From positions 1-64,000 of the forward strand of contig JAJYDE010000016.1 in the NCBI GenBank assembly GCA_021777755.1: a stretch of 64,000 bases of DNA. Reading direction: 5' to 3'. Under the pieces are notes generated by a model. It searched no databases and was not told where the DNA came from. It saw only the letters and a program-made list of their open reading frames with translations. Numbering within the stretch: the stretch's first letter is position 1; each line of letters begins with the position of its first letter. Of the stretch, positions 1 through 64,000 are shown in pieces. Both the position numbers and the translations under genes were made by a program. The stretch comes from Deltaproteobacteria bacterium. GTDB lineage: Bacteria; Desulfobacterota; Syntrophobacteria; Syntrophobacterales; Syntrophobacteraceae.

Positions 1-50
1 ACGCCGGGGGGGGTGCGCAAAATGGTTGTTTGATAAAAGATTAAGATGTA

Positions 51-2093
51 GTGCCACTGGCGGAATCTTTAAAGCCTAACTTATTGTTATTGTTTTTTGT
101 TTTTTCATGCGTGTTAAACTTGGGCTACGAGGGTTCGAAGCCGGGGCTTATCGTCCAGGGGCTGATCAAAATGGGGGTGATGAACGGCATGTTCATTATG
201 GACGAAGCGGACAAGACCGAAAAGTTCGCCATCGCCACCTTGCTTGAGATACTCGACCCGGAGCAAAACCACCTGTTTCACGATAAATACACTCAGAGCA
301 CCGTGGACATAGATCTTTCCAACTGCCATTTCATCCTTACGGCCAACACGGTGGAAAGCGTCCCGGAGGCCATCTTGAACCGATGCGAGGTGATCTTTCT
401 GGACCGCTACTCCGTGGACGAAAAAATCGCCATTGCCAGGGAATTTCTCATGGAGCGCATTCGCGAACGCTACATGATCGGCCGGGAGGAAATCGTATTC
501 GACCCGCGGGAGGAAACGGAAATTTTGAGGAGCCTCATCCGCGATTACACTTCCGAGGCCGGAGTGCGGGACCTTGAGCGCATCATGCGCACCCTTTTCC
601 TGAGGACCCAGCGTAAGGAGATAATGGTCAAAGGGAGGGTCTCGGTAACCCTGGATCTGACGAAGGTGGGCAAATATCTCGATGCTCCCAATCGGCAGCG
701 CCTCATAAATGAAGACGACCGCATCGGCGAGATGATGGCCCTCGGGGTAAACCTGGAAATGGGAGTGGGCGCCCTCATCCCCATCCAGGCAACACCGGTG
801 GGCTACGGGATGGACAGGAAAAACGGCGGTCAATCCTTCCTGAGTATGCTCCATACCACGGGAAACATCGAACGGGTGATGGATGAGAGCCGCAAAGTGG
901 CCTCAACGGCCATCCTCCATCTGTCAAGGGAACTGGGCATCGATTCGGCGGATACTTCGGTTCCGGTCCACCTGCACTTCATGGGCGGTTCGACCAAAAA
1001 GGACGGCCCTTCGGCGGGGGCGGCCATCGCCCTTGCGCTCGCCTCGCTTTTTTCGGGGCGCAAAGTGCGCCGGGACGTGGCGGCAACCGGTGAAATCGAT
1101 ACCCAGGGCCGGGTAACGGGCATAGGCGGAATGGCCGTGAAGTTGGAAACCGCTTACGCCGCAGGCTGCAGGACCCTGATCATTCCCAAGGAGAATTTGA
1201 CCGGAAACGAAGGGCTGGACAGGCTCCCGGACGCCCTCAAAAAGGAACTCCAGATTCTTACGTTCCAGCAGTGGGAAAGCGCCCATCAGCCCTACGACTA
1301 CTCCAACCACATGCTCCAGGTGATAGCCGTGGACGATATCGTCCAGGCCGCGAAGGTCGCCTTCATCGAGCAGGAAGAAATCGATTCGCTCGACCGCTTC
1401 TTCGAAGATCACGCGCAAAAGGCTTTCGCCGAATCGGCCTCGGTTGGAGCCCGAACGCTGCGCGTTGTCTTTGCCGATAACTTCGGTGTCCCCGGTCCTG
1501 AACTTCCCGGCTCCCATCTATGCTCGGGGGAGCACGAATGTGTCATTTTGGTGCGACCCGACTTCAAAGATGAGATTAACAGCAGGTTTGGCGATGGGGC
1601 CGGAAAACGGCACATCAGGGAATTCGACCCCGGCAGGGAGCGGCTCCGCGACGTGCTGTTGGAAATCAAGTCCCGTCATGCGAAAGTTTCGACCCGGCGG
1701 CGAAGACTTTCTCTTATCGCCCCCCTGGCCTTTCTCAAAAGAGAAGGAATTCGTCCCGAGCAGATGGTGAGCGAGGACGCTTTCGCCGGGATTCGGATTT
1801 TTGCCGACTCCTGCATGGCGGGAAATGTACCCGTTCGGGACTGCAGTGTGATCCTTGCCAGATCGCTTTCCCGCCTGATCGATCTGTCCGACGAGTTGCT
1901 CGAAAGCTGCCCGTTTCTATCCAAATCCGACGGGATCTACGCCCCGACGGTCGCCTTCATCCCTGAAAAATACCGGATCGATGTGCGCCGGGCCCAGGAG
2001 ATCCTCGACCGTTGTCTTTCCAAGTGGCTCGACATCGTTGAGGGAAAATCCGGCGACCAGGAGCCGGCTGTGCGCACGGGAACCAAGCCCTGA
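51..2093 (+). CDS. Lon-family ATP-dependent protease, N-terminus missing
   Basis: The readable homology begins near position 120 inside a Lon-type AAA+ module: a Walker B segment (FIMDEADK, residues 48-55), the LDPEQN motif and an arginine-finger region. A Lon S16 proteolytic domain follows (about 225-440), with the catalytic Ser in KDGPSAG (S321) and the catalytic Lys in GGMAVKLE (K364). The Lon substrate-binding domain and the Walker A motif are absent. The first ~70 bases of the frame are AT-rich, code for an unrelated hydrophobic run and open with GTG, so the true start is probably lost at the contig edge or by rearrangement. About 230 residues follow the protease domain, which classical Lon lacks; I do not recognise them. 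Family assignment is secure; whether this is a functional gene is not. Confidence 0.8.
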   Translation: MPLAESLKPNLLLLFFVFSCVLNLGYEGSKPGLIVQGLIKMGVMNGMFIMDEADKTEKFAIATLLEILDPEQNHLFHDKYTQSTVDIDLSNCHFILTANTVESVPEAILNRCEVIFLDRYSVDEKIAIAREFLMERIRERYMIGREEIVFDPREETEILRSLIRDYTSEAGVRDLERIMRTLFLRTQRKEIMVKGRVSVTLDLTKVGKYLDAPNRQRLINEDDRIGEMMALGVNLEMGVGALIPIQATPVGYGMDRKNGGQSFLSMLHTTGNIERVMDESRKVASTAILHLSRELGIDSADTSVPVHLHFMGGSTKKDGPSAGAAIALALASLFSGRKVRRDVAATGEIDTQGRVTGIGGMAVKLETAYAAGCRTLIIPKENLTGNEGLDRLPDALKKELQILTFQQWESAHQPYDYSNHMLQVIAVDDIVQAAKVAFIEQEEIDSLDRFFEDHAQKAFAESASVGARTLRVVFADNFGVPGPELPGSHLCSGEHECVILVRPDFKDEINSRFGDGAGKRHIREFDPGRERLRDVLLEIKSRHAKVSTRRRRLSLIAPLAFLKREGIRPEQMVSEDAFAGIRIFADSCMAGNVPVRDCSVILARSLSRLIDLSDELLESCPFLSKSDGIYAPTVAFIPEKYRIDVRRAQEILDRCLSKWLDIVEGKSGDQEPAVRTGTKP

Positions 2094-2325
2094 TCTTACG
2101 GCCCTGAAACCGTGCGGGCGTGCCGTGCGGAAAGGGAACCGGAAAAAATGGCGGGCCCGATTACCGACGGCTAACAGAATTTAAACGCGGCTTTGAGGCA
2201 ATCCGATCCAGCCTTATCCCGGTATCGGCGCACCGGGAAAAAAGATGGTTCGCCGAACGTGCGGGAGCTGGTGGGGGAGTGTTGGGGTTCGCCTTGGCTC
2301 ACCCCAGGAGAACCAAGTTGGTGTT

Positions 2326-3786
2326 TCAAATCATAAACCGCGGAGTCCGGAGGTGAAAATCGGTGGCCTGCTCGAACTGGTGGGCTACGCGCAGGACCAT
2401 CTCCTCGCGGAAATGAGGTCCGAGGATCTGGAGGCCGATCGGCAGGTTTTGCGAAGTAAATCCGCAAGGCACCGAGATTCCCGGAATTCCGGCAAGACTT
2501 GCCGGAAGGGTGAACACGTCGCTCAAATACATCTGGAGCGGGTCGGATTTCTCCCCGATTTTAAAGGCCGGTACGGGGGAGACGGGGGCAAGGATGGCGT
2601 CACATTTTTCGAAGGCGTCGAGAAAATCGCGCTTGATGAGCGTTCTTACCTGGGAGGCCTTTTTGTAGTAGGCATCGAAGTAGCCTGCCGACAAGACGTA
2701 AGTGCCGAGCATGATACGGCGTTTTACCTCCGATCCGAACCCCTCGGAGCGGCTCTTTCGGTACATTTCCATAAGATCGGGGCTGTTTTGCGCCCGGTGG
2801 CCGTATTTGACGCCGTCGTAGCGGGCCAGGTTGGACGAGGCTTCCGCCGGGGCTATTATGTAATAGGCCGCGATGCCGTATTCGGTATGTGGAAGCGTGA
2901 TATCGACAATCTTGGCGCCAAGGCCGCGGCAGGTGTCTATGGCCTCGCGAACGGCCCTGTCGACTTCCGGGTCTGTGCCCTCGATGAAATACTGGCGGGG
3001 AATCCCCAGACGAAGACCCTGGAGCGAATGATCGAGCGCCGCCCGGTAATCGGGGACCGGTAGATCGACCGAAGTCGAATCCGCCGGATCGTAGCCCGCG
3101 ATCGCCTGGAGCAAAATGGCCGCGTCTTCGACGTCACGCGTGATGGGGCCTATCTGGTCGAGCGAGGAGGCAAAAGCGACGAGTCCGAAGCGTGAAACCC
3201 GGCCGTAAGTGGGTTTTAGGCCCACAACGCCGCAAAAAGAGGAGGGTTGGCGAATGGAGCCCCCGGTGTCGGTCCCGAGTGCCCCGGCGCAAAGACCGGC
3301 TGCAACCGCGGCCGCCGACCCGCCGCTCGATCCTCCCGGCACCCGTTCGGTGTCCCACGGGTTGCGGGTCTTGAGGAAAGCCGAATTCTCCGTCGATGAT
3401 CCCATCGCGAATTCATCGAGGTTGGTCTTGCCGATGAAAATCGCCCCGGCCTTCCGCAGCTTTGCGGTTACAGTGGCGTCGTAGGGAGAAACAAACCCTG
3501 CCAGAATTCGGGAGGCGCAGGTCGTAAGAGCCCCCTTCATGCATATGACGTCTTTTATGGCTATCGGCGTTCCGGCGATGGGTGAAGCCGCGTAATCCAG
3601 GGCCCCGGAATCGAAGAGCCGGGCTTGCTCGACGGCTTTTTCCGAAAAGGCGGCAAGGTAGGAATTGAGTTTGGGATCGATGGCGCTGATTCGTTCCAGG
3701 AATGCCGAGACGATTTCGAGGGCGCCGAGCTTGCGGCTTTCCAGCAGATCGTGTATCCGGTGAAGGGGAAGAGAGTGGATTTCCAT
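2326..3786 (-). CDS. gatA: Glu-tRNA(Gln)/Asp-tRNA(Asn) amidotransferase subunit A
   Basis: GatA is the amidase subunit that releases ammonia from glutamine for conversion of misacylated Glu-tRNA(Gln) or Asp-tRNA(Asn). The 486-residue length is typical. The amidase-signature triad is visible: Lys in TPIAIKDV (K78), cis-Ser in the GGSSGGS loop (S153) and nucleophile Ser in GTDTGGS (S177), with spacing matching characterised GatA proteins. The ATG follows a GGAGAAAAGG purine stretch. It lies 21 bases downstream of gatC on the same strand, so the two are co-transcribed. gatB, needed for the complex, is not in this window. Confidence 0.97.
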
Positions 3787-3807
3787 AACAAATTGCCTTT
3801 TCTCCAG

Positions 3808-4098
3808 CTAAAGTACCCTTGGCACGACAAAGTTTACGCCGTCGGTTCCCGGCGCGTTTGCAAGCGAGTCCTTGCGGTCCAAAGAGGGCTCGACGCAGTC
3901 GGGGCGAAATACGTTTCGCAGCTCCACGGCATGCGTGGTCGGTTCGACCTCGCCGGTATCGAGTTCGTTGAGTTTGTCCATGTATCCCAGAATGGCATTC
4001 ATCTGGCCGGTCATCTGTTGCTCTTCGGCCTCGGTAAGTTCGAGCCGGGCCAGTAGGGCCACATGGCGAACCTCTTGCCTGGTGATCTTGGAGTCCAT
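3808..4098 (-). CDS. gatC: Glu-tRNA(Gln) amidotransferase subunit C
   Basis: This 96-residue protein has the GatC pattern: an N-terminal helix with VRHVALLARLEL, a helix ending in LGYMDKLNELDT, then VEPTTHAVELRN and a C-terminal VNFVVPRVL. GatC wraps around the GatA-GatB interface and stabilises the heterotrimer. The ATG is preceded by GAGAGGAAACGAA, a good ribosome-binding site. It sits between gatA (21 bases downstream) and the 177-aa unknown gene (22 bases upstream), so it is internal to a four-gene operon. Confidence 0.96.
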   Translation of the reverse strand: MDSKITRQEVRHVALLARLELTEAEEQQMTGQMNAILGYMDKLNELDTGEVEPTTHAVELRNVFRPDCVEPSLDRKDSLANAPGTDGVNFVVPRVL

Positions 4099-4120
4099 TT
4101 CGTTTCCTCTCTTGGAATAA

Positions 4121-4654
4121 TCAGTCCGACAGGAAGTTTTCCATCGTCCGGCAGTCTTTGAAGGCAGCCAGCACTTCTGGCAAACCCTGCATGCGAGTTT
4201 TTTGCAGCAGATCGAAAGTCAGCGCATGCACATGTTTTTCCTCGGCTTCCTGTTCGGCCGTGGTGGAATCGAACCTCTGCAGAAACTTTGCGAACCTCAC
4301 CACGTGAATCAGTTCGTGCGTGACGATGTAAGCCGTAAGGGGAAAAAGCCGTATGCCCTCATCGCGCTCGACGGCCCGGCGGATCACATGGTCCTGAATG
4401 CAGATCTTGAAAAAGTCCCCGGGCTCGCTTCCCCGCGTTTTTTCCACCAGGCGTCTCACATAGCGCCTGATTTGGGCGAAAGCAAGGTCGGTTATCTCTT
4501 CCTCGTCGAGGCCGGAAAGGCTTTGAATATCGTAGCGATATCTTTTCCACTCGGAAGTCGAGATCTTGTAATAGTCGCTTATGAGATCTTCCGAGACTTC
4601 AATGGCCTGGGCAAGGACGGCGATTTTTTCAGTCTCGAAAGCCAGTCGTATCAT
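4121..4654 (-). CDS. Conserved unknown protein with a metalloprotease-like HELIH motif
   Basis: A 177-residue soluble, mostly helical protein of a family I cannot name. The clearest feature is THELIHVVRFAKF near residues 112-124, an HExxH zinc-metallopeptidase-type helix, followed about 15 residues later by the acidic stretch EQEAEEKH that could supply a third ligand. No signal peptide or membrane segment is seen. Its ATG overlaps the stop of the upstream 50-aa ORF (ATGA), and gatC starts 22 bases downstream, so it belongs to the same transcript as gatCA. A zinc peptidase or a metal-binding regulator are both possible; no substrate can be inferred. Confidence 0.8.
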   Translation of the reverse strand: MIRLAFETEKIAVLAQAIEVSEDLISDYYKISTSEWKRYRYDIQSLSGLDEEEITDLAFAQIRRYVRRLVEKTRGSEPGDFFKICIQDHVIRRAVERDEGIRLFPLTAYIVTHELIHVVRFAKFLQRFDSTTAEQEAEEKHVHALTFDLLQKTRMQGLPEVLAAFKDCRTMENFLSD

Positions 4655-4803
4655 CTTCTTTCCCCGAATCCCCCCGCCTGCGGATGTTCGAATCTACCGA
4701 TTCTCTCTATGTACAAGACTTCCATCGCCAATTCAACTGGTTCGAAGAATTTTGAAAGAATCCTGGTCTGCCGCCGCGGGCCCAAAACGGGTTTTGAATT
4801 CAT
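4651..4803 (-). CDS. Small 50-aa protein translationally coupled to the HELIH protein
   Basis: The ATG at 4803 is preceded by AGAGG with an eight-base gap, a normal ribosome-binding site. The product is 50 residues, basic at the N-terminus (LGPRRQTR), with a central LAMEVLYIERIG segment and a Gly/Arg tail. Its TGA shares four bases with the ATG of the 177-aa gene (ATGA), the usual arrangement for translational coupling. It would be the first gene of the gatCA operon. I do not recognise a family. An upstream in-frame Met at 4911 is less likely because it has no comparable ribosome-binding site. Confidence 0.55.
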   Translation of the reverse strand: MNSKPVLGPRRQTRILSKFFEPVELAMEVLYIERIGRFEHPQAGGFGERR

Positions 4804-5117
4804 TTGACAACCTCTTTGCACTTTGATTAAGTGAGCCGATGGGCGTTGTTGTGCGATCTTTCTCATGCCGGTTTCCCGCCGCGTTGGACCCTGGAGCACC
4901 GGCTTTCGCATCGATGCGCAGTCGCAATTGGTCCGGCAAATCTGCTGGCAAGGTGCCGGGGATTGGAGCTATTCCCCGTCTCGGGTTTGTCATTACAATT
5001 AAATAAAATTTTCTCAATTCGAAGAACTTTCCAAACCGGCCCCTTTTGCGCCCGGGTTGGAAAGGCGCCCGGGTTGAAGGGCTTCAACTCGCCGGCCGAC
5101 TTCGAGGAGGTGAGGCA
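4804..5117. promoter_or_regulatory. Divergent intergenic region with palindrome and direct repeats
   Basis: This gap separates the leftward gatCA operon from the rightward mutase operon. It contains a perfect 12-bp palindrome, CGCATCGATGCG, at 4907-4918, an AT-rich patch around 4990-5015 suitable for a promoter, and two exact copies of GCGCCCGGGTTG at 5048-5059 and 5065-5076, 17 bp apart. The palindrome and repeats could be regulator sites. No convincing -35/-10 pair was found. Confidence 0.4.
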
Positions 5118-6818
5118 ATGGGAAAACAAAATCTTTCCGAATCGGCGCTCGATCGTATCGAGAAGGAACACGCGGAGTGGCTGGAGGAGTACCGCAAGGC
5201 CCAGAAAAAGGTCCCCGAGAGGCTAAGCAGGTTCTCAACGGTTTCCGACCTCGAAGTCAAGCAGCTCTATACGCCGCTTGATATCCGGGACAAGGACTTT
5301 TCAGAAGAAATCGGATTTCCGGGAAAATACCCCTATACCCGGGGCGTGCAGAGCACGATGTACAGGGCCCGCCACTGGACCATGCGAATGTTTGCCGGGT
5401 TGGGAAACGCCGATGATACGAACCAGCGTTTTCACTATCTGATCAGTCACGGGGAAACGGGCCTTAGCACCGCTTTCGATTTTCCGACACTCATGGGCTA
5501 CGATACCTGCTCGCCTCTTGCCCGGGGCGAGTGCGGCAAATGCGGGGTAGCCATCGACACCCTCGAAGACATGGGCCGGCTCTTTGCCAATATCAACCTG
5601 GAGGAGGTCACCACTTCGATGACCATCAATCCGCCGGCTTCCGTCATGTGGGCGATGTATATCGCCAACGCCGAAAAACAGGGCTATTCGCGAAAAAAAC
5701 TTGGCGGTACGATTCAAAACGATTGCCTGAAGGAGTTCATCGCCCAGAAGACGCTCATGCTCCCGCCCGTGCCCAGTTTGAGGTTGGTGACCGATACGGT
5801 GGAATTCGGCACCAGGGAGGTCCCCCGCTGGAACACCATCAGCATCAGCGGCTATCACATAAGAGAGGCGGGTGCCACCGCCGTCCAGGAACTGGCCTTC
5901 ACCATCCATGACGGCATCACCTACGTTGAGGAAGCCATGAAAAGAGGGCTCAAGGTCGATGACTTCGCCTGCAGGCTCTCCTTTTTCTGGAACTCGCACA
6001 TAGATTTTTTCGAGGAAATAGCCAAGATGCGCGCAAGCAGGCGGATTTGGGCAAGGCTTATGAAAGAGCGCTTCGGGGCCAAGGACCCGAGGTCCATGCT
6101 GATGCGCTTCCACACCCAGACGGCCGGCTGTTCTCTTACCGCCCAGGAACCCTACAACAACGTCGTTCGCACCACCATGGAAGGCCTTGCCGCCGTCCTT
6201 GGAGGCACCCAGTCGCTGCACACCAATTCCCTGGATGAAGTCTACATGATTCCAAGCGAGCAGGCCGCGCTCATAGCTTTGCGCACCCAGCAGATAATCG
6301 CCGAGGAAACCGGGGTCACAAACGTCATCGATCCTCTCGGGGGCTCCTATTTCATCGAGGCCTTGACCGACAAGATGGAGGAGGAAGCCATGGCCTATAT
6401 CCGCAAGATCGATGAACTGGGCGGAATGGTCGCGGCCATCGAGCGGGATTATCCGCAGATGGAGATCGCCGATGCGGCTTTCCATTTCCAGAGGCAGATC
6501 GAGGCGGGCGAGAAAACGGTGATCGGGGTGAACAAGTATGTGTCCGAGCGTCCGGACTTGGAATTCGTCCTGAAAATAGACGACGAGATCGAGCGCAATC
6601 AGATCGAGCGGACCGAGCGCTTCAAGCAAAACCGCGACAAGGCCGGGTTCCAAAAGGCGATGGACGCTCTGCGGCGCAGGTGCGAAGGGGCTGCGTGCTG
6701 GGAAAACAACGTCATGCCCGCCCTTGTCGATGCTGTGCGCGCAGGCGCCACGGAGCAGGAATGCTGCGATCTCTACAGAGAGGTTTTCGGAACCTACACG
6801 GACCCGGGGACGTTTTGA
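5118..6818 (+). CDS. B12-dependent acyl-CoA mutase, large subunit (isobutyryl-CoA mutase type residues)
   Basis: This 566-residue protein is the substrate-binding TIM-barrel subunit of the methylmalonyl-CoA mutase superfamily, which rearranges acyl-CoA carbon skeletons by adenosylcobalamin radical chemistry. Recognisable segments are [38 protein letters not shown] and RFHTQTAG. Positions that set substrate choice differ from true methylmalonyl-CoA mutase. The residue equivalent to Tyr89 of the Propionibacterium enzyme is Phe (F92), and that equivalent to Arg207, which binds the substrate carboxylate, is Gln (Q210). His244 is kept (H247). Phe plus Gln is the isobutyryl-CoA mutase pattern. The ATG at 5118 follows GAGGAGGTGAGG; an upstream in-frame Met at 5046 lies in the repeat-bearing leader and lacks such a site. 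The B12 subunit and meaB follow. Confidence 0.92.
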
Positions 6819-6841
6819 GGGAAAAAAGAGCGTGGCGGGGA

Positions 6842-6861
6842 GCGGGAAGAGCTCTTCCCGC
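6842..6861. other. 20-bp perfect palindrome between mutase subunits
   Basis: GCGGGAAGAGCTCTTCCCGC is perfectly self-complementary and lies in the 74-base gap between the large and small mutase genes. No T-run follows, so it is not a classical terminator. It could form a cruciform or mRNA hairpin that tunes the ratio of the two subunits, or a dimeric protein site. Confidence 0.5.
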
Positions 6862-6892
6862 CGCCGGCTACTTCCAGGAAAGGACAGTTTCC

Positions 6893-7321
6893 ATGGCAAA
6901 TGGCAGAAAAATTCGTATCTTGGTTGCCAAACCCGGGCTCGACGGCCACGACCGTGGTGCGCGGGTAGTGGCCCGCGCATTTCGCGACGCGGGTTTCGAG
7001 GTCATCTACACGGGATGTCATCAAACGCCCGAGCAGATCGTGAGCACGGCTCTCCAGGAAGACGTCGATCTGATCGGTTTGAGCATTCTTTCCGGTGCTC
7101 ACAGATACTCGTTTCCCCGGATCATGGAGCTTTTGAGGGAAAACAATGCCGCAGACATAGCGGTTGTGGGGGGAGGCATATTTCCTCTGGAGGATATCCC
7201 GATGCTCAAGGAGTGCGGCATAAAGGAAATTTTCGAGCCGGGAGCAAAACTTGGCGACATTATCGAATGGGTGGGCAAAAACATCTCCGCCCATGGCGAT
7301 GCGGCGCCTCTTTCGAGCTGA
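6893..7321 (+). CDS. Acyl-CoA mutase B12-binding small subunit
   Basis: This 142-residue protein is a stand-alone cobalamin-binding Rossmann domain. It has the base-off/His-on motif LDGHDRG (DxHxxG), the LSILSGAH segment and the VVGGG loop before the last helix. It supplies B12 to the preceding large subunit, giving a two-subunit mutase as in IcmA/IcmB. The ATG at 6893 follows AGGAAAGGACAGTTTCC and matches the usual N-terminus ([15 protein letters not shown]). The gene is 74 bases after the large subunit and 65 bases before meaB. Confidence 0.93.
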
Positions 7322-7386
7322 AACCGGGTTATTTTTCTCACGCGTGGCGGAGACCTTTTTTTCGGCTCCGACGAAGGAACTGATTC

Positions 7387-8334
7387 ATGGATATCATCCA
7401 GCAGATAGTTGCCGGCGATGTCAGGACCATCGCTCGTGTCCTGCGGGACATCGACGATGAGTTGCCGTCCTCCCGGGAGGTCCTTCAGAGGCTTTATCCT
7501 CACACGGGCAAGGCTCACGTCATCGGCTTCACCGGTTCTCCGGGTGTGGGGAAAAGTTCGCTCGTAGACCAGGTGGCGACCCATTACCGCAAGGACTCGA
7601 AGACGGTTGGCATTCTGGCCGTCGATCCGACAAGCCCCTTTACGGGCGGCGCCATACTTGGCGACCGCATTCGGATGCAACGCCATTTTCTCGATCCGGG
7701 CGTTTTCATTCGCAGCCTGGCCACGCGTGGCCAGTTCGGCGGCCTTACCCGGTCGACAAACGACATGGTAAACGTGCTCGATGCGGCGGGCAAGGACGTG
7801 GTACTGGTTGAAACCGTCGGAGTGGGCCAGGATGAAGTCGAAGTGGCGAACAGCGCCCACACGACCGTTTTGGTCATGATCCCGGGAATGGGCGACGACA
7901 TACAGGCCATAAAGGCGGGGATCATGGAGATCGGCAACATATTCGTGGTGAACAAGGCCGACCGCGAAGGTTCGCGCAAGACCGTGCGCGAGTTGATGAA
8001 CCTGATCGAGATCGGCGTTCGAAGGCGAAACGGCGAGGAGTGGGAGCCGCGGATAATTGAAACCGAAGCCGTAAAGGGCCGGGGCATCGACAAGCTCTAC
8101 GAGACGATCGAACAGCACAAGGCCTACCTTCTTGCAACCGGTTCGCAGAGGTGGCGCGAGGCCGTCGAAAAGCGCACCAGGCTCCAACTGCTCGGGGTGC
8201 TCAAAGACCTGGCCTTCCGGGCCGCCCTGGAAAGAATCGAGGCCCGGGGAGATTCCATCGATGAGATGGTGAGAAGAATCGTTGACAGGCAATCGGACCC
8301 CTACAGCGTTGCCCGGCAAATTCTCGAAAAATAG
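7387..8334 (+). CDS. meaB: MeaB-type G-protein chaperone of the B12 mutase
   Basis: A 315-residue SIMIBI-class GTPase with P-loop GSPGVGKSS (about residues 54-62), DPTSPFTGGA, LVETVGVGQDEVE (switch/DxxG region) and NKAD (guanine specificity). MeaB proteins load adenosylcobalamin onto the mutase, protect it from inactivation and edit out damaged cofactor. Position directly after the two mutase genes fits this role, and the older name ArgK/LAO transport ATPase does not apply. The C-terminal helix that dimerises the protein is present. A terminator-like hairpin follows. Confidence 0.95.
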   Translation: MDIIQQIVAGDVRTIARVLRDIDDELPSSREVLQRLYPHTGKAHVIGFTGSPGVGKSSLVDQVATHYRKDSKTVGILAVDPTSPFTGGAILGDRIRMQRHFLDPGVFIRSLATRGQFGGLTRSTNDMVNVLDAAGKDVVLVETVGVGQDEVEVANSAHTTVLVMIPGMGDDIQAIKAGIMEIGNIFVVNKADREGSRKTVRELMNLIEIGVRRRNGEEWEPRIIETEAVKGRGIDKLYETIEQHKAYLLATGSQRWREAVEKRTRLQLLGVLKDLAFRAALERIEARGDSIDEMVRRIVDRQSDPYSVARQILEK

Positions 8335-8349
8335 TTGAAACGGAAATCG

Positions 8350-8397
8350 CGGGGAGCCGAGAAGAAATCTTCTTTTTTGCTCCCCGTTGCCTTTTTT
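8350..8397 (+). terminator. Rho-independent terminator after meaB
   Basis: CGGGGAGC at 8350-8357 pairs with GCTCCCCG at 8379-8386; the interior contains a further GAAGAAATCTTC-type pairing, and TTTTTT follows at 8392-8397. It closes the mutase operon. Confidence 0.75.
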
Positions 8398-8512
8398 ACC
8401 ACTTTGCCCGCCACAGCCCTTTCCGCGTGATAAGCAGAAGTCACGACTTTAATATCCGACAGCGCGGCTGATAAGCCGATTCCGGGTATCTGTCAATTGA
8501 TGGAGAGTGCAA

Positions 8513-8671
8513 ATGAGCGAGTTGTTAATAGGCCTGTGCATCGGTTTGTTTATTGGCGCCTCATTGGGTGTTGTGATCATGGGGCTGTTGTGCTCTCGCA
8601 GTTTGGAGCTGGCCCGGTCGGATGCGGATTATTGGCGCTCAAGTTGCGCGGTATCGAAGACCACGGCGTAG
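8513..8671 (+). CDS. Small single-pass membrane protein, 52 aa
   Basis: The ATG at 8513 follows GGAGAGTGCAA. The product starts with MSELLIG and has one hydrophobic span of about 22 residues rich in glycine (GLCIGLFIGASLGVV), containing GxxxG-like spacing used for helix packing. A short charged tail (SLELARSDADYW) and a Ser/Thr end follow. It is bounded by its own terminator at 8694-8733. I do not recognise a family. The clear ribosome-binding site, membrane-protein composition and neat boundaries argue that it is real. Confidence 0.55.
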   Translation: MSELLIGLCIGLFIGASLGVVIMGLLCSRSLELARSDADYWRSSCAVSKTTA

Positions 8672-8693
8672 CGCGAGGGGATGGAAGGGAGAT

Positions 8694-8733
8694 GAAAAAA
8701 CCGGCGATCCGTGAGGACCGCCGGTTCTTTTTT
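8694..8733. terminator. Bidirectional terminator between small membrane protein and hppA
   Basis: AACCGGCG (8699-8706) pairs with CGCCGGTT (8719-8726). An A-run precedes and a T-run follows, so it can end transcription from both converging genes. A second hairpin, AGCGGGCT/AGCCCGCT at about 8739-8756, lies between it and the hppA stop. Confidence 0.8.
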
Positions 8734-8764
8734 GCTCAAGCGGGCTTGAGCCCGCTGGGCGTTC

Positions 8765-10813
8765 TTACTTGGTCAAAAGAGGCACGATAAGCAGTGCGAC
8801 AATGTTGATGACCTTGATCATCGGGTTGATTGCCGGGCCCGCGGTATCCTTGTACGGGTCGCCAACGGTGTCGCCGGTGACCGCGGCTTTGTGGGCGTCG
8901 GAGCCCTTGCCGCCGTACATGCCGTCTTCGATGAACTTTTTGGCGTTATCCCAGGCGCCGCCGCCGCTGGTCATCGCGATGGCCTGGAAAAGACCGGTGA
9001 CGATTGCGCCGATCAGAAGGCCGCCGAGGGCTTCCTTGCCGATCAGGAAACCGACCAGGATGGGAGCCGCGACCGGAATGAGGGCCGGAACCATCATTTC
9101 CTTGATCGCGCTCTTGGTGACGATGTCAACGCACTTGCCGTATTCGGGCTTGGCGGTGTATTCCATGATGCCGGGGATTTCACGGAACTGACGGCGAACT
9201 TCCTCGACAACCCCGCCTGCCGCCTTACCAACGGCTTCCATCAGGAGCGAACCGAAGAAGTAGGGCAGCAGACCGCCGATGAAAAGACCGATGATGACCT
9301 TGGGGCTCGACAGGTCGAACGTCATGCCCGGAACCGACCGGGAGTATTCCGCAAAAAGCACCAGGGCCGCAAGAGCGGCCGAGCCGATCGCATAACCCTT
9401 GGTAACGGCCTTGGTGGTGTTTCCAACCGCATCCAGGGGATCGGTGATCGCGCGCACGCTTTCGGGAAGCTCGGCCATTTCGGCGATGCCGCCCGCGTTG
9501 TCGGTAATCGGGCCGTAGGAGTCGATGGCAACGACGATACCCGTCATCGACAGCATGGCGACCGCGGAAAGAGCGATTGCGAAAAGACCCGCGCCGGTAT
9601 TGCCGGCAAAGCCGCCGCCCAGCTGATAAGCCCAGACGATAGCGCCGCAGATGACAAGGGCCGGGGCCGCGGTGGACTTCATGCTGACCGCCAGACCGGC
9701 GATAACGTTGGTTCCGTGGCCGGTGACGCTGGCCGCGGCGATGTGTTTAACCGGGTTGAAGCTTTTGGAAGTAAAGTACTCGGTGATCATAACGATGGCG
9801 CCGGTCAAGACCAGACCGATGACTGCCGTTGTGAAAACACTCATCGCCGTGAAGCCCTGGGTTTTAAGACCGGGAATGGCCAGGAACCACTTCGATGCGA
9901 AATAGAAGGCGCCAGCGGCCAGAATGCCGGAGACCGCCAGTCCTTTGTAGAGAGCGCCCATGATGTATTCGTTCTTGCCAAGGCGCACGAAGTAGGTGCC
10001 GATGATCGAGGCGATGATGGAGATGCCGCCGATAAGCAGCGGAAATTCCACCCAGGGGCTGTTCGCGCCAAAAACCGTTTTGGCCAGAAGCATAGCGGCC
10101 ACCAGCGTAACCGTGTAGGTTTCGTAGAGGTCGGCGGCCATACCGGCGCAGTCACCCACGTTGTCACCGACGTTGTCGGCGATAACGGCGGCGTTTCTCG
10201 GATCGTCTTCAGGAATGCCCGCTTCGACTTTACCGACCAGGTCGGCGCCGACGTCGGCAGCCTTGGTGTAGATACCACCGGCGATACGAGCGAAAACGCT
10301 GACCAGCGAACAACCGAACCCGAGGCCGATCAGTGCGTGGAAAACCTGCTCGACGGGAGCATAGCTTTTGGCGACCTCATAGTAGCCGGTGATGCCCAGA
10401 AGGCCCAGGCCAACGACCATGATGCCGGTTACCGAACCGCCCTTGAATGCCACCGAGAGGGCATTCTGCAGGCCGCCCTTGGCGGCTTCGGTCGTGCGTA
10501 CGTTTGCCTTGACCGATACCATCATGCCGATGTAGCCGGCAAACGCCGAACCGATCGCACCGATAACGAAGCCGATTGCGGTCCAGATCCCGAGGTAGGT
10601 AAGAAGTCCCGCGATTACAACGCCAACAACCGCGACGGTTTTGTACTCTCTGCTCAAGAATGCTGCCGACCCTTCGCGGATGGCCTCCGAGATTGCCTGC
10701 ATTTTTTCGGAACCCGCGCTTTGCTTGGATACCCACGCTGCGGTCACCAGCGCATAGGCTACGCCGAGACCACCACATGCGAGGGCAAACATTACGATTG
10801 CACTAGCTTTCAT
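8765..10813 (-). CDS. hppA: Membrane proton-translocating pyrophosphatase, K+-independent type
   Basis: A 682-residue, about 16-helix integral membrane enzyme that couples hydrolysis of pyrophosphate to ion pumping. Hallmarks include [20 protein letters not shown] (the substrate-binding DxxxxxxxKxE loop), [18 protein letters not shown] and DNAGGIAEM. The [10 protein letters not shown] segment has Lys where K+-dependent enzymes have Ala, and Thr three residues on. This combination marks the K+-independent, H+-pumping subfamily. In an energy-limited anaerobe it recovers energy from PPi made by acyl-CoA and aminoacyl-tRNA synthetases. The ATG follows AAGGAGGT at ideal spacing. Transcription probably starts about 370 nt upstream. 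Confidence 0.97.
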
Positions 10814-11188
10814 TTAGACCTCCTTAGTAAGTTTTAATGCATTGGAACGTGAAATGACGACTCCTGAGAGGCAAGACGCCCCTCGAACTTCAACCTGATT
10901 GTCTTGGGTCCTCCTTCCAGCAAGATTATCTCAACGGACGCCGAACTCCAGTCCGTAACCGGAAAAGATTGGAATTGAATAAACGATTCATGTCACGCGG
11001 GGTCGTTCGTTTCGTTCCGGCAGGCTGTTGAAGATCGAACCGGACCTGCACCGGTCAGTCTGGTGGGTGCACAGATGAGCCGGATGCGGGCTCATCTTCA
11101 TGCAATCGCATCAATTCAAAAACTTATATGATTTCGCCTGCTTACAATAAGGACCACGAAATACATTAGACCTTCCACGCGGGCGACA
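10814..11188 (-). other. Long untranslated leader of hppA with hairpin
   Basis: No open frame fits this stretch. From the predicted start near 11182 the leader would be about 370 nt. It contains a perfect 9-bp stem, AGATGAGCC (11073-11081) with GGCTCATCT (11089-11097), around a 7-nt loop, and smaller G/C-rich pairings near 11045-11070. No known riboswitch consensus was recognised. Confidence 0.4.
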
Positions 11189-11217
11189 AACCTAATGGAA
11201 GCAGGCCTTATTGTCAA
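11189..11217 (-). promoter_or_regulatory. Sigma-70-type promoter for hppA
   Basis: On the minus strand, TTGACA (11217-11212) is followed after 17 bases by TAGGTT (11194-11189). The -35 box is a consensus match and the spacing is optimal; the -10 box is weaker. It begins 35 bases beyond the stop of the upstream gene, so hppA need not depend on readthrough. Confidence 0.5.
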
Positions 11218-11251
11218 GCAAAAGTCAACATCCTGGTGAAAAGAAATACTT

Positions 11252-12013
11252 TTAGATACGGATCTTGTCGCCGGGTTCGGGCAAAAATACTTCAAGCTCC
11301 GAGACTGCCCGGATCATCGGAAATATTTGCTCACGCCTTCGCCTTTCGTTACGCTCCAGGTGGACGAGGGCCAGGCGTTTGACTTGAGCACTTCGGGCGA
11401 AGTCGATGCACTTTGAAACCGTCGAATGGCCGGGGCTCGGCTCGCTCATGCGAAAGGCTTCATGAACGGCGAGATCGGCTCCTCGGGCGAGCAAAACGCT
11501 ATCTTCGGTTGGAGCCCCGTCGCCGGAGTAGAAAAGCGATTTGCCGCCGCAATCGATTCGAACCGCCAGGTCGCTTCGGGAGTGGGCGTTTGGCGCGCTT
11601 CGCCATACAAAGCCGGCCCGCATCAAGACCTTGCCCGGTTGCATTTCGATGAAGCGCAGTTCATAGCCGAGCTTGGCCAAAACGGAAGGATAGGCAAGCC
11701 CGATCGTTTGGGTAACTATTTGCTCAACCCCTGGCAGGCCGATAACGAGCAGGGGTTTTTGCCGCCCCAGTTGCCAAAACCTTGCAATCAGAGCGGGAAG
11801 CCCGAAAAAATGATCCCCGTGGAAATGGGATATCCAGACGGCGTCGAGACGCTCACCATCCGGACAGCTTTTCCAAAACAAAGGGGGGACGGTAAAGCCG
11901 CAGTCAAGGAGGATGCAATGCTCGATCCCGCCCTCTTCGGCCTCCACCTGAATGGAGGTGTTTGGATACTCTTCGTCGAACGCTTCCCCGACGCCAATGA
12001 ATTTGACTTCCAT
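11252..12013 (-). CDS. Metallo-beta-lactamase-fold hydrolase, RNase Z-like
   Basis: A 253-residue single-domain protein of the metallo-beta-lactamase superfamily. The zinc motif is SHFHGDHFFGLP (HxHxDH), further ligands are the Asp in YSGDGAP and His in LAVHEAF, and LVHLER supplies the last His. The strand order and the absence of a second domain resemble the RNase Z/ElaC and arylsulfatase-like group. Without the long exosite arm of tRNase Z, a tRNA 3'-end role is uncertain. The ATG follows AAAGGACTTTTCGAA. Confidence 0.85.
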   Translation of the reverse strand: MEVKFIGVGEAFDEEYPNTSIQVEAEEGGIEHCILLDCGFTVPPLFWKSCPDGERLDAVWISHFHGDHFFGLPALIARFWQLGRQKPLLVIGLPGVEQIVTQTIGLAYPSVLAKLGYELRFIEMQPGKVLMRAGFVWRSAPNAHSRSDLAVRIDCGGKSLFYSGDGAPTEDSVLLARGADLAVHEAFRMSEPSPGHSTVSKCIDFARSAQVKRLALVHLERNERRRREQIFPMIRAVSELEVFLPEPGDKIRI

Positions 12014-12184
12014 TTCGAAAAGTCCTTTGAAACTGATTTGTATTAAATTACATCATGTCTTACTTTATTGCATTCATTACCCGGCAAAACGGCGGTTGAG
12101 ATATCGCGGGGCCGGGGGCGGCCGCCCCTCGCCCATGTTCCGTTACTGGTTCGCAACGTAAATGCAAATTGTGGAGAATACCCA

Positions 12185-15106
12185 ATGTCGGCAAAAGAAA
12201 GATTTGAACTGGTTTTTGAACGGGAAGTCCCCGAAATTAAGAGTCTGGTGCGGTTTTACCGGCACGCTTCGACCGGCGCCGAAGTGCTTTCCGTCATAAA
12301 CGATAATGAAAACAAGGTGTTCGGCGTCAGTTTCCGCACGCCGCCATCAGACTCCACCGGTGTGGCCCATATCCTCGAACACTCGGTCCTTTGCGGCTCG
12401 CGCAAGTATCCGGTAAAAGAACCGTTCGTCCAACTGATCAAAGGGTCGCTCAAGACCTTCCTCAATGCCTTCACCTACCCCGACAAGACCTGCTACCCGG
12501 TGGCCAGCCAGAACGTCCAGGATTTCTACAACCTTATCGATGTTTACCTGGACGCGGTTTTCCATCCGCGCCTGACCCCCTTTGTCCTGCAGCAGGAGGG
12601 CTGGCATTACGACTTGAGCGGACCCGAGGCCCCTCTTGGAATCAAGGGCGTGGTCTACAATGAGATGAAGGGGGTCTATTCTTCCCCCGACAGCCTGCTG
12701 CTCGAGGCTTCCCAGCAGTCTCTTTTTCCCGACATCACCTACGGCCTGGACTCCGGGGGCGACCCCGAAGCGATCCCCACTCTCACCTTCGAGCAGTTCA
12801 AAGCCTTCTACGAAAGCCACTATCATCCTTCAAACGCGAGGATCTATTTTTTCGGAAATGACGATCCCGACAGAAGGCTGGAGATACTCGAAGAGTATCT
12901 GAAGGATTTTAGCCGGGCCGTGGTCGAATCGTCGGTGCCCGTGCAAAGGCCCCTGTCCATGCCGCGCAGGATCGTGCGCTCTTTCGGGGTCGGGGGCGAT
13001 GAGGCTTCGCAGGCAAGCCTCAAGGGCATGATCACCCTCAACTGGCTCCTTCCCGAGGCGAGCGACGCGGACCGCAACCTCGCCTTTCAGCTCCTCGAAT
13101 ATGCCCTTATCGGCATGCCGGGTTCGCCTTTGAGAAGAGCGCTGATCGAATCGCGGCTGGGCGAAGATCTGGCCGGGGGGGGGCTTGAGACCGAACTGCG
13201 CCAGCTCTACTTCTCCACGGGTCTTAAAGGAATCCTGGTCGAAGACGCTCCGAAGGTCGAAAGCCTCATCTTCGATACTCTTTCGGCCCTGGCGCGCGAG
13301 GGCATCGAGCCGGAGGCGGTCGAAGCCGCGGTCAATACGATCGAGTTCCGGCTTCGCGAGAACAACTACGGCAGCTTCCCCCAGGGGCTGGCCGTGATGC
13401 TGCACTCCCTTGCCGCCTGGCTCCATGACGCCGATCCGCTTTCGCTCACGGCTTTCGAAGCCCCCCTTGGCCGCGTGAAGGAAAATCTGAAATCGAAAGG
13501 TTTCCTCGAAGATCTCTTGCGCGTCCATTTTCTTGAAAATCCCCACCGCACGGTCGTCTTGTTAAAACCCGAGTCGGGATTGGTCGAGCGTCAAAATGAA
13601 GAGGAAAGCCGAAGGCTCGAGTCGATCAAGAATTCCTTTGCCGCCGATGAGGTCCGCCGAGTGATCGAAAACGCCAAAATCCTCGAAGATCTCCAGTCCG
13701 CCCCCGATTCGGCTGAAGGCCTTGCGACCATCCCCGTCCTGAGAGTTTCAGATCTGGACAAAAAGAGCGGGACCATTCCGATCGAAGACTTGCCTCTGGA
13801 CGGCGTGCGCGGCTTCTATCACGATCTTTTCACAAGCTCCATAACCTACCTTGAACTCGGCTTCAATCTGCGGGTGCTGCCCGGCGAGTATCTTCCCTAT
13901 GCGCCGATCTTCGGACGTCTTCTGCTGGAGATGGGCACCAGGTTGCAGGATTTCGCCTCCCTGTCGCAAAAGATCAGCCGAAAGACGGGTGGCATCCACC
14001 CCGAGCTTTTCACCTCTACGGTAATGGGCGATACCGCGCCTGCGACCTGGCTTTTCCTGCGGGGCAAATGCATGAGCGCGCGGACAGGCGAGATGGCCGA
14101 CATCCTGGCCGAAGTGCTGGGAGAACTTAAACTGGACAACCGGGAGCGGTTCCGCCAGATCGTGCTCGAAGAAAAGGCCAGGCAGGAAAGAAAATTTGTG
14201 CCGAACGGCCACCAGGTGATCAACCAGCGTATCCGGGCACACTTCGGCCTGGCCGGCTGGGCGAAGGAGCTGACCGACGGGATAAGCTATTTCCATTTTC
14301 TGGAAAATCTGGCCGAAAGAATCGATAAAGACTGGGAAGGGGTGCTCTTCGAACTGGAGAAGGTGCGAGGACTGCTCCTGAACCGAGGCGCGGCGGTGTT
14401 CAATATCACCGCCGACAGGAAAGATATGGCGTCGATCGAGCGCTCGGTGCGCGGCGTTCTCGATTGCCTCCCGAACCGAAAGATGGAGCTTGCCGAATGG
14501 CAGCCTTCTCTTTTTCCACGATTTGAAGGCATAATGGTCCCCTCGCAGGTAAACTATGTGGGCAAGGGCGCCAACCTCTACGATGCGGGCTACGAAGCCC
14601 ATGGATCGAGCAAGGTAATATCGGGCTATCTGAGAACCACCTGGCTTTGGGAAAAGGTGCGGGTCCAGGGAGGGGCCTACGGCGGTTTCTGCCTTTTCGA
14701 CCGCCTTTCCGGGGTCTTTACCTTCCTGTCATATCGAGATCCCAACCTGCTGAAAACCGTTGAAAACTTCGACGGCGCGGCCCGGTTCCTGCGCGATGCG
14801 GAGATCTCCGAAGATGAACTGGGCAAGGCCATCGTCGGGGCCATCGGGGAGATCGATTCCTACATGCTGCCGGATATGAAGGGCTATGTTTCCCTGTTGC
14901 GCGGCCTTACCGGCGAAACCGATGAAATGCGCCAGAAGATGCGCGAACAGGTCCTGGCCACGACCGCCAAGGATTTCAGATCGTTTGCCGAAGTCCTTGA
15001 AAGGGTGAATCGGGAGGGGATCGTAAAGGTGCTGGGTTCGCAGAACGCCATCGAATCGGCACTGGCCGAACGTCCGGGCTGGCTGGATACTTTCCGGTTG
15101 CTTTAA
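12185..15106 (+). CDS. M16C zinc metallopeptidase, PreP/presequence-protease family
   Basis: A 973-residue peptidase made of two pseudo-symmetric halves that close around small unfolded peptides. The inverted zinc motif HILEH is at about residues 61-65 (VAHILEHSVLCGS), with the distal Glu in VVYNEMKGVYSS. The second, non-catalytic half contains the substrate-binding KVRVQGGAYGG segment. No signal peptide is present, so it probably clears short peptides in the cytoplasm. The ATG at 12185 follows TGTGGAGAATACCCA; an earlier in-frame Met at 12068 would add an Arg/Gly-rich extension unlike the family. Confidence 0.93.
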   Translation: MSAKERFELVFEREVPEIKSLVRFYRHASTGAEVLSVINDNENKVFGVSFRTPPSDSTGVAHILEHSVLCGSRKYPVKEPFVQLIKGSLKTFLNAFTYPDKTCYPVASQNVQDFYNLIDVYLDAVFHPRLTPFVLQQEGWHYDLSGPEAPLGIKGVVYNEMKGVYSSPDSLLLEASQQSLFPDITYGLDSGGDPEAIPTLTFEQFKAFYESHYHPSNARIYFFGNDDPDRRLEILEEYLKDFSRAVVESSVPVQRPLSMPRRIVRSFGVGGDEASQASLKGMITLNWLLPEASDADRNLAFQLLEYALIGMPGSPLRRALIESRLGEDLAGGGLETELRQLYFSTGLKGILVEDAPKVESLIFDTLSALAREGIEPEAVEAAVNTIEFRLRENNYGSFPQGLAVMLHSLAAWLHDADPLSLTAFEAPLGRVKENLKSKGFLEDLLRVHFLENPHRTVVLLKPESGLVERQNEEESRRLESIKNSFAADEVRRVIENAKILEDLQSAPDSAEGLATIPVLRVSDLDKKSGTIPIEDLPLDGVRGFYHDLFTSSITYLELGFNLRVLPGEYLPYAPIFGRLLLEMGTRLQDFASLSQKISRKTGGIHPELFTSTVMGDTAPATWLFLRGKCMSARTGEMADILAEVLGELKLDNRERFRQIVLEEKARQERKFVPNGHQVINQRIRAHFGLAGWAKELTDGISYFHFLENLAERIDKDWEGVLFELEKVRGLLLNRGAAVFNITADRKDMASIERSVRGVLDCLPNRKMELAEWQPSLFPRFEGIMVPSQVNYVGKGANLYDAGYEAHGSSKVISGYLRTTWLWEKVRVQGGAYGGFCLFDRLSGVFTFLSYRDPNLLKTVENFDGAARFLRDAEISEDELGKAIVGAIGEIDSYMLPDMKGYVSLLRGLTGETDEMRQKMREQVLATTAKDFRSFAEVLERVNREGIVKVLGSQNAIESALAERPGWLDTFRLL

Positions 15107-15116
15107 AGGAAATCGG

Positions 15117-15151
15117 CGGGAAGCGGGGAAGCCGGAAGGCCCTGCTTCCCG
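15117..15151 (+). terminator. GC-rich hairpin after the M16C gene
   Basis: CGGGAAGC (15117-15124) pairs with GCTTCCCG (15144-15151), ten bases after the stop codon. TTTTT occurs about 20 bases later, so intrinsic termination is possible but not classical. Confidence 0.45.
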
Positions 15152-15164
15152 TTTGAGCCGGTTT

Positions 15165-15350
15165 TTACAACTTTTCCGGCTTGCAGAGGTTTTTTTCCAG
15201 GGCGGCGGCCCGCCCGCAGTTGGCGCAGACGTATCCGGGGTTTCTCACCAGGTTCTTGTACTCGTCGGAATGCGACTGATTGTATCCGATGTTTTGCAGA
15301 TAGCAGAGGTGCTCGTCGTGGTGCGGATGGGGCATTTGCTTTTCGGCCAT
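15165..15350 (-). CDS. Small His/Cys protein with a zinc-ribbon half, 61 aa
   Basis: The ATG at 15350 follows AAAGGAACAACGAA. The N-terminus is His-rich (MPHPHHDEHLCYLQ) and the C-terminus has YVCANCGRAA and a further Cys in NLCKPEKL, giving a C, CxxC, C set that could bind one zinc. I have an impression of similar short proteins in other sulfate-reducing deltaproteobacteria but cannot name a family. It lies downstream of the 60-aa Cys-rich ORF on the same strand with a 131-base gap. Confidence 0.65.
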   Translation of the reverse strand: MAEKQMPHPHHDEHLCYLQNIGYNQSHSDEYKNLVRNPGYVCANCGRAAALEKNLCKPEKL

Positions 15351-15481
15351 TTCGTTGTTCCTTTGCAAGGGGAGTTCCCGATGCCGGGCGTTCAAAAACG
15401 CTTTGGCGAGCGAACTTGCTGCAAAGTAAACATCGCGATGCCGGGGGGCAATAGGTTGGCAAAACAGGGGACGCCGGTTCC

Positions 15482-15664
15482 TCAGAGGTCTTCGCCCCGG
15501 TCCTCGCAGCCTATGATGCCGTTCAGCCTGTTTATGAGGACATCCTGGGATTTGGAGCATTTTTCACAGGAACGCAGGTGGTCCAAAAATACTGTGATAT
15601 TCCATCCTTCGCAACTCTTCATCCCTAATTCCATGGGGTCTTTCCCACAAAGGAGAACCAGCAT
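15482..15664 (-). CDS. Small zinc-finger protein, anti-sigma-factor-like, 60 aa
   Basis: The ATG at 15664 is preceded by CAGGAGTCGAAT, a good ribosome-binding site. The 60-residue product contains FLDHLRSCEKCSK, an HxxxCxxC arrangement typical of the zf-HC2 zinc-binding anti-sigma fold, and two other cysteines upstream (LLCGKD, KSCEGW). No transmembrane helix or sigma factor is adjacent, so an anti-sigma role is only a structural suggestion. Confidence 0.6.
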   Translation of the reverse strand: MLVLLCGKDPMELGMKSCEGWNITVFLDHLRSCEKCSKSQDVLINRLNGIIGCEDRGEDL

Positions 15665-15723
15665 ATTCGACTCCTGGCGGTAAGGTTTCCTATGGTCTAT
15701 ACAGCATATGCGCCCGATATGAA

Positions 15724-15813
15724 ATAGAAAAGAGCGGGGAGTGGGATGGAGCGGGCGGCAAGGAGGAGTTTTCTCCACGCCATCTTTTTTTTCAACCCTC
15801 TCCCCGCCGCTCT
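15724..15813 (-). terminator. Long imperfect hairpin terminating rlmI
   Basis: Read on the minus strand just past the rlmI stop, AGAGCGGCGGGGAGAGGG (15813-15796) can pair imperfectly with CCCACTCCCCGCTCT (15745-15731), followed by TTTCTATTTC. A smaller nested GGAG/CTCC hairpin lies inside. Confidence 0.5.
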
Positions 15814-15819
15814 TATTCC

Positions 15820-16986
15820 TTAGGTGGCCTCCACGACGAAGCATTTCAAATACCTGGTTTCGGGCATGGCCAGAAGGACGGGGTGATCGAGCGACTGGCC
15901 GCTGGAACTGAGCAGGCGAAGTCTTTTTCCGCTTGCCTGACCGGCCGAGACGAGCGCGTCGTGGAACAGTTCTTCGCTCATGTGATACGAGCACGAGGAA
16001 GTGATGAGGATTCCGCCGGGTTTTAAGGCCAGAAGCGCCCTGCGGTTTATATCCGTATATCCCTTCTTCGCCTCCGCTATGGAAGACCGTGTTTTGGCGA
16101 ATGCGGGCGGGTCGAGCACGATGAGGTCGAAAGAGGCCTTGGGGACCCGTTTGAGATAATCGAAGACGTTGGCGGAAGCAAAAACGGCGCGGTCAGCGTA
16201 GCCGTTAAGTTCCGCGTTTCTTTTCGCCTGTTGGACCGCGTCGGCGGACTGATCGATTCCAACTGTCTCCAAGGCCCCCGCGGCGAGGGCCGAAAGACTC
16301 CAGGCGCCGTTGTAGCAGAAAAGGTCGAGGACTTTTTTGCCCTCTACCCAGCGCCCCGAAGCTTTTCTGTTGTCTCTTTGGTCCAGGTACATTCCTGTTT
16401 TCTGCCCTCCGAGAACGTCAACGACATAGTCCAGTCCGTCAATTTGCACCTGGATTTCGGCGGGCGCCTTCCCGGCGGCCACCCCTTTTTCGAGGTCGAG
16501 ACCCTCCATGGCCCGCGACGGGGAGTCATTTCGGAAAACCAGCGCCGAAGGCTTGAACAAGTCGCACAGGAGCTCCCGGATGAGCCCCTCCATCTTTGCC
16601 ATGCCAAAGGTTGTGGCCTGGTAGACCAACACATCCCCGTAGCGATCGACCACCAGGCCGGGCAGACCGTCGGATTCGCCGAAAACGAGGCGGCAGGTTG
16701 AGGCGCCGGGATAGACCCGGTCGCGAAAGTTGGCCGCATCCCGGAAAGCCTGCCGGAAGAAATCTTCGTCGGGTTTTTTCCCGGGCGGGCAGACGATGCG
16801 CGCGGCGATAAGCGATGTGGGATTGACATAGCCCGCGCCCAGGGGCACGCCCTTGGCCGAGACGACCTCCACCCAGCTTCCGGGCTCGAAATCGTGGAGC
16901 GGGTCGGCCACTTCGTTGCCAAATACCCAGCGATGGCCTCTTAAGATACGCCTCTCGCGGCCCGGATGCAGGGTCAGGGTTCTCAT
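15820..16986 (-). CDS. rlmI: Class I SAM-dependent rRNA methyltransferase, RlmI family
   Basis: A 388-residue protein with an N-terminal PUA domain (GRERRILRGHRWVFGNEV, then GAGYVNP) and a Rossmann methyltransferase domain. Motif I is KVLDLFCYNGAWSL and the catalytic motif is IVLDPPAFAKTR. E. coli RlmI methylates C5 of C1962 in 23S rRNA; this is the same architecture. The ATG at 16986 is preceded by GGAGCAAAAATC. A 29-residue upstream extension is possible in frame but overlaps the terminator of the preceding gene, so it is rejected. Confidence 0.9.
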   Translation of the reverse strand: MRTLTLHPGRERRILRGHRWVFGNEVADPLHDFEPGSWVEVVSAKGVPLGAGYVNPTSLIAARIVCPPGKKPDEDFFRQAFRDAANFRDRVYPGASTCRLVFGESDGLPGLVVDRYGDVLVYQATTFGMAKMEGLIRELLCDLFKPSALVFRNDSPSRAMEGLDLEKGVAAGKAPAEIQVQIDGLDYVVDVLGGQKTGMYLDQRDNRKASGRWVEGKKVLDLFCYNGAWSLSALAAGALETVGIDQSADAVQQAKRNAELNGYADRAVFASANVFDYLKRVPKASFDLIVLDPPAFAKTRSSIAEAKKGYTDINRRALLALKPGGILITSSCSYHMSEELFHDALVSAGQASGKRLRLLSSSGQSLDHPVLLAMPETRYLKCFVVEAT

Positions 16987-17013
16987 GATTTTTGCTCCAA
17001 TGCTTTTTGCAAT

Positions 17014-17040
17014 AAAAAAAGCGCTCCGAAAAAGAGCGCT
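17014..17040 (-). terminator. Rho-independent terminator upstream of rlmI
   Basis: On the minus strand AGCGCTC and GAGCGCT (17040-17034 and 17027-17021) form a 7-bp stem followed by seven T residues. It ends the 88-aa gene and insulates rlmI. Confidence 0.85.
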
Positions 17041-17069
17041 CCCTGGTCGGGCGTGGCCGATTTTTGGCC

Positions 17070-17336
17070 TCACACCTCGGCTTTAAGAGATTCCAGAAGA
17101 ATGTGGTAATCCTCATGGGTGTCCGCCGAACTTTCGATCAGTTCATAGAGATCGTCGAGGTCCATGTTTACCACCGCGTCCTTGTCGGGGGATTCTTCCT
17201 TCAATTCGATCCACACCCAGTCGAGAAGCATTTCCTCCTGATCGCTGTAACCCTGTTCGTGTTTATCCAGGATGCCGTCCCTGAGTTTTTGTCCGACCTT
17301 TTTAAGGGCCGCTCTGACGAACTCTTTCATCTCCAT
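17070..17336 (-). CDS. Acidic hypothetical protein, 88 aa
   Basis: The ATG at 17336 follows AGGAGGGTATTCG. The product begins MEMKEFVRAALKK, is strongly acidic in its second half (DLDDLYELIES) and is predicted helical throughout. It has no cysteine cluster, signal peptide or membrane span. It has its own terminator. Function unknown; I see no domain I can name. Confidence 0.7.
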   Translation of the reverse strand: MEMKEFVRAALKKVGQKLRDGILDKHEQGYSDQEEMLLDWVWIELKEESPDKDAVVNMDLDDLYELIESSADTHEDYHILLESLKAEV

Positions 17337-17503
17337 CGAATACCCTCCTTTATACAAACGGCTTTTCCCCGAGAGAAAAGCAACCGTTTGAAAAGCCAGT
17401 AAAAACTAGTTGAAGTCGGACAAAATAGCTCATTAGCCTCATGCGTTCAACTTTATAATTCATTTTCCCGAGGTTGTTCATAAACTGCCTTTCAACTCTT
17501 TCC

Positions 17504-17532
17504 TTGTTGAAATTACAAGGCTTCAATATAAT
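17504..17532 (+). promoter_or_regulatory. Sigma-70-type promoter for the LOG gene
   Basis: TTGTTG at 17504-17509 and a consensus TATAAT at 17527-17532 are separated by 17 bases, 80 bases before the LOG start codon. The surrounding DNA is distinctly AT-rich compared with the genes. Confidence 0.6.
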
Positions 17533-17612
17533 TATCAACAAGGCTCGAAACAGGCATTTTCCATAAAACTTTTCGAAATGTTCAACTCCAGAGGATAGGG
17601 GAAGATTTTTGT

Positions 17613-18269
17613 ATGTCCGATAAGCAACAGTATGTCGTCGATTCCATAAGCGCCGGAAATTCCTGGCGTCTGTTCAAGATCCTGGCCGAGTTTGTGGAGG
17701 GGTTTGAAACGCTTGACAGTCTATACCCGGCTGTTTCCATTTTCGGCTCCGCGAGGTCGAAGCCAGGCGATGAGACCTACGAGTTGACCTACGAAATCGC
17801 AAAAAAACTTGCCACCCACGGCTATCACATCATAACGGGCGGAGGGCCGGGAGTCATGGAGGCGGGAAACAAAGGCGCCAAGGAGGGCGGGGCCAAATCG
17901 GTGGGGCTCAATATCGAGCTGCCTTTCGAGCAAACACCCAACCCGTTTTCCACCCTGAAATTGGATTTTCAATATTTTTTCGTCCGTAAGGTTATGTTCG
18001 TCAAATACGCTCAGGCTTATATTGGAATGCCGGGGGGGTTCGGCACCCTGGACGAAATCACCGAGGCCCTTACCCTCATCCAGACCAGGCGCATAAAGCC
18101 CTTTCCCGTCATCCTGGTTGGAACCAGTTACTGGGGGGGGCTGATGGAATGGATTCGAACCACTCTTGTGGACCGAAAATTCATCTCGCCCGACGATCTG
18201 GAAATAGTGACGGTTCTGGACGATCCCGACGAGGTGGTGCACATGATCAAAAAGTATGTGATCCTTTAA
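17613..18269 (+). CDS. LOG family (TIGR00730-type) nucleotide 5'-monophosphate phosphoribohydrolase
   Basis: A 218-residue Rossmann protein with the two LOG signatures: GGGPGVMEAGNKGA and PGGFGTLDEITE, the latter supplying the catalytic Glu. Members cleave the N-glycosidic bond of nucleoside monophosphates, in plants releasing active cytokinin. Older databases label them lysine decarboxylase, but no PLP site is present. It is followed by the zinc ribbon gene after 86 bases, so the three genes to 19698 may form an operon. Confidence 0.9.
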   Translation: MSDKQQYVVDSISAGNSWRLFKILAEFVEGFETLDSLYPAVSIFGSARSKPGDETYELTYEIAKKLATHGYHIITGGGPGVMEAGNKGAKEGGAKSVGLNIELPFEQTPNPFSTLKLDFQYFFVRKVMFVKYAQAYIGMPGGFGTLDEITEALTLIQTRRIKPFPVILVGTSYWGGLMEWIRTTLVDRKFISPDDLEIVTVLDDPDEVVHMIKKYVIL

Positions 18270-18355
18270 CCCCGCGCTTTCGCCCGGATTCGGCTTTCAA
18301 CTCCGCTACCGGGCATGAGCGGGCGCGGCGGACATTGGACGGGAGGTTTTGCCGA

Positions 18356-18730
18356 ATGCCTATCTACGAGTACCTGTGCGGGAAGTGCAAGCGAAAGTCT
18401 GAAATCATAACCTTCAGCGTCTCGGAAACCGTTGCCCTCCAGTGCCGCCACTGCGGCGGCTCGGACCTCCACCGTGTCCCCTCCAGGGTGAGGGTGAGAA
18501 TGTCGGAGGAAACTCGAATGGAGCGCCTGGCCGATCCGGCCCGCCTCTCGGGGCTCGATGAAACCGACCCCAAGAGCATGGCCAGATGGATGAAGTCCAT
18601 GAGCAAGGAAATGGGCGAAGAGATGGGCGATGATTTCGACGTGGACCAGGCGATGGACGAGGCGATGGCGGAAAAGGACTCCATGGGGGGCCGCGGAGGC
18701 GATATGAGCCCCGGCGGCTTTGATGAATGA
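18356..18730 (+). CDS. FmdB-type zinc ribbon protein
   Basis: 124 residues. The N-terminal MPIYEYLCGKCK plus LQCRHCGGSDLHRV gives the CxxC...CxxC FmdB/CxxC_CXXC_SSSS zinc ribbon, a presumed regulator. The remainder is Met/Glu/Asp-rich (KSMSKEMGEEMGDD) and probably disordered, ending in Gly-rich sequence. The ATG at 18356 follows GGGAGGTTTTGCCGA. Its stop overlaps the start of the downstream pseudouridine synthase gene. Confidence 0.85.
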   Translation: MPIYEYLCGKCKRKSEIITFSVSETVALQCRHCGGSDLHRVPSRVRVRMSEETRMERLADPARLSGLDETDPKSMARWMKSMSKEMGEEMGDDFDVDQAMDEAMAEKDSMGGRGGDMSPGGFDE

Positions 18731-19698
18731 AAAGGATCGAGGCCCCGCACTCCCCTCGGCACTCCGGGCCGGGGAGCGGCGGGGGGATGTCCGAATTCAG
18801 GTGGCGCGCCGGCGAAAAAGAAAAGGGGCTGGAACTGGTTGAGGCCGTTTCGGGCTATCTCGCGATTACAGAAAAGGAAGCCTCGGATCTCATAGACTTC
18901 GGCTCCGTATATGTTTGCGACCGGATGGAGCGCAATCGCTCAGCCAAGCTTTCCGGAGGCGAGCAGATCGTCGCCGATTTGGGCGCTCGGGGCGCCGGCA
19001 GGTTCTATGAAATCGATCCCTCCCGGGTGATTTTTCGTGACCGCTTTCTGCTTGCCTACGACAAGGAAGCAGGCATTGCGAGCCAGCAAGTCCCTTTCGA
19101 CGCTTACAATAACGTCTATGCGGCCATTGTTCGCCATCTGGGGGCACGCAGGAGCGGGGAGGGCTACGCCGCCCTCCACCACAGGCTCGACCGGGAAACG
19201 AGCGGTCTGCTGCTCTTCTGCCTTGCCCGCAAAGCCAACGAGCCGTTGGCCGCGGCATTCCGGGAAAGAAAAGTAAAGAAGGATTATCTGGCCTGGGTGG
19301 AGGGCTTTGTCCAAAACGATTCCTGGTCCTGCGAGGCCCCCATCGGCAAAGCGGGTGGAAAATATAAGGCGGTAAGCCGCGGCCAGGGCAAAAGCGCCGC
19401 GACCTCCTTTACAGTGTTGTGCCGCCAGGAGGGCCGCTCTTTGGTCATTGCCTCCCCGCATACCGGCAGAACCCACCAGATAAGAATTCACCTGGCCCTA
19501 GCCGGCCATCCGGTTGCAGGCGACCGGGCCCACGGCGCAAACCCCGCCGGACGTCTCTACCTGCACGCCTGGAGACTGAGGCTGAAACACCCGGTTTCCG
19601 GTGAGCTCCTTTCCCTGGAAGCCCCGGTCCCGGCCGGCTGGCCGGATGCGTCCGAAATGGATTCCTTGCCGCCCTGTTCGGGTGATCAGGAAAAATGA
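18727..19698 (+). CDS. RluA-family pseudouridine synthase
   Basis: A 323-residue RNA-modification enzyme. The catalytic motif HHRLDRETSGLLLF contains the active-site Asp and RTHQIRIHLA is the conserved C-terminal motif. An S4-like RNA-binding segment (KEASDLIDFGSVYV) precedes it. The ATG at 18727 overlaps the previous gene's stop by four bases (ATGA), suggesting coupling. An internal ATG at 18787 with a G-rich leader is an alternative start that would remove a Pro/Gly-rich N-terminus. Target uridine unknown. Confidence 0.9.
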   Translation: MKRIEAPHSPRHSGPGSGGGMSEFRWRAGEKEKGLELVEAVSGYLAITEKEASDLIDFGSVYVCDRMERNRSAKLSGGEQIVADLGARGAGRFYEIDPSRVIFRDRFLLAYDKEAGIASQQVPFDAYNNVYAAIVRHLGARRSGEGYAALHHRLDRETSGLLLFCLARKANEPLAAAFRERKVKKDYLAWVEGFVQNDSWSCEAPIGKAGGKYKAVSRGQGKSAATSFTVLCRQEGRSLVIASPHTGRTHQIRIHLALAGHPVAGDRAHGANPAGRLYLHAWRLRLKHPVSGELLSLEAPVPAGWPDASEMDSLPPCSGDQEK

Positions 19699-19758
19699 TC
19701 ATTACCTGACAAGGCCGAAATAGGCGGGCGGATAGCGGAGCGGAGTCGGAAGGGGGGG

Positions 19759-19798
19759 CATGGCGGGCGAAAAGTCTTGCTCTTTTGCGCCCGCCATG
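19759..19798. terminator. Strong hairpin between converging genes
   Basis: CATGGCGGGC (19759-19768) is exactly complementary to GCCCGCCATG (19789-19798), with further pairing of GAAAAG and CTTTT inside. It sits between the ends of the pseudouridine synthase and lipase genes and could stop both transcripts, although no long T-run follows. Confidence 0.5.
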
Positions 19799-19866
19799 AC
19801 GGTTGTGGATGGGGATATTCCGTTAATTAATTCATTTTTGTCATATTTCCGGCAGAGCCCTTGGCC

Positions 19867-20862
19867 TCATCCCTTGATCAGGCGACCGACAGCCTGCATT
19901 TCGTTTTTGAAGGCCGGAATCTGCAAATCTCCAACGTCGAAAACTTCCCCGCTCATATTGCCGATGCCGTCGACGATCGGATTGCTCGGATTCAGCCTGA
20001 CATTGAGGTCATGAGCCTGAACACCGGGCAGGTGAAATTCGGCAACCATTTCGACAAACGGCCACGGGTCCAGCTCCAAACCCCACCAGGTCAGTCCGAG
20101 AGCGTAATTTTGCAGCGCCGTCTGGTCGGAGGTCGAGCCGAGGAAGGCCATCGAGCCGAAATGAGGGGCCCGGCCTCCTCCGGCCACGTAGGGCGGGGCG
20201 CAGGGCTGCTCGGCATGAATATCGGAGGCGAAATTGGGGACCGGGTCGCCATCGGTGACGGTGCAAACGAAATTGGCGCCAGTGACTCCGGGTGCCGGTT
20301 GAAACACTATGCCCGGGGGCTCGAAGGCGATCCCTGAAAGGCCCGTTTGAGAAGCCACATACTCGGCTTCGGCGCCGCCAAGAGAATGCCCGGTAACGAA
20401 GATGTCGGAGACGCCGTATCCCTTCGCTCGGGCAAGGGCTATGACCTGCCAGGCAAAATTGAGGGAAGTCCCGAAAACCGATGGTTGTGTGCCGTTGTCG
20501 TCATCATTTAGAACGATTTTCACATCGGTAAACAACTGCATTGCGCCGCCAATCGGGTCCCACAGGAAGTTGAGGCCGCCGGTTGTGCCCTGGAAAGCGA
20601 TAACGACCTGGTGTTCGGCTGTGACATACACGTAGGAAACCGCCCCGTTGGCCTCGTCCACCAGGGTGACGGGCTCACCGTTGTTTGTAAAATAAGTCAT
20701 TCCGGCCGGCACGGTATTTATAAGATAGACGCAGTTGATTGCATTCAAAAACTCCGAAACGGTTGGCGTGCCCGCGGCCCGGGCGGTCGCCGCCCCCCCG
20801 AGAGTAAAAGACAAAATAGCCAAAGTTGTAACGAAGACGCCATGAAGATTTGGTATTTTCAT
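19867..20862 (-). CDS. Secreted class 3 lipase-like hydrolase
   Basis: 331 residues with a signal peptide (basic start, hydrophobic VTTLAILSFTLGG, cleavage near ARAA, residue 30). The fold is alpha/beta-hydrolase class 3 lipase: nucleophile in VTGHSLGGAEA (S160), Asp in DGDPVPNF (D206) and a probable His in VQAHDLNVRL (H284). QGTTGG is the oxyanion-type segment. It should act outside the cytoplasmic membrane on an ester or lipid of unknown identity. The ATG follows a GGGGGAG ribosome-binding site. It is apparently monocistronic. Confidence 0.85.
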   Translation of the reverse strand: MKIPNLHGVFVTTLAILSFTLGGAATARAAGTPTVSEFLNAINCVYLINTVPAGMTYFTNNGEPVTLVDEANGAVSYVYVTAEHQVVIAFQGTTGGLNFLWDPIGGAMQLFTDVKIVLNDDDNGTQPSVFGTSLNFAWQVIALARAKGYGVSDIFVTGHSLGGAEAEYVASQTGLSGIAFEPPGIVFQPAPGVTGANFVCTVTDGDPVPNFASDIHAEQPCAPPYVAGGGRAPHFGSMAFLGSTSDQTALQNYALGLTWWGLELDPWPFVEMVAEFHLPGVQAHDLNVRLNPSNPIVDGIGNMSGEVFDVGDLQIPAFKNEMQAVGRLIKG

Positions 20863-21364
20863 GCAATTCTCCCCCTGTTAAATGATGATTGACCTGAACG
20901 CGGCTTTTTTCTTGCCGCATCTTTGAATGCCGGGCAGACCTTGCGAGAGGTCGCACCGGCTGCCGTCGAGCTGAACATGGCGGGCGCAAAGGCCCGCCGG
21001 CCAGCTTTTCGCCGTTGTTTTGCAGGGGCTGTCGGGGAGAGGGAAAGCTTGCTCTTCGTAAGATTGATCATTGGTGCCCCCGTCTGGTCTTCATCCAGTC
21101 CACACCGGGTGTTAACGGTGGCCATGCCCCGCCAAGGCCGGTGCAATGGAACTCGAAAGCGGAAGAATGGCGTGAGAGTGAAAATCGAGAACAGGGGAGA
21201 GCGGGTATAGAAAACGAAGTCGAACGGGAACTGTTAAGTATGCGTTACGTTCCTGTTTCGGTTCGACGATAGCAAAGTCCCCTGGAGCTTGCAAGAGATT
21301 TGTGGGGTATTTGCGGCAATCGTCTTTGGTGTCTTGTTGGGAAGGAGCTTCGGGCAGCTCTTCG
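20863..21364. other. Intergenic region without a supported gene
   Basis: About 500 bases between two leftward genes. A hairpin, GGCGGGC (20979-20985) with GCCCGCC (20992-20998), is present, and its left flank resembles the hairpin on the other side of the lipase gene. Open frames here lack ribosome-binding sites and have shadow-like composition. Confidence 0.5.
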
Positions 21365-22222
21365 CTAGAGGTCGTCGGGCTGGCCGGAGGATTTTTCGGC
21401 AAGCGCCAGATCATAGTTTGCGTTTCCGAGGAGCCGGTCGAAATCGAACAACAGCTTCACTGTCTGGTTAATCTTGACCATGCCCAGGAGGCAATCGAGG
21501 TAGGGGGTGAAAAAAGGCGGGGGCTCTTCAATCATCTCGTAATCCAGAAGGATGACTTCAGAGACGGAATCCACCAGAATCCCGACGATGCCGATACCCT
21601 CCTTGCGCTTCACTTCCACGTTGATGATGCATGCGCGGTCGGAGCAATCCGATCCTTCCAGGCCCAATTTTCGCTTCAAATCTATTACTGGAATGACTTT
21701 CCCCCTGAGATTCATGATTCCCAGGACATAATCGGCGGCATTGGGCACCGGAGTGATGGGTAATAATTGTATGATTTCACGAATTTTAAGAATTGCGAGT
21801 CCATATTCCTGGTTGGCAATGGAAAAGAACTGGTACTTTCCGGTCATGGACTGCCGTTTCTGCCTGAGTATTTTTTCCTGTTTTTCCCTGGTAATGTCCA
21901 GTGTGGAGCCGATTACGAAAGCGATCTTTCCGTCGTCTTCCATTATGATCTGGCTGTACTCCATCAGCCAATGGATCCGGTTGTGTTTGTCGATGATGCG
22001 GTACTCGCGGGCATAGGTCTTGTTGCTTTTGAGCGCCTTAATGAAGATGGCCTTGTTTTTTTCCTTGTCTTCGGGGTGGATCAGGGACGGCCAAAGGCCC
22101 CTGTCGGCGGAAAAATCCTGCCAAGTATACCCGGTAACTCTTTCAACGGCGGCTCCGTAGAAATCAACCGAGCCGTCCGCATGACCTTTGTAAGTAACCA
22201 CGATGGTTTCTTCTTCCTGCAT
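21365..22222 (-). CDS. PAS-CheW fusion protein
   Basis: 285 residues in two parts. Residues ~10-115 are a PAS domain (YGAAVERVTGYTWQDF, HPEDKE, FVIGSTLDITREK). Residues ~125-265 are CheW, with KYQFFSIANQEYGLAI, VLGIMNLRGKVIPVIDL and the SEVI/LLDYEMIEEPP segment. CheW normally bridges chemoreceptors and CheA; here a sensory PAS domain is fused directly to the adaptor. No receptor, CheA or flagellar gene lies in the window, so its partner is elsewhere. The ATG follows GGAGGAATTTGTTCC. No heme- or flavin-binding residue can be assigned with confidence. Confidence 0.9.
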   Translation of the reverse strand: MQEEETIVVTYKGHADGSVDFYGAAVERVTGYTWQDFSADRGLWPSLIHPEDKEKNKAIFIKALKSNKTYAREYRIIDKHNRIHWLMEYSQIIMEDDGKIAFVIGSTLDITREKQEKILRQKRQSMTGKYQFFSIANQEYGLAILKIREIIQLLPITPVPNAADYVLGIMNLRGKVIPVIDLKRKLGLEGSDCSDRACIINVEVKRKEGIGIVGILVDSVSEVILLDYEMIEEPPPFFTPYLDCLLGMVKINQTVKLLFDFDRLLGNANYDLALAEKSSGQPDDL

Positions 22223-22362
22223 GGAACAAATTCCTCCAAGAGGGATGATGGAAGTCGGTTGTTTCCGACAATGGGAAAATCGGCAAATTCCCTGAGAATC
22301 TACAACAATTTTTTAGGAGGGGGCGAAGGAGCGGTCAAAAAAAGGGCCGATGGAAACCTCTT

Positions 22363-23415
22363 TCAAAGCCGGGCCATTTCGACCTTCAGTTCTTCAGCCT
22401 CTCCGCGGAGCAGCGGATAGGCGCAAGAGTGGCCGGTGTAATTGCGTACAATCATCTGCCGGTCGTTTATTTCGCGGATCATGTTCGGCAGAAGCGGGAG
22501 TTTACCTCGGCCTCCGGGCAAGTCGACGACGAATTGGGGCATCGCCAGCCCGGAAATCCGGTTGCGAAGCATCCGAAGGATCTTTAAACCGGTGCCGAGC
22601 GGGGTTCGAAAGTGCGCCGTGCCGGCGGTAAGATCCATCTGCATCAGGTAGTATGGCCGTACGCGGATGGCCAGCAGCCTGTGAAAGAGTTCCGCGAGGA
22701 TCTCTTGGGAATCGTTTACGCCGCGAAGCAGCACGGTCTGGCTTCCAAGGGGGATACCGGCCTTCGCCAGGGTGGAACAGGCCCGGGCGGATGCCTCCGT
22801 AATTTCGGCCGGATGGTTGAAATGAATATTGATGTAGAGCGGGTGAAACTTGGAAAGCATCCTCGCGAGCCGCTGGGAAACGGCGCCGGGCATGGCGCAG
22901 GGGACACGGCTTCCGATTCTGATAACTTGCACATGCCTGATCTCGCGCAGCTTTCTTAAAATCTCGTCGAGAAGTTCCTCGGGAAGAAGCAGCGGGTCGC
23001 CCCCCGACAACAGAACATCGACGATCTGCTCTCGGCGCGCTATGTAGTCCAGGGCCGGTTTGAGGTCGGGCGGGGTTTGAGGCGACCCGTCGTCGTCAGG
23101 CCACCTCCGCTTGCGGGTGCAGAACCTGCAATGTAGCGCGCAACGGTCGTTTACCAGCCACAAGACCCGGTTCGGGTATCTGTGCACCAGGTTGGGCGCA
23201 ACCGACAGCTCTTCCTCGGCCAAAGGGTCCTCGAAGCCGGAAAGGTCGGATATTTCCCTGGTATCGGGGACGACCTGTTTCCAGATGGGGTCTTCCCGGG
23301 TTGTAATGAGTCCTTCGAAGTAGCCGTTCAGCCTGAACGGGTAGCGGGCGGCAACAGGTTCAAGAGGAGCGGAATCGATTGACCACTTTTGTGCGAAATC
23401 GTCGAACGAAAGCAT
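22363..23415 (-). CDS. kamA: KamA-family radical SAM aminomutase, probably lysine 2,3-aminomutase
   Basis: 350 residues. The radical SAM cluster motif is CALHCRFC (C92, C96, C99). LSGGDPLLL and HFNHPAEIT are family hallmarks. Two Asp residues (D261 in MDLTAG, D298 in VVDLPGG) and a PLP-binding Lys (K305 in GGRGK) have exactly the spacing of D293, D330 and K337 of clostridial lysine 2,3-aminomutase, so lysine is a plausible substrate and beta-lysine the product. It is shorter than the 416-aa clostridial enzyme, lacking part of the N- and C-terminal arms. EpmB-like action on elongation factor P is the main alternative, but no epmA or efp is nearby. The ATG follows TGGAGAATCC. Confidence 0.8.
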   Translation of the reverse strand: MLSFDDFAQKWSIDSAPLEPVAARYPFRLNGYFEGLITTREDPIWKQVVPDTREISDLSGFEDPLAEEELSVAPNLVHRYPNRVLWLVNDRCALHCRFCTRKRRWPDDDGSPQTPPDLKPALDYIARREQIVDVLLSGGDPLLLPEELLDEILRKLREIRHVQVIRIGSRVPCAMPGAVSQRLARMLSKFHPLYINIHFNHPAEITEASARACSTLAKAGIPLGSQTVLLRGVNDSQEILAELFHRLLAIRVRPYYLMQMDLTAGTAHFRTPLGTGLKILRMLRNRISGLAMPQFVVDLPGGRGKLPLLPNMIREINDRQMIVRNYTGHSCAYPLLRGEAEELKVEMARL

Positions 23416-23574
23416 GGATTCTCCAGGGCAAGATCATGGAAGGGGTAAATTAAACACGACTCTGCTTTGAGGTAAACTGATATTTATTGAGGGGAAGACA
23501 TGGCGGGAGTTTTTTGCTAGATTGACTTGTTCGGCAGAGTTTTTTTCAACAAGAAGTCGGAGTGGATTCATCCC

Positions 23575-24546
23575 ATGCGCGCAATGATTCTGGCCGCGGG
23601 CCTCGGCACACGGCTTTTGCCTCTTACCCGTTCCCGCCCCAAGGCCCTGACGCCCCTTCGAAATGTCACAATGGTCGAATTCTGGATCGAAAGGCTTGCC
23701 AGGTGCGGATTCGACGGTGTATTTGTCAATGCCTTTCATCAGAAGGAACGCCTTGGCGCCGAGATTTTGGCGGGAAGATGGCCTGTTTGCGTTGAAGTGC
23801 TGAATGAGCCTTTTCTTTTGGGGACCGGAGGAGGAATCCTTGCCGCGGCCGAACATGCCGGTGAGGCGCCCTTTGCCGTGGTGAATGTTGATGTTTTGAG
23901 CAATGCCGATCTGGGAGCCCTGTACAGGATGCACCGGCTTTCGGGGGCCGGTGTGAGCCTGCTTTTTCACGACTGCCCCCGATTTAACAACGTGGCGGTA
24001 AGCCAAGACCGATTCGTTTTGGGTTTTGGAGGCGAAGCCAAAGAGATTGTAAAAAAAACTGAAGGCGCCCGGATGCTGACCTTTACGGGAATTCATTTCG
24101 TAACGCCTTCGGTTCTGTGCGGCCTTGCCTCGGGGGCTGCGTACGACATTATCGGGATCTACCGGGACTTGATCGCCAAAGGAGAGCCTCCCGGGGCGCT
24201 TTTCCAAAAGGGTCTTTTCTGGCGGGAGATGGGTTCGGTTGAAAGCTACGCCAACCTCACCGGGGAGATCGCCGGGTTGGCGCCGGCTCTTTTCGACCCG
24301 ATTCCAACGGGTGAGCTTGTAACGATCGATCCTCAAGCGCGCATCGACCCGGGCTGTCGCCTGGAGGGGTCGATTGCGATCGGCCGGGGCACGATTGTCC
24401 GTGAAGAGGTGAGCCTGGAAAACGTGATACTTTGGGAAAATGTGGTGATAGAGAAGGGCAGCCGCTTGAAGGACTGCATTGTCGCCGACGGGATGCGGGT
24501 TTGCGGTGTACACAGCGGGAAAATATTTGCGCCGGAGCCTGCGTGA
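23575..24546 (+). CDS. Sugar-1-phosphate nucleotidyltransferase, MurU-like with left-handed beta-helix tail
   Basis: 323 residues. The nucleotidyltransferase signature MILAAGLGTRLLPLT is at the N-terminus, with Lys in RSRPKALTP, NEPFLLGTGGG and the metal-binding VVNVDV. After residue ~240 there are hexapeptide-type repeats (IDPGCRLEGSIAIGRGT), so it is longer than Pseudomonas MurU. With the overlapping kinase gene it resembles the AmgK-MurU peptidoglycan-recycling pair that makes UDP-MurNAc, but another NDP-sugar is possible. The ATG at 23575 is chosen because it begins the conserved motif; GGAG lies about 12 bases upstream. Confidence 0.8.
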   Translation: MRAMILAAGLGTRLLPLTRSRPKALTPLRNVTMVEFWIERLARCGFDGVFVNAFHQKERLGAEILAGRWPVCVEVLNEPFLLGTGGGILAAAEHAGEAPFAVVNVDVLSNADLGALYRMHRLSGAGVSLLFHDCPRFNNVAVSQDRFVLGFGGEAKEIVKKTEGARMLTFTGIHFVTPSVLCGLASGAAYDIIGIYRDLIAKGEPPGALFQKGLFWREMGSVESYANLTGEIAGLAPALFDPIPTGELVTIDPQARIDPGCRLEGSIAIGRGTIVREEVSLENVILWENVVIEKGSRLKDCIVADGMRVCGVHSGKIFAPEPA

Positions 24547-25601
24547 AATCGACTATCGTTATTAGCCCGGAGTTGGAGGAGTTGCTCGAAACGGCCGCCG
24601 GTCTGCCGCGGTCCTCTGAGAATATCAGGGTCGAGCCTCTTTGCGGCGACGGGTCGGACAGGAAATTTTTCCGGATTTTCCTTGGTCGCCGCTCTCTTAT
24701 CGGGTTGATTTCGCCTCGGCGGGCAGAAGCGCCTCTTATCGACGAAAACGACTCCTACCTGATGATAGGAAATCACCTGTGCTCCAGGGGACTGCCCGCG
24801 CCCCGCATTCTTCATGCGGACACCTCCGGGGGGAAATTTCTTCTCGAAGACGCGGGCGACCTGCATTTGCAGGCATATGTACTTTCGCACCCGCCACGTC
24901 TTGAGCCGATCTACGGCCATGTGATCAGGATGCTCGGAGCCCTTCACACCAGGGCCCACCAGGGCTTTGAACCGCGGTTTTGCTTCGATTCGGCTCTATA
25001 TGACCCCGCTTTCGTCTACGAGCGGGAGTTGGAGTATTTTCGCAAATCCTTTGTAAATGTCTGCATGGGGTTTGAAACCCGCGCAGAGGAACTCCGGGAA
25101 GATTTCGAGGCCATAGCCGAAGAGGCGGGGATGCGGGAGAGTTCTTTCGTGTTTCACCGCGACTTTCAGAGCCGCAACATCATGGTCCGCGGCGCCGGAC
25201 TCCGGCTGATCGATTTTCAGGGCATGAGGTTCGGGCCCGCGGTCTATGACCTTGCCTCGCTTCTTATCGACCCTTATGTTAAGCTCCCCGAGCGCTCGCA
25301 GGAAAGGCTCCGCGAGGCGTACTGGTCTTCGGTCGGGCGCCGATTCTTCTTTTCCAGGACCGAGTTCATGAAAAAATACGAATCGGTACGGTTGGCCCGA
25401 AACCTCCAGATCCTCGGGGCTTTCGGTTTTTTGGGGGTAACGAAGAAAAAAAGGCAGTTCTTACAACATGTTCCCTTTGCTTTCCGGCAACTTTCGCTGC
25501 ATTTGTCCCGGGCGCAAAGAGCGCGGTTTCCCCGGTTGGCCGGCCTTGTGGAGGCCATCGGCAGGCGTGGTTTCGGCTTCCTTGCGTCCAAGGGTGCATA
25601 A
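24543..25601 (+). CDS. Aminoglycoside-phosphotransferase-fold sugar kinase, AmgK-like
   Basis: 352 residues from a GTG codon that overlaps the stop of the previous gene by four bases (GTGA). The kinase core shows VFHRDFQSRNIMV (HxDxxxxN catalytic loop) and LIDFQGMRFGPAVYDLASL (the DFQG magnesium site). Proteins of this pattern beside a nucleotidyltransferase include AmgK, which phosphorylates the anomeric hydroxyl of MurNAc and GlcNAc. Tight overlap argues that kinase and nucleotidyltransferase act in sequence. True aminoglycoside resistance is unlikely. Confidence 0.85.
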   Translation: MKSTIVISPELEELLETAAGLPRSSENIRVEPLCGDGSDRKFFRIFLGRRSLIGLISPRRAEAPLIDENDSYLMIGNHLCSRGLPAPRILHADTSGGKFLLEDAGDLHLQAYVLSHPPRLEPIYGHVIRMLGALHTRAHQGFEPRFCFDSALYDPAFVYERELEYFRKSFVNVCMGFETRAEELREDFEAIAEEAGMRESSFVFHRDFQSRNIMVRGAGLRLIDFQGMRFGPAVYDLASLLIDPYVKLPERSQERLREAYWSSVGRRFFFSRTEFMKKYESVRLARNLQILGAFGFLGVTKKKRQFLQHVPFAFRQLSLHLSRAQRARFPRLAGLVEAIGRRGFGFLASKGA

Positions 25602-25705
25602 AATCTGGTGACATGATCGCTGTTATCTGTTATATGGCCTGCACTGCATTTTGATGGTCCGGCATAGCCCCGGATCTTTTTATTTTTGCCGCCATGGAGA
25701 TTGAG

Positions 25706-25852
25706 ATGGGTTCCAAAACTCAAAAGACTGAAAAAATCAGATACCGGAAACGCACTTCGAATAAGATCAACATGAAAACCGCTCAGAAGCAGGTTCGTCA
25801 AAATCTCGATACCGTTGCCAAATTGGAAAAAGAAAACCGGGCCGAGGCTTGA
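25706..25852 (+). CDS. Small basic protein, 48 aa
   Basis: The ATG at 25706 follows GGAG with a six-base gap. The product is very basic (KTQKTEKIRYRKRTSNKINM) with a helical C-terminal part (RQNLDTVAKLEKENRAEA). Composition suggests nucleic-acid or ribosome binding, but no family is recognised. An upstream ATG at 25694 is in frame and would add four residues; the chosen start has the better ribosome-binding site. Confidence 0.5.
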   Translation: MGSKTQKTEKIRYRKRTSNKINMKTAQKQVRQNLDTVAKLEKENRAEA

Positions 25853-26190
25853 GAAGTTGAGCGCGGGCGAAATCCCGTACTTCGGCCCTGCGGCGCTTGC
25901 ACGCCCGGCAGGGTCGATGCGGGGCGGCTCGCGTGCGAAGATGTTTGAAAAGTGGCTCGTATCAATACAGGCCCCTCCTTTCGCCATACCTCCCGCGACC
26001 CGCCGTTCATTCATGATATGGAAACGACTTCCAGGGTATGAATACTCCTTTCCAAAGTATCTATAAATTGAATTTTCAAGTATACTTTTCATCCTAATAC
26101 CAATTTTTGTCGATTTAAGGAAAATAGAAGGCTACTTGTGCTCGGTGCCTCCGGGACCGACGAGTGTTACGACGATTTGTGGAGCGTCGA
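25853..26190. promoter_or_regulatory. AT-rich upstream region of the hybrid kinase gene
   Basis: The last 150 bases are AT-rich and contain a perfect 10-bp palindrome, AAGTATACTT (26078-26087), close to a TATAAATTGAATTTT stretch. This is the likely promoter/operator zone for the sensor kinase. The first 200 bases show nothing I can name. Confidence 0.35.
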
Positions 26191-29154
26191 ATGCAGCCTA
26201 ATTCCGGTCTTCCGACAGGGAAGCGCAAAGAGAGGCTTTCGCTCAAAATCAGCCTGATCTATGCCCTCCTGGGGTCGAGTTGGATCTTTATTTCCGATAA
26301 ATTGATGGAGATGTTCACAACCGATTCCGAATCCGCCGCTCGCATCTCCATGATCAAAGGGGTGGCGTTCATCCTGCTAACGGCCATCGTTATCTACATC
26401 ATCACCCGTCGGGACATGCTTCGGCTGCTGGAAACCGAGACGGCGCTACGAAAGAGCGAAGCCCAATACCGGGAGCTGGTCGAAAATGCCAACTCCATCA
26501 TCCTGCGGTTGGACACCATGGGCGACCTCACTTTCATCAATGAATACGGACGACGGTTTTTCGGCTGTGAAGAAGAGGAATTAATCGGAAGGAACCTGAC
26601 GGGGCTGATCGTCCCGGAAGATGGTTCGGTTGCCGACGCCCTGTGGGGAAAGCCGCTGGAGGGTTGTAAGGGTGACGGCCGCCCCGGAAAGATTGTTTGC
26701 GAGACCGTGCTGGGCTGTGGTGAAAGGGTCTGGATCGCATGGACCAGTAAACCTGTGGGGAAAAAGGGGCAAGTTGAGGAATACCTTTGCGTCGGGCTTG
26801 ACATCACGGAACAAAAGCAGGCCGAGGATGCCCTGAAGCGAGCCTATCTTCTTTTGCGCACGCAGCAGGAGGCTTCGATCAATGCTGTGCTCTCCGTGGA
26901 TGAAAAGGGGCGGGTTATTTCGTCAAACCGGCTGTTTTCCGCCATGTGGGGTCTTCCCGCCGAACTGACGGCCGAGGGGGGGGACTTCCGGCCGGTGCTT
27001 GAAGCTATTGCCCAAAAGGTTATCGGAGCGGGGGAGTTTTTTCAAACCATGCTTCGCGTGCATTCGGGCGGGGGCGAAACCGGCATCAAGGAGATCCGTC
27101 TTCTGGATGGGAGAGTTTTCGAAGGCTACTCCGCCCCCCTGAATGGCGAGGATGGAAAATTCTATGGGCGGGTCTGCCATTTCCGGGACATTACGGAGCG
27201 AAAGCTCATGGAGGGAAAAGTTGCCGAGGCGGAGGCGAAATACAGGGACATATTCGAAAATTCCGTGGTCGGCATTTATCAGGTGGCCCCTGACGGACGC
27301 ATTATGACGGTGAATATGACCATCGCCAACATTCTCGGGTATGCTTCGCCCGAAGAAATGTACCAGAATATCAACCATGACGCCTTCAAGCTTTATCTAA
27401 ATCCCGAGCGCCGTTCCGAATTGATCCGGTTGATTGAAGAGCGGGGGATAGCCCGGGAATTTTTGACCGAGTTCTTGAGGAAAGACAAAAGCGTTGTGTG
27501 GGTCAGTCTGGATACCCGGGCGGTGCGAGACGAAAACGGTGCGATCCGGTATTTCGAGGGGGTCCTGCGGGACGTGACCCGCCAAAAAGCAATGGAGGAG
27601 GCGGTTGCAAGGGCCGAGGAAAAATACAGGAACATCTTTGAAAATTCCTTGATGGGGATCTTTCAGCTCGGCATGGATGGTCGTTTCCTGAGCCTCAATA
27701 AGGCTCTGGCGTGCGCACTTGGGTATGAGTCGCCCGAGGATGCCGCGGCGGGAATTGGCCGGGTCGAACGGCTTTTCGCAAGGCCTGAAAGGCTCGCGGA
27801 ATTAATTGAGCTGATAAGCCACCAGGGGCTCGTCGAACAGTTCGAAGTGGAGCTGTTCAGGAAAGACGGCAGCGTTATGTGGGGCAGCCTCAATATCAAT
27901 GTGGTAAGAGGAGGCGACGGGAAAATCTCCTTTTTCGAGGGGGCGCTGCAGGACATTACCGACAGCAAGCGTCTGCGGGCCCAACTGGACCAGGCGCAGA
28001 AGATGGAGGCGATCGGCACGCTGGCTGGAGGAATCGCTCACGATTTCAATAATATCCTTACCCCGATAATCGGCTACGCGGAACTGTCCCTGATTTCCGC
28101 CGGCGAAGACAGCCGACTTGAGCGCAACATGAAACAGATTCTGCTTTCCGCCAACCGGGCAAAAGAGCTGGTGAAGCGGATTCTGGCCTTCAGCCGCAAG
28201 TCCGGGCATGAGCGGGAGCCTGTGCGGGTGGGTCTTATCATAGGTGAAGTCCTCGATTTGCTTAGGTCTTCGCTGCCCGCGACCATTGAAATCCGCAAGG
28301 CTGTCGAAGAAGACGCGGTCCAAAGCACCATCATGGCCGAACCCGCCCAAGTTCATCAAGTGCTCATGAACCTGTGTACAAATGCGGCCCAGGCCATGCG
28401 GGCAAAAGGCGGGGTGCTCACCGCGGGCCTGGCCAACACGAGGATCGATCGGCCGGAGGAAATAGGAGCTCCCGACATCAGCCCCGGAGTTTACCTCAGG
28501 CTGACGGTCTCGGACACCGGGCATGGAATGGAGGAGGCGGTAAAGGAGAGGATTTTCGATCCCTATTTTACCACAAAGGGGCCCGATGAAGGGACCGGAC
28601 TGGGTTTGGCGGTTGTCTACGGGATCGTAAAGAACCTCTGCGGGGCGATCACGGTTTCGAGTGTTCCGGGGCAAGGCGCAACCTTTTGCGTCTACCTGCC
28701 CGCCACGAGGACAACTCCGCTCCCCTCGGCGCCCATGGCTGCGCCTTTGCGCGCCGGATCGGGCCTGGTGCTCCTGGTCGATGACGAAATACCCATAGTC
28801 GATATGAACCGGGAGATGCTCGAAAACCTGGGCTACCGGGTGGTTGGGACCCATAACGGGGCGGAGGCTCTGGATGCCTTCATGCGCAATCCCCTAGGCT
28901 TCGACGCGGTCATCACGGACATGACCATGCCCGGGTTGACCGGCGCCGAACTTGCCGTCGAAATCCTTTCGATTCGAGCCGACATTCCCATAATTTTGTG
29001 CACCGGGTTCAGCGAAAGCCTCGACCAGGAAAAAGCCAAGGCCATGGGGGTGAGGGCCTTTCTCATGAAGCCTGTCTCCATGCTCGATCTGACCTCCGTT
29101 CTGGGCAGCGTTTTAAAGAAAGTAGCAGGCAGCCGTGAAGAAAGTGGCGGGTAG
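26191..29154 (+). CDS. Membrane-anchored hybrid sensor histidine kinase with four PAS domains
   Basis: 987 residues. Two N-terminal hydrophobic helices (around ISLIYALLGSSWIFI and GVAFILLTAIVIYII) anchor it. Four PAS/PAC units follow at about 90-215, 220-340, 350-465 and 475-590; the last two are clearly related to each other (YRxIFENS, VVWVSLD/VMWGSLN). The histidine kinase core has GGIAHDFNNIL with the phospho-His, an ATPase domain with NLCTNAAQAM and GTGLGLAVVYG, then a C-terminal receiver with LLVDDE and phospho-acceptor Asp in VITDMTMPG. No output regulator is adjacent. The ATG at 26191 follows GGAGCGTCGA; an in-frame GTG at 26164 is less well placed. Confidence 0.93.
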   Translation: MQPNSGLPTGKRKERLSLKISLIYALLGSSWIFISDKLMEMFTTDSESAARISMIKGVAFILLTAIVIYIITRRDMLRLLETETALRKSEAQYRELVENANSIILRLDTMGDLTFINEYGRRFFGCEEEELIGRNLTGLIVPEDGSVADALWGKPLEGCKGDGRPGKIVCETVLGCGERVWIAWTSKPVGKKGQVEEYLCVGLDITEQKQAEDALKRAYLLLRTQQEASINAVLSVDEKGRVISSNRLFSAMWGLPAELTAEGGDFRPVLEAIAQKVIGAGEFFQTMLRVHSGGGETGIKEIRLLDGRVFEGYSAPLNGEDGKFYGRVCHFRDITERKLMEGKVAEAEAKYRDIFENSVVGIYQVAPDGRIMTVNMTIANILGYASPEEMYQNINHDAFKLYLNPERRSELIRLIEERGIAREFLTEFLRKDKSVVWVSLDTRAVRDENGAIRYFEGVLRDVTRQKAMEEAVARAEEKYRNIFENSLMGIFQLGMDGRFLSLNKALACALGYESPEDAAAGIGRVERLFARPERLAELIELISHQGLVEQFEVELFRKDGSVMWGSLNINVVRGGDGKISFFEGALQDITDSKRLRAQLDQAQKMEAIGTLAGGIAHDFNNILTPIIGYAELSLISAGEDSRLERNMKQILLSANRAKELVKRILAFSRKSGHEREPVRVGLIIGEVLDLLRSSLPATIEIRKAVEEDAVQSTIMAEPAQVHQVLMNLCTNAAQAMRAKGGVLTAGLANTRIDRPEEIGAPDISPGVYLRLTVSDTGHGMEEAVKERIFDPYFTTKGPDEGTGLGLAVVYGIVKNLCGAITVSSVPGQGATFCVYLPATRTTPLPSAPMAAPLRAGSGLVLLVDDEIPIVDMNREMLENLGYRVVGTHNGAEALDAFMRNPLGFDAVITDMTMPGLTGAELAVEILSIRADIPIILCTGFSESLDQEKAKAMGVRAFLMKPVSMLDLTSVLGSVLKKVAGSREESGG

Positions 29155-29180
29155 CGAAAGGATGGGCGCGGGCACTTGTT

Positions 29181-30104
29181 TCACAAATCCGGCGCCGTGC
29201 CGTTCCAGTTGATTCTGCCCGCGTTTGGAAGACGTCCGGGCAGTTGCCTGCCGGTGATCCTTGCGGCATAGCGTGCACACTCGATAAGCGCGTCCAGATC
29301 GATCCCGGTATCGATTCCCATCTCGTGCAGCATTCCCACCAGGTCTTCGGTTGCGATATTTCCCGAAGACGTTCGGGATGCGGGGCAGCCCCCAAGACCT
29401 CCGATGGAGCAGTCGAAGATTTGCGCACCCTCCTCGATTGCCGCCAGCACATTGGCTATTCCCGTCCCCCGGGTGTCGTGGAAATGAAGCGCGAGCGCGG
29501 TTTGGCCCAAAACGGGCTTGAGGCTGCGGATCATCTCCCGCACGGCCAGCGGGTTGGCCATCCCGGTCGTATCCCCCAGCGAGACTTCACTGATGCCCAT
29601 CGCGATATATTCGGTCACGATCCTTTCGACCTGTTTCGGCAAGACCCGGCCTTCGTACTCACAGCCAAAGGCGGTGGCCACATAGCCTCGCATGCGCAAC
29701 CCGCCGTTTAGCGCCTTTCGGGCCATTTGGCGAAAAGCCCTTAAAGACTCTTCGATCGACATGCGGACGTTTTTTTGATTGTGAGTTTCCGATGCCGACA
29801 CAAAAAGCGCAATGTCGGCCATTCCGGCCCGGATTGCCCTCTCCAGTCCGCGCAAATTGGGCGTAAGAGCCGAATAGCTCGTGCCCGGCTTTTTGGGCAG
29901 GCGTGCTGCGACCAGCTCGGAATCGCTCAATTGGGGAACGGCTTCGGGGCTTACAAAAGATGTGATTTCGATGCGCTTCACCCCTGCCTCGGAAAGACGT
30001 TCTATCAATTCCACCTTCTTGTCGGTGGCAACGAAGAGCGGTTCGCTCTGAAAGCCGTCCCTGGGCCCAACCTCGACGATGGTGACCGATTTCGGAAAAT
30101 TCAT
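29181..30104 (-). CDS. mvaB: Hydroxymethylglutaryl-CoA lyase family protein
   Basis: A 307-residue DRE-TIM barrel. VGPRDGFQSE provides the metal-binding Asp and catalytic Arg, TSFVSPEAVPQLSD is typical of HMG-CoA lyase, LHFHDTRGTG holds the metal-binding His pair, and IGGLGGCPASRTSSGN carries the active-site Cys loop. The reaction cleaves HMG-CoA to acetoacetate and acetyl-CoA, the last step of leucine or HMG-CoA breakdown. The ATG at 30104 is preceded by a run of G residues and GGGAGA. It converges on the sensor kinase gene. Confidence 0.88.
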   Translation of the reverse strand: MNFPKSVTIVEVGPRDGFQSEPLFVATDKKVELIERLSEAGVKRIEITSFVSPEAVPQLSDSELVAARLPKKPGTSYSALTPNLRGLERAIRAGMADIALFVSASETHNQKNVRMSIEESLRAFRQMARKALNGGLRMRGYVATAFGCEYEGRVLPKQVERIVTEYIAMGISEVSLGDTTGMANPLAVREMIRSLKPVLGQTALALHFHDTRGTGIANVLAAIEEGAQIFDCSIGGLGGCPASRTSSGNIATEDLVGMLHEMGIDTGIDLDALIECARYAARITGRQLPGRLPNAGRINWNGTAPDL

Positions 30105-30451
30105 TCTCCCCCCCCCGCGGTTAATTCCCCGGATTAAGATCTTAGTAATAAGAGGCGCGGTTTGAGTCAACCGAATTGAGCCTTGTCCGGTGCGCTGTCC
30201 AATGGCTTTTTCGGGATGTCGAAATGGCGAAAGGACGCTCGTTTCCGGCGGTATCTACCGAATAACCCTAATAAATGGGACTTTCGCGCCTGTTCTGCCT
30301 CAAACCCTCAGCCTTGTTGCCGCTATCGATTTCAAGGGATTTGCGGGGCTGGGAAACGGGCCGGAAGTGATTTTTTCCCATAAGTGACGGGCTGTTGCAA
30401 AATACTGTCCTCACCTGATTTCAAAACGGGCTTGATTTGTATAATCTTTTT

Positions 30452-30547
30452 CACAGATTAACCCTCCTTTTTAATTCTTCGTTTCATTTCTCACCTACCT
30501 GCCCCGGAAAGCCAGGTCCCCCCGCCCTGGCTTTCTTTTTTTTTTTT
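30452..30547 (+). ncRNA. Candidate small RNA with CCUCCUUU (anti-Shine-Dalgarno) segment
   Basis: A TATAAT box lies at 30440-30445 and a strong intrinsic terminator at 30508-30547, but no open frame lies between them and no rightward gene feeds into the terminator: the nearest upstream genes converge at 29.15-29.18 kb and the flanking one points left. The predicted ~95-nt transcript is pyrimidine-rich and carries AACCCTCCTTTTT in its unpaired 5' half, complementary to Shine-Dalgarno sequences. The -35 region is weak. A premature terminator in the leader of the 30641 gene is the alternative. Confidence 0.35.
30508..30547 (+). terminator. Strong Rho-independent terminator
   Basis: AAAGCCAGG (30508-30516) pairs with CCTGGCTTT (30526-30534) and is followed by an uninterrupted T-run of 12 (30536-30547). 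Confidence 0.9.
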
Positions 30548-30578
30548 GCCTTCCCGGCCCAAATTCAAAAGAGTCCGG

Positions 30579-30607
30579 TTGCTGGTCGAGCCGAAAAGCT
30601 TTATATA
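30579..30607 (+). promoter_or_regulatory. Sigma-70-type promoter for the zinc ribbon gene
   Basis: TTGCTG (30579-30584), 17 bases, then TATATA (30602-30607), 33 bases before the start codon at 30641. It lies after the terminator, supporting separate transcription. Confidence 0.5.
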
Positions 30608-30640
30608 GTGCCCTCATTTCCATGCAGAAAAGGGAGCCGA

Positions 30641-30886
30641 ATGAAAATTGTCTGTCCGTCATGCAGCTATGTTGGAGAAAGCAAGGCGATTGCCAGGGGA
30701 TCGAGGAAAATAGAGCTTGCCCTCTGGTGCTGCTGCCTTTTGCCGGGTATGGTCTATACCATGTGGCGTCAGTCACGGGAAGGCCAGTATGAGGGGTGTC
30801 CGAACTGTCGCGAGGCAAACGTTAGAACGCTGAAAAGGAAAGACTGGAAAATCTATGAGCGTCACGGCCGGTTGCCGGCGTCTTAA
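30641..30886 (+). CDS. Membrane-associated zinc ribbon protein, 81 aa
   Basis: The N-terminus MKIVCPSCSYVG and the distal GCPNCREAN supply two CxxC pairs for one zinc. Between them, residues ~27-42 form a hydrophobic Cys-rich helix (LALWCCCLLPGMVYTM) like a short membrane hairpin. The basic C-terminus (LKRKDWKIYERHGR) should be cytoplasmic. The ATG follows AGGGAGCCGA. It is 48 bases before the DUF3786 gene, so the two may be co-transcribed. Function unknown. Confidence 0.75.
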   Translation: MKIVCPSCSYVGESKAIARGSRKIELALWCCCLLPGMVYTMWRQSREGQYEGCPNCREANVRTLKRKDWKIYERHGRLPAS

Positions 30887-30934
30887 GCGGGGAAAAAGTC
30901 GGGTTCAGGTTGATTTCCAAAGGAGTCTTTAACC

Positions 30935-31771
30935 ATGGACGGCGATCTCAGCAAAGGCAGGGTTGCTCCCCTGGAACTCTACAAATGCACGCCGAGGACA
31001 AATTGCGGGCAGTGCGGGAACCCGACTTGTTTTGCTTTCGCAACCCTGGTGGTTACCGGGAGGGAAAAAATCGCGGCTTGTCCCTTCCTTGACAGTGAGC
31101 GGGTCCGCCCGCTGCTGGGCAGGCTGGAAGAGCAGTTCCGGAGTGGAATCGGACTCAGCCGGGAGGGGTTCGAAAAAACCATGGAATTTCTTCTCGGTGA
31201 AATCCAAAAGTGCGATTTGCGTGTGAAGGCTGGCTCCATTGGCGCTAAACTTGTGGAAGGGGCAGGCGGGGCGGGACTCAATTTGCCCTATTTTAACGAG
31301 GTCGTCCTGGTTACCGGCTCCGATGTGGAAAAGCTGTCGGGGGGCGCACTTTCGGCCTGGGAGAAAATTTTTATTTTCAACTACGTGATCGCCGGGGGGG
31401 CTGAGCCTTCCGGGATTTGGGTGGGGATGGAAAGCCTGCCGAACTCGGTTTCCAAGATAAAGAGTTTGAAAGCCCACTGCGAAGATGTGCTGGCCGCGCG
31501 CTTTGGCGGCGCATTGGAATCTTTTTCCAAAGCCGTGTCCGGCTGGGGGCGGGAGGTTCGCCTCGAAGACCAGGGGGTTGATTATGCCGCCGAATTCGCC
31601 GTTTTCCCGCGACTTGCCATCCGGGTGCTCTTCTGGGATGAAGAAAAAGAGGAGGGCTATGCGGCTCGGGTTAAATTTCTTTTCGATAGCAGGGTCTTGC
31701 AGGTTCTCGATATCGAGTCGCTCCTTTTTGCCTGCGAGCAGATTGTAGACCGGCTTGGCCGAAATGTTTAG
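30935..31771 (+). CDS. 4Fe-4S domain plus DUF3786 protein
   Basis: 278 residues. The N-terminus carries the Cys pattern CTPRTNCGQCGNPTCFAF with a distal AACPF, the four-cysteine Fe-S domain found at the front of the corrinoid protein subunit of CO dehydrogenase/acetyl-CoA synthase. The remainder matches the uncharacterised DUF3786 pattern (LPYFNEVVLVTG, FVIFNYVI-like segment and RLAIRVLFWDEEKEEGY). Such proteins are common in anaerobes with C1 or corrinoid metabolism; the biochemical role is unknown. The ATG follows AAGGAGTCTTTAACC. Confidence 0.85.
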   Translation: MDGDLSKGRVAPLELYKCTPRTNCGQCGNPTCFAFATLVVTGREKIAACPFLDSERVRPLLGRLEEQFRSGIGLSREGFEKTMEFLLGEIQKCDLRVKAGSIGAKLVEGAGGAGLNLPYFNEVVLVTGSDVEKLSGGALSAWEKIFIFNYVIAGGAEPSGIWVGMESLPNSVSKIKSLKAHCEDVLAARFGGALESFSKAVSGWGREVRLEDQGVDYAAEFAVFPRLAIRVLFWDEEKEEGYAARVKFLFDSRVLQVLDIESLLFACEQIVDRLGRNV

Positions 31772-31885
31772 CCGACTCATGGTCTGGATTGGATCGGGAT
31801 CGCCCGCTTAAATCTCGCGGTGATTATTTCGCCCGCGTCATGTATGTTGCAAGAAATTGCAAACATACAAGGGAGTGCCCCGACC

Positions 31886-33517
31886 ATGACAAAAGGACTA
31901 AAACGCGAGCTGAACCTGCTCGATATGATTATGTTGGGCCTTGGGGCCATAATCGGCTCCGGCTGGCTTTTCGCTTCCCAGAAGGCGGCCAACCTGGCCG
32001 GCCCGGCGGCAATAGTCTCCTGGATTATCGGCGGTGCGGCGATCACTTTTATCGCCCTTGTTTATGCCGAAATGGGAGCCATGCTTCCGGTGGCGGGCGG
32101 ACTGGTGCGCTATCCCCAGTATTCTCACGGCAATTTTGTGGGATACATCATGGGGTTTTCGTGCATAACCGCCTATTCCACGGTGATAGCCATCGAGGCC
32201 GAGGCGGTGGTCCAGTACATGAGCGCCTATGCCCCCTCGCTCTACGTGCACCACTTCATGACCCTTTCCGGCTGGCTTGTCACCCTGCTGTTCATCTTCC
32301 TTTTTTTTCTGCTCAATTATTTTAGCGTCAGGATTTTCGCCCGAATCAACAATATCATCACAGTGCTCAAATTCATCACTCCGCTCCTCGTAATAGTCGT
32401 CTTTCTGACACGGTTTCATCCTGGCAATCTGCATCTTGGAGGGGGGTTTGCGCCCTTCGGGATGGCGGGCATTTTTTCGGCGGTCTCCTCGGGCGGGGTG
32501 GTGTTTGCTTTTCTTGGCTTCCGAGCAGCGGTGATTCTTGGTGGAGAGGCAAAAAACCCGGGGCGCGACGTCCCGCTGGCAATAATCATTGCCATCATCC
32601 TCAGCGTGGCGCTCTACGCCCTTCTTCAGACCTGTTTCGTGGGCGCTGTTCCCGCGGCCGCCTTGAGCAAAGGCTGGGGGAATCTTGTATTTAGGGCCCC
32701 GTTCGCCGATCTGGCCCTGCTGCTTGGCCTTACCTGGCTCGCCCCCGTTCTTTTCGCCGATGCTTTGATTTCACCCGCTGGCACCGGCAACATCTACACC
32801 GCCTCGACCTCCCGGCTCATCCTGGCGCAGGCCAATAACGGCCTGTGGTGGAGTATCTTTGCCGGCATAGACGAAAAATCGGGTGTGCCTCGGCCCGCCC
32901 TGTGGCTGACGCTTGTGTTGTCCATTGTCTGGACCGCGCCTTTTCCAAGTTGGAATCAACTGGTCGGGGTGGTCTCGGGGGCGGTCCTCTTTACCTATAT
33001 GGTCGGACCGGTGTCCGCCCTGGCTTTTCGCAAGACCGCACCCGAAATGCACAGGCCGCTGCCCTTGAAGGGACTGCCGGCGATCGCTCTCGTGGCTTTT
33101 ATCGTCGGAACCCTTCTTATTTACTGGAACGGCTGGCGTACCGACATGGTGGTTGTAACCGTCGATCTGTGCAGCCTGACGCTTTACGCCTATTTTATGA
33201 TCACCAACGAGGGGCTGCGAAAAGATCTTGGCAAAAACGTGAGGGCCGGCATCTGGCTGGTGGCCTACATGCTGTTTTTATTGGCGGCTTCCTACGCCGG
33301 CTCCGAAAGATTCGGCGGCCATAACATTATCGGATATCCCGAAGACCTGCTGGTGGTGGTCGGGGGAGCCATAGGCTTTTTTTGCTGGGGCTGCGCTTCG
33401 GCCTTCGTAACCCCGGACATAGAGGCGGCCATTCTTGCGCAGGAAAAGAGCGAAAAGACATTGTCCGAGAGACTGCACGAGGAGCAGGGGAGCGTCCAGC
33501 CGGTAGGGGGGCTGTGA
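31886..33517 (+). CDS. APC-family amino acid/polyamine permease
   Basis: 543 residues with 12-14 hydrophobic segments. The first helix has MIMLGLGAIIGSGWLF, the APC substrate-binding glycine-rich unwound region, and VYAEMGAMLPVAGG follows in helix 2. A C-terminal soluble tail of about 40 residues ends in Glu/Gln-rich sequence. It should import an amino acid or amine by proton or sodium symport; the substrate is not determined by sequence. The ATG at 31886 is preceded by GGGAG. A Met at 31820 would add a Ser/Ala leader not typical of the family. Confidence 0.85.
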   Translation: MTKGLKRELNLLDMIMLGLGAIIGSGWLFASQKAANLAGPAAIVSWIIGGAAITFIALVYAEMGAMLPVAGGLVRYPQYSHGNFVGYIMGFSCITAYSTVIAIEAEAVVQYMSAYAPSLYVHHFMTLSGWLVTLLFIFLFFLLNYFSVRIFARINNIITVLKFITPLLVIVVFLTRFHPGNLHLGGGFAPFGMAGIFSAVSSGGVVFAFLGFRAAVILGGEAKNPGRDVPLAIIIAIILSVALYALLQTCFVGAVPAAALSKGWGNLVFRAPFADLALLLGLTWLAPVLFADALISPAGTGNIYTASTSRLILAQANNGLWWSIFAGIDEKSGVPRPALWLTLVLSIVWTAPFPSWNQLVGVVSGAVLFTYMVGPVSALAFRKTAPEMHRPLPLKGLPAIALVAFIVGTLLIYWNGWRTDMVVVTVDLCSLTLYAYFMITNEGLRKDLGKNVRAGIWLVAYMLFLLAASYAGSERFGGHNIIGYPEDLLVVVGGAIGFFCWGCASAFVTPDIEAAILAQEKSEKTLSERLHEEQGSVQPVGGL

Positions 33518-33562
33518 GGTGAGTTGGGGCAGGGCGTGCCGGGGTTGGCCGCCTGCTCGCCG

Positions 33563-34822
33563 CTACACGCTTTTTGCTCCCTGCTTTTCCAGGGCGGCCA
33601 CTCGTTGCACAACCGGCGGATGGGAGTAGTGGAACCGCACGTAAAGCGGGTGGGGATTGAGATTGGAAAGGTTGTCGGCGGCAACTCTTTTGAGCGCTTT
33701 TGCCATGGCCTCGCCGCTTCCAAGCATTTGGGCCGCGAACAGGTCGGCTTGTCTTTCGTAGCGCCTCGATATAGCCATGTAGAGCGGCTGAAGGAAAAAC
33801 CCCGCCTTGCCCCACAAGAGCCACGCGAGATAGAGCCCGACGTAGACCGGGGCTGTGTTGAATCCGAAGGTGGAAAAAAGAAGAGGCCACTTGATGAAAA
33901 GCCAGGTGGCGTAGAAGCTTGCGAGAGAAAAACCGGCAAATAGAAGGAGTTGCTTGGGGACGTGTTTTTTCTTCAAATGGCCGGCTTCGTGCGCAAGCAC
34001 GGCAAGGATTTCTTCATGGGTGTGGGATTCGAGCAAAGTGTCGAAGAGCACGATGCGCTTGGTTTTGCCGATCCCTGTGAAATAGGCGTTGGTGTGCCGG
34101 CTTCGCAGTGCGGCGTTCATCTGAAGGATTTTGCCCACCCGTATGGAGTTCTTTTCCATTTCAGCCAGGATCTTGGCTGCAAGTTCCTCGTCGCGCACCG
34201 GTTCGAACTTGTTGAAAAGCGGGGCGAGAAGCACCGGATAGAGAATGGCCATGACGAGTTGAACGGTTGTGAGGAGCAAAAAGCCCCATAGCCACCAATG
34301 GAGCGGAGACCATCGGATAAACAGCAGAAGGAGGGAAAATATCGCGGCGAAAAGCACGATCCCGATAACGCCGCCCTTTATGTGGTCCAGAATCCAGAGC
34401 TTCAGGGTGGATTTGTTGAAGCCGAATTTTTCCTCGACAACGAAGGTATTGTAGTAGTCGAAGGGAAGGTCGGCCAGAAATTGGATGAGGCCGGGGATGA
34501 AAAAGAAGAGAAGCCCCGCTGGAACCAGCGACAGCCCACGCGACCATCGGACCAGAAGGGGCAAAAAGCCCGAGAGCAGTATTGCCAGAAGGACGGCCTC
34601 CGAGACGATTTGCTCCGTTATGCCCGCACTGGTTTTTGCTTGTTCGTACCTTGTGGTTTGCGCGAGCTTCGAGTCGTCGATAAACCCTTCGAATCCCGCC
34701 GGGACTCTACCGGTCCGCGCCTTGGAGTAGGCCAGATTCAACCGTTCGAGCCACAGATTGAAGCCTGTCTGCGCCAGATAGACCACGAGAAAACAAAGCA
34801 AAAACCAGTTGAGTTGGACCAT
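33563..34822 (-). CDS. M48 family membrane zinc peptidase, Ste24/CAAX-protease-like
   Basis: 419 residues with several membrane helices. The zinc motif is AVLAHEAGHLKKKH (HExxH), with a distal Glu in the ISRRYERQADLFAA segment. The N-terminal FEGFIDDSKLAQT and YNTFVVEEKFGFNKST segments are characteristic of Ste24-like members rather than HtpX. Bacterial members are thought to degrade damaged or misfolded membrane proteins. The ATG lies four bases after the EF-G stop, so it is the second gene of an operon with fusA. Confidence 0.92.
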   Translation of the reverse strand: MVQLNWFLLCFLVVYLAQTGFNLWLERLNLAYSKARTGRVPAGFEGFIDDSKLAQTTRYEQAKTSAGITEQIVSEAVLLAILLSGFLPLLVRWSRGLSLVPAGLLFFFIPGLIQFLADLPFDYYNTFVVEEKFGFNKSTLKLWILDHIKGGVIGIVLFAAIFSLLLLFIRWSPLHWWLWGFLLLTTVQLVMAILYPVLLAPLFNKFEPVRDEELAAKILAEMEKNSIRVGKILQMNAALRSRHTNAYFTGIGKTKRIVLFDTLLESHTHEEILAVLAHEAGHLKKKHVPKQLLLFAGFSLASFYATWLFIKWPLLFSTFGFNTAPVYVGLYLAWLLWGKAGFFLQPLYMAISRRYERQADLFAAQMLGSGEAMAKALKRVAADNLSNLNPHPLYVRFHYSHPPVVQRVAALEKQGAKSV

Positions 34823-34829
34823 GAGGCCG

Positions 34830-36920
34830 CTACTTTCTGTTTTCCTTTTCCTTCTTTATGATCTCGTCGGCCAAAGCTTTGGGGACCACGGCGTAGCGTG
34901 AAAATTCCATGGTGAATTCGGCCTTGCCCTGGGTCGAGGACCGGAGGATGGTCGAATAGCCGAACATTTCCGAAAGGGGTACCTCTGCTTCGACAGTCGA
35001 GAAGGCACCGTCTTCGGAAGTGGACAGGATGAGCCCGCGCCTTTGGTTGAGGCTTCCGAGCACCGCGCCCTGAAACTCCGAAGGGGTTTCGACCGCCACC
35101 CGCATGATAGGCTCCAGGAGAACGGGCTTGGCTCTTTCATAGGCCTCGCGGAAAGCCCCGATGGCAGCCTGCTGGAAGGCAATGTCGGAGGAGTCCACCG
35201 AGTGGGACGAGCCGTCATTTATGGTCATGCGCACGCCAACGACCGGACAACCCGCAAAGCCGCCTTTTGCCAGGCAAGCCTTGAAACCCTTCTCGCAGGA
35301 AGAAATGAATTCGGTCGGAATGGCGCCGCCGACGACTTTGTTTACGAACTCGAATTCTCCTTCCGGATTTGGCTCCATGAATCCGGCCACTCGGCCGAAT
35401 TGCCCGGCGCCGCCCGTCTGCTTTTTGTGCGTGTAGTTGAAATCGGCCCGGGTGGTGGGAGATTCGCGATAGGCGACCTTGGGCATCCCGGTTTCTATAT
35501 CGGCGCCGTATTCACGTTTCATTCGCTCCACGTAGACATCGAGGTGAAGCTCTCCCATCCCGCAGATAATGGTCTCGGAGGTTTCCGGATCGAGATAGAC
35601 CTTGAAGGTGGGGTCTTCCTTGGTAAATCGGGCAAGGGCCTTTCCCAGGTTCATCTCCGCCTTCTTGTCCTTGGGCTTTACCGCAAGGGAGATAACGGGA
35701 GCCGGAACGTGCATGGAGGTCATGGCGTAGCGAACTTTGCCGTCGGTGAAGGTGTCGCCCGACGCACAGTCGATTCCGAAAAGGGCCACGATGTCGCCCG
35801 CGGTGGCGGAATCGATTTCCTCCATTTCGTCGGCGTGCATGCGGACAAGACGTCCCGCCTTGACATCCTTGCCTGTTCTGGTGTTGACGATGGTGTCGCC
35901 CTTATTGAGGCGCCCCTGGTAGACGCGAACGTAGGTAAGTTGGCCGTAGCGGCTCACCTCCAGCTTGAAGGCCAGCATCACAAGGGGCAACTCCGATTCG
36001 CTCGCCAAAACGATGCGTTCTTCGTCCTTGTCCAGATCGAGCGCTTCGTTGGTGATGTCCAGGGGGCTCGGCAGATATTTCACCACGGAATCGAGAAGCG
36101 GTTGAACGCCTTTGTTCTTATAGGCCGATCCCATGAGAACGGGGGTGAGTTCCAGGGCCAGGGTCCCCTTGCGGATAGCCTCCTCCACCAGTTCGATACC
36201 AATGGATTCCTCGGAAAGTATGGCTTCGGTCAAATCATCGGAAAAAAGGGATATGGCATCGAGCATCTCCTCACGCTTTTGCCGCGCAAGCTCGGCAAAT
36301 TCGGCCGGAATGTCAATTTCCATCAACTCTTCGCCGTGCTCGCCGTCAAAGCTAAGGGCCTTCATCGACACCAGATCGATTACTCCGCGATGGTCCTTTT
36401 CGAGTCCCATGGGAATCTGGAGCATGACGGCATTGTGATTGAGCTTTTCCTTGAGCTGGCGCACAACGCGAAAAGGATCGGCCCCCGTTCTGTCGCATTT
36501 GTTTATGAAGGCGATCCGCGGCACCCGGTAGCGAACCATTTGCCGGTCCACGGTCACCGACTGGGACTGCACGCCGCCAACCGCACAGAGGACGAGGATA
36601 GCCCCGTCAAGGACCCTGAGAGCGCGTTCCACCTCGATGGTAAAATCCACGTGGCCCGGGGTGTCGATAATATTGACGGGATGGTCGCCCCACGAGCAAT
36701 GGGTGGCGGCCGACTGAATGGTAATGCCGCGTTCCTTTTCAAGTTCCATGAAGTCCATGGTGGCTCCGACGCCGTCTTTGCCCTTCACGTCGTGGATGGC
36801 ATGAATGCGCCGGGTGTAGAAAAGGATTCTCTCCGTAAGCGTCGTCTTGCCCGAATCTATGTGTGCGCTGATGCCGATGTTTCTCAGCCCTTCGATCTTC
36901 TCCGAGGTTTTGGTGGCCAT
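34830..36920 (-). CDS. fusA: Elongation factor G of the spd/mitochondrial EFG1 type
   Basis: 696 residues, all five EF-G domains. The G1 motif is [12 protein letters not shown], and switch I/G2 contains [12 protein letters not shown] and [12 protein letters not shown]. The VKGKDGVGA segment and [10 protein letters not shown] (rather than AHIDAGKTTT) are shared with human GFM1 and the bacterial spd EFG1 group, specialised for translocation, and differ from the EF-G of the str operon. G4 NKCD and domain [10 protein letters not shown] are intact. No rpsL, rpsG or tuf is adjacent. The ATG at 36920 begins [18 protein letters not shown]; the upstream extension overlaps a terminator. Confidence 0.93.
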
Positions 36921-36977
36921 TGTGAACTCAAACTCCAGGTAAGTGAAATGGGGTGTATCCTTGACACCTGTTCGACA

Positions 36978-37010
36978 AGAAAAAAAAGAACGGGCACCTG
37001 AAAGTGCCCG
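36978..37010 (-). terminator. Rho-independent terminator between the endopeptidase and fusA
   Basis: On the minus strand CGGGCAC/GTGCCCG (37010-37004 with 36997-36991) forms a 7-bp stem followed by TTC and a long T-run to 36978. It ends the LysM endopeptidase transcript. Confidence 0.85.
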
Positions 37011-37099
37011 CTTGAGCCCCGCTTTATAACTCAAGATGCAAAAAAAGAAAAGAACTTACACCGATGTTTGCTCAAATTTCCTGGAAACGAATCCTGGAG

Positions 37100-38962
37100 T
37101 TACCTCCGTGCAAGTTTGGAACAAGTCCTTCGCCTCGTGGTCGCCGATTTCGTCTTCGCCTTGGAATGCAAGGCCTGTTTGTGATCGAACTTCGCTGGCC
37201 GGCCGGCGGCCCGGTGACCGGTTTTTACGGAAGCTTTGCTGCTTGCCGCCCGTGAGGCCGAGGTCGGCTTGGATGCGGTCGCGTGATGAGGCCGCGGGGT
37301 TTTTTTCGCTACGACCTGTTTGCGCGTCGTTTCGGCCCGGGTCGATTTAACAGCTTTGCCATGGCTTTTTACCGCGGAACTCTTCCGGGTTTGGTGCTTG
37401 AACTTGATGGCGCACGAGGAGCCGCCGAGCGAAGGCCTTACGGGAAGATCGGCCTGGGCCAATTTTATCATTTGCCCCCGCTTCAGTTTGGCGCTTTGAT
37501 GGAGCCTGTTAAGCCGGCAAAGCGATGCCAGGGGAATGCCCGTCTTCATGGCCACATCTTTTAACGTGCCGCCATGAGTGACGCGATAATAGGCGGCGGT
37601 CATGCCGTTTTTCCCCGATTCGGCGGCAAAACAGATGGGTGAAGAAGAGTGGCGACCTCTGGAAAGGTTTCGAGCCGTGGGGGTCACGGTGGCATCGGCG
37701 AGCGTGATTTTAGCTCCGCGATGGAGACGCGAGTTTGCCGAAAGGCCATTGAGCCTGGCAAGCAAATTGAGCGGAATGCCCGTTTGTCTGGCGATATCCT
37801 TAAGAGTTCCGCCGTGCTTCACAGTGTAATAGACGGCGGCTTTACGGACGCGGCCCTCTTCACGGCCCTTTTCACGGGCGTGATGGAAATGAGCCGGTTC
37901 ACCCGAGGGCCGGGGCGCCGCAAGGGTTGCAGCCTGATCGACGTCGATCGAATCCGACAGGACTTGCGGAGCGCCCTGGGGTTGTGCCGAGGCAACCCTC
38001 ACGGGAGGCGCGGCCGCCTGGGCTATGTAGCCCGGCTGCAAAGAGTTGGCGAGCAGCACCGGACCGCTTTCGAAGCTTCTCTTGTAAAAAACCAGACAAC
38101 TGCCGGGTACAAGGACGCTGGAAGGTGCGAGGCGGTTCCACGCGCAAAGCTCGGTCTCGGATACCCCGAAGCTTTTGGCCAGTTGGGGTATCCCGTTTTC
38201 CTTGCCCGTGACATAGTAGTCGACCTTTTTGGGCAGGTAGGATGCCTGGGCAACGGCGATAATGGACCTCATGTTGGCCTCCTCGCCGCCGATATGGGAG
38301 GCAAGAGTCGACCACGGGGTGAAAAACCGGATGTGCATGTGCGAAACATGGCCGGGAATGTCCTGCACCAGGGCGCCCGGAACGCCGCCGAAAAGGCGGT
38401 TCAGGTAGGCCTGGGTGCAGCCGTGCGCGATCCCGTAGTCATAGAGGACCTTCTGTATGCTCCTGTCCAAAAAGATGTATTGCACGCGCTGGGAGGCCGC
38501 CAAATTTTCAATCATGAAAAGAGTTTTGGCCGGATCCAGGTTGTTGCCGTTCATCGGGATGAGATTATGAAGCGGGCTGTTGTCTCTGGCATAAAGACCC
38601 ACATCGACGTCCCTGCCGTTTTGGTGGGAAAGATGACCGCCGAACCGGCCGCCCCCGTTTTTGGAAAAATCTCCTATGAAAACGTCGCAAGTCCCCGGAA
38701 ACTGCGTTCTGACCGCCTCTATGGCGTCCAGCAAAGCTCCGGCGAGCTCCGGGGTCGTATAGGCCCTCTCATAGTCCCGGACATGGTAGCCGGGGAACAT
38801 ATTCGGAAAGACAACACCGTTTACCAGATTGCCGTTGTAAGGTTCTCCGTAAGAAGCCGTAAGAGCGTGACATGTCTTGAGAAAAAGCGAAGATGAGATG
38901 GTAAGCGCAGCCGGCAGAATCAGGGTATAACACAATACTTGCCGAAGCCTGACTCCCTTCAT
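37100..38962 (-). CDS. Secreted MepA-type murein endopeptidase with three LysM domains
   Basis: 620 residues. A signal peptide or anchor (LCYTLILPAALTISSSLFL) leads into an M74 penicillin-insensitive endopeptidase domain (about 40-235) with zinc motifs GGHLSHQNGRDVDVG and GHVSHMHIRFF. LysM repeats follow at about 249-294, 378-423 and 457-502; the last two are very similar (YYxVxHGGTLKD). The final ~100 residues are Lys/Ala/Ser-rich and strongly basic, suited to binding anionic wall polymers or LPS. MepA cuts the D-Ala-mDAP cross-link; classical MepA lacks LysM domains and is under half this length. The ATG at 38962 follows a GGGGGG stretch. Confidence 0.88.
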   Translation of the reverse strand: MKGVRLRQVLCYTLILPAALTISSSLFLKTCHALTASYGEPYNGNLVNGVVFPNMFPGYHVRDYERAYTTPELAGALLDAIEAVRTQFPGTCDVFIGDFSKNGGGRFGGHLSHQNGRDVDVGLYARDNSPLHNLIPMNGNNLDPAKTLFMIENLAASQRVQYIFLDRSIQKVLYDYGIAHGCTQAYLNRLFGGVPGALVQDIPGHVSHMHIRFFTPWSTLASHIGGEEANMRSIIAVAQASYLPKKVDYYVTGKENGIPQLAKSFGVSETELCAWNRLAPSSVLVPGSCLVFYKRSFESGPVLLANSLQPGYIAQAAAPPVRVASAQPQGAPQVLSDSIDVDQAATLAAPRPSGEPAHFHHAREKGREEGRVRKAAVYYTVKHGGTLKDIARQTGIPLNLLARLNGLSANSRLHRGAKITLADATVTPTARNLSRGRHSSSPICFAAESGKNGMTAAYYRVTHGGTLKDVAMKTGIPLASLCRLNRLHQSAKLKRGQMIKLAQADLPVRPSLGGSSCAIKFKHQTRKSSAVKSHGKAVKSTRAETTRKQVVAKKTPRPHHATASKPTSASRAASSKASVKTGHRAAGRPAKFDHKQALHSKAKTKSATTRRRTCSKLARR

Positions 38963-39038
38963 AATCCCCCCCAATTTTTTACTTAAACGATTTTCCCATT
39001 TTTGCCGAAGTACTACAATGGCAACGAAAAGATAGGTT

Positions 39039-39068
39039 TCCCTACCAAAATATCGGCATTCATGTCAA
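39039..39068 (-). promoter_or_regulatory. Candidate promoter for the murein endopeptidase gene
   Basis: On the minus strand a consensus TTGACA (39068-39063), 18 bases, then a poor -10 TAGGGA (39044-39039), about 75 bases before the start. TCAAACGCT occurs twice nearby (39065-39073 and 39082-39090), 17 bp apart, and could be a regulator site. Confidence 0.35.
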
Positions 39069-39124
39069 ACGCTTTTTTTGATCAAACGCTCTATTATTTC
39101 TCGATAAATCCATAACAAGTGGAA

Positions 39125-39480
39125 ATCGTGAATAAAAATGAAGGCCGAGAAATGTCGGCGGCCCTTTTATAAATCACAAGCGTGAATATTTATCATATAA
39201 GTGGCAAGAATTGCGGAATAAAACATTGTTGAAGATTTTACTGAAAGAGTGATGAATAATATGGGCAAACGGCATCTATCTCATGAAAAATTAATATCTT
39301 GAAACGAATTGATTTACCTCGGGCCAAGCAGAATGCCTCTTGGAAAGCCGAACCGGCTGTGATGGGCCACATGGCGTGGGGAGCCGGGGATTTCCCCGAC
39401 AGTAAGGCCGGCTCCGGCGGGGTCCTGGTGAAGAATGGGGGAGGCGCGACGTTTGAAAAAGTTGGCATGGGCGGCAATTT
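39125..39480 (-). other. AT-rich intergenic stretch with a possible terminator
   Basis: Downstream of the SGNH gene the region holds a bulged hairpin, GGCCGCCGA with TCGGCC (39163-39143 on the minus strand), followed by TTCATTTTTATT. It could end the envelope acylation operon. No supported gene is present. Confidence 0.35.
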
Positions 39481-40512
39481 TCAGTTTGATGAGGAGACCT
39501 TGCCAACAGTCTGGAATATCACATGCCGGGAGGCGGTTTTCAAAAAGAAGGTTGTCAGGATTTTGCCGCCTCCCCCGGTCAGGTGAACATGGTCTTTGGC
39601 TCGTATTCGAACCAACTCGCCCCCCGGGCCGCGAAGGTAGGATGCGTATTTGCCCTTCGAGTTGGTTAGCGCCGACCAGGTATCCATGTAGAAACAGCCC
39701 GGGACTTTGTCGCATTCCTGCCGGAACATGGAATTTAGCACCTTGATCTTCTCGCAGTAAGCCGGGGAGCCCATTATCGGAAGTCCCACCCAGAAGGTCA
39801 TGATCTTTTTTTCCGACACGGCCTTGAGGAAGTCGGCCAGCCTCGATCCATACACCTCTTTCCACTGGTCGTTTCCGAAATACATGCGCCTGCCGGTCTT
39901 GGGGACTATGTCGATGGGGTCGTTGGCGCCCAAGTGTACGATGATCAGGTCGGGATGGAATTGGTTGATCAATGCTCTCAAAGTCCTGGCCCAGTTCAAG
40001 TTTTCCTGGTGAATAAATCCAGTCGAATAAATGCCCTTCCTCAAAACTTTAACCGAGGGGTATTTGTCAAGTTCGCGTTGCAGAGCGGGTCCAAAGCCTT
40101 CAGCTATCTCCGAATCGCCAACGATCAGCACCTTGTGAGCCACGATCGGCCCGGCATTTGATGAAGCGGGTTTATTCGTTTTCAAAGAAAGGAGGCTTGG
40201 TGCTGCCGGGAACCACGGATCATTTTTCGCCGGCCCGAATCCGTAACCATTGGTCACAAGGGCGACCGGATCGAGTAACGGCCAGGAAACACTCGGAGGG
40301 GGGGGGATTTTTCCCGTCACGCCCGGTTGCGCGCCCTCAGTGGCTGAAATGTGCAGGGCAAAGACCGGCGGACTTTCCATCGCGGTGATATTCGACCATG
40401 CATCCCGTGCCCAGGAGCTCACCCGCTGGAATTCGCACACCATGACCAGGGCCATGGCCACAGTGTACAAGAGTATTGCCCGTAGTGGAGTCAGTTCCTT
40501 GTGGGTGCTCAT
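39481..40512 (-). CDS. Periplasmic SGNH/DUF459-type hydrolase partner of an MBOAT acyltransferase
   Basis: 343 residues. An N-terminal membrane segment (AILLYTVAMALVMVC) anchors it. The SGNH blocks are GDSEIAEG (block I, catalytic Ser), HLGANDP (block III) and KDHVHLTGGG (block V, catalytic Asp and His). Proteins of this kind encoded beside MBOAT proteins transfer acetyl groups in the periplasm (AlgX/PatB-like logic) or remove them. It is 21 bases after the MBOAT gene on the same strand, so they probably modify one surface polymer together. The ATG follows AAGGGACGGTAG. Confidence 0.88.
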   Translation of the reverse strand: MSTHKELTPLRAILLYTVAMALVMVCEFQRVSSWARDAWSNITAMESPPVFALHISATEGAQPGVTGKIPPPPSVSWPLLDPVALVTNGYGFGPAKNDPWFPAAPSLLSLKTNKPASSNAGPIVAHKVLIVGDSEIAEGFGPALQRELDKYPSVKVLRKGIYSTGFIHQENLNWARTLRALINQFHPDLIIVHLGANDPIDIVPKTGRRMYFGNDQWKEVYGSRLADFLKAVSEKKIMTFWVGLPIMGSPAYCEKIKVLNSMFRQECDKVPGCFYMDTWSALTNSKGKYASYLRGPGGELVRIRAKDHVHLTGGGGKILTTFFLKTASRHVIFQTVGKVSSSN

Positions 40513-40533
40513 CTACCGTCCCTTCGACTCTGT

Positions 40534-41991
40534 TTAGAACTGAAAATATATAAACGGGGGTATCCCCGAAGGGCCAAGCCTGATGATGACAGTACAAATC
40601 AGGGCTGCCGCGGCCGCTTGCAGGTGCAGAGGCAATCGCTCCTGGAGTCTTGTATAGAATTGGGAGAGTTTTGGCCCCGCGAACTGAATGGCAAGCCCCG
40701 CGGCCATGGCCGGCAAGACCGGGAACTCAAAACCCGCCCCCCCGAATTTGCAGGCAAAAATCGCCCGGAAAATCTCGAAAGCCCTTGCGCTGTTTTCGGC
40801 TCGAAAGAAAACCCACAGAAATGAAACCAGGGTGAAGACCAAAAGACATTGTCCGAAATTGCAAAATCGGGCCAGGCCGGGTGTTGAGAGCCGCCAGGGG
40901 GCCTTCTTCACTGTTTTGTCCGCCGACAGGCTTTGACGAAGATCCCGCCACATGTGCTTCAGGGCCAGAAATGCTCCATGGAGCAGGCCCCAGAGGAGGA
41001 AACGGCTGTCGGGCCCATGCCATAGTCCCCCAAGCCCCATGGTGATCAGGAGGTTGAGGTATTTGCGGACTTTGCCCTTCTTCGAGCCGCCGAGCGGAAT
41101 ATAGAGGTAATCTCTGAGCCATGTGGAAAGGGATATATGCCAGTGACGCCAGAATTCCTGGACATTGCTCACGGCGTAAGGCATGCCGAAATTTGGTGGC
41201 AACCGGTAGCCCATCAGTTGGGCGATGCCTATGGCGATATCGGAGTAGCCGGAAAAATCGCAGTAAATTTGGATGGAATAGGCGAAGACGGCCAAAAGAA
41301 CGGTGGGGGAAGAATATCCGGCGGGCGCCTGGAAGACGTCCCGCACGATATGTTCGGACAGGTAGCTCGAAATCACCAGCTTTTTGAACAATCCGGACAA
41401 AATGAGGGCGAAGCCTTCCTGGAAGGAACGGGAATCAAATTCGGGATGATCTATTTGGGGTATGAAGGTTCGCGCCCTCATGATTGGCCCGGCCAGGATC
41501 GTGGGGAAAAAGGATACGAAAAGCAGAATGTCCACCGGGTTTTTAATGACCTGATCTCGATCGCGGTAGACGTCGATGCAGTAGGAGATGCCCTGAAAAG
41601 TGAAGAACGAAATTCCGATGGGGAAAAAGATGTCGAAAAAGGGTGGAGGTAGTTGAATATGGAGCGGAACGAGCACTGAATCCAGGCAGTGGTAAAGGAA
41701 GTCGAAGTATTTGTAAAAAGCGAGCAAACCCAGGTTGAGGACCATATCGATCCAGAGCAGCGCCTTCCTTGTGCCTTGACGGGTCGAGCGGGAGATCAGG
41801 AGGGCGAAAACATAATTTGAAATTCCCACTCCGAGGGGCAGCAGGATGAGGCCGGTTTTCTGAGTCGCGTAAAAGAAGAAATTGGCCGCGAGCAAAAAGA
41901 AGCGGTAATAGACCCCCTTGCCTCGAAGCGTCCAGTTGAGCCAGAGAACGACAAGCAGAAAGAGCGAAAACTCAAAACTTATCAGAAACAT
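40534..41991 (-). CDS. MBOAT family membrane O-acyltransferase, AlgI/PatA-like
   Basis: 485 residues with about 11-12 membrane helices. Hallmarks are FFPIGISFFTFQGISYCID, CDFSGYSDIAIG and GLGGLWHGPDSRF, whose His is the catalytic residue of AlgI-type proteins. It would pass an acyl group from a cytoplasmic donor across the membrane to the periplasmic SGNH partner. It starts four bases after the esterase stop, an operon arrangement. The modified polymer (peptidoglycan, exopolysaccharide or alginate-like) cannot be told from sequence. Confidence 0.92.
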   Translation of the reverse strand: MFLISFEFSLFLLVVLWLNWTLRGKGVYYRFFLLAANFFFYATQKTGLILLPLGVGISNYVFALLISRSTRQGTRKALLWIDMVLNLGLLAFYKYFDFLYHCLDSVLVPLHIQLPPPFFDIFFPIGISFFTFQGISYCIDVYRDRDQVIKNPVDILLFVSFFPTILAGPIMRARTFIPQIDHPEFDSRSFQEGFALILSGLFKKLVISSYLSEHIVRDVFQAPAGYSSPTVLLAVFAYSIQIYCDFSGYSDIAIGIAQLMGYRLPPNFGMPYAVSNVQEFWRHWHISLSTWLRDYLYIPLGGSKKGKVRKYLNLLITMGLGGLWHGPDSRFLLWGLLHGAFLALKHMWRDLRQSLSADKTVKKAPWRLSTPGLARFCNFGQCLLVFTLVSFLWVFFRAENSARAFEIFRAIFACKFGGAGFEFPVLPAMAAGLAIQFAGPKLSQFYTRLQERLPLHLQAAAAALICTVIIRLGPSGIPPFIYFQF

Positions 41992-41994
41992 CTC

Positions 41995-42903
41995 TCATGG
42001 TCCGGGCCGGGAGTCAATATTTCGTTTGAGGCCGGCCTTTTGCAGTTGCCGTGCGTGAAAAGCCACATGCCTCGGCAACTGGGAGACCCAATAGGTCCAG
42101 TCGTGTTCTCCAGGAGCCTCATCATAGTGGTGCGGGATTTGCAATTTTTCCAGTTCTCTGTGAACGATTCTGTTATCGTCCAACGAATAGGGGTCGCCCG
42201 TGGAAACTGTTATCAACATGGGCAGGCAACGAATATATTCGCGATTCTTGCTTTCTTCGAGGAGCTTTAATACCGAATGCCGGTTCCAAACCGGGGCATT
42301 GCCGCCGTAAGGGCCGAAAACCTTCGCCAGCCCCCATTGATTTTTGTGACGGGTAATATCGAGAATGCCGCTCATGGAACTTACCGAAACAAATTGTCCG
42401 GGATGTCTCAGGCACAACTCGAATGCCCCATGGCCCCCCATCGAAAGACCCGCAATACTTAGAAGCCCGTTAACCGGAAGGTTTTGCTCCACATCCGGTA
42501 TCAGCTCTTCGATAAAAAAGCTCTCGATCCGGTTGTTCTTCAAAAATCGGCTGTCCGCGTACCACCCCAGGCTACCGCCCTCCGGAGTTATAATGATTAT
42601 TTCGTACTTTGCCGCAAGGTCGCAAATCTGCTTTTCCGCATGGGCCTTCCAGTCCCGATAGCTGCCGAAGGCGCCGTGGAGCAAGAAGAGCACCGGATAG
42701 CGCTCGCCTGTTCGAGCCCCTCGGGGAATGAACGCGTAGTAGTCCATGCGTTTCGAACAGGCCTAGGACATGAATTGTCTCAGCTCGATGCGACAGTTGC
42801 CCGCCGTTTGAGTATGAGTTGCTCCCAACCTGGCGGCGGCATGCGTGGCCGGCAGGAAACCGATCGAAAACAACGCCCAAAAAAAAGGGGCATGCCAGGT
42901 CAT
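41995..42903 (-). pseudogene. Secreted esterase (esterase D-like) interrupted by an amber codon
   Basis: Reading the minus strand from ATG at 42903 gives a convincing signal peptide (APFFWALFSIGFLPA, cleavage near THAAA), about 20 mature residues, then TAG at 42765-42763, then an open frame to 41995. The downstream part is an alpha/beta-hydrolase of the S-formylglutathione hydrolase/esterase D group: VLFLLHGAFG, nucleophile in AGLSMGGHGAF, and GEHDW with the catalytic His. The ATG at 42747 just after the stop lacks a ribosome-binding site and would give an enzyme without export signal or first strand. One base change would restore 302 residues. It heads the MBOAT-SGNH operon, suggesting an exported acyl esterase. 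Confidence 0.75.
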
Positions 42904-43457
42904 AAGTTGAAATCCGGACCCTGATGGGTTTTTGCCAGGCAATCTCCGGGTTTGTAAACCGGAGGACCCGGAAGTAATGATGTATTCCTCGCCGCTTGAA
43001 TTAAGGAAACCTATAATATTTCTTCGGATGTTTGTCTATTTTTCTCTGATCGAAACTCTTTTTCTCCCTGTCGGGAGCAGGGTTTTCATCACCAGGGCAA
43101 GCGGTTCAAGAGGCCACAGGTGAAATTCAGCAAAATGCCGCGTTTTCAGCATCCGCCTGGAAAGCAGGATTTTTTTCGCAAGGCCGGTTCGAGGCTCCGA
43201 TGGCGGCATGGCAAGGTTATGGGTCGTGGGCGTCGGTTCGGACGCTCAGGGGGAGGAAGCTTGTGTGCGAATTAATCCTATTTGAGGCGAAAACCGGGTC
43301 TTGGACGGAAATCAGGTCGCATTCGGCCAAATCCCATCGAATCCGTGCTTTTTCATGTTTGACGGAGGGTCCGTTTTTTCGGTATGTAGCCTTTAAGCGG
43401 GGACTTGTTTTCCTTCCTTTTAAAGAATATCAAAAACGCTAAAAAAAGGATAAAATT
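42904..43457 (+). promoter_or_regulatory. Long region upstream of nrdJ with attenuator-like elements
   Basis: A TATAAT sequence occurs at 43012-43017 without a clear -35. Before the gene, four alternating complementary pentamers appear: ACGGA (43305), TCCGT (43342), ACGGA (43362) and TCCGT (43370). The last pair forms a small hairpin directly followed by TTTTTT (43374-43379), 78 bases before the start codon. This could be a transcription attenuator. No NrdR box or full cobalamin riboswitch was found. Confidence 0.35.
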
Positions 43458-45716
43458 ATGGAGAACCTGGAGGCTGGCGCAGTGTCCTCCTACGGCGGCG
43501 ATGATTACAGCGACGCGGAATCCATGCAATCGGCGAGGGCGGGGCAGATGGTTGCGGCACTCACACCCAACGCACAAATCGTTTTAAAGAAGCGTTACCT
43601 GATCAAGGACAATTCCGGGAAACCGGTGGAAGGGGCGGAGGATCTTTTCAGAAGGGTGGCTTTGGCCATTGCCCAGCCCGATGCCCTTTACGAGGGGCCC
43701 GAAAAGGTCCAGGAGACGGCCCGAAAATTCTACGATCTTATGACTTCGCTTGATTTCATGCCCAATTCCCCCACCCTGATGAACGCCGGCCGCCAGTTGG
43801 GGCAGCTTTCCGCCTGTTTTGTTCTCCCCGTGGAAGATTCCATCGACAGTATTTTTGAGGCCATCAAGCATGCGGCGATGATCCACAAGAGCGGGGGGGG
43901 GACCGGGTTTTCCTTCTCACGGATCCGGCCTGAAAGCGATAAGGTTCTCTCCACCCAGGGGGTGGCAAGCGGTCCGGTTTCGTTCATGTCGGTCTTCGAT
44001 GTGGCAACCGAGACCATAAAGCAGGGCGGAACGCGCCGGGGCGCAAACATGGGGATTTTGCGCGTCGATCACCCCGATATCCTGAAGTTCATATCCTGCA
44101 AGACCGACAACCAGCGAATGACCAACTTCAACATCTCGGTGGCCGTTACCGATGAGTTCATGCGGGCCGTGGAGAGCGGGTCGCACTATGCGCTGCGAAA
44201 TCCTCGCACGGGCGAAGAGGTCGAGAAGTTGTCCGCGCGGGAGGTTTTCGATCATATTGTCAAGTCGGCGTGGAGAAACGGGGAGCCCGGCATCATTTTC
44301 ATCGACGGCATGAACCGGGACAATCCGACGCCGAAGGTCGGACTCATCGAGAGCACCAATCCGTGCGGCGAACAACCTCTGCTTCCCTACGAATCGTGTA
44401 ATCTTGGGTCGATCAATCTGGCCGGGATGCACTTTGGCGGACAGATCGACTACAACCGGCTGAAGGCCGTGATATGGGACGCGGTCCATTTCCTGGATAA
44501 CGTCATCGAGGCCAACAAGTACCCGCTCCCAAAAATTGAGGAACTGACCAAGGCGAACCGTAAAATCGGTCTTGGGGTCATGGGCTTTGCCGATCTTCTC
44601 ATCGCTCTTGGCATCCCGTATAATTCCGAGCAAGCCGTGGAGAGCGCTGAAGCCTTGATGGGTTTTGTCCAAAAGGAGTCCAAGGCGGCCTCGGCCGACC
44701 TTGGAAGGACGAGGGGCAATTTTCCGAACTACGCGGGTTCGGTCTACGATCGCTCCGAGACCCCTTTCATGAGGCACGCCACGACCACAACCATAGCTCC
44801 GACGGGCACCATAAGCATTATCGCAGGGTGTTCGAGCGGCATCGAACCGCTTTTCGCCATCAGTTTCGTGCGAAAGGTGCTCGACGGCGAAGAACTTGTG
44901 GAAACTCATCCGCTCTTTCGGAAAGTGGCCCAGGAGCGCGGATTTTATTCCGAAGACCTCATGAAGCGAATTGCCCAGAAGGGCAGCGTGCAAGATTTTG
45001 CCGAGCTCCCCGAAGAGGTGCGCCGTGTCTTCGTCGTTTCCCACGACGTGGTTCCGTCCTGGCATATTCGCATCCAGGCCGCTTTCCAGAAGCATACCGA
45101 CAACGCGGTGAGCAAAACCATCAATTTCCCGTTTTCCGCCACACAGGAAGAGGTCTGCCAGGCTTATATTTCAGCCTTCGAACTGGGATGCAAGGGCCTT
45201 ACAATTTACCGCGACGGAAGCCGCGAGACGCAGGTGCTAAACATTCAGCGCAAGCCCCAGTATCCGCAGGTCGAACCAAGGCCGCGACCAGATGAAACCC
45301 AAGGGGTCACGGAACGTGTCAATACCGGCTGCGGAAAGCTCTACGTGACCATAAACTCCGATGAATACGGGTTCTGCGAGGTTTTCGCCCAGATGGGCAA
45401 GGCGGGTGGGTGCGCCTACTCGCAGATCGAGGCCACCAGCAGGCTCATATCCCTTGCCCTGCGCTCGGGGGTAAAGGCCGAGGCGATAATCAAGCAGCTT
45501 GTGGGCATCCGGTGCCCGTCGCCCGCCTGGGGAAACGGCGAGCAGGTCGTCTCCTGTTCCGACGGAATAGCCAAGGTGCTCAACCATCAATCCCATGCCG
45601 AGATAAGTTCGGCTCTGGCGGACCAGATGGGCGCCTGTCCCGACTGCGGCGGCGCGGTCGAACATGAGGGCGGTTGCATCGTTTGCCGCTCGTGCGGTTT
45701 TTCGAGGTGTGCATAG
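43458..45716 (+). CDS. nrdJ: Adenosylcobalamin-dependent (class II) ribonucleotide reductase
   Basis: 752 residues. It reduces ribonucleotides using a thiyl radical generated from adenosylcobalamin, without oxygen or a second subunit. Visible landmarks: QLSACFVLP (one redox Cys), [47 protein letters not shown] (catalytic Asn, thiyl Cys and Glu, then the second redox Cys) and the C-terminal zinc ribbon CPDCGG...CRSCGFSRC. The ATG follows AAAGGATAAAATT. Endonuclease V starts three bases after the stop, so nucleotide supply and deaminated-base repair share a transcript. Confidence 0.97.
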
Positions 45717-45719
45717 GTT

Positions 45720-46433
45720 TTGAATGATCCGCGGCATAGCTGGTCGCTTTCGCCCGAAGAAGCCGTCGGCCTCCAAAAGAGCCTGGCCGAGCGGGTGGTG
45801 ATCCGGCCTCTTCCCGCACGGCTGAAAATTGTTGGCGCCGAGGATATATCCTATTCGAAGCGCAGCGACCTTTTGATCGCGGTGGTTCTCACATTCGGCT
45901 GGCCCGCGCTCGATCCGATGGAAGCCGTGCACCATGTGGCCAGAGCTTCTTTCCCCTATGTGCCCGGCCTCCTGTCATTTCGGGAGGTTCCGCCTCTTAT
46001 CGAAGCTTTCGGCAAGCTCGGGCAAAAGCCGGACGTGCTTCTTTGCGATGCCCAGGGAATCGCTCATCCGCGAAGGTTCGGGTTGGCCGCTCATGTGGGA
46101 CTTTACCTGGGGCTGCCAACCGTTGGGTGCGCAAAAAGCAGGTTGTGCGGGACTCACGACGATCCGCCTCTCAAAAAGGGATCGAGCAGACCGCTTTTGC
46201 TGAACGGTGAGCAGGTGGGGATAGTGTATCGATCGAGGGACTCGGTCAAGCCCGTCTACATATCCCCGGGTCATCTTGCGGACCTTCGGTCTTCAAAAAG
46301 GCTCGTAGAGCGTTGCGTTGGCCGCTTCAGGATACCCGAGCCGCTAAGACTCGCCCATATCGAGGCCAACAGGGTGAGGATGGAAATCGAAGCGGCGGGG
46401 GCGCCCACGGGGGAAACCCTGAAGCTGTTGTGA
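45720..46433 (+). CDS. nfi: Endonuclease V (deoxyinosine endonuclease)
   Basis: 237 residues. Endonuclease V cuts the second phosphodiester bond 3' of deaminated bases such as hypoxanthine. The metal-binding Asp is in VGAEDISYSK, followed by YVPGLLSFREVPPLIEAF (Tyr wedge and catalytic Glu) and DAQGIAHPRRFGLAAHVG (second Asp). The best start is TTG at 45720, three bases after the nrdJ stop; the nearby ATG is in another frame. Weak initiation signals suggest translation depends on nrdJ. Confidence 0.93.
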   Translation: MNDPRHSWSLSPEEAVGLQKSLAERVVIRPLPARLKIVGAEDISYSKRSDLLIAVVLTFGWPALDPMEAVHHVARASFPYVPGLLSFREVPPLIEAFGKLGQKPDVLLCDAQGIAHPRRFGLAAHVGLYLGLPTVGCAKSRLCGTHDDPPLKKGSSRPLLLNGEQVGIVYRSRDSVKPVYISPGHLADLRSSKRLVERCVGRFRIPEPLRLAHIEANRVRMEIEAAGAPTGETLKLL

Positions 46434-46480
46434 TATTTCGCGCCGGGAGTTGCGCGCAAACCTTTCCGGAAGGGGTATGT

Positions 46481-47653
46481 ATGGCGGATTCAGCCGAGAG
46501 TATGAAAAAGTTTCGGGAGATTCTCGAACTGGACCCCGGATCGCGGGTATTCGCCTCCCTGGCTGAAGAACTGGCCGCGGCCGGCCAATGGGATGAAGCC
46601 GCCAGGGTCTGCAAAAAAGGCCTTGTTTTTCATCCCGGACATCTTGTCGCACGGCTGCTTCTCGGGCGGGCGCTCATGGAAACGGGGGATCCCGAGGAGG
46701 CCGAGCGGGTTCTTTCCGATGTGACCGATGAGATCAGAATGAACTCCGTTGTGTTCAAGCAGCTCTCGGAACTTGCCGCTATTTCGGGCAAAACGCGGAG
46801 TTCAGCCGAATTTGCCCGGATGTACGAGGTGTTTGGCTCCTCTGAATCCGTCGAGTCGCCAGCTACCGTAGTCCCGGAAGCGCCGGTTTTTTCGGCCCCG
46901 CGGGAAGAGCAAGTGAATCTTTTCCGGCCTGAGGCGGTGCAAACGCTGGAGCCTGAGGCGCCCGGTGAAGAGGGTGCGAAATTTGATCGGTTCATATCGG
47001 AGCCCGCTGAAACGATGGAGGCCGTGGAGCCTCTTGAAGAGCCGGTGGAATCGAGTCGGCCGGAGGCCGGGGCGGACGAGCTTGCCGAGCCGCGGGAGAC
47101 GGTCGAAGAGCTTATGGCCGAGGCGGTCGAAAGCCTCACGCCCGAAACAGGTGTCGGGCGGGACGCCGAGTGGACTGATTTAGACTCGGAGGCGTTTGGC
47201 GCGCTGGAGGCCGTGGAGCCTCTTGAAGAGCCGGTGGAATCGAGTCGGCCGGAGGCCGGGGCGGATGAGCTTGCCGAGCCGCGGGAGTCGGTCGAAGAGC
47301 TTATGGCCGAGGCGGTCGAAAGCCTCACGCCCGAAACAGGTGTCGGGCGGGACGCCGGGTCGAATGATTTCGAGTCGGAGGCGGTTAGCGCGATAGAGGC
47401 CGTGGAGCCCGTCGAACAGGGTTCCGAGTGGAATCAGTTCAAAGCGGAGGCGATCTCGAGCCTCGATCCCGGTGAGCTCTTGATGCAGCCGGAGGTTACG
47501 GCCGGCCGGAAAATCGGGTTGGAAGAGATTCTCGATAATTTGATTCACCGGTTCGCGGAGCGCCCCGCCAGTTTTTCTGAACCCGCGACTGTGTTGTCCG
47601 ATAGCGAGAAGAATATGATCAAGGAAAGAATTATGGCGCTTTTGGGCGCCTGA
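46481..47653 (+). CDS. TPR-like protein with acidic 63-residue tandem repeats
   Basis: 390 residues from the ATG at 46481 (GGAAGGGGTATGT upstream). The N-terminal ~110 residues are TPR-like helices (EELAAAGQWDEAARVCKKGL, ALMETGDPEEAERVL). The middle consists of two near-identical 63-residue units plus the start of a third, each rich in Glu, Pro and Ala (EPLEEPVESSRPEAG, VEELMAEAVESLTPE). The C-terminus (about 345-390) is a helical segment with EEILDNLIHRFAERPA. No signal peptide. A scaffold or binding role is likely; no partner is known. Confidence 0.8.
   Translation: MADSAESMKKFREILELDPGSRVFASLAEELAAAGQWDEAARVCKKGLVFHPGHLVARLLLGRALMETGDPEEAERVLSDVTDEIRMNSVVFKQLSELAAISGKTRSSAEFARMYEVFGSSESVESPATVVPEAPVFSAPREEQVNLFRPEAVQTLEPEAPGEEGAKFDRFISEPAETMEAVEPLEEPVESSRPEAGADELAEPRETVEELMAEAVESLTPETGVGRDAEWTDLDSEAFGALEAVEPLEEPVESSRPEAGADELAEPRESVEELMAEAVESLTPETGVGRDAGSNDFESEAVSAIEAVEPVEQGSEWNQFKAEAISSLDPGELLMQPEVTAGRKIGLEEILDNLIHRFAERPASFSEPATVLSDSEKNMIKERIMALLGA
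47018..47395 (+). repeat. Two tandem 189-bp units plus partial third
   Basis: Copy 1 spans 47018-47206 and copy 2 spans 47207-47395; the first ~147 bases of each are almost identical at DNA level, while the last ~40 have diverged. A third copy begins at 47396 in phase but loses similarity after about 15 bases. The 63-codon period keeps the frame. Confidence 0.9.
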
Positions 47654-47693
47654 GACAGCTGACCTGGTTCGACGCGACCAGTTGATTCGGGGT

Positions 47694-47715
47694 GGGCACA
47701 GGCTCAAGCGTGCCC
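47694..47715 (+). other. Hairpin after the repeat-protein gene
   Basis: GGGCAC (47694-47699) and GTGCCC (47710-47715) flank a 10-base loop, with no T-run after it. The rest of the 270-base gap before the next gene shows nothing further. Confidence 0.35.
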
Positions 47716-47923
47716 GCTGGAGGTTTCCGGACCGACGCCGGCCAAGGATGAATACGCCTTCCTATAAGGTTTGCCAAGCCCCGCGGCTGCCGCAAACAGA
47801 GGGGGAACCCACCACTTCTCCCCGGTTTTCTCTCACTCCGCCTCTTGACCTCACCTTTACAATTATGCGATTTCCATCTCAAAATGGTTCATGCGCCCGT
47901 CGCGTTCATTGGAAAGGAATAAT

Positions 47924-50653
47924 GTGACAGAGAGAAGAACCGTTGCCGCGTGTATCCTTGCCGCCTTGTTGTGGGTGGGGCTTTCAAGTGCAGCCTTTTC
48001 GTTCGAATGTTTGCAGGCCCCGGCCATTTCATCTCAAAGCTCGCCGCTTGTGGATCGAACGCTTGACTCCAAACCGGGCGATCTTTTCGTGGTGCTAAAA
48101 AACGGTCTCACACTTCTGATTCACCCGATGCCGGGGTCCGGGGTGGTGTCCGAGCAGGTTTTCGTTCACACCGGCTCGGTCATGGAAGGCAAATATTTGA
48201 GGGCCGGTCTTTCCCACTATCTCGAACACCTGGTAGTGTCGGGTTCGACCCGCTCGATGAGCGAAGAAGAGGCCAAGGAGAGGATCGAAGCGATAGGCGG
48301 TTCGATGAACGCCTACACGACCTATGACCGGACGGTTTTTCACATAAACACCGGGGCGGATCATTGGAGGCAGGGGCTGGATATCCTACTTTCCAAGGTT
48401 ACCGAAAATCTTATTGCTCAAAGAGATATCGCCAGGGAGAAAAACGTTATCCAGCAGGAAATGAGGATGCGTGAGAGCAACCCCGGCAACATCCTGTGGA
48501 ATCTTTTTTCGCAAACGGCGTATCGGGAAAATCCAGTTCGCTATCCTGTAATCGGGTATGCGAACGTCTTCGTCGAGCAGGACCGAAAAGAGCTGTTGGA
48601 TTACTACCACCGGCGCTACCAGCCGCAAAACATGATCGTGGCCGTGGCGGGCAATGTCGCGCCCTCTGAAGTCCTTGGCTTTGTGGCCGAAAAGACAAAA
48701 GATTTTGTTCCTTCAAACTCGGCTCCCGCGGTCGTTGCGCCCGAGCCCGCGCAGGTGGGCCCGAGGTGGGCGGAAAAAGTCGTTCCCCTGACCAGGCTTG
48801 TGGAGGCGATGATCGGTTTCCCATCGGTTACCGCATACGGCAAGGACCTCTACGCTCTTGATGTTCTTGCCCGGGTGATGGGCGAGGGGCAAACCTGCCG
48901 CCTCTATTGCAGCCTGAAGCAAAAGCGGGACAAGGTTTTTAGCATAGGCGCCACAAATTGGACTCCAGCCTTTGTGCGCGGGCAGTTCATCATCTCCGCT
49001 TCCATGACCGCTTCTCAGTGGCCTTCGGCCCTCAAATACATCGAAAATGAAATCGAGTGTCTAAGAGACGGTCCAATCAGCGCGCAGGAGTTGGACAAGG
49101 CCAAAAATACGGCCATCGCGCAACATATCTACGAGAATGAATCTGCCGAGGCCATTGCTTCCTCGCTTGCTTCCTCCTGTTTGCTCTACGGCGACCCCTA
49201 CTTTGAGGAGGATTACGTGGAGAGGATTCGCGCGGTGAGCGCTCGCGAGGTGCAGGCGGCGGCGAAGCGGTATCTGGTTGAGAACCGGATGAACGTGGCG
49301 GTGATAAAGCCCGCGTCGGTGTCGGCCGGGGCGCCGCCGGCGCGATGCCGGCCGCCCGAAGCTCATCGGGTGAAAGAGGTCCGAATGAAAAACGGACTGA
49401 AGTTGCTTATCAAGCGGGATGCAAACTTGCCGGTCGTAGCCCTGCAACTGTGGGGGGCGGGGGGGCTTTCGCTTGAAACCCGTAAAAACCCCGGAATTTC
49501 GGCCTTTACGGCCGAGTTGCTGACCGCGGGGACCAAGACCGAAAAAAGACTCGATCTAATGAAGGCTGTCGAGGACGTGGGAGGACAAATCAGCTCCGAT
49601 TCGGACTGCAACAGTTACCATGTCTGCATAAAAGTCTTGAAGGATGACTTTCCGACCGCTTTGCGGCTCCTTGCCGACATAGCCCGAAATGCTAGTTTTC
49701 CGCCCGATCAGATTGAAAAACAAAAACAGGATACGCTCACTGCAATCAAGGTGCGGGATGAAAACTGGCGAAGCGAGGTGATGCGGCTTTTCATGAAGAA
49801 TTATTTTCACAACTCCCCCTATGCCAGCTACAAGCTGGGGACGCTGCTTTCGGTCAAATCTTTCACTCGAAGTCAAGTTGTAGAGTTCTATCATAAAATG
49901 GTAAATCCAACTCATTCGGTCCTGGCCATCTACGGCGATGTGGACCCGGGGGAAGCCGGCCGAATGGCGAACCGGGAATTCGGAAAATGGACCGGTAAGC
50001 CGGTGAAACTGCGATTGCCTGATGAGACTCATCCGATATTGGCCAACCGTATCGTTTCGGTAAAGGATGAAAAGAGCAGTTCGGCTCTTCTTGTTGGCAC
50101 CAACGGGCTGGCTGTTGACGACCCCGAGCGGCCCGTACTGGATGTTCTAACCGAGGTACTCTCGGGGGGCGGTTCTTTATCCGGGAGGATGTTCGATTCG
50201 CTTCGAGGCGGCGACAAGGACCTGGTCTACACCGTGAGCACATTTCCGTTTTACGGCCTGAAGGCGGGATTTTTCGGCGTACTCACTCAGACCACCATGG
50301 CCAACCTGCCCGAGGTGCAAAGGATTATCGAACAAAACCTGGAGCGTCTCAAGGATCAACTCGTTTCGGAAAGCGAACTGGAAAGAGCCAAGGAGGCGCT
50401 GCTCACGGGATTCAAGTTCGACCGGGAAACGATAGAGAGCCGGGCCGAGGACGCGGCGTTAAACGAGGTGCTGGGACTGGGTTTGAACTACAGCCGGGAC
50501 TATCCCGCCCGTATCAGGGCCGTAAGTGCCCAACAGGTCAGGGAACTCGCCCGCGGTCTTTTTACGAATACTCTTGTGGCAAACACCCTGCCCGCGCATC
50601 CGGCCAAAATACTTGCCTCGCCTTTGGCCGCCGGAGGCGACCTGCGAAATTAA
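47924..50653 (+). CDS. Secreted M16 zinc peptidase, PqqL/YmxG-like double-domain type
   Basis: 909 residues starting with GTG at 47924 behind GGAAAGGAATAAT; the overlapping ATG reads straight into a stop. A signal peptide is present (VAACILAALLWVGLSSAAFSF, cleavage near residue 28). The active half has the inverted zinc motif HYLEH in GLSHYLEHLVVSGS and the distal Glu in KNVIQQEMRMRE. The second half (from ~490) repeats the fold without the zinc motif and carries the KDLVYTVSTFPFYG substrate-binding element. It should degrade peptides in the periplasm. It is the second M16 enzyme in the window; the other (12.2-15.1 kb) is cytoplasmic. Confidence 0.92.
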   Translation: MTERRTVAACILAALLWVGLSSAAFSFECLQAPAISSQSSPLVDRTLDSKPGDLFVVLKNGLTLLIHPMPGSGVVSEQVFVHTGSVMEGKYLRAGLSHYLEHLVVSGSTRSMSEEEAKERIEAIGGSMNAYTTYDRTVFHINTGADHWRQGLDILLSKVTENLIAQRDIAREKNVIQQEMRMRESNPGNILWNLFSQTAYRENPVRYPVIGYANVFVEQDRKELLDYYHRRYQPQNMIVAVAGNVAPSEVLGFVAEKTKDFVPSNSAPAVVAPEPAQVGPRWAEKVVPLTRLVEAMIGFPSVTAYGKDLYALDVLARVMGEGQTCRLYCSLKQKRDKVFSIGATNWTPAFVRGQFIISASMTASQWPSALKYIENEIECLRDGPISAQELDKAKNTAIAQHIYENESAEAIASSLASSCLLYGDPYFEEDYVERIRAVSAREVQAAAKRYLVENRMNVAVIKPASVSAGAPPARCRPPEAHRVKEVRMKNGLKLLIKRDANLPVVALQLWGAGGLSLETRKNPGISAFTAELLTAGTKTEKRLDLMKAVEDVGGQISSDSDCNSYHVCIKVLKDDFPTALRLLADIARNASFPPDQIEKQKQDTLTAIKVRDENWRSEVMRLFMKNYFHNSPYASYKLGTLLSVKSFTRSQVVEFYHKMVNPTHSVLAIYGDVDPGEAGRMANREFGKWTGKPVKLRLPDETHPILANRIVSVKDEKSSSALLVGTNGLAVDDPERPVLDVLTEVLSGGGSLSGRMFDSLRGGDKDLVYTVSTFPFYGLKAGFFGVLTQTTMANLPEVQRIIEQNLERLKDQLVSESELERAKEALLTGFKFDRETIESRAEDAALNEVLGLGLNYSRDYPARIRAVSAQQVRELARGLFTNTLVANTLPAHPAKILASPLAAGGDLRN

Positions 50654-50698
50654 TGCATGGTTTTTTGCGCAGCGCGGCTTGTCAGCCTTCCGGGACTA

Positions 50699-51628
50699 TC
50701 AGCCGGGGTGGAGAAAGGATTTTCCGCCAAATGAGACCCTGGTGAGTCTTCGCTTTTCCTGGAGCTTTCCCGCTTCCTGTTCCACCAGTTCGAGTCGGAC
50801 CCCGAGAGAGGCGGCCAGTTCTTCGGCCGTGCAGGGCCTTCTGACCACGGTGTCCAAGATCCTTTGATCGAGGTTTTCCGGGCTGCCGCCGATTGCGGGT
50901 GCCTGGAAGACGCCGATTATTTCAACATCGAGCGGGCTGAAAAATGCGGCGGCCCGGACCATTGCTCCTCTGCCAAGGCCCCTTGTTCCAGCGTAAGCGG
51001 GCGGGCGAACCACCGTGTTCAGCTCGACCTTGTCGGGCTTGATTGACTTCACGGCCTCGGCGATTGCGAAAAGTTCATCGGGACTGTCGTTTACGCCTTC
51101 GACAAGGAGCGTTTCAATAGCAAGCCGCCCTTTGTAATCTTTTCGAAAGGCCCGGAGCCCGTCTATGATTTGCACGGGTTCGAGGGAAGGGTGGGGCCTG
51201 TTGATTTTCCGGAAAACCTCCGCGGTTACCGCATCCAGGGAAGGCGCCACGCGGTCCGCTTTTAGAAGAGCGCGCCTCACCTCCGGCTTCCACAAAAGAG
51301 AACCGTTTGTGAGAACTATCAGGGGAATGTCCGGATAGGCCTTCTTTATCGCCTCGACCAGTTCTCCCATTGGTTCATAGAGGGTCGGCTCGCCGGCGCT
51401 GGAAAAGGTGAAGACCTCGGCTCCCCGGGGATTTGCGCGGACATAGGCCCGCAGTTCTTCCAGAACCTCGGCGCAGTCGATAAAAGGGCGCGGCGTGAGG
51501 CTCAAGGATGTGGTCGGGCCGGATTCGCAATAAATGCAATCCAGGGAACAGCTCTTCGCCGGGATGACGTCTATCCCCAGGGACCTTCCGAAACGTCTCG
51601 ACGGGACCGGGCCGAATATGGATTTCAT
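50699..51628 (-). CDS. Radical SAM protein (COG0731 type) with C-terminal winged-helix segment
   Basis: 310 residues. It begins directly with the conserved block SIFGPVPSRRFGRSLGIDVIP, then the cluster motif CSLDCIYC and FSSAGEPTLY. The last ~70 residues resemble a winged helix (PCTAEELAASLGVRLELVEQ). The family is related in sequence to wyosine-synthesising enzymes, but its reaction is unknown. There is no Shine-Dalgarno sequence: a consensus-like promoter ends only six bases before the ATG, so the mRNA should start at or next to the initiation codon. Confidence 0.88.
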   Translation of the reverse strand: MKSIFGPVPSRRFGRSLGIDVIPAKSCSLDCIYCESGPTTSLSLTPRPFIDCAEVLEELRAYVRANPRGAEVFTFSSAGEPTLYEPMGELVEAIKKAYPDIPLIVLTNGSLLWKPEVRRALLKADRVAPSLDAVTAEVFRKINRPHPSLEPVQIIDGLRAFRKDYKGRLAIETLLVEGVNDSPDELFAIAEAVKSIKPDKVELNTVVRPPAYAGTRGLGRGAMVRAAAFFSPLDVEIIGVFQAPAIGGSPENLDQRILDTVVRRPCTAEELAASLGVRLELVEQEAGKLQEKRRLTRVSFGGKSFLHPG

Positions 51629-51634
51629 CAAAAA

Positions 51635-51663
51635 ATTATATTGGTCTGAGAGGTGCCGGTCAA
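51635..51663 (-). promoter_or_regulatory. Promoter giving a leaderless transcript
   Basis: On the minus strand TTGACC (51663-51658), 17 bases, then TATAAT (51640-51635), then six bases to the ATG at 51628. Both boxes and the spacing are near consensus. Transcription normally begins about seven bases after the -10 box, which is the A of the start codon. Confidence 0.7.
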
Positions 51664-51736
51664 TAGCCGGAAGATGGAAAAATAGCTCCCCGAGCGCTCG
51701 CGTTCACAAATCTTCGGTTTGGATTCACTTCCCATC

Positions 51737-53032
51737 TTACGATTGAGCCGCACTCACACGGCGCGCCTCGCTTCGCAGCAGCGCGAACATGAAGCACAGC
51801 CCCAGGATGAAAAGCCCTTCAAGCGAGAGCACCGATATCCGGGGGTTGTTCGTCAAATCCGATATGGTGCCGTAGAGCAGGGGGCCAAAAATCGCCGCGG
51901 CCCTGGTGCTGAAAGTCATGAAGCCGAAAAACTCCGCCTTTTTCTCCGCGGGCGCTTCGATAGCCATATAGGCCCGCGCCGTTGCCTGTGTGCCGCCGAG
52001 CACCGATCCCGCGCAGACCGAAAGGGCGTAGAAGGCGTGTATGGTTTGGAAGACAATGATGCCCAGGAGGGCCAGAATCCAGATCACAATCGTTATGAAG
52101 ATCGTCTTGAGGGCGCCGATGCGCTTGGCGACCAGGCCGCTTGCAACCGCCCCGGCCGCGGCGGAAAGCTGGATCAGCATGAGCAAAATCACATTCTGCG
52201 TCACTGTGAACCGGAGGGTATAGACCGTATAGGAGGAAAAAAAGACGATGACCGTCGTTATGGCGTCGGCGACGAAAAAGTAGCCGACAAGAAAAATGAA
52301 GATATGCCTCAGGGAGCGGATTTCTTTGAAGGTTGCGCCAAGCCTTGCGAAGCCTTCTTGAATTGCCGTTCCGCCTTTTCGACCTTCTTTGGGGGTATCT
52401 TTTATAAAGAAAAAGGAGGGGAGGGCGAAAATCGCGTAGGCGGCTCCGGTGAGCAGCAGGATGGCTTTGCCCCCGGCAACGTTTGGAACGAGAAAAATCA
52501 TGCTGACCAGGGCCGTGAAGCCGGCAATGTAGCCCAACGCCCATGCGAAGCCCGATAGCTTTTCGACACAACCAGCGGGGGCTATTTCGGGAAGAAAGGC
52601 GTTGTAGAAGGTCATCGAGAGCGCATACCCCACATAGCCCGTTCCCACCAGGAACATGGCCCACAGCTTATCGCCAGGCCCCGTGAAGTAGAGAGCGAAA
52701 ACGCTCGCTATCGAGAGGCAGGCAAAGGCGGCCATAAAGCTCTTTTTACGGCCTTGGGCGTCGGCGATCGCGCCTAGTACGGGCGCCAGAAGAACGGAAA
52801 CGGCCATGGCCGAGGAGTCGGTCAGCCCCCAAAGAAAATCCGAATAGCCTTTTGATCCGACGATGACCTGTTTGAAATATAAAATGAAATAGGCGGTCAG
52901 GACGACCATGGAAAACCATGCGCTCGCAAAATCATACAAAAGCCACGAGACGGTCCGCGCGGTGTTTTTGGCGGTGTGGCCGGTGAGCGAATCAGGCCCG
53001 CGAGCGCCCAGCGTGTTGGAAAAATTTTTCAT
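51737..53032 (-). CDS. MFS transporter, UMF1/Atg22-like
   Basis: 431 residues with about 12 membrane helices. VSWLLYDFASAWFSMVV near the N-terminus, ADAQGRKKSF (MFS loop 2-3 motif) and FYNAFLPEIAP are typical of the UMF1 group, relatives of yeast Atg22 vacuolar amino-acid effluxers. A substrate cannot be given. It starts 13 bases after the HD hydrolase gene on the same strand, so the two form an operon. Confidence 0.88.
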   Translation of the reverse strand: MKNFSNTLGARGPDSLTGHTAKNTARTVSWLLYDFASAWFSMVVLTAYFILYFKQVIVGSKGYSDFLWGLTDSSAMAVSVLLAPVLGAIADAQGRKKSFMAAFACLSIASVFALYFTGPGDKLWAMFLVGTGYVGYALSMTFYNAFLPEIAPAGCVEKLSGFAWALGYIAGFTALVSMIFLVPNVAGGKAILLLTGAAYAIFALPSFFFIKDTPKEGRKGGTAIQEGFARLGATFKEIRSLRHIFIFLVGYFFVADAITTVIVFFSSYTVYTLRFTVTQNVILLMLIQLSAAAGAVASGLVAKRIGALKTIFITIVIWILALLGIIVFQTIHAFYALSVCAGSVLGGTQATARAYMAIEAPAEKKAEFFGFMTFSTRAAAIFGPLLYGTISDLTNNPRISVLSLEGLFILGLCFMFALLRSEARRVSAAQS

Positions 53033-53045
53033 ATCTCGTCCGGCC

Positions 53046-53636
53046 TCACCCGGCTATCCAGCCCTTTGTGATCGCATCTTCGATCATTTGCCTGGCGTAG
53101 TCCCACAGCGCGGGGGCGCCATCGGCCATAAACCGGTTTCGGGAAAACACCTGCTCTTTTCGTATCCCGTGTTTTTGCCAGGCGACCCCGTTGGACCGGA
53201 AATTGTTGAGCAGGGGCTGAAGCCTGTCGAGCGAGGCGGCAAAAAGGGCGTCGGGGGTTTTAGCCTCTTCGAATTCCCCCCAGAGGGCGCGAAACTGAGC
53301 GGCCTGCTCGGCTGGCAGAAGACTGAAAATCCTTTCCGCGGCCCTGTTTTCCCGCTCCGCTTTGTCCCTGTTTCCCTCTTCGTCATAGCAGTAGGTGTCC
53401 CCGGCGTCGATTTCCACAACATCGTGGACCAGGATCATCTTGAGGACCCGAAGGATGTCGATGGGGCCGGCGGCGTGTTCGGCAAGCACCATGGCGAAGA
53501 TCGCCAGATGCCATGAATGCTCGGCGGAGTTTTCCCGCCTCGAGCCGTCAACCAGAAGCGACTGGCGCAATACGGTCTTCAATTTGTCGATTTCGACCAA
53601 AAATTCAATCTGCCGGGCAAGACTTTGTATATCCAT
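53046..53636 (-). CDS. HD-domain phosphohydrolase, YfbR/5'-nucleotidase-like
   Basis: 196 residues. Metal-binding motifs are RRENSAEHSWHLA, LVHDVVEIDAGDT (the HD pair) and a later Asp in AASLDRLQPLLNN, the order found in YfbR-type 5'-deoxynucleotidases and the HD_3 family. It could dephosphorylate deoxynucleoside monophosphates. The ATG at 53636 follows GAAAGGTCGCC; long upstream in-frame Met codons lack this. It is co-transcribed with the downstream MFS gene. Confidence 0.88.
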   Translation of the reverse strand: MDIQSLARQIEFLVEIDKLKTVLRQSLLVDGSRRENSAEHSWHLAIFAMVLAEHAAGPIDILRVLKMILVHDVVEIDAGDTYCYDEEGNRDKAERENRAAERIFSLLPAEQAAQFRALWGEFEEAKTPDALFAASLDRLQPLLNNFRSNGVAWQKHGIRKEQVFSRNRFMADGAPALWDYARQMIEDAITKGWIAG

Positions 53637-53974
53637 GGCGACCTTTCGTAGCGTAATGTGTTTTTCACAAACCTTCATGCCAAACTCTGAAAAATTTATC
53701 CACCTCTTTTCTTCAAACCGAAGCGGGAATGGCGGAAAAGGTGAAGTTGAGTGAAAAGCGGGCGCGATTGTGCCAATAAAATGCATTGGACCAGGGGCAG
53801 AGGAAGCGATGCGTGCAAAACCCTGGGAGGTCCGGAGGGTGGATTTTTCAACTCTTGAAGGCTGCGGGGGGCCAGGTGCGGGCACGGGACTTGCAAGCCT
53901 TTGTCGTGGCGCATCGCGAAGACCACTGAGTCGGCGATATCTCCTGGACGATTTATCCGAGGTGAGCTAAGGAA
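53637..53974. other. Divergent intergenic region
   Basis: 338 bases between the leftward HD gene and the rightward NUDIX gene. It must carry both promoters, but I found no strong -35/-10 pair and no open frame with a ribosome-binding site. Confidence 0.4.
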
Positions 53975-54565
53975 ATGAAGCAAAAAACCTGGGATACCCT
54001 CTCCTCGCGGACTATTTTGGATCTTTCCCCATGGTTTTCCGTCATCCGGGACTCCATAAGGCTTCCGAGCGGCAGGACCGTCGATGATTTCTACCGGATC
54101 GAAGCTCCGGATTACGTGCTTGTGTCAGCGCAAAATCTCGAAGGAAACGTTCTTTTCGAGCGACAATTCAAACAGTGCCTAGGTCGAGTGATTTTAACCT
54201 CTCCCGCGGGAGGGGTCGAGCCGGGCGAGACCCCTCTTGAGGCTGCGCGCCGCGAGCTGATGGAGGAGACGGGATACTCGGCGAAAACATGGAAATATCT
54301 CGGCGGGTTTATGGTCGACGGGACGCGCGGAATCTGTCGTGCCCATATGTTGCTGGCAACGGGGATCGAGAAATCGGGCGAAGCGCGTCAAGACGAGATG
54401 GAACAATGCGAGATCATTTTTCTCGGCCGCGGTCAAATAAATGAAGCCATTCGAAAAGGGGAAATAGCCCTGTTGCCAGACCTGGCGTTATTGGCAATGA
54501 CTGCGAGCGATCTGTTCGCCGACCGTTTCCCGGGGGGAGTCCCCGGCAACGACGGGGCGTTGTGA
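53975..54565 (+). CDS. NUDIX hydrolase, ADP-sugar pyrophosphatase-like
   Basis: 196 residues. The Nudix box is GGVEPGETPLEAARRELMEE followed by TG, a full GX5EX7REUXEEXGU match. The N-terminal strand region and the upstream Pro-Ala (SPAGGVEPGE) resemble ADP-ribose/ADP-sugar pyrophosphatases. It would cleave a nucleoside diphosphate linked to a sugar or other group. The ATG follows CTAAGGAA at short spacing, with GAGGTGAG a little further up. It stands at the edge of the glycan locus but may be independent of it. Confidence 0.9.
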   Translation: MKQKTWDTLSSRTILDLSPWFSVIRDSIRLPSGRTVDDFYRIEAPDYVLVSAQNLEGNVLFERQFKQCLGRVILTSPAGGVEPGETPLEAARRELMEETGYSAKTWKYLGGFMVDGTRGICRAHMLLATGIEKSGEARQDEMEQCEIIFLGRGQINEAIRKGEIALLPDLALLAMTASDLFADRFPGGVPGNDGAL

Positions 54566-54719
54566 GGAGAAGCCCTCCTGGATGCCAAAGCAGAAAGAAT
54601 CAGTCCCTCCATGAATGCAATTCCGCAATTAATTCGGGCTATCATGGGACTAGAGGGTCAAGCCGGCAATTCACTTACAGGTGGCCGCATAAAACAGGCA
54701 GCCCAAAAGGAGAGTGTTC

Positions 54720-55946
54720 ATGCTGTCCGCTTTAGCTGAAAACCCGTTGGTCTCGATAATGATAAATTGCAAGAACGGAAAACCATCGATTCGCCGGAGT
54801 ATTGAAGGTGTGCTGGCCCAGAGCTACCCCCGGGTGGAGTTGGTGTTCCAGGACGGGGGATCAACGGATGGAACCATCGATATCGTGCTCGAATACATGG
54901 AGAGCCATCCCGGGCGTATCCGACTCAATCGCGAACCGGATTCCTGTGCGGAAGAAGGTTTCTTTCGTGGTTTGAAGGCCTGCCGGGGAGATATTATAGC
55001 GGTTTCCTGCTCGGATGAAGAACTACTGCCCCATGCCGCGGCCCTGGCGGTCGAGCGGTTTGGGGCCCATCCCGGAATCGGAGCAACTTATGGTGATGTG
55101 TATGTGACCGATCTTGAAGGAAGAATTACTGATACATGGACAGCTCGGCCCTTTTCCCTGGATGCCTTTCTTCGGCGAGAGTGTGATCCTCCCTTCGCTT
55201 CAAGCTTCTTTCGAAAAGAGGCAATGATAGAAGCCGGACTGTTCGAACGAAAATGGGATTGGTCCATCGGAGAGTTTGAACTTTGGCTAAGGATAGGGAT
55301 GAAATATCCGATTGACTATATCCCCGGAGTTTTAGCCAAATACGCATGGCATAGCAACTCCTGTAGTTATAAAGGGTTCTTGGATGACGAAACATTCGTA
55401 GCACGCCGAAAAGCTTTCTTCGAACGTTTTTTCGATGAACCCGATCTCCCGGAATCAATACGGGCGTTGAAGCAACAGGCGTTTGCCGGGCTTCACCTGT
55501 TTATAGCAAAGGTGCTCAGCTCATTGAATGAAGACTCGAAAGCACATGCGCAACTTGTGAAATCATTGGAATATATACCGAATGGCCAACAGATGTATGA
55601 ACTGATGCGGAGGCTGCCGGCATGGAACATCGAAATGCTCCGCAAGCATATAGCTTCTCATCTTGCCGACCTGCCGCCCAGAAGAATTGTTTGCTATGGG
55701 GCCGGCAACGATTTCACACGATTGCTTGCTTCAGGTGTTTTTTCCGACCATACAGTGGTCGCCGTTATCGACAACTTCCGTCCGGAGGGTGATCTCGTGG
55801 AAGACGTGCCAGTGGTGCGAGAACACGACCTCGCTAAAATCGAACACAATCTCATAGTAGTCACCTCCTCGAAGTGGGCTCGCGAATTGCGAACAGCCGC
55901 CACCAACTGGTCCATGAACCACACGCGCTACATTCCGGTGATATGA
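54720..55946 (+). CDS. Family 2 glycosyltransferase fused to a C-terminal Rossmann-like domain
   Basis: 408 residues from ATG at 54720 (AGGAGAGTGTTC upstream). The GT-A domain (about 8-220) shows SIMINCKNGKPSIRRSIEGV, DGGSTDGT (nucleotide-binding Asp) and a DVYVTD segment. A helical linker leads to residues ~325-408, where RIVCYGAGNDFTRLL, VVAVIDN, VPVVREHDL and LIVVTSSKWA resemble the Rossmann domain seen in many carbohydrate-cluster proteins. It probably adds a sugar to a surface glycan. Composition is more AT-rich than most upstream genes. Confidence 0.88.
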   Translation: MLSALAENPLVSIMINCKNGKPSIRRSIEGVLAQSYPRVELVFQDGGSTDGTIDIVLEYMESHPGRIRLNREPDSCAEEGFFRGLKACRGDIIAVSCSDEELLPHAAALAVERFGAHPGIGATYGDVYVTDLEGRITDTWTARPFSLDAFLRRECDPPFASSFFRKEAMIEAGLFERKWDWSIGEFELWLRIGMKYPIDYIPGVLAKYAWHSNSCSYKGFLDDETFVARRKAFFERFFDEPDLPESIRALKQQAFAGLHLFIAKVLSSLNEDSKAHAQLVKSLEYIPNGQQMYELMRRLPAWNIEMLRKHIASHLADLPPRRIVCYGAGNDFTRLLASGVFSDHTVVAVIDNFRPEGDLVEDVPVVREHDLAKIEHNLIVVTSSKWARELRTAATNWSMNHTRYIPVI

Positions 55947-56289
55947 TTTCGAGGCGACTATTTTGCGTAGCGGTAAAAAGGCGCCCCGGGGCCGGCGCGG
56001 AAGGTCCGAAGCGACAGAATCGGACGGAGCGTCCAGGTTTAACGTCAAACTGATGACCCGCGAAGGTTTATGGCATGGTCAAGACGGTGACACGCTCTGG
56101 CGCAAGACTTTGGCGTCCACACAGATGAAGAACCGCCGCGGGGCCGGGGAGCGAAGTGGGGTGCATGGAGCCAACCCTTATCTGACGACGGTCGAAGGGG
56201 TGGCATAAATGTTGCTTTTTTAGCCCACAGCTTTCGGCCACGGCAATCAGTCAATAATCAAACTGCGTTGGACGAGGGAAACAATTCTT
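55947..56289 (+). promoter_or_regulatory. Upstream region of the glycan genes
   Basis: No supported gene. The first 250 bases are GC-rich and featureless apart from short open frames without start signals; they could hold activator sites for the sigma-54-type promoter at its 3' end. The ATG at 56290 is reached after GAGGGAAACAATTCTT. Confidence 0.4.
56201..56216 (+). promoter_or_regulatory. Sigma-54 (-24/-12) promoter
   Basis: TGGCATAAATGTTGCT matches the consensus TGGCACGNNNNTTGCW at 14 of the scored positions with the invariant GG and GC exactly 10 bases apart. Transcription would start near 56228, about 60 bases before the first glycan gene. Confidence 0.6.
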
Positions 56290-57282
56290 ATGAAGATTTT
56301 TATCACCGGCATCACGGGATTTGTCGGCAGCCACCTGGCGGAATTTCTCCTGAATCTGGAAGAGGGCCACGAAATATATGGTTTGTGCCGATGGCGAAGC
56401 CCAAGGGAAAACATCGAACATATCGGAAATAGAGTAGGTCTGGTCGAAGGCGATCTGTGCGATCTGGGCAGTCTTATCCGCCATCTCAAGGCCATAAAGC
56501 CCGACATTATCTTCCACCTTGCCGCGCAAAGTTATGTGCTGACCAGCTTTAATTCACCCATCCATACCCTGTGGAATAACGTGATAGGGACGGGCAATCT
56601 TCTCGAAGCGGTGAGAATTTTGGAGATCGACCCTGTTATCCATGTTTGCTCATCCTCCGAGGTGTACGGGCAAGTCACTCAGGCCGACGTTCCCATCAGG
56701 GAATCATGCCCCTTCAAGCCGGCATCCCCTTATGCCGTGAGCAAAGTGGGGGAGGACATGGTGGCCTATCAGTACTTTGTTTCCTACGGCCTCAGAACCA
56801 TTCGCACCAGGATGTTCACCCACACGGGGCCAAGGCGAGGAGACGTTTTTGCCATGTCGGCTTTCGCCAAGCAGGTGGCGGCCGCCGAATTGGGGCTCGC
56901 TCCACCCGTCATTCATGTCGGAAACCTGCGGTCGGTGAGGACCTTTTGCGACGTGCGGGATGCTGTGCGCGCCTATTGGCTGCTTGTGAACAAATGCAAG
57001 GCCGGAGAGGTGTATAACATCGGCGGCGACAGGACATTTACCATCGGTGAAGCACTCGATCTGCTGCTCTCATTCGCCAGGCTCAAATGTGAAATCAAAG
57101 TCGAGCCCAAACTGTTGAGACCCTCAGATGTGACATTGCAAATCCCCTGCATCGACAAATTCCGCGATGAAACGGGCTGGAAACCCGAAATACCTTTCGA
57201 AAAGACTCTGAGGGACATTCTCGACTATTGGAGAAACGATCTGTCACGCCGTCCGGGAAACGTACTGAGCGTTACGCAATGA
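56290..57282 (+). CDS. SDR-type nucleotide-sugar dehydratase/epimerase, GDP-mannose 4,6-dehydratase-like
   Basis: 330 residues. The Rossmann motif is TGITGFVGSHLAE; the catalytic Ser and YxxxK are in CSSSEVYG and PASPYAVSKVGED. The insert FTHTGPRRGDVF and the C-terminal RPSDVTLQIPCIDKFRDETG resemble GDP-mannose dehydratase and GDP-6-deoxy-4-keto-mannose reductase (Rmd). It probably makes or reduces a 6-deoxy-4-keto NDP-sugar, the usual substrate for further tailoring by the following genes. It is the first gene after the sigma-54-type promoter. Confidence 0.9.
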   Translation: MKIFITGITGFVGSHLAEFLLNLEEGHEIYGLCRWRSPRENIEHIGNRVGLVEGDLCDLGSLIRHLKAIKPDIIFHLAAQSYVLTSFNSPIHTLWNNVIGTGNLLEAVRILEIDPVIHVCSSSEVYGQVTQADVPIRESCPFKPASPYAVSKVGEDMVAYQYFVSYGLRTIRTRMFTHTGPRRGDVFAMSAFAKQVAAAELGLAPPVIHVGNLRSVRTFCDVRDAVRAYWLLVNKCKAGEVYNIGGDRTFTIGEALDLLLSFARLKCEIKVEPKLLRPSDVTLQIPCIDKFRDETGWKPEIPFEKTLRDILDYWRNDLSRRPGNVLSVTQ

Positions 57283-57325
57283 ATGTTTTAGACGGGATAA
57301 CCGCCGCGGTCGGAGGAATTCGAGC

Positions 57326-58150
57326 ATGCTGATCAAGGAACTGGAACGAAAAGCCGCCGCCGTCCGACGACAGGTGTTGGAAATGGTTGTCTCGGCCAAT
57401 AAAGGCCATATCGGCGGGGCCTTTTCATGCACCGATATTCTCGTTGCGCTCTACTACGGGGGGGGGCTTCGCTGTGACGCCCTGAGGCCGGACCGGCAGG
57501 ACAGGGACCGGTTCATTTTGAGCAAGGGACATTCGGGCATAGCTCAATACGTCATCCTGGCAGACCTGGGGTTTTTCCCGGCCTCCGAGCTGGAAACCTA
57601 TGGAGCAAACCGGAGCATGCTTGGCGGTCACCCGGACAGGAACATCCCGGGGATAGAAGCCGATACCGGCTCACTGGGCCACGGACTGGCGATAGGGGCG
57701 GGGATCGCGCTCGGGGCAAAACTCGATGGCAAACATCATCTTTCGATTGTATTGCTCGGAGACGGCGAGTGTTACGAGGGATCGGTATGGGAGGCGGCAA
57801 TGTTTGCAAGTCACCACCGGCTCGGCAACCTGATCGCCATAGTGGATCGAAACCGTCAGTGCGCGACGGACTTCACGGAAAGTTGCTGCGAGATGGAGCC
57901 TTTCGCGGAGAAGTGGCGGGCTTTCAACTGGGAAACGGTGGAGGTGAACGGCCATTGTCTTGAAGAGTTGCTTGAAGTCTTCAGCACGCTAGGGCACAGA
58001 GAGTCGAATAAGCCGCTGGCCATAGTGGCTCACACCATTAAAGGCAAAGGCGCCACCTGCATGGAAAAAACGGTTGAATGCCACCACATGGTCCCCGAAG
58101 GGGAGCAGTTGTCGGCCGCGCTGGAAGAACTCGCGAGAGGATGCCGATAG
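57326..58150 (+). CDS. Transketolase N-terminal (TPP pyrophosphate-binding) subunit
   Basis: 274 residues. The thiamine diphosphate motif starts at LGDGECYEGS and ends with IVDRN (GDG...N), with KGHSGIAQY and GGHPDRN lining the active site. It is one half of a split transketolase; the other half begins directly after its stop codon. Split transketolases in glycan loci are usually not housekeeping pentose-phosphate enzymes and may transfer a two-carbon ketol unit to or from a sugar intermediate. ATG follows CGGAGGAATTCGAGC. Confidence 0.92.
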   Translation: MLIKELERKAAAVRRQVLEMVVSANKGHIGGAFSCTDILVALYYGGGLRCDALRPDRQDRDRFILSKGHSGIAQYVILADLGFFPASELETYGANRSMLGGHPDRNIPGIEADTGSLGHGLAIGAGIALGAKLDGKHHLSIVLLGDGECYEGSVWEAAMFASHHRLGNLIAIVDRNRQCATDFTESCCEMEPFAEKWRAFNWETVEVNGHCLEELLEVFSTLGHRESNKPLAIVAHTIKGKGATCMEKTVECHHMVPEGEQLSAALEELARGCR

Positions 58151-59098
58151 ATGGCCTCTGAGATCCACAATCCCCGTACCGATATCCGGGACGCTTTTTT
58201 TGACCGGTTATACGACCTTGCGGCCCAAGACAGGGACACTCTCTTCCTTACCGCCGACATGGGCGCGCTCAGCCTCGATAGATTCAAGCGCGACCTTCCG
58301 CGACAATTCATAAACGTTGGCATTTGCGAGCAGTCGCTTGTAAGCATTGCAGCCGGCTTGAGCCTCAGCGGCAAAAAAGTGTTCATCTATGCCATAACCT
58401 CATTCATAACGCAGCGGTGTTATGAACAAATCAGGATCGATCTTTGCGGCATGCGACTCCCCGTTGTCATCGTGGGCTCCGGTCCGGGAATCTGCTATGG
58501 CAGCGACGGGGGCACTCATCACGCAGTCGAGGATATTGCCCTGATGCGGGCGCTGCCAAATCTTTCCATACTCAATCCGTCGGATCCGTTATCGGCATCA
58601 GCCGCCGCGCTCATGGCCCACAAGAGCGCCAACCCCGTTTATGTGCGCCTGGATAAAGGAAAACTGCCGGCCCTGCACCGGGAAGAAGAGGACTTCTCAG
58701 AGGGACTCCGCGTACTGAAAAAAGGGCGAGATGTGATGCTCATCAGCACCGGGGTGATGGTTCATAAAGTTTTCGAACTGGCCGACGAACTCGCAAAGCA
58801 CAATATCGACGCGGGTATTATAGATTTATACAGGATAAAACCGATCAACACGGAACTGCTCCTGTCTTATTTAAACGAGTATAAGAAACTGGTGACAATC
58901 GAGGAACACATCCTCGCGGGCGGTATTGGAAGCGCGATTTGCGAAATAGTCGCCGATCACGGAATCGCAAAACCGGTCAAAAGGATTGCCATCCCAGACA
59001 TTCCATGCTCTCAATATGGCGACCGGGAGTGGATGCATCGGTACTATGGTTTGGATGTACAGACCATGGTTGGATTAATACTTCAAGATTGCCTGTAA
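58151..59098 (+). CDS. Transketolase C-terminal subunit
   Basis: 315 residues containing the pyrimidine-binding domain with INVGICEQSLVS (the catalytic Glu that activates TPP) and GICYGSDGGTHH, then the C-terminal domain (VMLISTGVMVHKVFEL, VTIEEHILAGGIGSAI). The ATG directly abuts the TAG of the N-terminal subunit, so the two are made together. The active TPP site forms only at the interface with the N-terminal partner. The enzyme is also similar to 1-deoxyxylulose-5-phosphate synthase halves, but the split and context favour transketolase. Confidence 0.92.
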   Translation: MASEIHNPRTDIRDAFFDRLYDLAAQDRDTLFLTADMGALSLDRFKRDLPRQFINVGICEQSLVSIAAGLSLSGKKVFIYAITSFITQRCYEQIRIDLCGMRLPVVIVGSGPGICYGSDGGTHHAVEDIALMRALPNLSILNPSDPLSASAAALMAHKSANPVYVRLDKGKLPALHREEEDFSEGLRVLKKGRDVMLISTGVMVHKVFELADELAKHNIDAGIIDLYRIKPINTELLLSYLNEYKKLVTIEEHILAGGIGSAICEIVADHGIAKPVKRIAIPDIPCSQYGDREWMHRYYGLDVQTMVGLILQDCL

Positions 59099-59118
59099 CA
59101 TAAAAGCGCGGATATAAA

Positions 59119-61914
59119 ATGCATAAGATCCTGATAATAGTCTTGAGGTACACCCCGTACAAGGAAAAATCGTATTACGAATTTCCTCTGGGATTGGCAT
59201 ACGTTTCCGCATCTTTGAAAAAAGCCGGCCATTTTATCCGGGTGCTGAATTTGAACCATCACGACGGCACTCAATTCGATCTGATAAAATCGGCGCTAGC
59301 CGACGGGGACATTAAATATGTTCTATTGGGCGGCCTGTCCGCGCACTACAGACAACTTAAAAGCATTGTGAACGATGTCAGGAGCGTCCGCGATGATGTG
59401 GTGGTGATTGTGGGCGGCGGGGTCGTTACATCCACTCCCGAGCTTATGTACGATCACCTCGGCCCCGATTGCATTGTGCTTGGCGAAGGCGAATCAACAA
59501 TTGTGGAATTGGTGAACGAACTCGACAATGGCGGGAGGCACTTGGGAGACGTTAGGGGAATAGGCTATCGGAACGGTTCCGGAAATTTCGTAACAACCCC
59601 GCCCCGCGCTCCGATAATGGATCTCGACGCTTTGCCATGGCCCGACCTGGAAGGCTTCGAGTTTGAAACATACCTCGACATGCAAAGGCCAAACGACAGC
59701 CTTTATCTCTACATTAACGACAAACCTCGTTTCTACCCGATAATTTCGAGCCGAGGATGCCCCTATAATTGCACTTTCTGCTATCACCCCCTGGGCCAAA
59801 AGTACAGGAGCCGCTCGGTCGACAATTTCATCGGTGAAGTGGAATATGTCTGCGAAAAGTACAACGTGAACAACCTGGCCATCTTTGACGAGCTTATATC
59901 CGCGGACAGGAATCGGCTCTTCGAAATTTGCGAGCGCTTGAGCGCCATGCCCCGCAAGCTGAACTGGATGTGTCAACTGCGCGTGGACAAAGTCGACGAG
60001 GAAATGCTCGAAACAATGAAGGCTGCGGGCTGTTTTATTATCAGCTACGGTTTTGAAAGCGCCAATGACGATGTGCTCAAAAGCATGAACAAACACATCA
60101 CAAAAGCGCAGATTCAAAGGGCGATGGAACTTACCAGAAAAGCGGGGATAGGAATTCAGGGCTACTTCATTTTTGGAGATCCTTGCGAGACTCGCGAAAC
60201 GGCCCGTGAGACCCTCGATTTTTGGAAACAGCACCAAAGCTACCACATTACCATGGGCTACATCCGGCCATATCCTGGTTCCGTGCTTTGGAAGAGCGCA
60301 ATATCGTCGGGAAATATGAGGACGGCTTCCCAACAGCTCGAATTTCTCGATAGTTGCATATCGGCGCCCCCGAATTTGACCAAGATGAATGAGGCGGAGT
60401 GGTTCGAGTTGCAAAAAGATGTACAGAAGGCAATAATAACAAATGATCATTTCGGAGAATTGGTGGCTTCGAAGAAGAACGCTCCCAATGACTACTCCAT
60501 AACAATTCGGTGCCCGCATTGCATGGAGACCGTAACCTATAATAATTTTCATCAGAGAATCCTGGGTCCATTCAAAATAGCGTGCAGGAAGTGCCACCAG
60601 GCGATGAATATGACGCCGCGCGCGTTTGAAGATTCCTCCGCCGACTTTTCGAAAAACTATGAAGCCTTTCGAACTATTACTTCCGGTCGTGTGCCTGTTA
60701 GCGTAACTCCTTGCATGAATGAAGCCGAATTCGCCGCCATGGCCGACTTGTTCCTTAATGGCGCGCGTATAGTAAATTTTATGGACGCAAGCGAGGCCAA
60801 GGCGAATCGAACATATTTCGGAAAACCCGTACTAAAACGCAATATCGAAAACATTCAGTCATTGTGCGGCGGCCACTACTTTCTCATACCGCTCACTCGC
60901 TTTGCAAACAGGATACTGGATCATCTTCAAGCTTCAGGAGTGCCGAGAGACCATATCTGCCGTCTCGACGAAATCCCGCTCTGTCACCTGGAGCTGGGGC
61001 CAAAAGAGTTTGCCGATCTTTTTGATCTAAGCGTGGACGAGTTGCCGCGGCTCTGCAAGAAGGTCATAGAGGATTCGGACTTCCGCTACAGGATATTGTC
61101 CGGAGCCGAAAGAGAGAATACGATCCTGAGGGTTGTAAAGACACTCATGTCCGAAACTCTCAAAGTATCGGGACCTCACAGGCGAGACGACTGGGAAAGG
61201 GGTTGGACGGAGAATCTTGAAAGCTTTGTTTCCCATGGGCTTGATGTGAATGAATTGATTCCGAAATTTGTTAGAAAAAAAGAAGTGGTGAGGTACAAAG
61301 GCAATTTCATACTTCCTGCCGACTCGAATTTTGAAACCAATTTCGTAAGAGTGCTGCGAAATTATCTTTTCTCCAAATATTTTAAAGATGCCACGAAGGT
61401 TTTCGAATTCGGTTGCGGCACAGGTTTAAATCTTATTGCAATTTCCAAGCTTTATCCCGAGAAAAAACTGTATGGCCTTGATTGGTCCGAAGCTTCGTGT
61501 GAAATCGTCGATAAATTGTCAAGTAAATTGGGCTTGGACTTATCCGCCGTGAGATTCGACATGTTTTCGCCCGATTATGGTATCGAACTCGATAGTCGAA
61601 GCGCCGTGCTGACGGTGGGAGCAATGGAACAGCTCGGGACGAATTTCATGCCATTCGCCAGGTTTTTGCTCAAGAAACAACCTTCCGTTGTCATTAACAT
61701 TGAAGTCAATTATGAGGCGCATGATCGGCAATCTCTTTTCGGGTTTCTGGCCGCGGCATACATTGAGAAACGCAATTATTTGCGCGGATTCTTCGCCTAT
61801 CTGCACGACCTGGCGAATCAAGGCCTGGTTTCAGTACTGGAATCGCGACAGACATTCGGCGGGCTATATCATGACGGGTATGCTTATACGGTCTGGAAGC
61901 CCGGGAAATCGTGA
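59119..61914 (+). CDS. B12-binding radical SAM protein fused to zinc ribbon, Rossmann-like and SAM-methyltransferase domains
   Basis: 931 residues. Residues 1-150 are a B12-binding-like Rossmann domain (FPLGLAYVSASLKKAG, VVIVGGGV, VLGEGEST) without the DxHxxG His, as in class B radical SAM methylases. The radical SAM cluster is SSRGCPYNCTFC (C214, C218, C221). A zinc ribbon follows with C465, C468, C489 and C492. Residues ~520-620 look like a degenerate Rossmann domain (RIVNFMDAS, GKPVLKRNI, GHYFLIPLTRF). Residues ~755-930 are a class I methyltransferase with motif I VFEFGCGTGLNL and acidic LYGLDWSEA. The combination suggests methylation of an unreactive carbon plus a second methyl transfer on the same substrate. 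The ribosome-binding site is weak. Confidence 0.85.
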   Translation: MHKILIIVLRYTPYKEKSYYEFPLGLAYVSASLKKAGHFIRVLNLNHHDGTQFDLIKSALADGDIKYVLLGGLSAHYRQLKSIVNDVRSVRDDVVVIVGGGVVTSTPELMYDHLGPDCIVLGEGESTIVELVNELDNGGRHLGDVRGIGYRNGSGNFVTTPPRAPIMDLDALPWPDLEGFEFETYLDMQRPNDSLYLYINDKPRFYPIISSRGCPYNCTFCYHPLGQKYRSRSVDNFIGEVEYVCEKYNVNNLAIFDELISADRNRLFEICERLSAMPRKLNWMCQLRVDKVDEEMLETMKAAGCFIISYGFESANDDVLKSMNKHITKAQIQRAMELTRKAGIGIQGYFIFGDPCETRETARETLDFWKQHQSYHITMGYIRPYPGSVLWKSAISSGNMRTASQQLEFLDSCISAPPNLTKMNEAEWFELQKDVQKAIITNDHFGELVASKKNAPNDYSITIRCPHCMETVTYNNFHQRILGPFKIACRKCHQAMNMTPRAFEDSSADFSKNYEAFRTITSGRVPVSVTPCMNEAEFAAMADLFLNGARIVNFMDASEAKANRTYFGKPVLKRNIENIQSLCGGHYFLIPLTRFANRILDHLQASGVPRDHICRLDEIPLCHLELGPKEFADLFDLSVDELPRLCKKVIEDSDFRYRILSGAERENTILRVVKTLMSETLKVSGPHRRDDWERGWTENLESFVSHGLDVNELIPKFVRKKEVVRYKGNFILPADSNFETNFVRVLRNYLFSKYFKDATKVFEFGCGTGLNLIAISKLYPEKKLYGLDWSEASCEIVDKLSSKLGLDLSAVRFDMFSPDYGIELDSRSAVLTVGAMEQLGTNFMPFARFLLKKQPSVVINIEVNYEAHDRQSLFGFLAAAYIEKRNYLRGFFAYLHDLANQGLVSVLESRQTFGGLYHDGYAYTVWKPGKS

Positions 61915-62003
61915 AATGAGACCATTTGCTCGATCCAAGTATAAAATAGCCAGAAATATGTATAGCAGGACCAATGCTTACATCGAGATCGTATAGGCTG
62001 AAT

Positions 62004-63026
62004 ATGATAATGGATGATTTCTTGGGAGCATCGTTTGCCGGCAAAAAAATCCTGGTAGCCGGAGGTACCGGAACGATTGGAATTCAGGTGGTAAGGTTAC
62101 TGGTGGATTTGGAAGCCAAGGTCGAAGTGGTATCTGTCGATCCCCCGGAATATGCAAAAAGACTTTTCGACGAACGGGTTTCATTTACCAGGAGCGACCT
62201 GACAATTCTCGAAAACTGCATCGAGGCCACGCGCGGCAAGGATTACGTATTTAATCTCGTAGGCATAAAGGGTTCGACGGGAATCGGGGAAGCAAAGGTT
62301 GCAAGTTACCTGGTGCCAATGCTCTGGTTTCAAACAAACCTGATGGAGGCGGCTTTCAGGAACAAAGTCGAAAGGTACCTGTTTGTAAGCAGTATTTGCG
62401 CCTATCCGCAGTCTGCAATCGCAAAGAGCGAAGAAACCGTATGGGACGGAATGCCCAAGCAAAACGACCGGATCCCGGGGTTGGCGAAAAGAATGGGCGA
62501 AATTCAGGCGGAGGCTTATTTGCTCGAGCACGGATGGGACGCGGTACGGTTGGTTCGGCCTTCGAATGTGTACGGGCCTTACGATGATTTCAATCCTGCA
62601 ACAGCGCAGGTCATTCCCGCGCTCATAGCGCGCATGTGCGGCGGTGAGAACCCGCTGAAGGTCTGGGGGGACGGTTCGGCGATAAGAGATTTTATCTATT
62701 CCGAAGACGTGGCGCATTGGATGCTTGTGGCCTTACTCACAGCCCCAGCGTGCTTTCCGATAAATATCGGCGGCGGCCAGGGGGTTACGATCCGCCGGCT
62801 GGCGGAAATGATCGCACAATACATTCCCGATCCCCCCGTCATCGAATGGGATGCCACGAAGCCCGCGGGCGACCCGAAAAGGCTTCTTTCGACCAAAAGA
62901 GCCGAGGAGTATCTGGGGTACCACGTGATAACCGACCTGGCGGAGGGGATTCGGAAAACGATCGAATGGCACCTCGAAAACCGGCAAAGTCCGAGCAGGG
63001 GAAGGGAGACGCTTCGTGACAACTAG
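62004..63026 (+). CDS. SDR-type NAD-dependent epimerase, GDP-fucose-synthase-like, catalytic Tyr absent
   Basis: 340 residues from ATG at 62004 (AGGCTGAAT upstream; 61974 and 62010 are alternatives). NAD binding: VAGGTGTIGIQVV. VSSICAYPQS matches the catalytic Ser/Cys block of GDP-fucose synthase, and RPSNVYGPYDDFNP and WGDGSAIRDFIYSEDVA are typical. The YxxxK pair is changed: the Lys is present in GLAKRMGE (K162), but the position four residues before it is Pro (P158), not Tyr. The protein may use another acid/base, act as an epimerase only or be non-catalytic. Its place after the radical SAM gene implies the same sugar pathway. Confidence 0.87.
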   Translation: MIMDDFLGASFAGKKILVAGGTGTIGIQVVRLLVDLEAKVEVVSVDPPEYAKRLFDERVSFTRSDLTILENCIEATRGKDYVFNLVGIKGSTGIGEAKVASYLVPMLWFQTNLMEAAFRNKVERYLFVSSICAYPQSAIAKSEETVWDGMPKQNDRIPGLAKRMGEIQAEAYLLEHGWDAVRLVRPSNVYGPYDDFNPATAQVIPALIARMCGGENPLKVWGDGSAIRDFIYSEDVAHWMLVALLTAPACFPINIGGGQGVTIRRLAEMIAQYIPDPPVIEWDATKPAGDPKRLLSTKRAEEYLGYHVITDLAEGIRKTIEWHLENRQSPSRGRETLRDN

Positions 63027-63438
63027 TGGCCGCCAATTCACTCTGCCATTGGCAGAGCTTGCAGACAGGCTGACCGTGGATCAAATCAAGGAGGTGCTGG
63101 TTCCGGAGCACAGGGAAAGTTTTTCCCTGGAGATGGAGAAAATCTCCCACGACATCGATTTGATCATAGCCGAAAAGGACCTCCGATTGTCGTCGCGACT
63201 CATTCGAATCATTATCGCCCTGGCTCAGTTGAATCTCCACATCTGGCACAACAAGGACCTGATGCAGAAGGATGCCGGCAGGTATATGGAATTGCTGAAA
63301 CTGTCTCATCAGCTAAACGGGATCAGAAATCAGTTGAAGAACCTGCTCCTGGAGGAAACGGGCGAACGGGAAAAATCCGCGGAAAGATCGAACTTCAATA
63401 CCGACGGACTTGAAAACTGGACCGTAAGCATAAGATAG
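63016..63438 (+). CDS. Helical hypothetical protein in the glycan locus, 140 aa
   Basis: GTG start at 63016 with GGGAG eight bases upstream, overlapping the end of the epimerase gene by 11 bases. The product is mostly helical, with charged helices alternating with LIRIIIALAQLNLHIW and LKLSHQLNGIRNQLKNL. No membrane span, cysteine cluster or known domain is seen. It lies between two enzyme genes and is probably co-transcribed; it may be a small structural partner. I do not recognise the family. Confidence 0.65.
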   Translation: MTTSGRQFTLPLAELADRLTVDQIKEVLVPEHRESFSLEMEKISHDIDLIIAEKDLRLSSRLIRIIIALAQLNLHIWHNKDLMQKDAGRYMELLKLSHQLNGIRNQLKNLLLEETGEREKSAERSNFNTDGLENWTVSIR

Positions 63439-63443
63439 AGCCT

Positions 63444-64000
63444 ATGATCTATAAATATTTGGCAAATACGGGGATAAAGGTCCCCTCGATAGCTCAGGGG
63501 ACCACGGGTTTGGGCAGTCGCCAGAATTTCGATCCCGACAGGCTCAAGGCGAGAATCTCCGTTATGAAGTGTGGAATAGAGGCTGGCCTTACGTTTATCG
63601 ATACCGCGGAGCTCTACGGTGGAGGGTTTTCCGAGGAAATAACAGGGGGTGTGATTGCCGGGGTCAGAGACAAGATATTTTTGGCATCGAAGTTCAATCC
63701 CGACGACTTCGGCGGAGACTCGGTTTTTACCTCCCTCGAAAACAGCCTGAGAAGGCTCAAAACCGATTATCTCGACCTGTATCAAGTTCATTGGCCCAAC
63801 CCCTCCATCCCCATAGATAACATAATGAGGGCGCTCGACAAATTGATCCAGTCCGGCAAAATACGGTTTGCGGGTCTTAGCAACTTTTCTTTGAATGGTT
63901 TCAAGGCGGCCGAATCGCATCTGAATGGAAAAATAGTTTCAAATCAAAGAGAATACAACCTTCTCGACCGCTCGGTCGAAACTGACTTTCTGCCCTACGC
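63444..64000 (+). CDS. Aldo/keto reductase, cut by the window end
   Basis: The frame opens with ATG at 63444 (AAGATAGAG upstream) and has no stop before the window ends, leaving 185 residues. The aldo/keto reductase tetrad is visible: Asp and Tyr in FIDTAELYGGG, Lys in LASKFNP and His in LYQVHWPNP, plus GKIRFAGLSNFS. It would reduce a sugar carbonyl with NAD(P)H, fitting the last steps of the glycan precursor pathway. It follows the helical protein by five bases. Confidence 0.9.
   Translation, partial: MIYKYLANTGIKVPSIAQGTTGLGSRQNFDPDRLKARISVMKCGIEAGLTFIDTAELYGGGFSEEITGGVIAGVRDKIFLASKFNPDDFGGDSVFTSLENSLRRLKTDYLDLYQVHWPNPSIPIDNIMRALDKLIQSGKIRFAGLSNFSLNGFKAAESHLNGKIVSNQREYNLLDRSVETDFLPY

What the first reader, a model, noticed from the sequence alone, without database searches (positions are those of the whole stretch)
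59119..61914. 931-residue fusion joining two methylation chemistries
One chain carries a B12-binding-like domain and radical SAM centre (methylates carbon) plus a separate class I SAM methyltransferase (usually O- or N-directed), with a zinc ribbon and an extra Rossmann-like domain between. The fusion implies one substrate is methylated twice, or that the C-terminal domain finishes the radical product.
Basis: partly seen in the sequence, partly recalled or inferred. Interest (0 to 1): 0.65.

Follow-up and report, generated by a model that had tools for sequence, protein, structure and literature searches.

The report
B12 radical enzyme fused to methyltransferase
One bacterium has joined, end to end, two sugar-modifying enzymes that are separate proteins in every other relative found; the joined protein is real, but that it performs two methylations on one molecule is unproven.

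Summary
ORF 59119-61914 (+, 931 aa) carries a B12-binding domain, a radical SAM domain (CPYNCTFC), a four-cysteine zinc-ribbon-like segment, a weakly supported Rossmann-like segment, and an intact class I SAM methyltransferase (model of that part: pLDDT 93; invariant SAM motifs). Residues 1-620 are a standalone protein family of about 560-650 aa (44% identical homologue in G411). Residues 626-931 are another standalone family (about 300-350 aa), unfused to any radical SAM enzyme in 11 bacterial loci and 41 viral contigs, usually just downstream of a split transketolase pair. Two viral contigs show the window's gene order with nothing between transketolase and methyltransferase, so the radical SAM gene most likely came between them and was joined to the second. 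No other copy of this fusion turned up; ten same-genus genomes lack the methyltransferase half. The best-matching named relatives of the radical SAM half (HpnJ, AprD4) are not methylases. A different B12-radical SAM-methyltransferase fusion is conserved in other genomes, so the arrangement has precedent. Best reading: a lineage-specific fusion of two tailoring steps in a branched nucleotide-sugar pathway.

The parts
59119..61914 (+). 931-aa fusion protein: B12/radical SAM enzyme joined to a class I SAM methyltransferase
59176..59511 (+). B12-binding (Rossmann) domain, res 20-131
   Evidence: Pfam PF02310 E 3.6e-16
59740..60222 (+). Radical SAM domain, res 208-368; cluster cysteines C214, C218, C221 (CPYNCTFC)
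   Evidence: Pfam PF04055 E 7e-20; cysteines invariant in 12 relatives
60511..60594 (+). Four-cysteine zinc-ribbon-like segment, res 465-492 (C465, C468, C489, C492)
   Evidence: invariant in 12 relatives; zinc binding inferred
60640..60969 (+). Rossmann-like segment, about res 508-617, part of the radical SAM protein family
   Evidence: present in the unfused 622-aa homogue of G411; weak hhalign support only
60970..60993 (+). Junction, about res 618-625, no in-frame ATG and no long linker
60994..61911 (+). Class I SAM methyltransferase module, res 626-931 (motif EFGCG, acidic D788-W789, invariant T832, E837, Q838, R885 in protein numbering)
57326..58150 (+). Split transketolase, N-terminal (ThDP-binding) subunit
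   Evidence: Pfam PF00456; recurs beside the methyltransferase family
58151..59098 (+). Split transketolase, C-terminal subunit; ends 20 bases before the fusion gene
   Evidence: Pfam PF02779/PF02780
56290..57282 (+). GDP-mannose/NDP-sugar 4,6-dehydratase-like SDR
   Evidence: Pfam PF16363 E 7e-74; 54-71% identical homologues in related clusters
61974..63026 (+). Fucose-synthase-like SDR
   Evidence: 51-54% identical in viral cassettes L061 and L080
63016..63438 (+). 140-aa protein of no known family, conserved in the cassette
   Evidence: no Pfam, NCBIfam or PHROG match; 38-43% homologues in L061, L075, L080, L082, L088
63444..64000 (+). Aldo/keto reductase (389 aa, runs past the window end)

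Best explanation
A lineage-specific gene fusion inside a cell-surface (O-antigen/capsule type) nucleotide-sugar operon. SHOWN: the first 620 residues are a member of a standalone family of B12-binding/radical SAM/zinc-ribbon proteins, the last 306 a member of a standalone class I methyltransferase family that usually sits just after a split transketolase pair; in this genome the radical SAM gene lies between transketolase and methyltransferase and is joined in frame to the latter. INFERRED: an NDP-4-keto sugar made by the dehydratase-like SDR receives a two-carbon ketol unit from the split transketolase; SDR and aldo/keto reductase enzymes reduce it; the radical SAM half does one radical step on the sugar (C-methylation, or a redox/dehydration/rearrangement step as in its AprD4 and HpnJ relatives); the C-terminal half independently methylates it (O-methylation most likely) with its own SAM. 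Fusion keeps two tailoring enzymes of one pathway together and in 1:1 ratio; it need not couple their reactions.
For: 44% identical unfused 622-aa homologue spanning res 3-617; 12-member alignment of the standalone radical SAM family; unfused methyltransferase in 11 bacterial loci and 41 viral contigs; methyltransferase just downstream of transketolase in most loci; L061 and L080 carry transketolase N, transketolase C, methyltransferase, SDR2, U140, AKR in the window's order with no radical SAM gene between; Azospirillum argentinense has transketolase N, C, radical SAM, then a different methyltransferase; rest of the operon adds RmlC-like, SDR, GHMP kinase and second transketolase genes. Split transketolase is proposed to transfer a hydroxyacetyl unit to a keto sugar in miharamycin/amipurimycin (PMC12247030).
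Against: The reactions of both halves are inferred from family and context only. The fusion is known from one draft genome (103 contigs), so a strain-specific or sequence error at the junction cannot be excluded without reads. In 9 of the related bacterial loci a different B12-radical SAM gene often lies nearby, which leaves room for a closer functional tie than chance neighbourhood.
Confidence: 0.6

Rival explanations
1. A true dual methylase: the radical SAM half puts a methyl group on a carbon of a sugar and the C-terminal half methylates the same molecule (O or N), the fusion channelling the product.
For: Most cobalamin-dependent radical SAM enzymes methylate (PMC13142503); PhpK P-methylase and MCR glutamine C-methylase models also score on the first half; SAM sites of both halves look intact; a separate B12-radical SAM gene lies within several unfused methyltransferase clusters.
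Against: Best-scoring relatives HpnJ and AprD4 are not methylases; the nearby radical SAM genes of the other clusters are only 24-30% identical to this one; most viral cassettes show no such gene at all (2 of 32 records, though many are fragments).
Confidence: 0.25
2. An artefact: two adjacent genes joined in the assembly by a lost stop codon or a small sequence error at the junction.
For: Only one copy of this fusion found in the sampled genomes; draft genome; the junction falls exactly where the two standalone proteins end and begin.
Against: The reading frame runs through without interruption and there is no ATG or obvious ribosome site for a second start near the junction; a single error would have to remove both the stop and the start.
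Confidence: 0.1
3. The methyltransferase half has lost catalysis and serves as a docking or structural module.
For: Enzyme domains do become structural after fusion (general knowledge); 29-40% identity to relatives.
Against: All columns invariant in the 9-member and 29-member family alignments, SAM motifs included, are kept in the window protein, and the model has the canonical fold.
Confidence: 0.05

Closest known systems
Standalone B12-binding/radical SAM/zinc-ribbon proteins of about 560-650 aa in polysaccharide loci (e.g. 622-aa protein of G411, L033; A. argentinense WP_ for locus ABAZ39_RS35340)
   Same: Whole of residues 1-620, all Cys ligands
   Different: They end there; none carries this methyltransferase
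Class I SAM methyltransferase family beside split transketolases (Azospirillum sp. TSA2s E6C67_RS04285; viral contigs L061, L080)
   Same: Residues 626-931, SAM motifs, gene neighbourhood
   Different: They are free proteins of about 300-350 aa; in Azospirillum sp. B510 the same domain is joined to a glycosyltransferase-type region instead
B12-binding/radical SAM/Methyltransf_11 proteins of about 700 aa (G194 L121, G855 L122, G903 L119)
   Same: Same order of functions: B12, radical SAM, class I methyltransferase in one chain
   Different: 61-80% identical to each other, 30% to the window protein in the radical SAM half only; the methyltransferase is another family with no BLAST match; different neighbours
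HpnJ (TIGR03471) and AprD4
   Same: Best NCBIfam score and best PDB sequence match for the radical SAM half
   Different: HpnJ score 168 bits against a cut-off of 578; neither has a methyltransferase domain

Membership tests
Radical SAM superfamily (PF04055) | CxxxCxxC cluster motif in a radical SAM domain above the Pfam cut-off | tested here: met
   72.3 bits against 29.5; C214, C218, C221 invariant
Cobalamin-dependent radical SAM enzymes | N-terminal B12-binding Rossmann domain | tested here: met
   PF02310 59.5 bits against 32.1
Cobalamin-dependent radical SAM enzymes | Cobalamin actually bound | not testable with these tools
   Lower-ligand residue varies among known members (PMC13331322), so sequence does not decide
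Cobalamin-dependent radical SAM methylases | Transfers a methyl group to carbon or phosphorus; curated methylase model matched above cut-off | tested here: inconclusive
   No NCBIfam equivalog reaches its cut-off; top scores are HpnJ, then PhpK, BchE
HpnJ (TIGR03471) | Score above the curated cut-off of 577.6 bits | tested here: not met
   168.5 bits
AprD4 family (NF033070) | Score above the curated cut-off of 500 bits | tested here: not met
   99.4 bits
Class I SAM methyltransferases | Rossmann-like class I fold with glycine-rich SAM loop and acidic residue at the end of strand 2 | tested here: met
   EFGCG and DW invariant; model and structural matches
Split-transketolase-linked methyltransferase family (defined here by alignment A1/A3) | Similarity over the whole 306 residues and position after transketolase subunits | tested here: met
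   29-40% identity; position as, with the radical SAM segment interposed

The most novel reading that the evidence does not exclude
A single chain that performs radical C-methylation and polar O-methylation in tandem on one transketolase-branched nucleotide sugar, with direct hand-over between the two active sites.
Probability: 0.15. Interest if true: 0.55.

Novelty: new variant of a known kind. Interest (0 to 1): 0.3.

Why it matters
The fusion ties an uncharacterised B12-radical SAM subfamily to a defined pathway: a split transketolase, a dehydratase-like SDR and a conserved methyltransferase. That gives a concrete list of candidate substrates (branched nucleotide sugars) for two orphan enzyme families. 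As a gene fusion it is only a single case, and a comparable arrangement already exists elsewhere, so by itself it changes little; the more general result is the conserved split-transketolase/methyltransferase sugar cassette shared by bacteria and viral contigs.

Tried and rejected
Single-sequence structure prediction of the methyltransferase half failed (pLDDT 36); it was replaced by a 29-sequence alignment. The one genome-contig scan, spent on the single sequence, returned only distant radical SAM matches. Viral contigs gave no relative of the radical SAM half by pattern scan. Neither the methyltransferase half was found in the annotated phage collection, nor does it match PHROGs. An overlooked internal start at the junction was considered and rejected. 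Fusion as an ancestral state was considered and rejected: all of the other methyltransferase homologues lack the radical SAM part, and the window protein does not branch apart from them in the tree, whose deeper forks are weak. The structural neighbours of the methyltransferase include N-, O- and C-methylating enzymes at similar Z, so the target atom cannot be read from the fold. Literature searches for a described B12-radical SAM/methyltransferase fusion found none, but the library lacks most subscription papers.

Full report
OBSERVATION. Four invariant cysteines at 465, 468, 489 and 492 form the zinc-ribbon-like segment.

TWO PROTEINS IN ONE. A whole-genome search with the C-terminal part in 395 genomes of the phylum found six unfused methyltransferase homologues covering residues from about 625 to 930, and one genome (G411) matching only residues 459-617. 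In G411 that match is a 622-aa protein aligning with residues 3-617 of the window protein at 44% identity and stopping there. A further set of relatives of the first half (G356, G234, G256, G285, G112, G243, G329, two Azospirillum plasmids) are likewise free proteins of about 550-650 aa, one of 827 aa.

THE METHYLTRANSFERASE FAMILY. Unfused homologues occur in 11 bacterial loci: six in the window's phylum, three in a second phylum and two Azospirillum plasmids, one of which has the domain joined to a glycosyltransferase-type region. A scan of IMG/VR with the family alignment gave 41 more, all free of any radical SAM part. Of 32 of these viral records, 11 carry a large terminase, so at least those are phage. 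All family alignments keep the SAM-binding motif EFGCG, the acidic DW at the end of strand 2, and invariant T, E, Q, G, E and R residues. An AlphaFold2 model of residues 626-931 built with 28 viral homologues has mean pLDDT 93 and matches class I methyltransferases in complex with SAM or SAH, NodS and others, at Z about 15.

CONTEXT. In the window the gene follows a split transketolase (57326-58150, 58151-59098; 20 bases apart from the fusion gene) and precedes an SDR, a 140-aa protein without known family, and aldo/keto reductases; beyond the window come a TylF-like methyltransferase, further SDRs, an RmlC-like epimerase, a second split transketolase and a GHMP kinase. The methyltransferase family lies shortly downstream of a split transketolase in most loci. 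Two viral loci, L061 and L080 (the latter on a 548-kb contig with a terminase), carry transketolase N, transketolase C, methyltransferase, SDR2, the 140-aa protein and aldo/keto reductase in the window's order with nothing between transketolase and methyltransferase. Azospirillum argentinense shows transketolase N, C, a radical SAM protein of this family and then an unrelated methyltransferase. The simplest history is that a radical SAM gene came to lie between transketolase and methyltransferase and was then joined to the latter.

HOW FREQUENT. The fusion was seen once. None of 38 other genomes of the order, ten of them in the genus, has the methyltransferase half at all, nor did 85 genomes of the class of G411 or five of the class of G084 show the fusion. 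It is thus a local event in a horizontally variable locus, and conservation gives no support for a functional need. An independent fusion of the same kind does exist: 700-aa B12-binding/radical SAM/Methyltransf_11 proteins in G194, G855 and G903 (and a contig-end fragment in G849) that are 61-80% identical to one another, share a neighbouring gene, and share with the window protein only 30% identity in the radical SAM half. The combination of functions in one chain is therefore not new.

MECHANISM. For the first half, the strongest NCBIfam score is HpnJ, well below its cut-off, followed by PhpK, BchE and ladderane-type proteins; the best PDB sequence match is AprD4. HpnJ and BchE are listed among cobalamin-dependent radical SAM enzymes that do not methylate (PMC13142503) and AprD4 is a radical SAM diol dehydratase acting on an aminoglycoside sugar with an NADPH-dependent reductase partner (PMC5461906). 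Since most members of the wider class do methylate, C-methylation remains possible but is not implied. Split transketolases are proposed to move a hydroxyacetyl unit onto keto sugars in miharamycin and amipurimycin (PMC12247030). I therefore take the pathway to make a branched, methylated nucleotide sugar for a surface glycan, with the radical SAM half doing one radical step and the C-terminal half an independent methylation, O-methylation most likely. The pathway assignment is inference from gene content; the order of steps is open.

VERDICT. New variant of a known kind; moderate to low interest as a fusion, with the shared bacterial/viral sugar cassette as the more general lead.

Noticed in passing
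L061-L101 (IMG/VR contigs), especially L080:3247-10912 and L061:1-10892: The split-transketolase/methyltransferase/SDR/140-aa/aldo-keto reductase sugar cassette of the window occurs in viral contigs, 11 of 32 with a terminase, one on a 548-kb contig; the methyltransferase is absent from 50,697 annotated phage records and from PHROGs.
   Followed up: partly
L121:1152-3251, L122:6550-8646, L119:1976-4141, L120:1398-3089: An independent, conserved 700-aa B12-binding/radical SAM/Methyltransf_11 fusion beside a conserved 260-aa gene with no Pfam match.
   Followed up: partly
63016-63438: 140-aa protein of no known family, conserved with the cassette, present twice in tandem in L080.
   Followed up: no
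L061:872-2903, L032:13396-15505, L060:10454-12449: Several related clusters carry a second ThDP enzyme pair, of the dehydrogenase E1 alpha/beta type, next to the split transketolase.
   Followed up: no
L015:7977-10817: In Azospirillum sp. B510 the same methyltransferase domain is joined to a region annotated as glycosyltransferase (946 aa).
   Followed up: no
L118:6972-11105: 1378-aa open frame in G119 with two radical SAM regions and a glycosyltransferase region between them; runs to the contig end.
   Followed up: no
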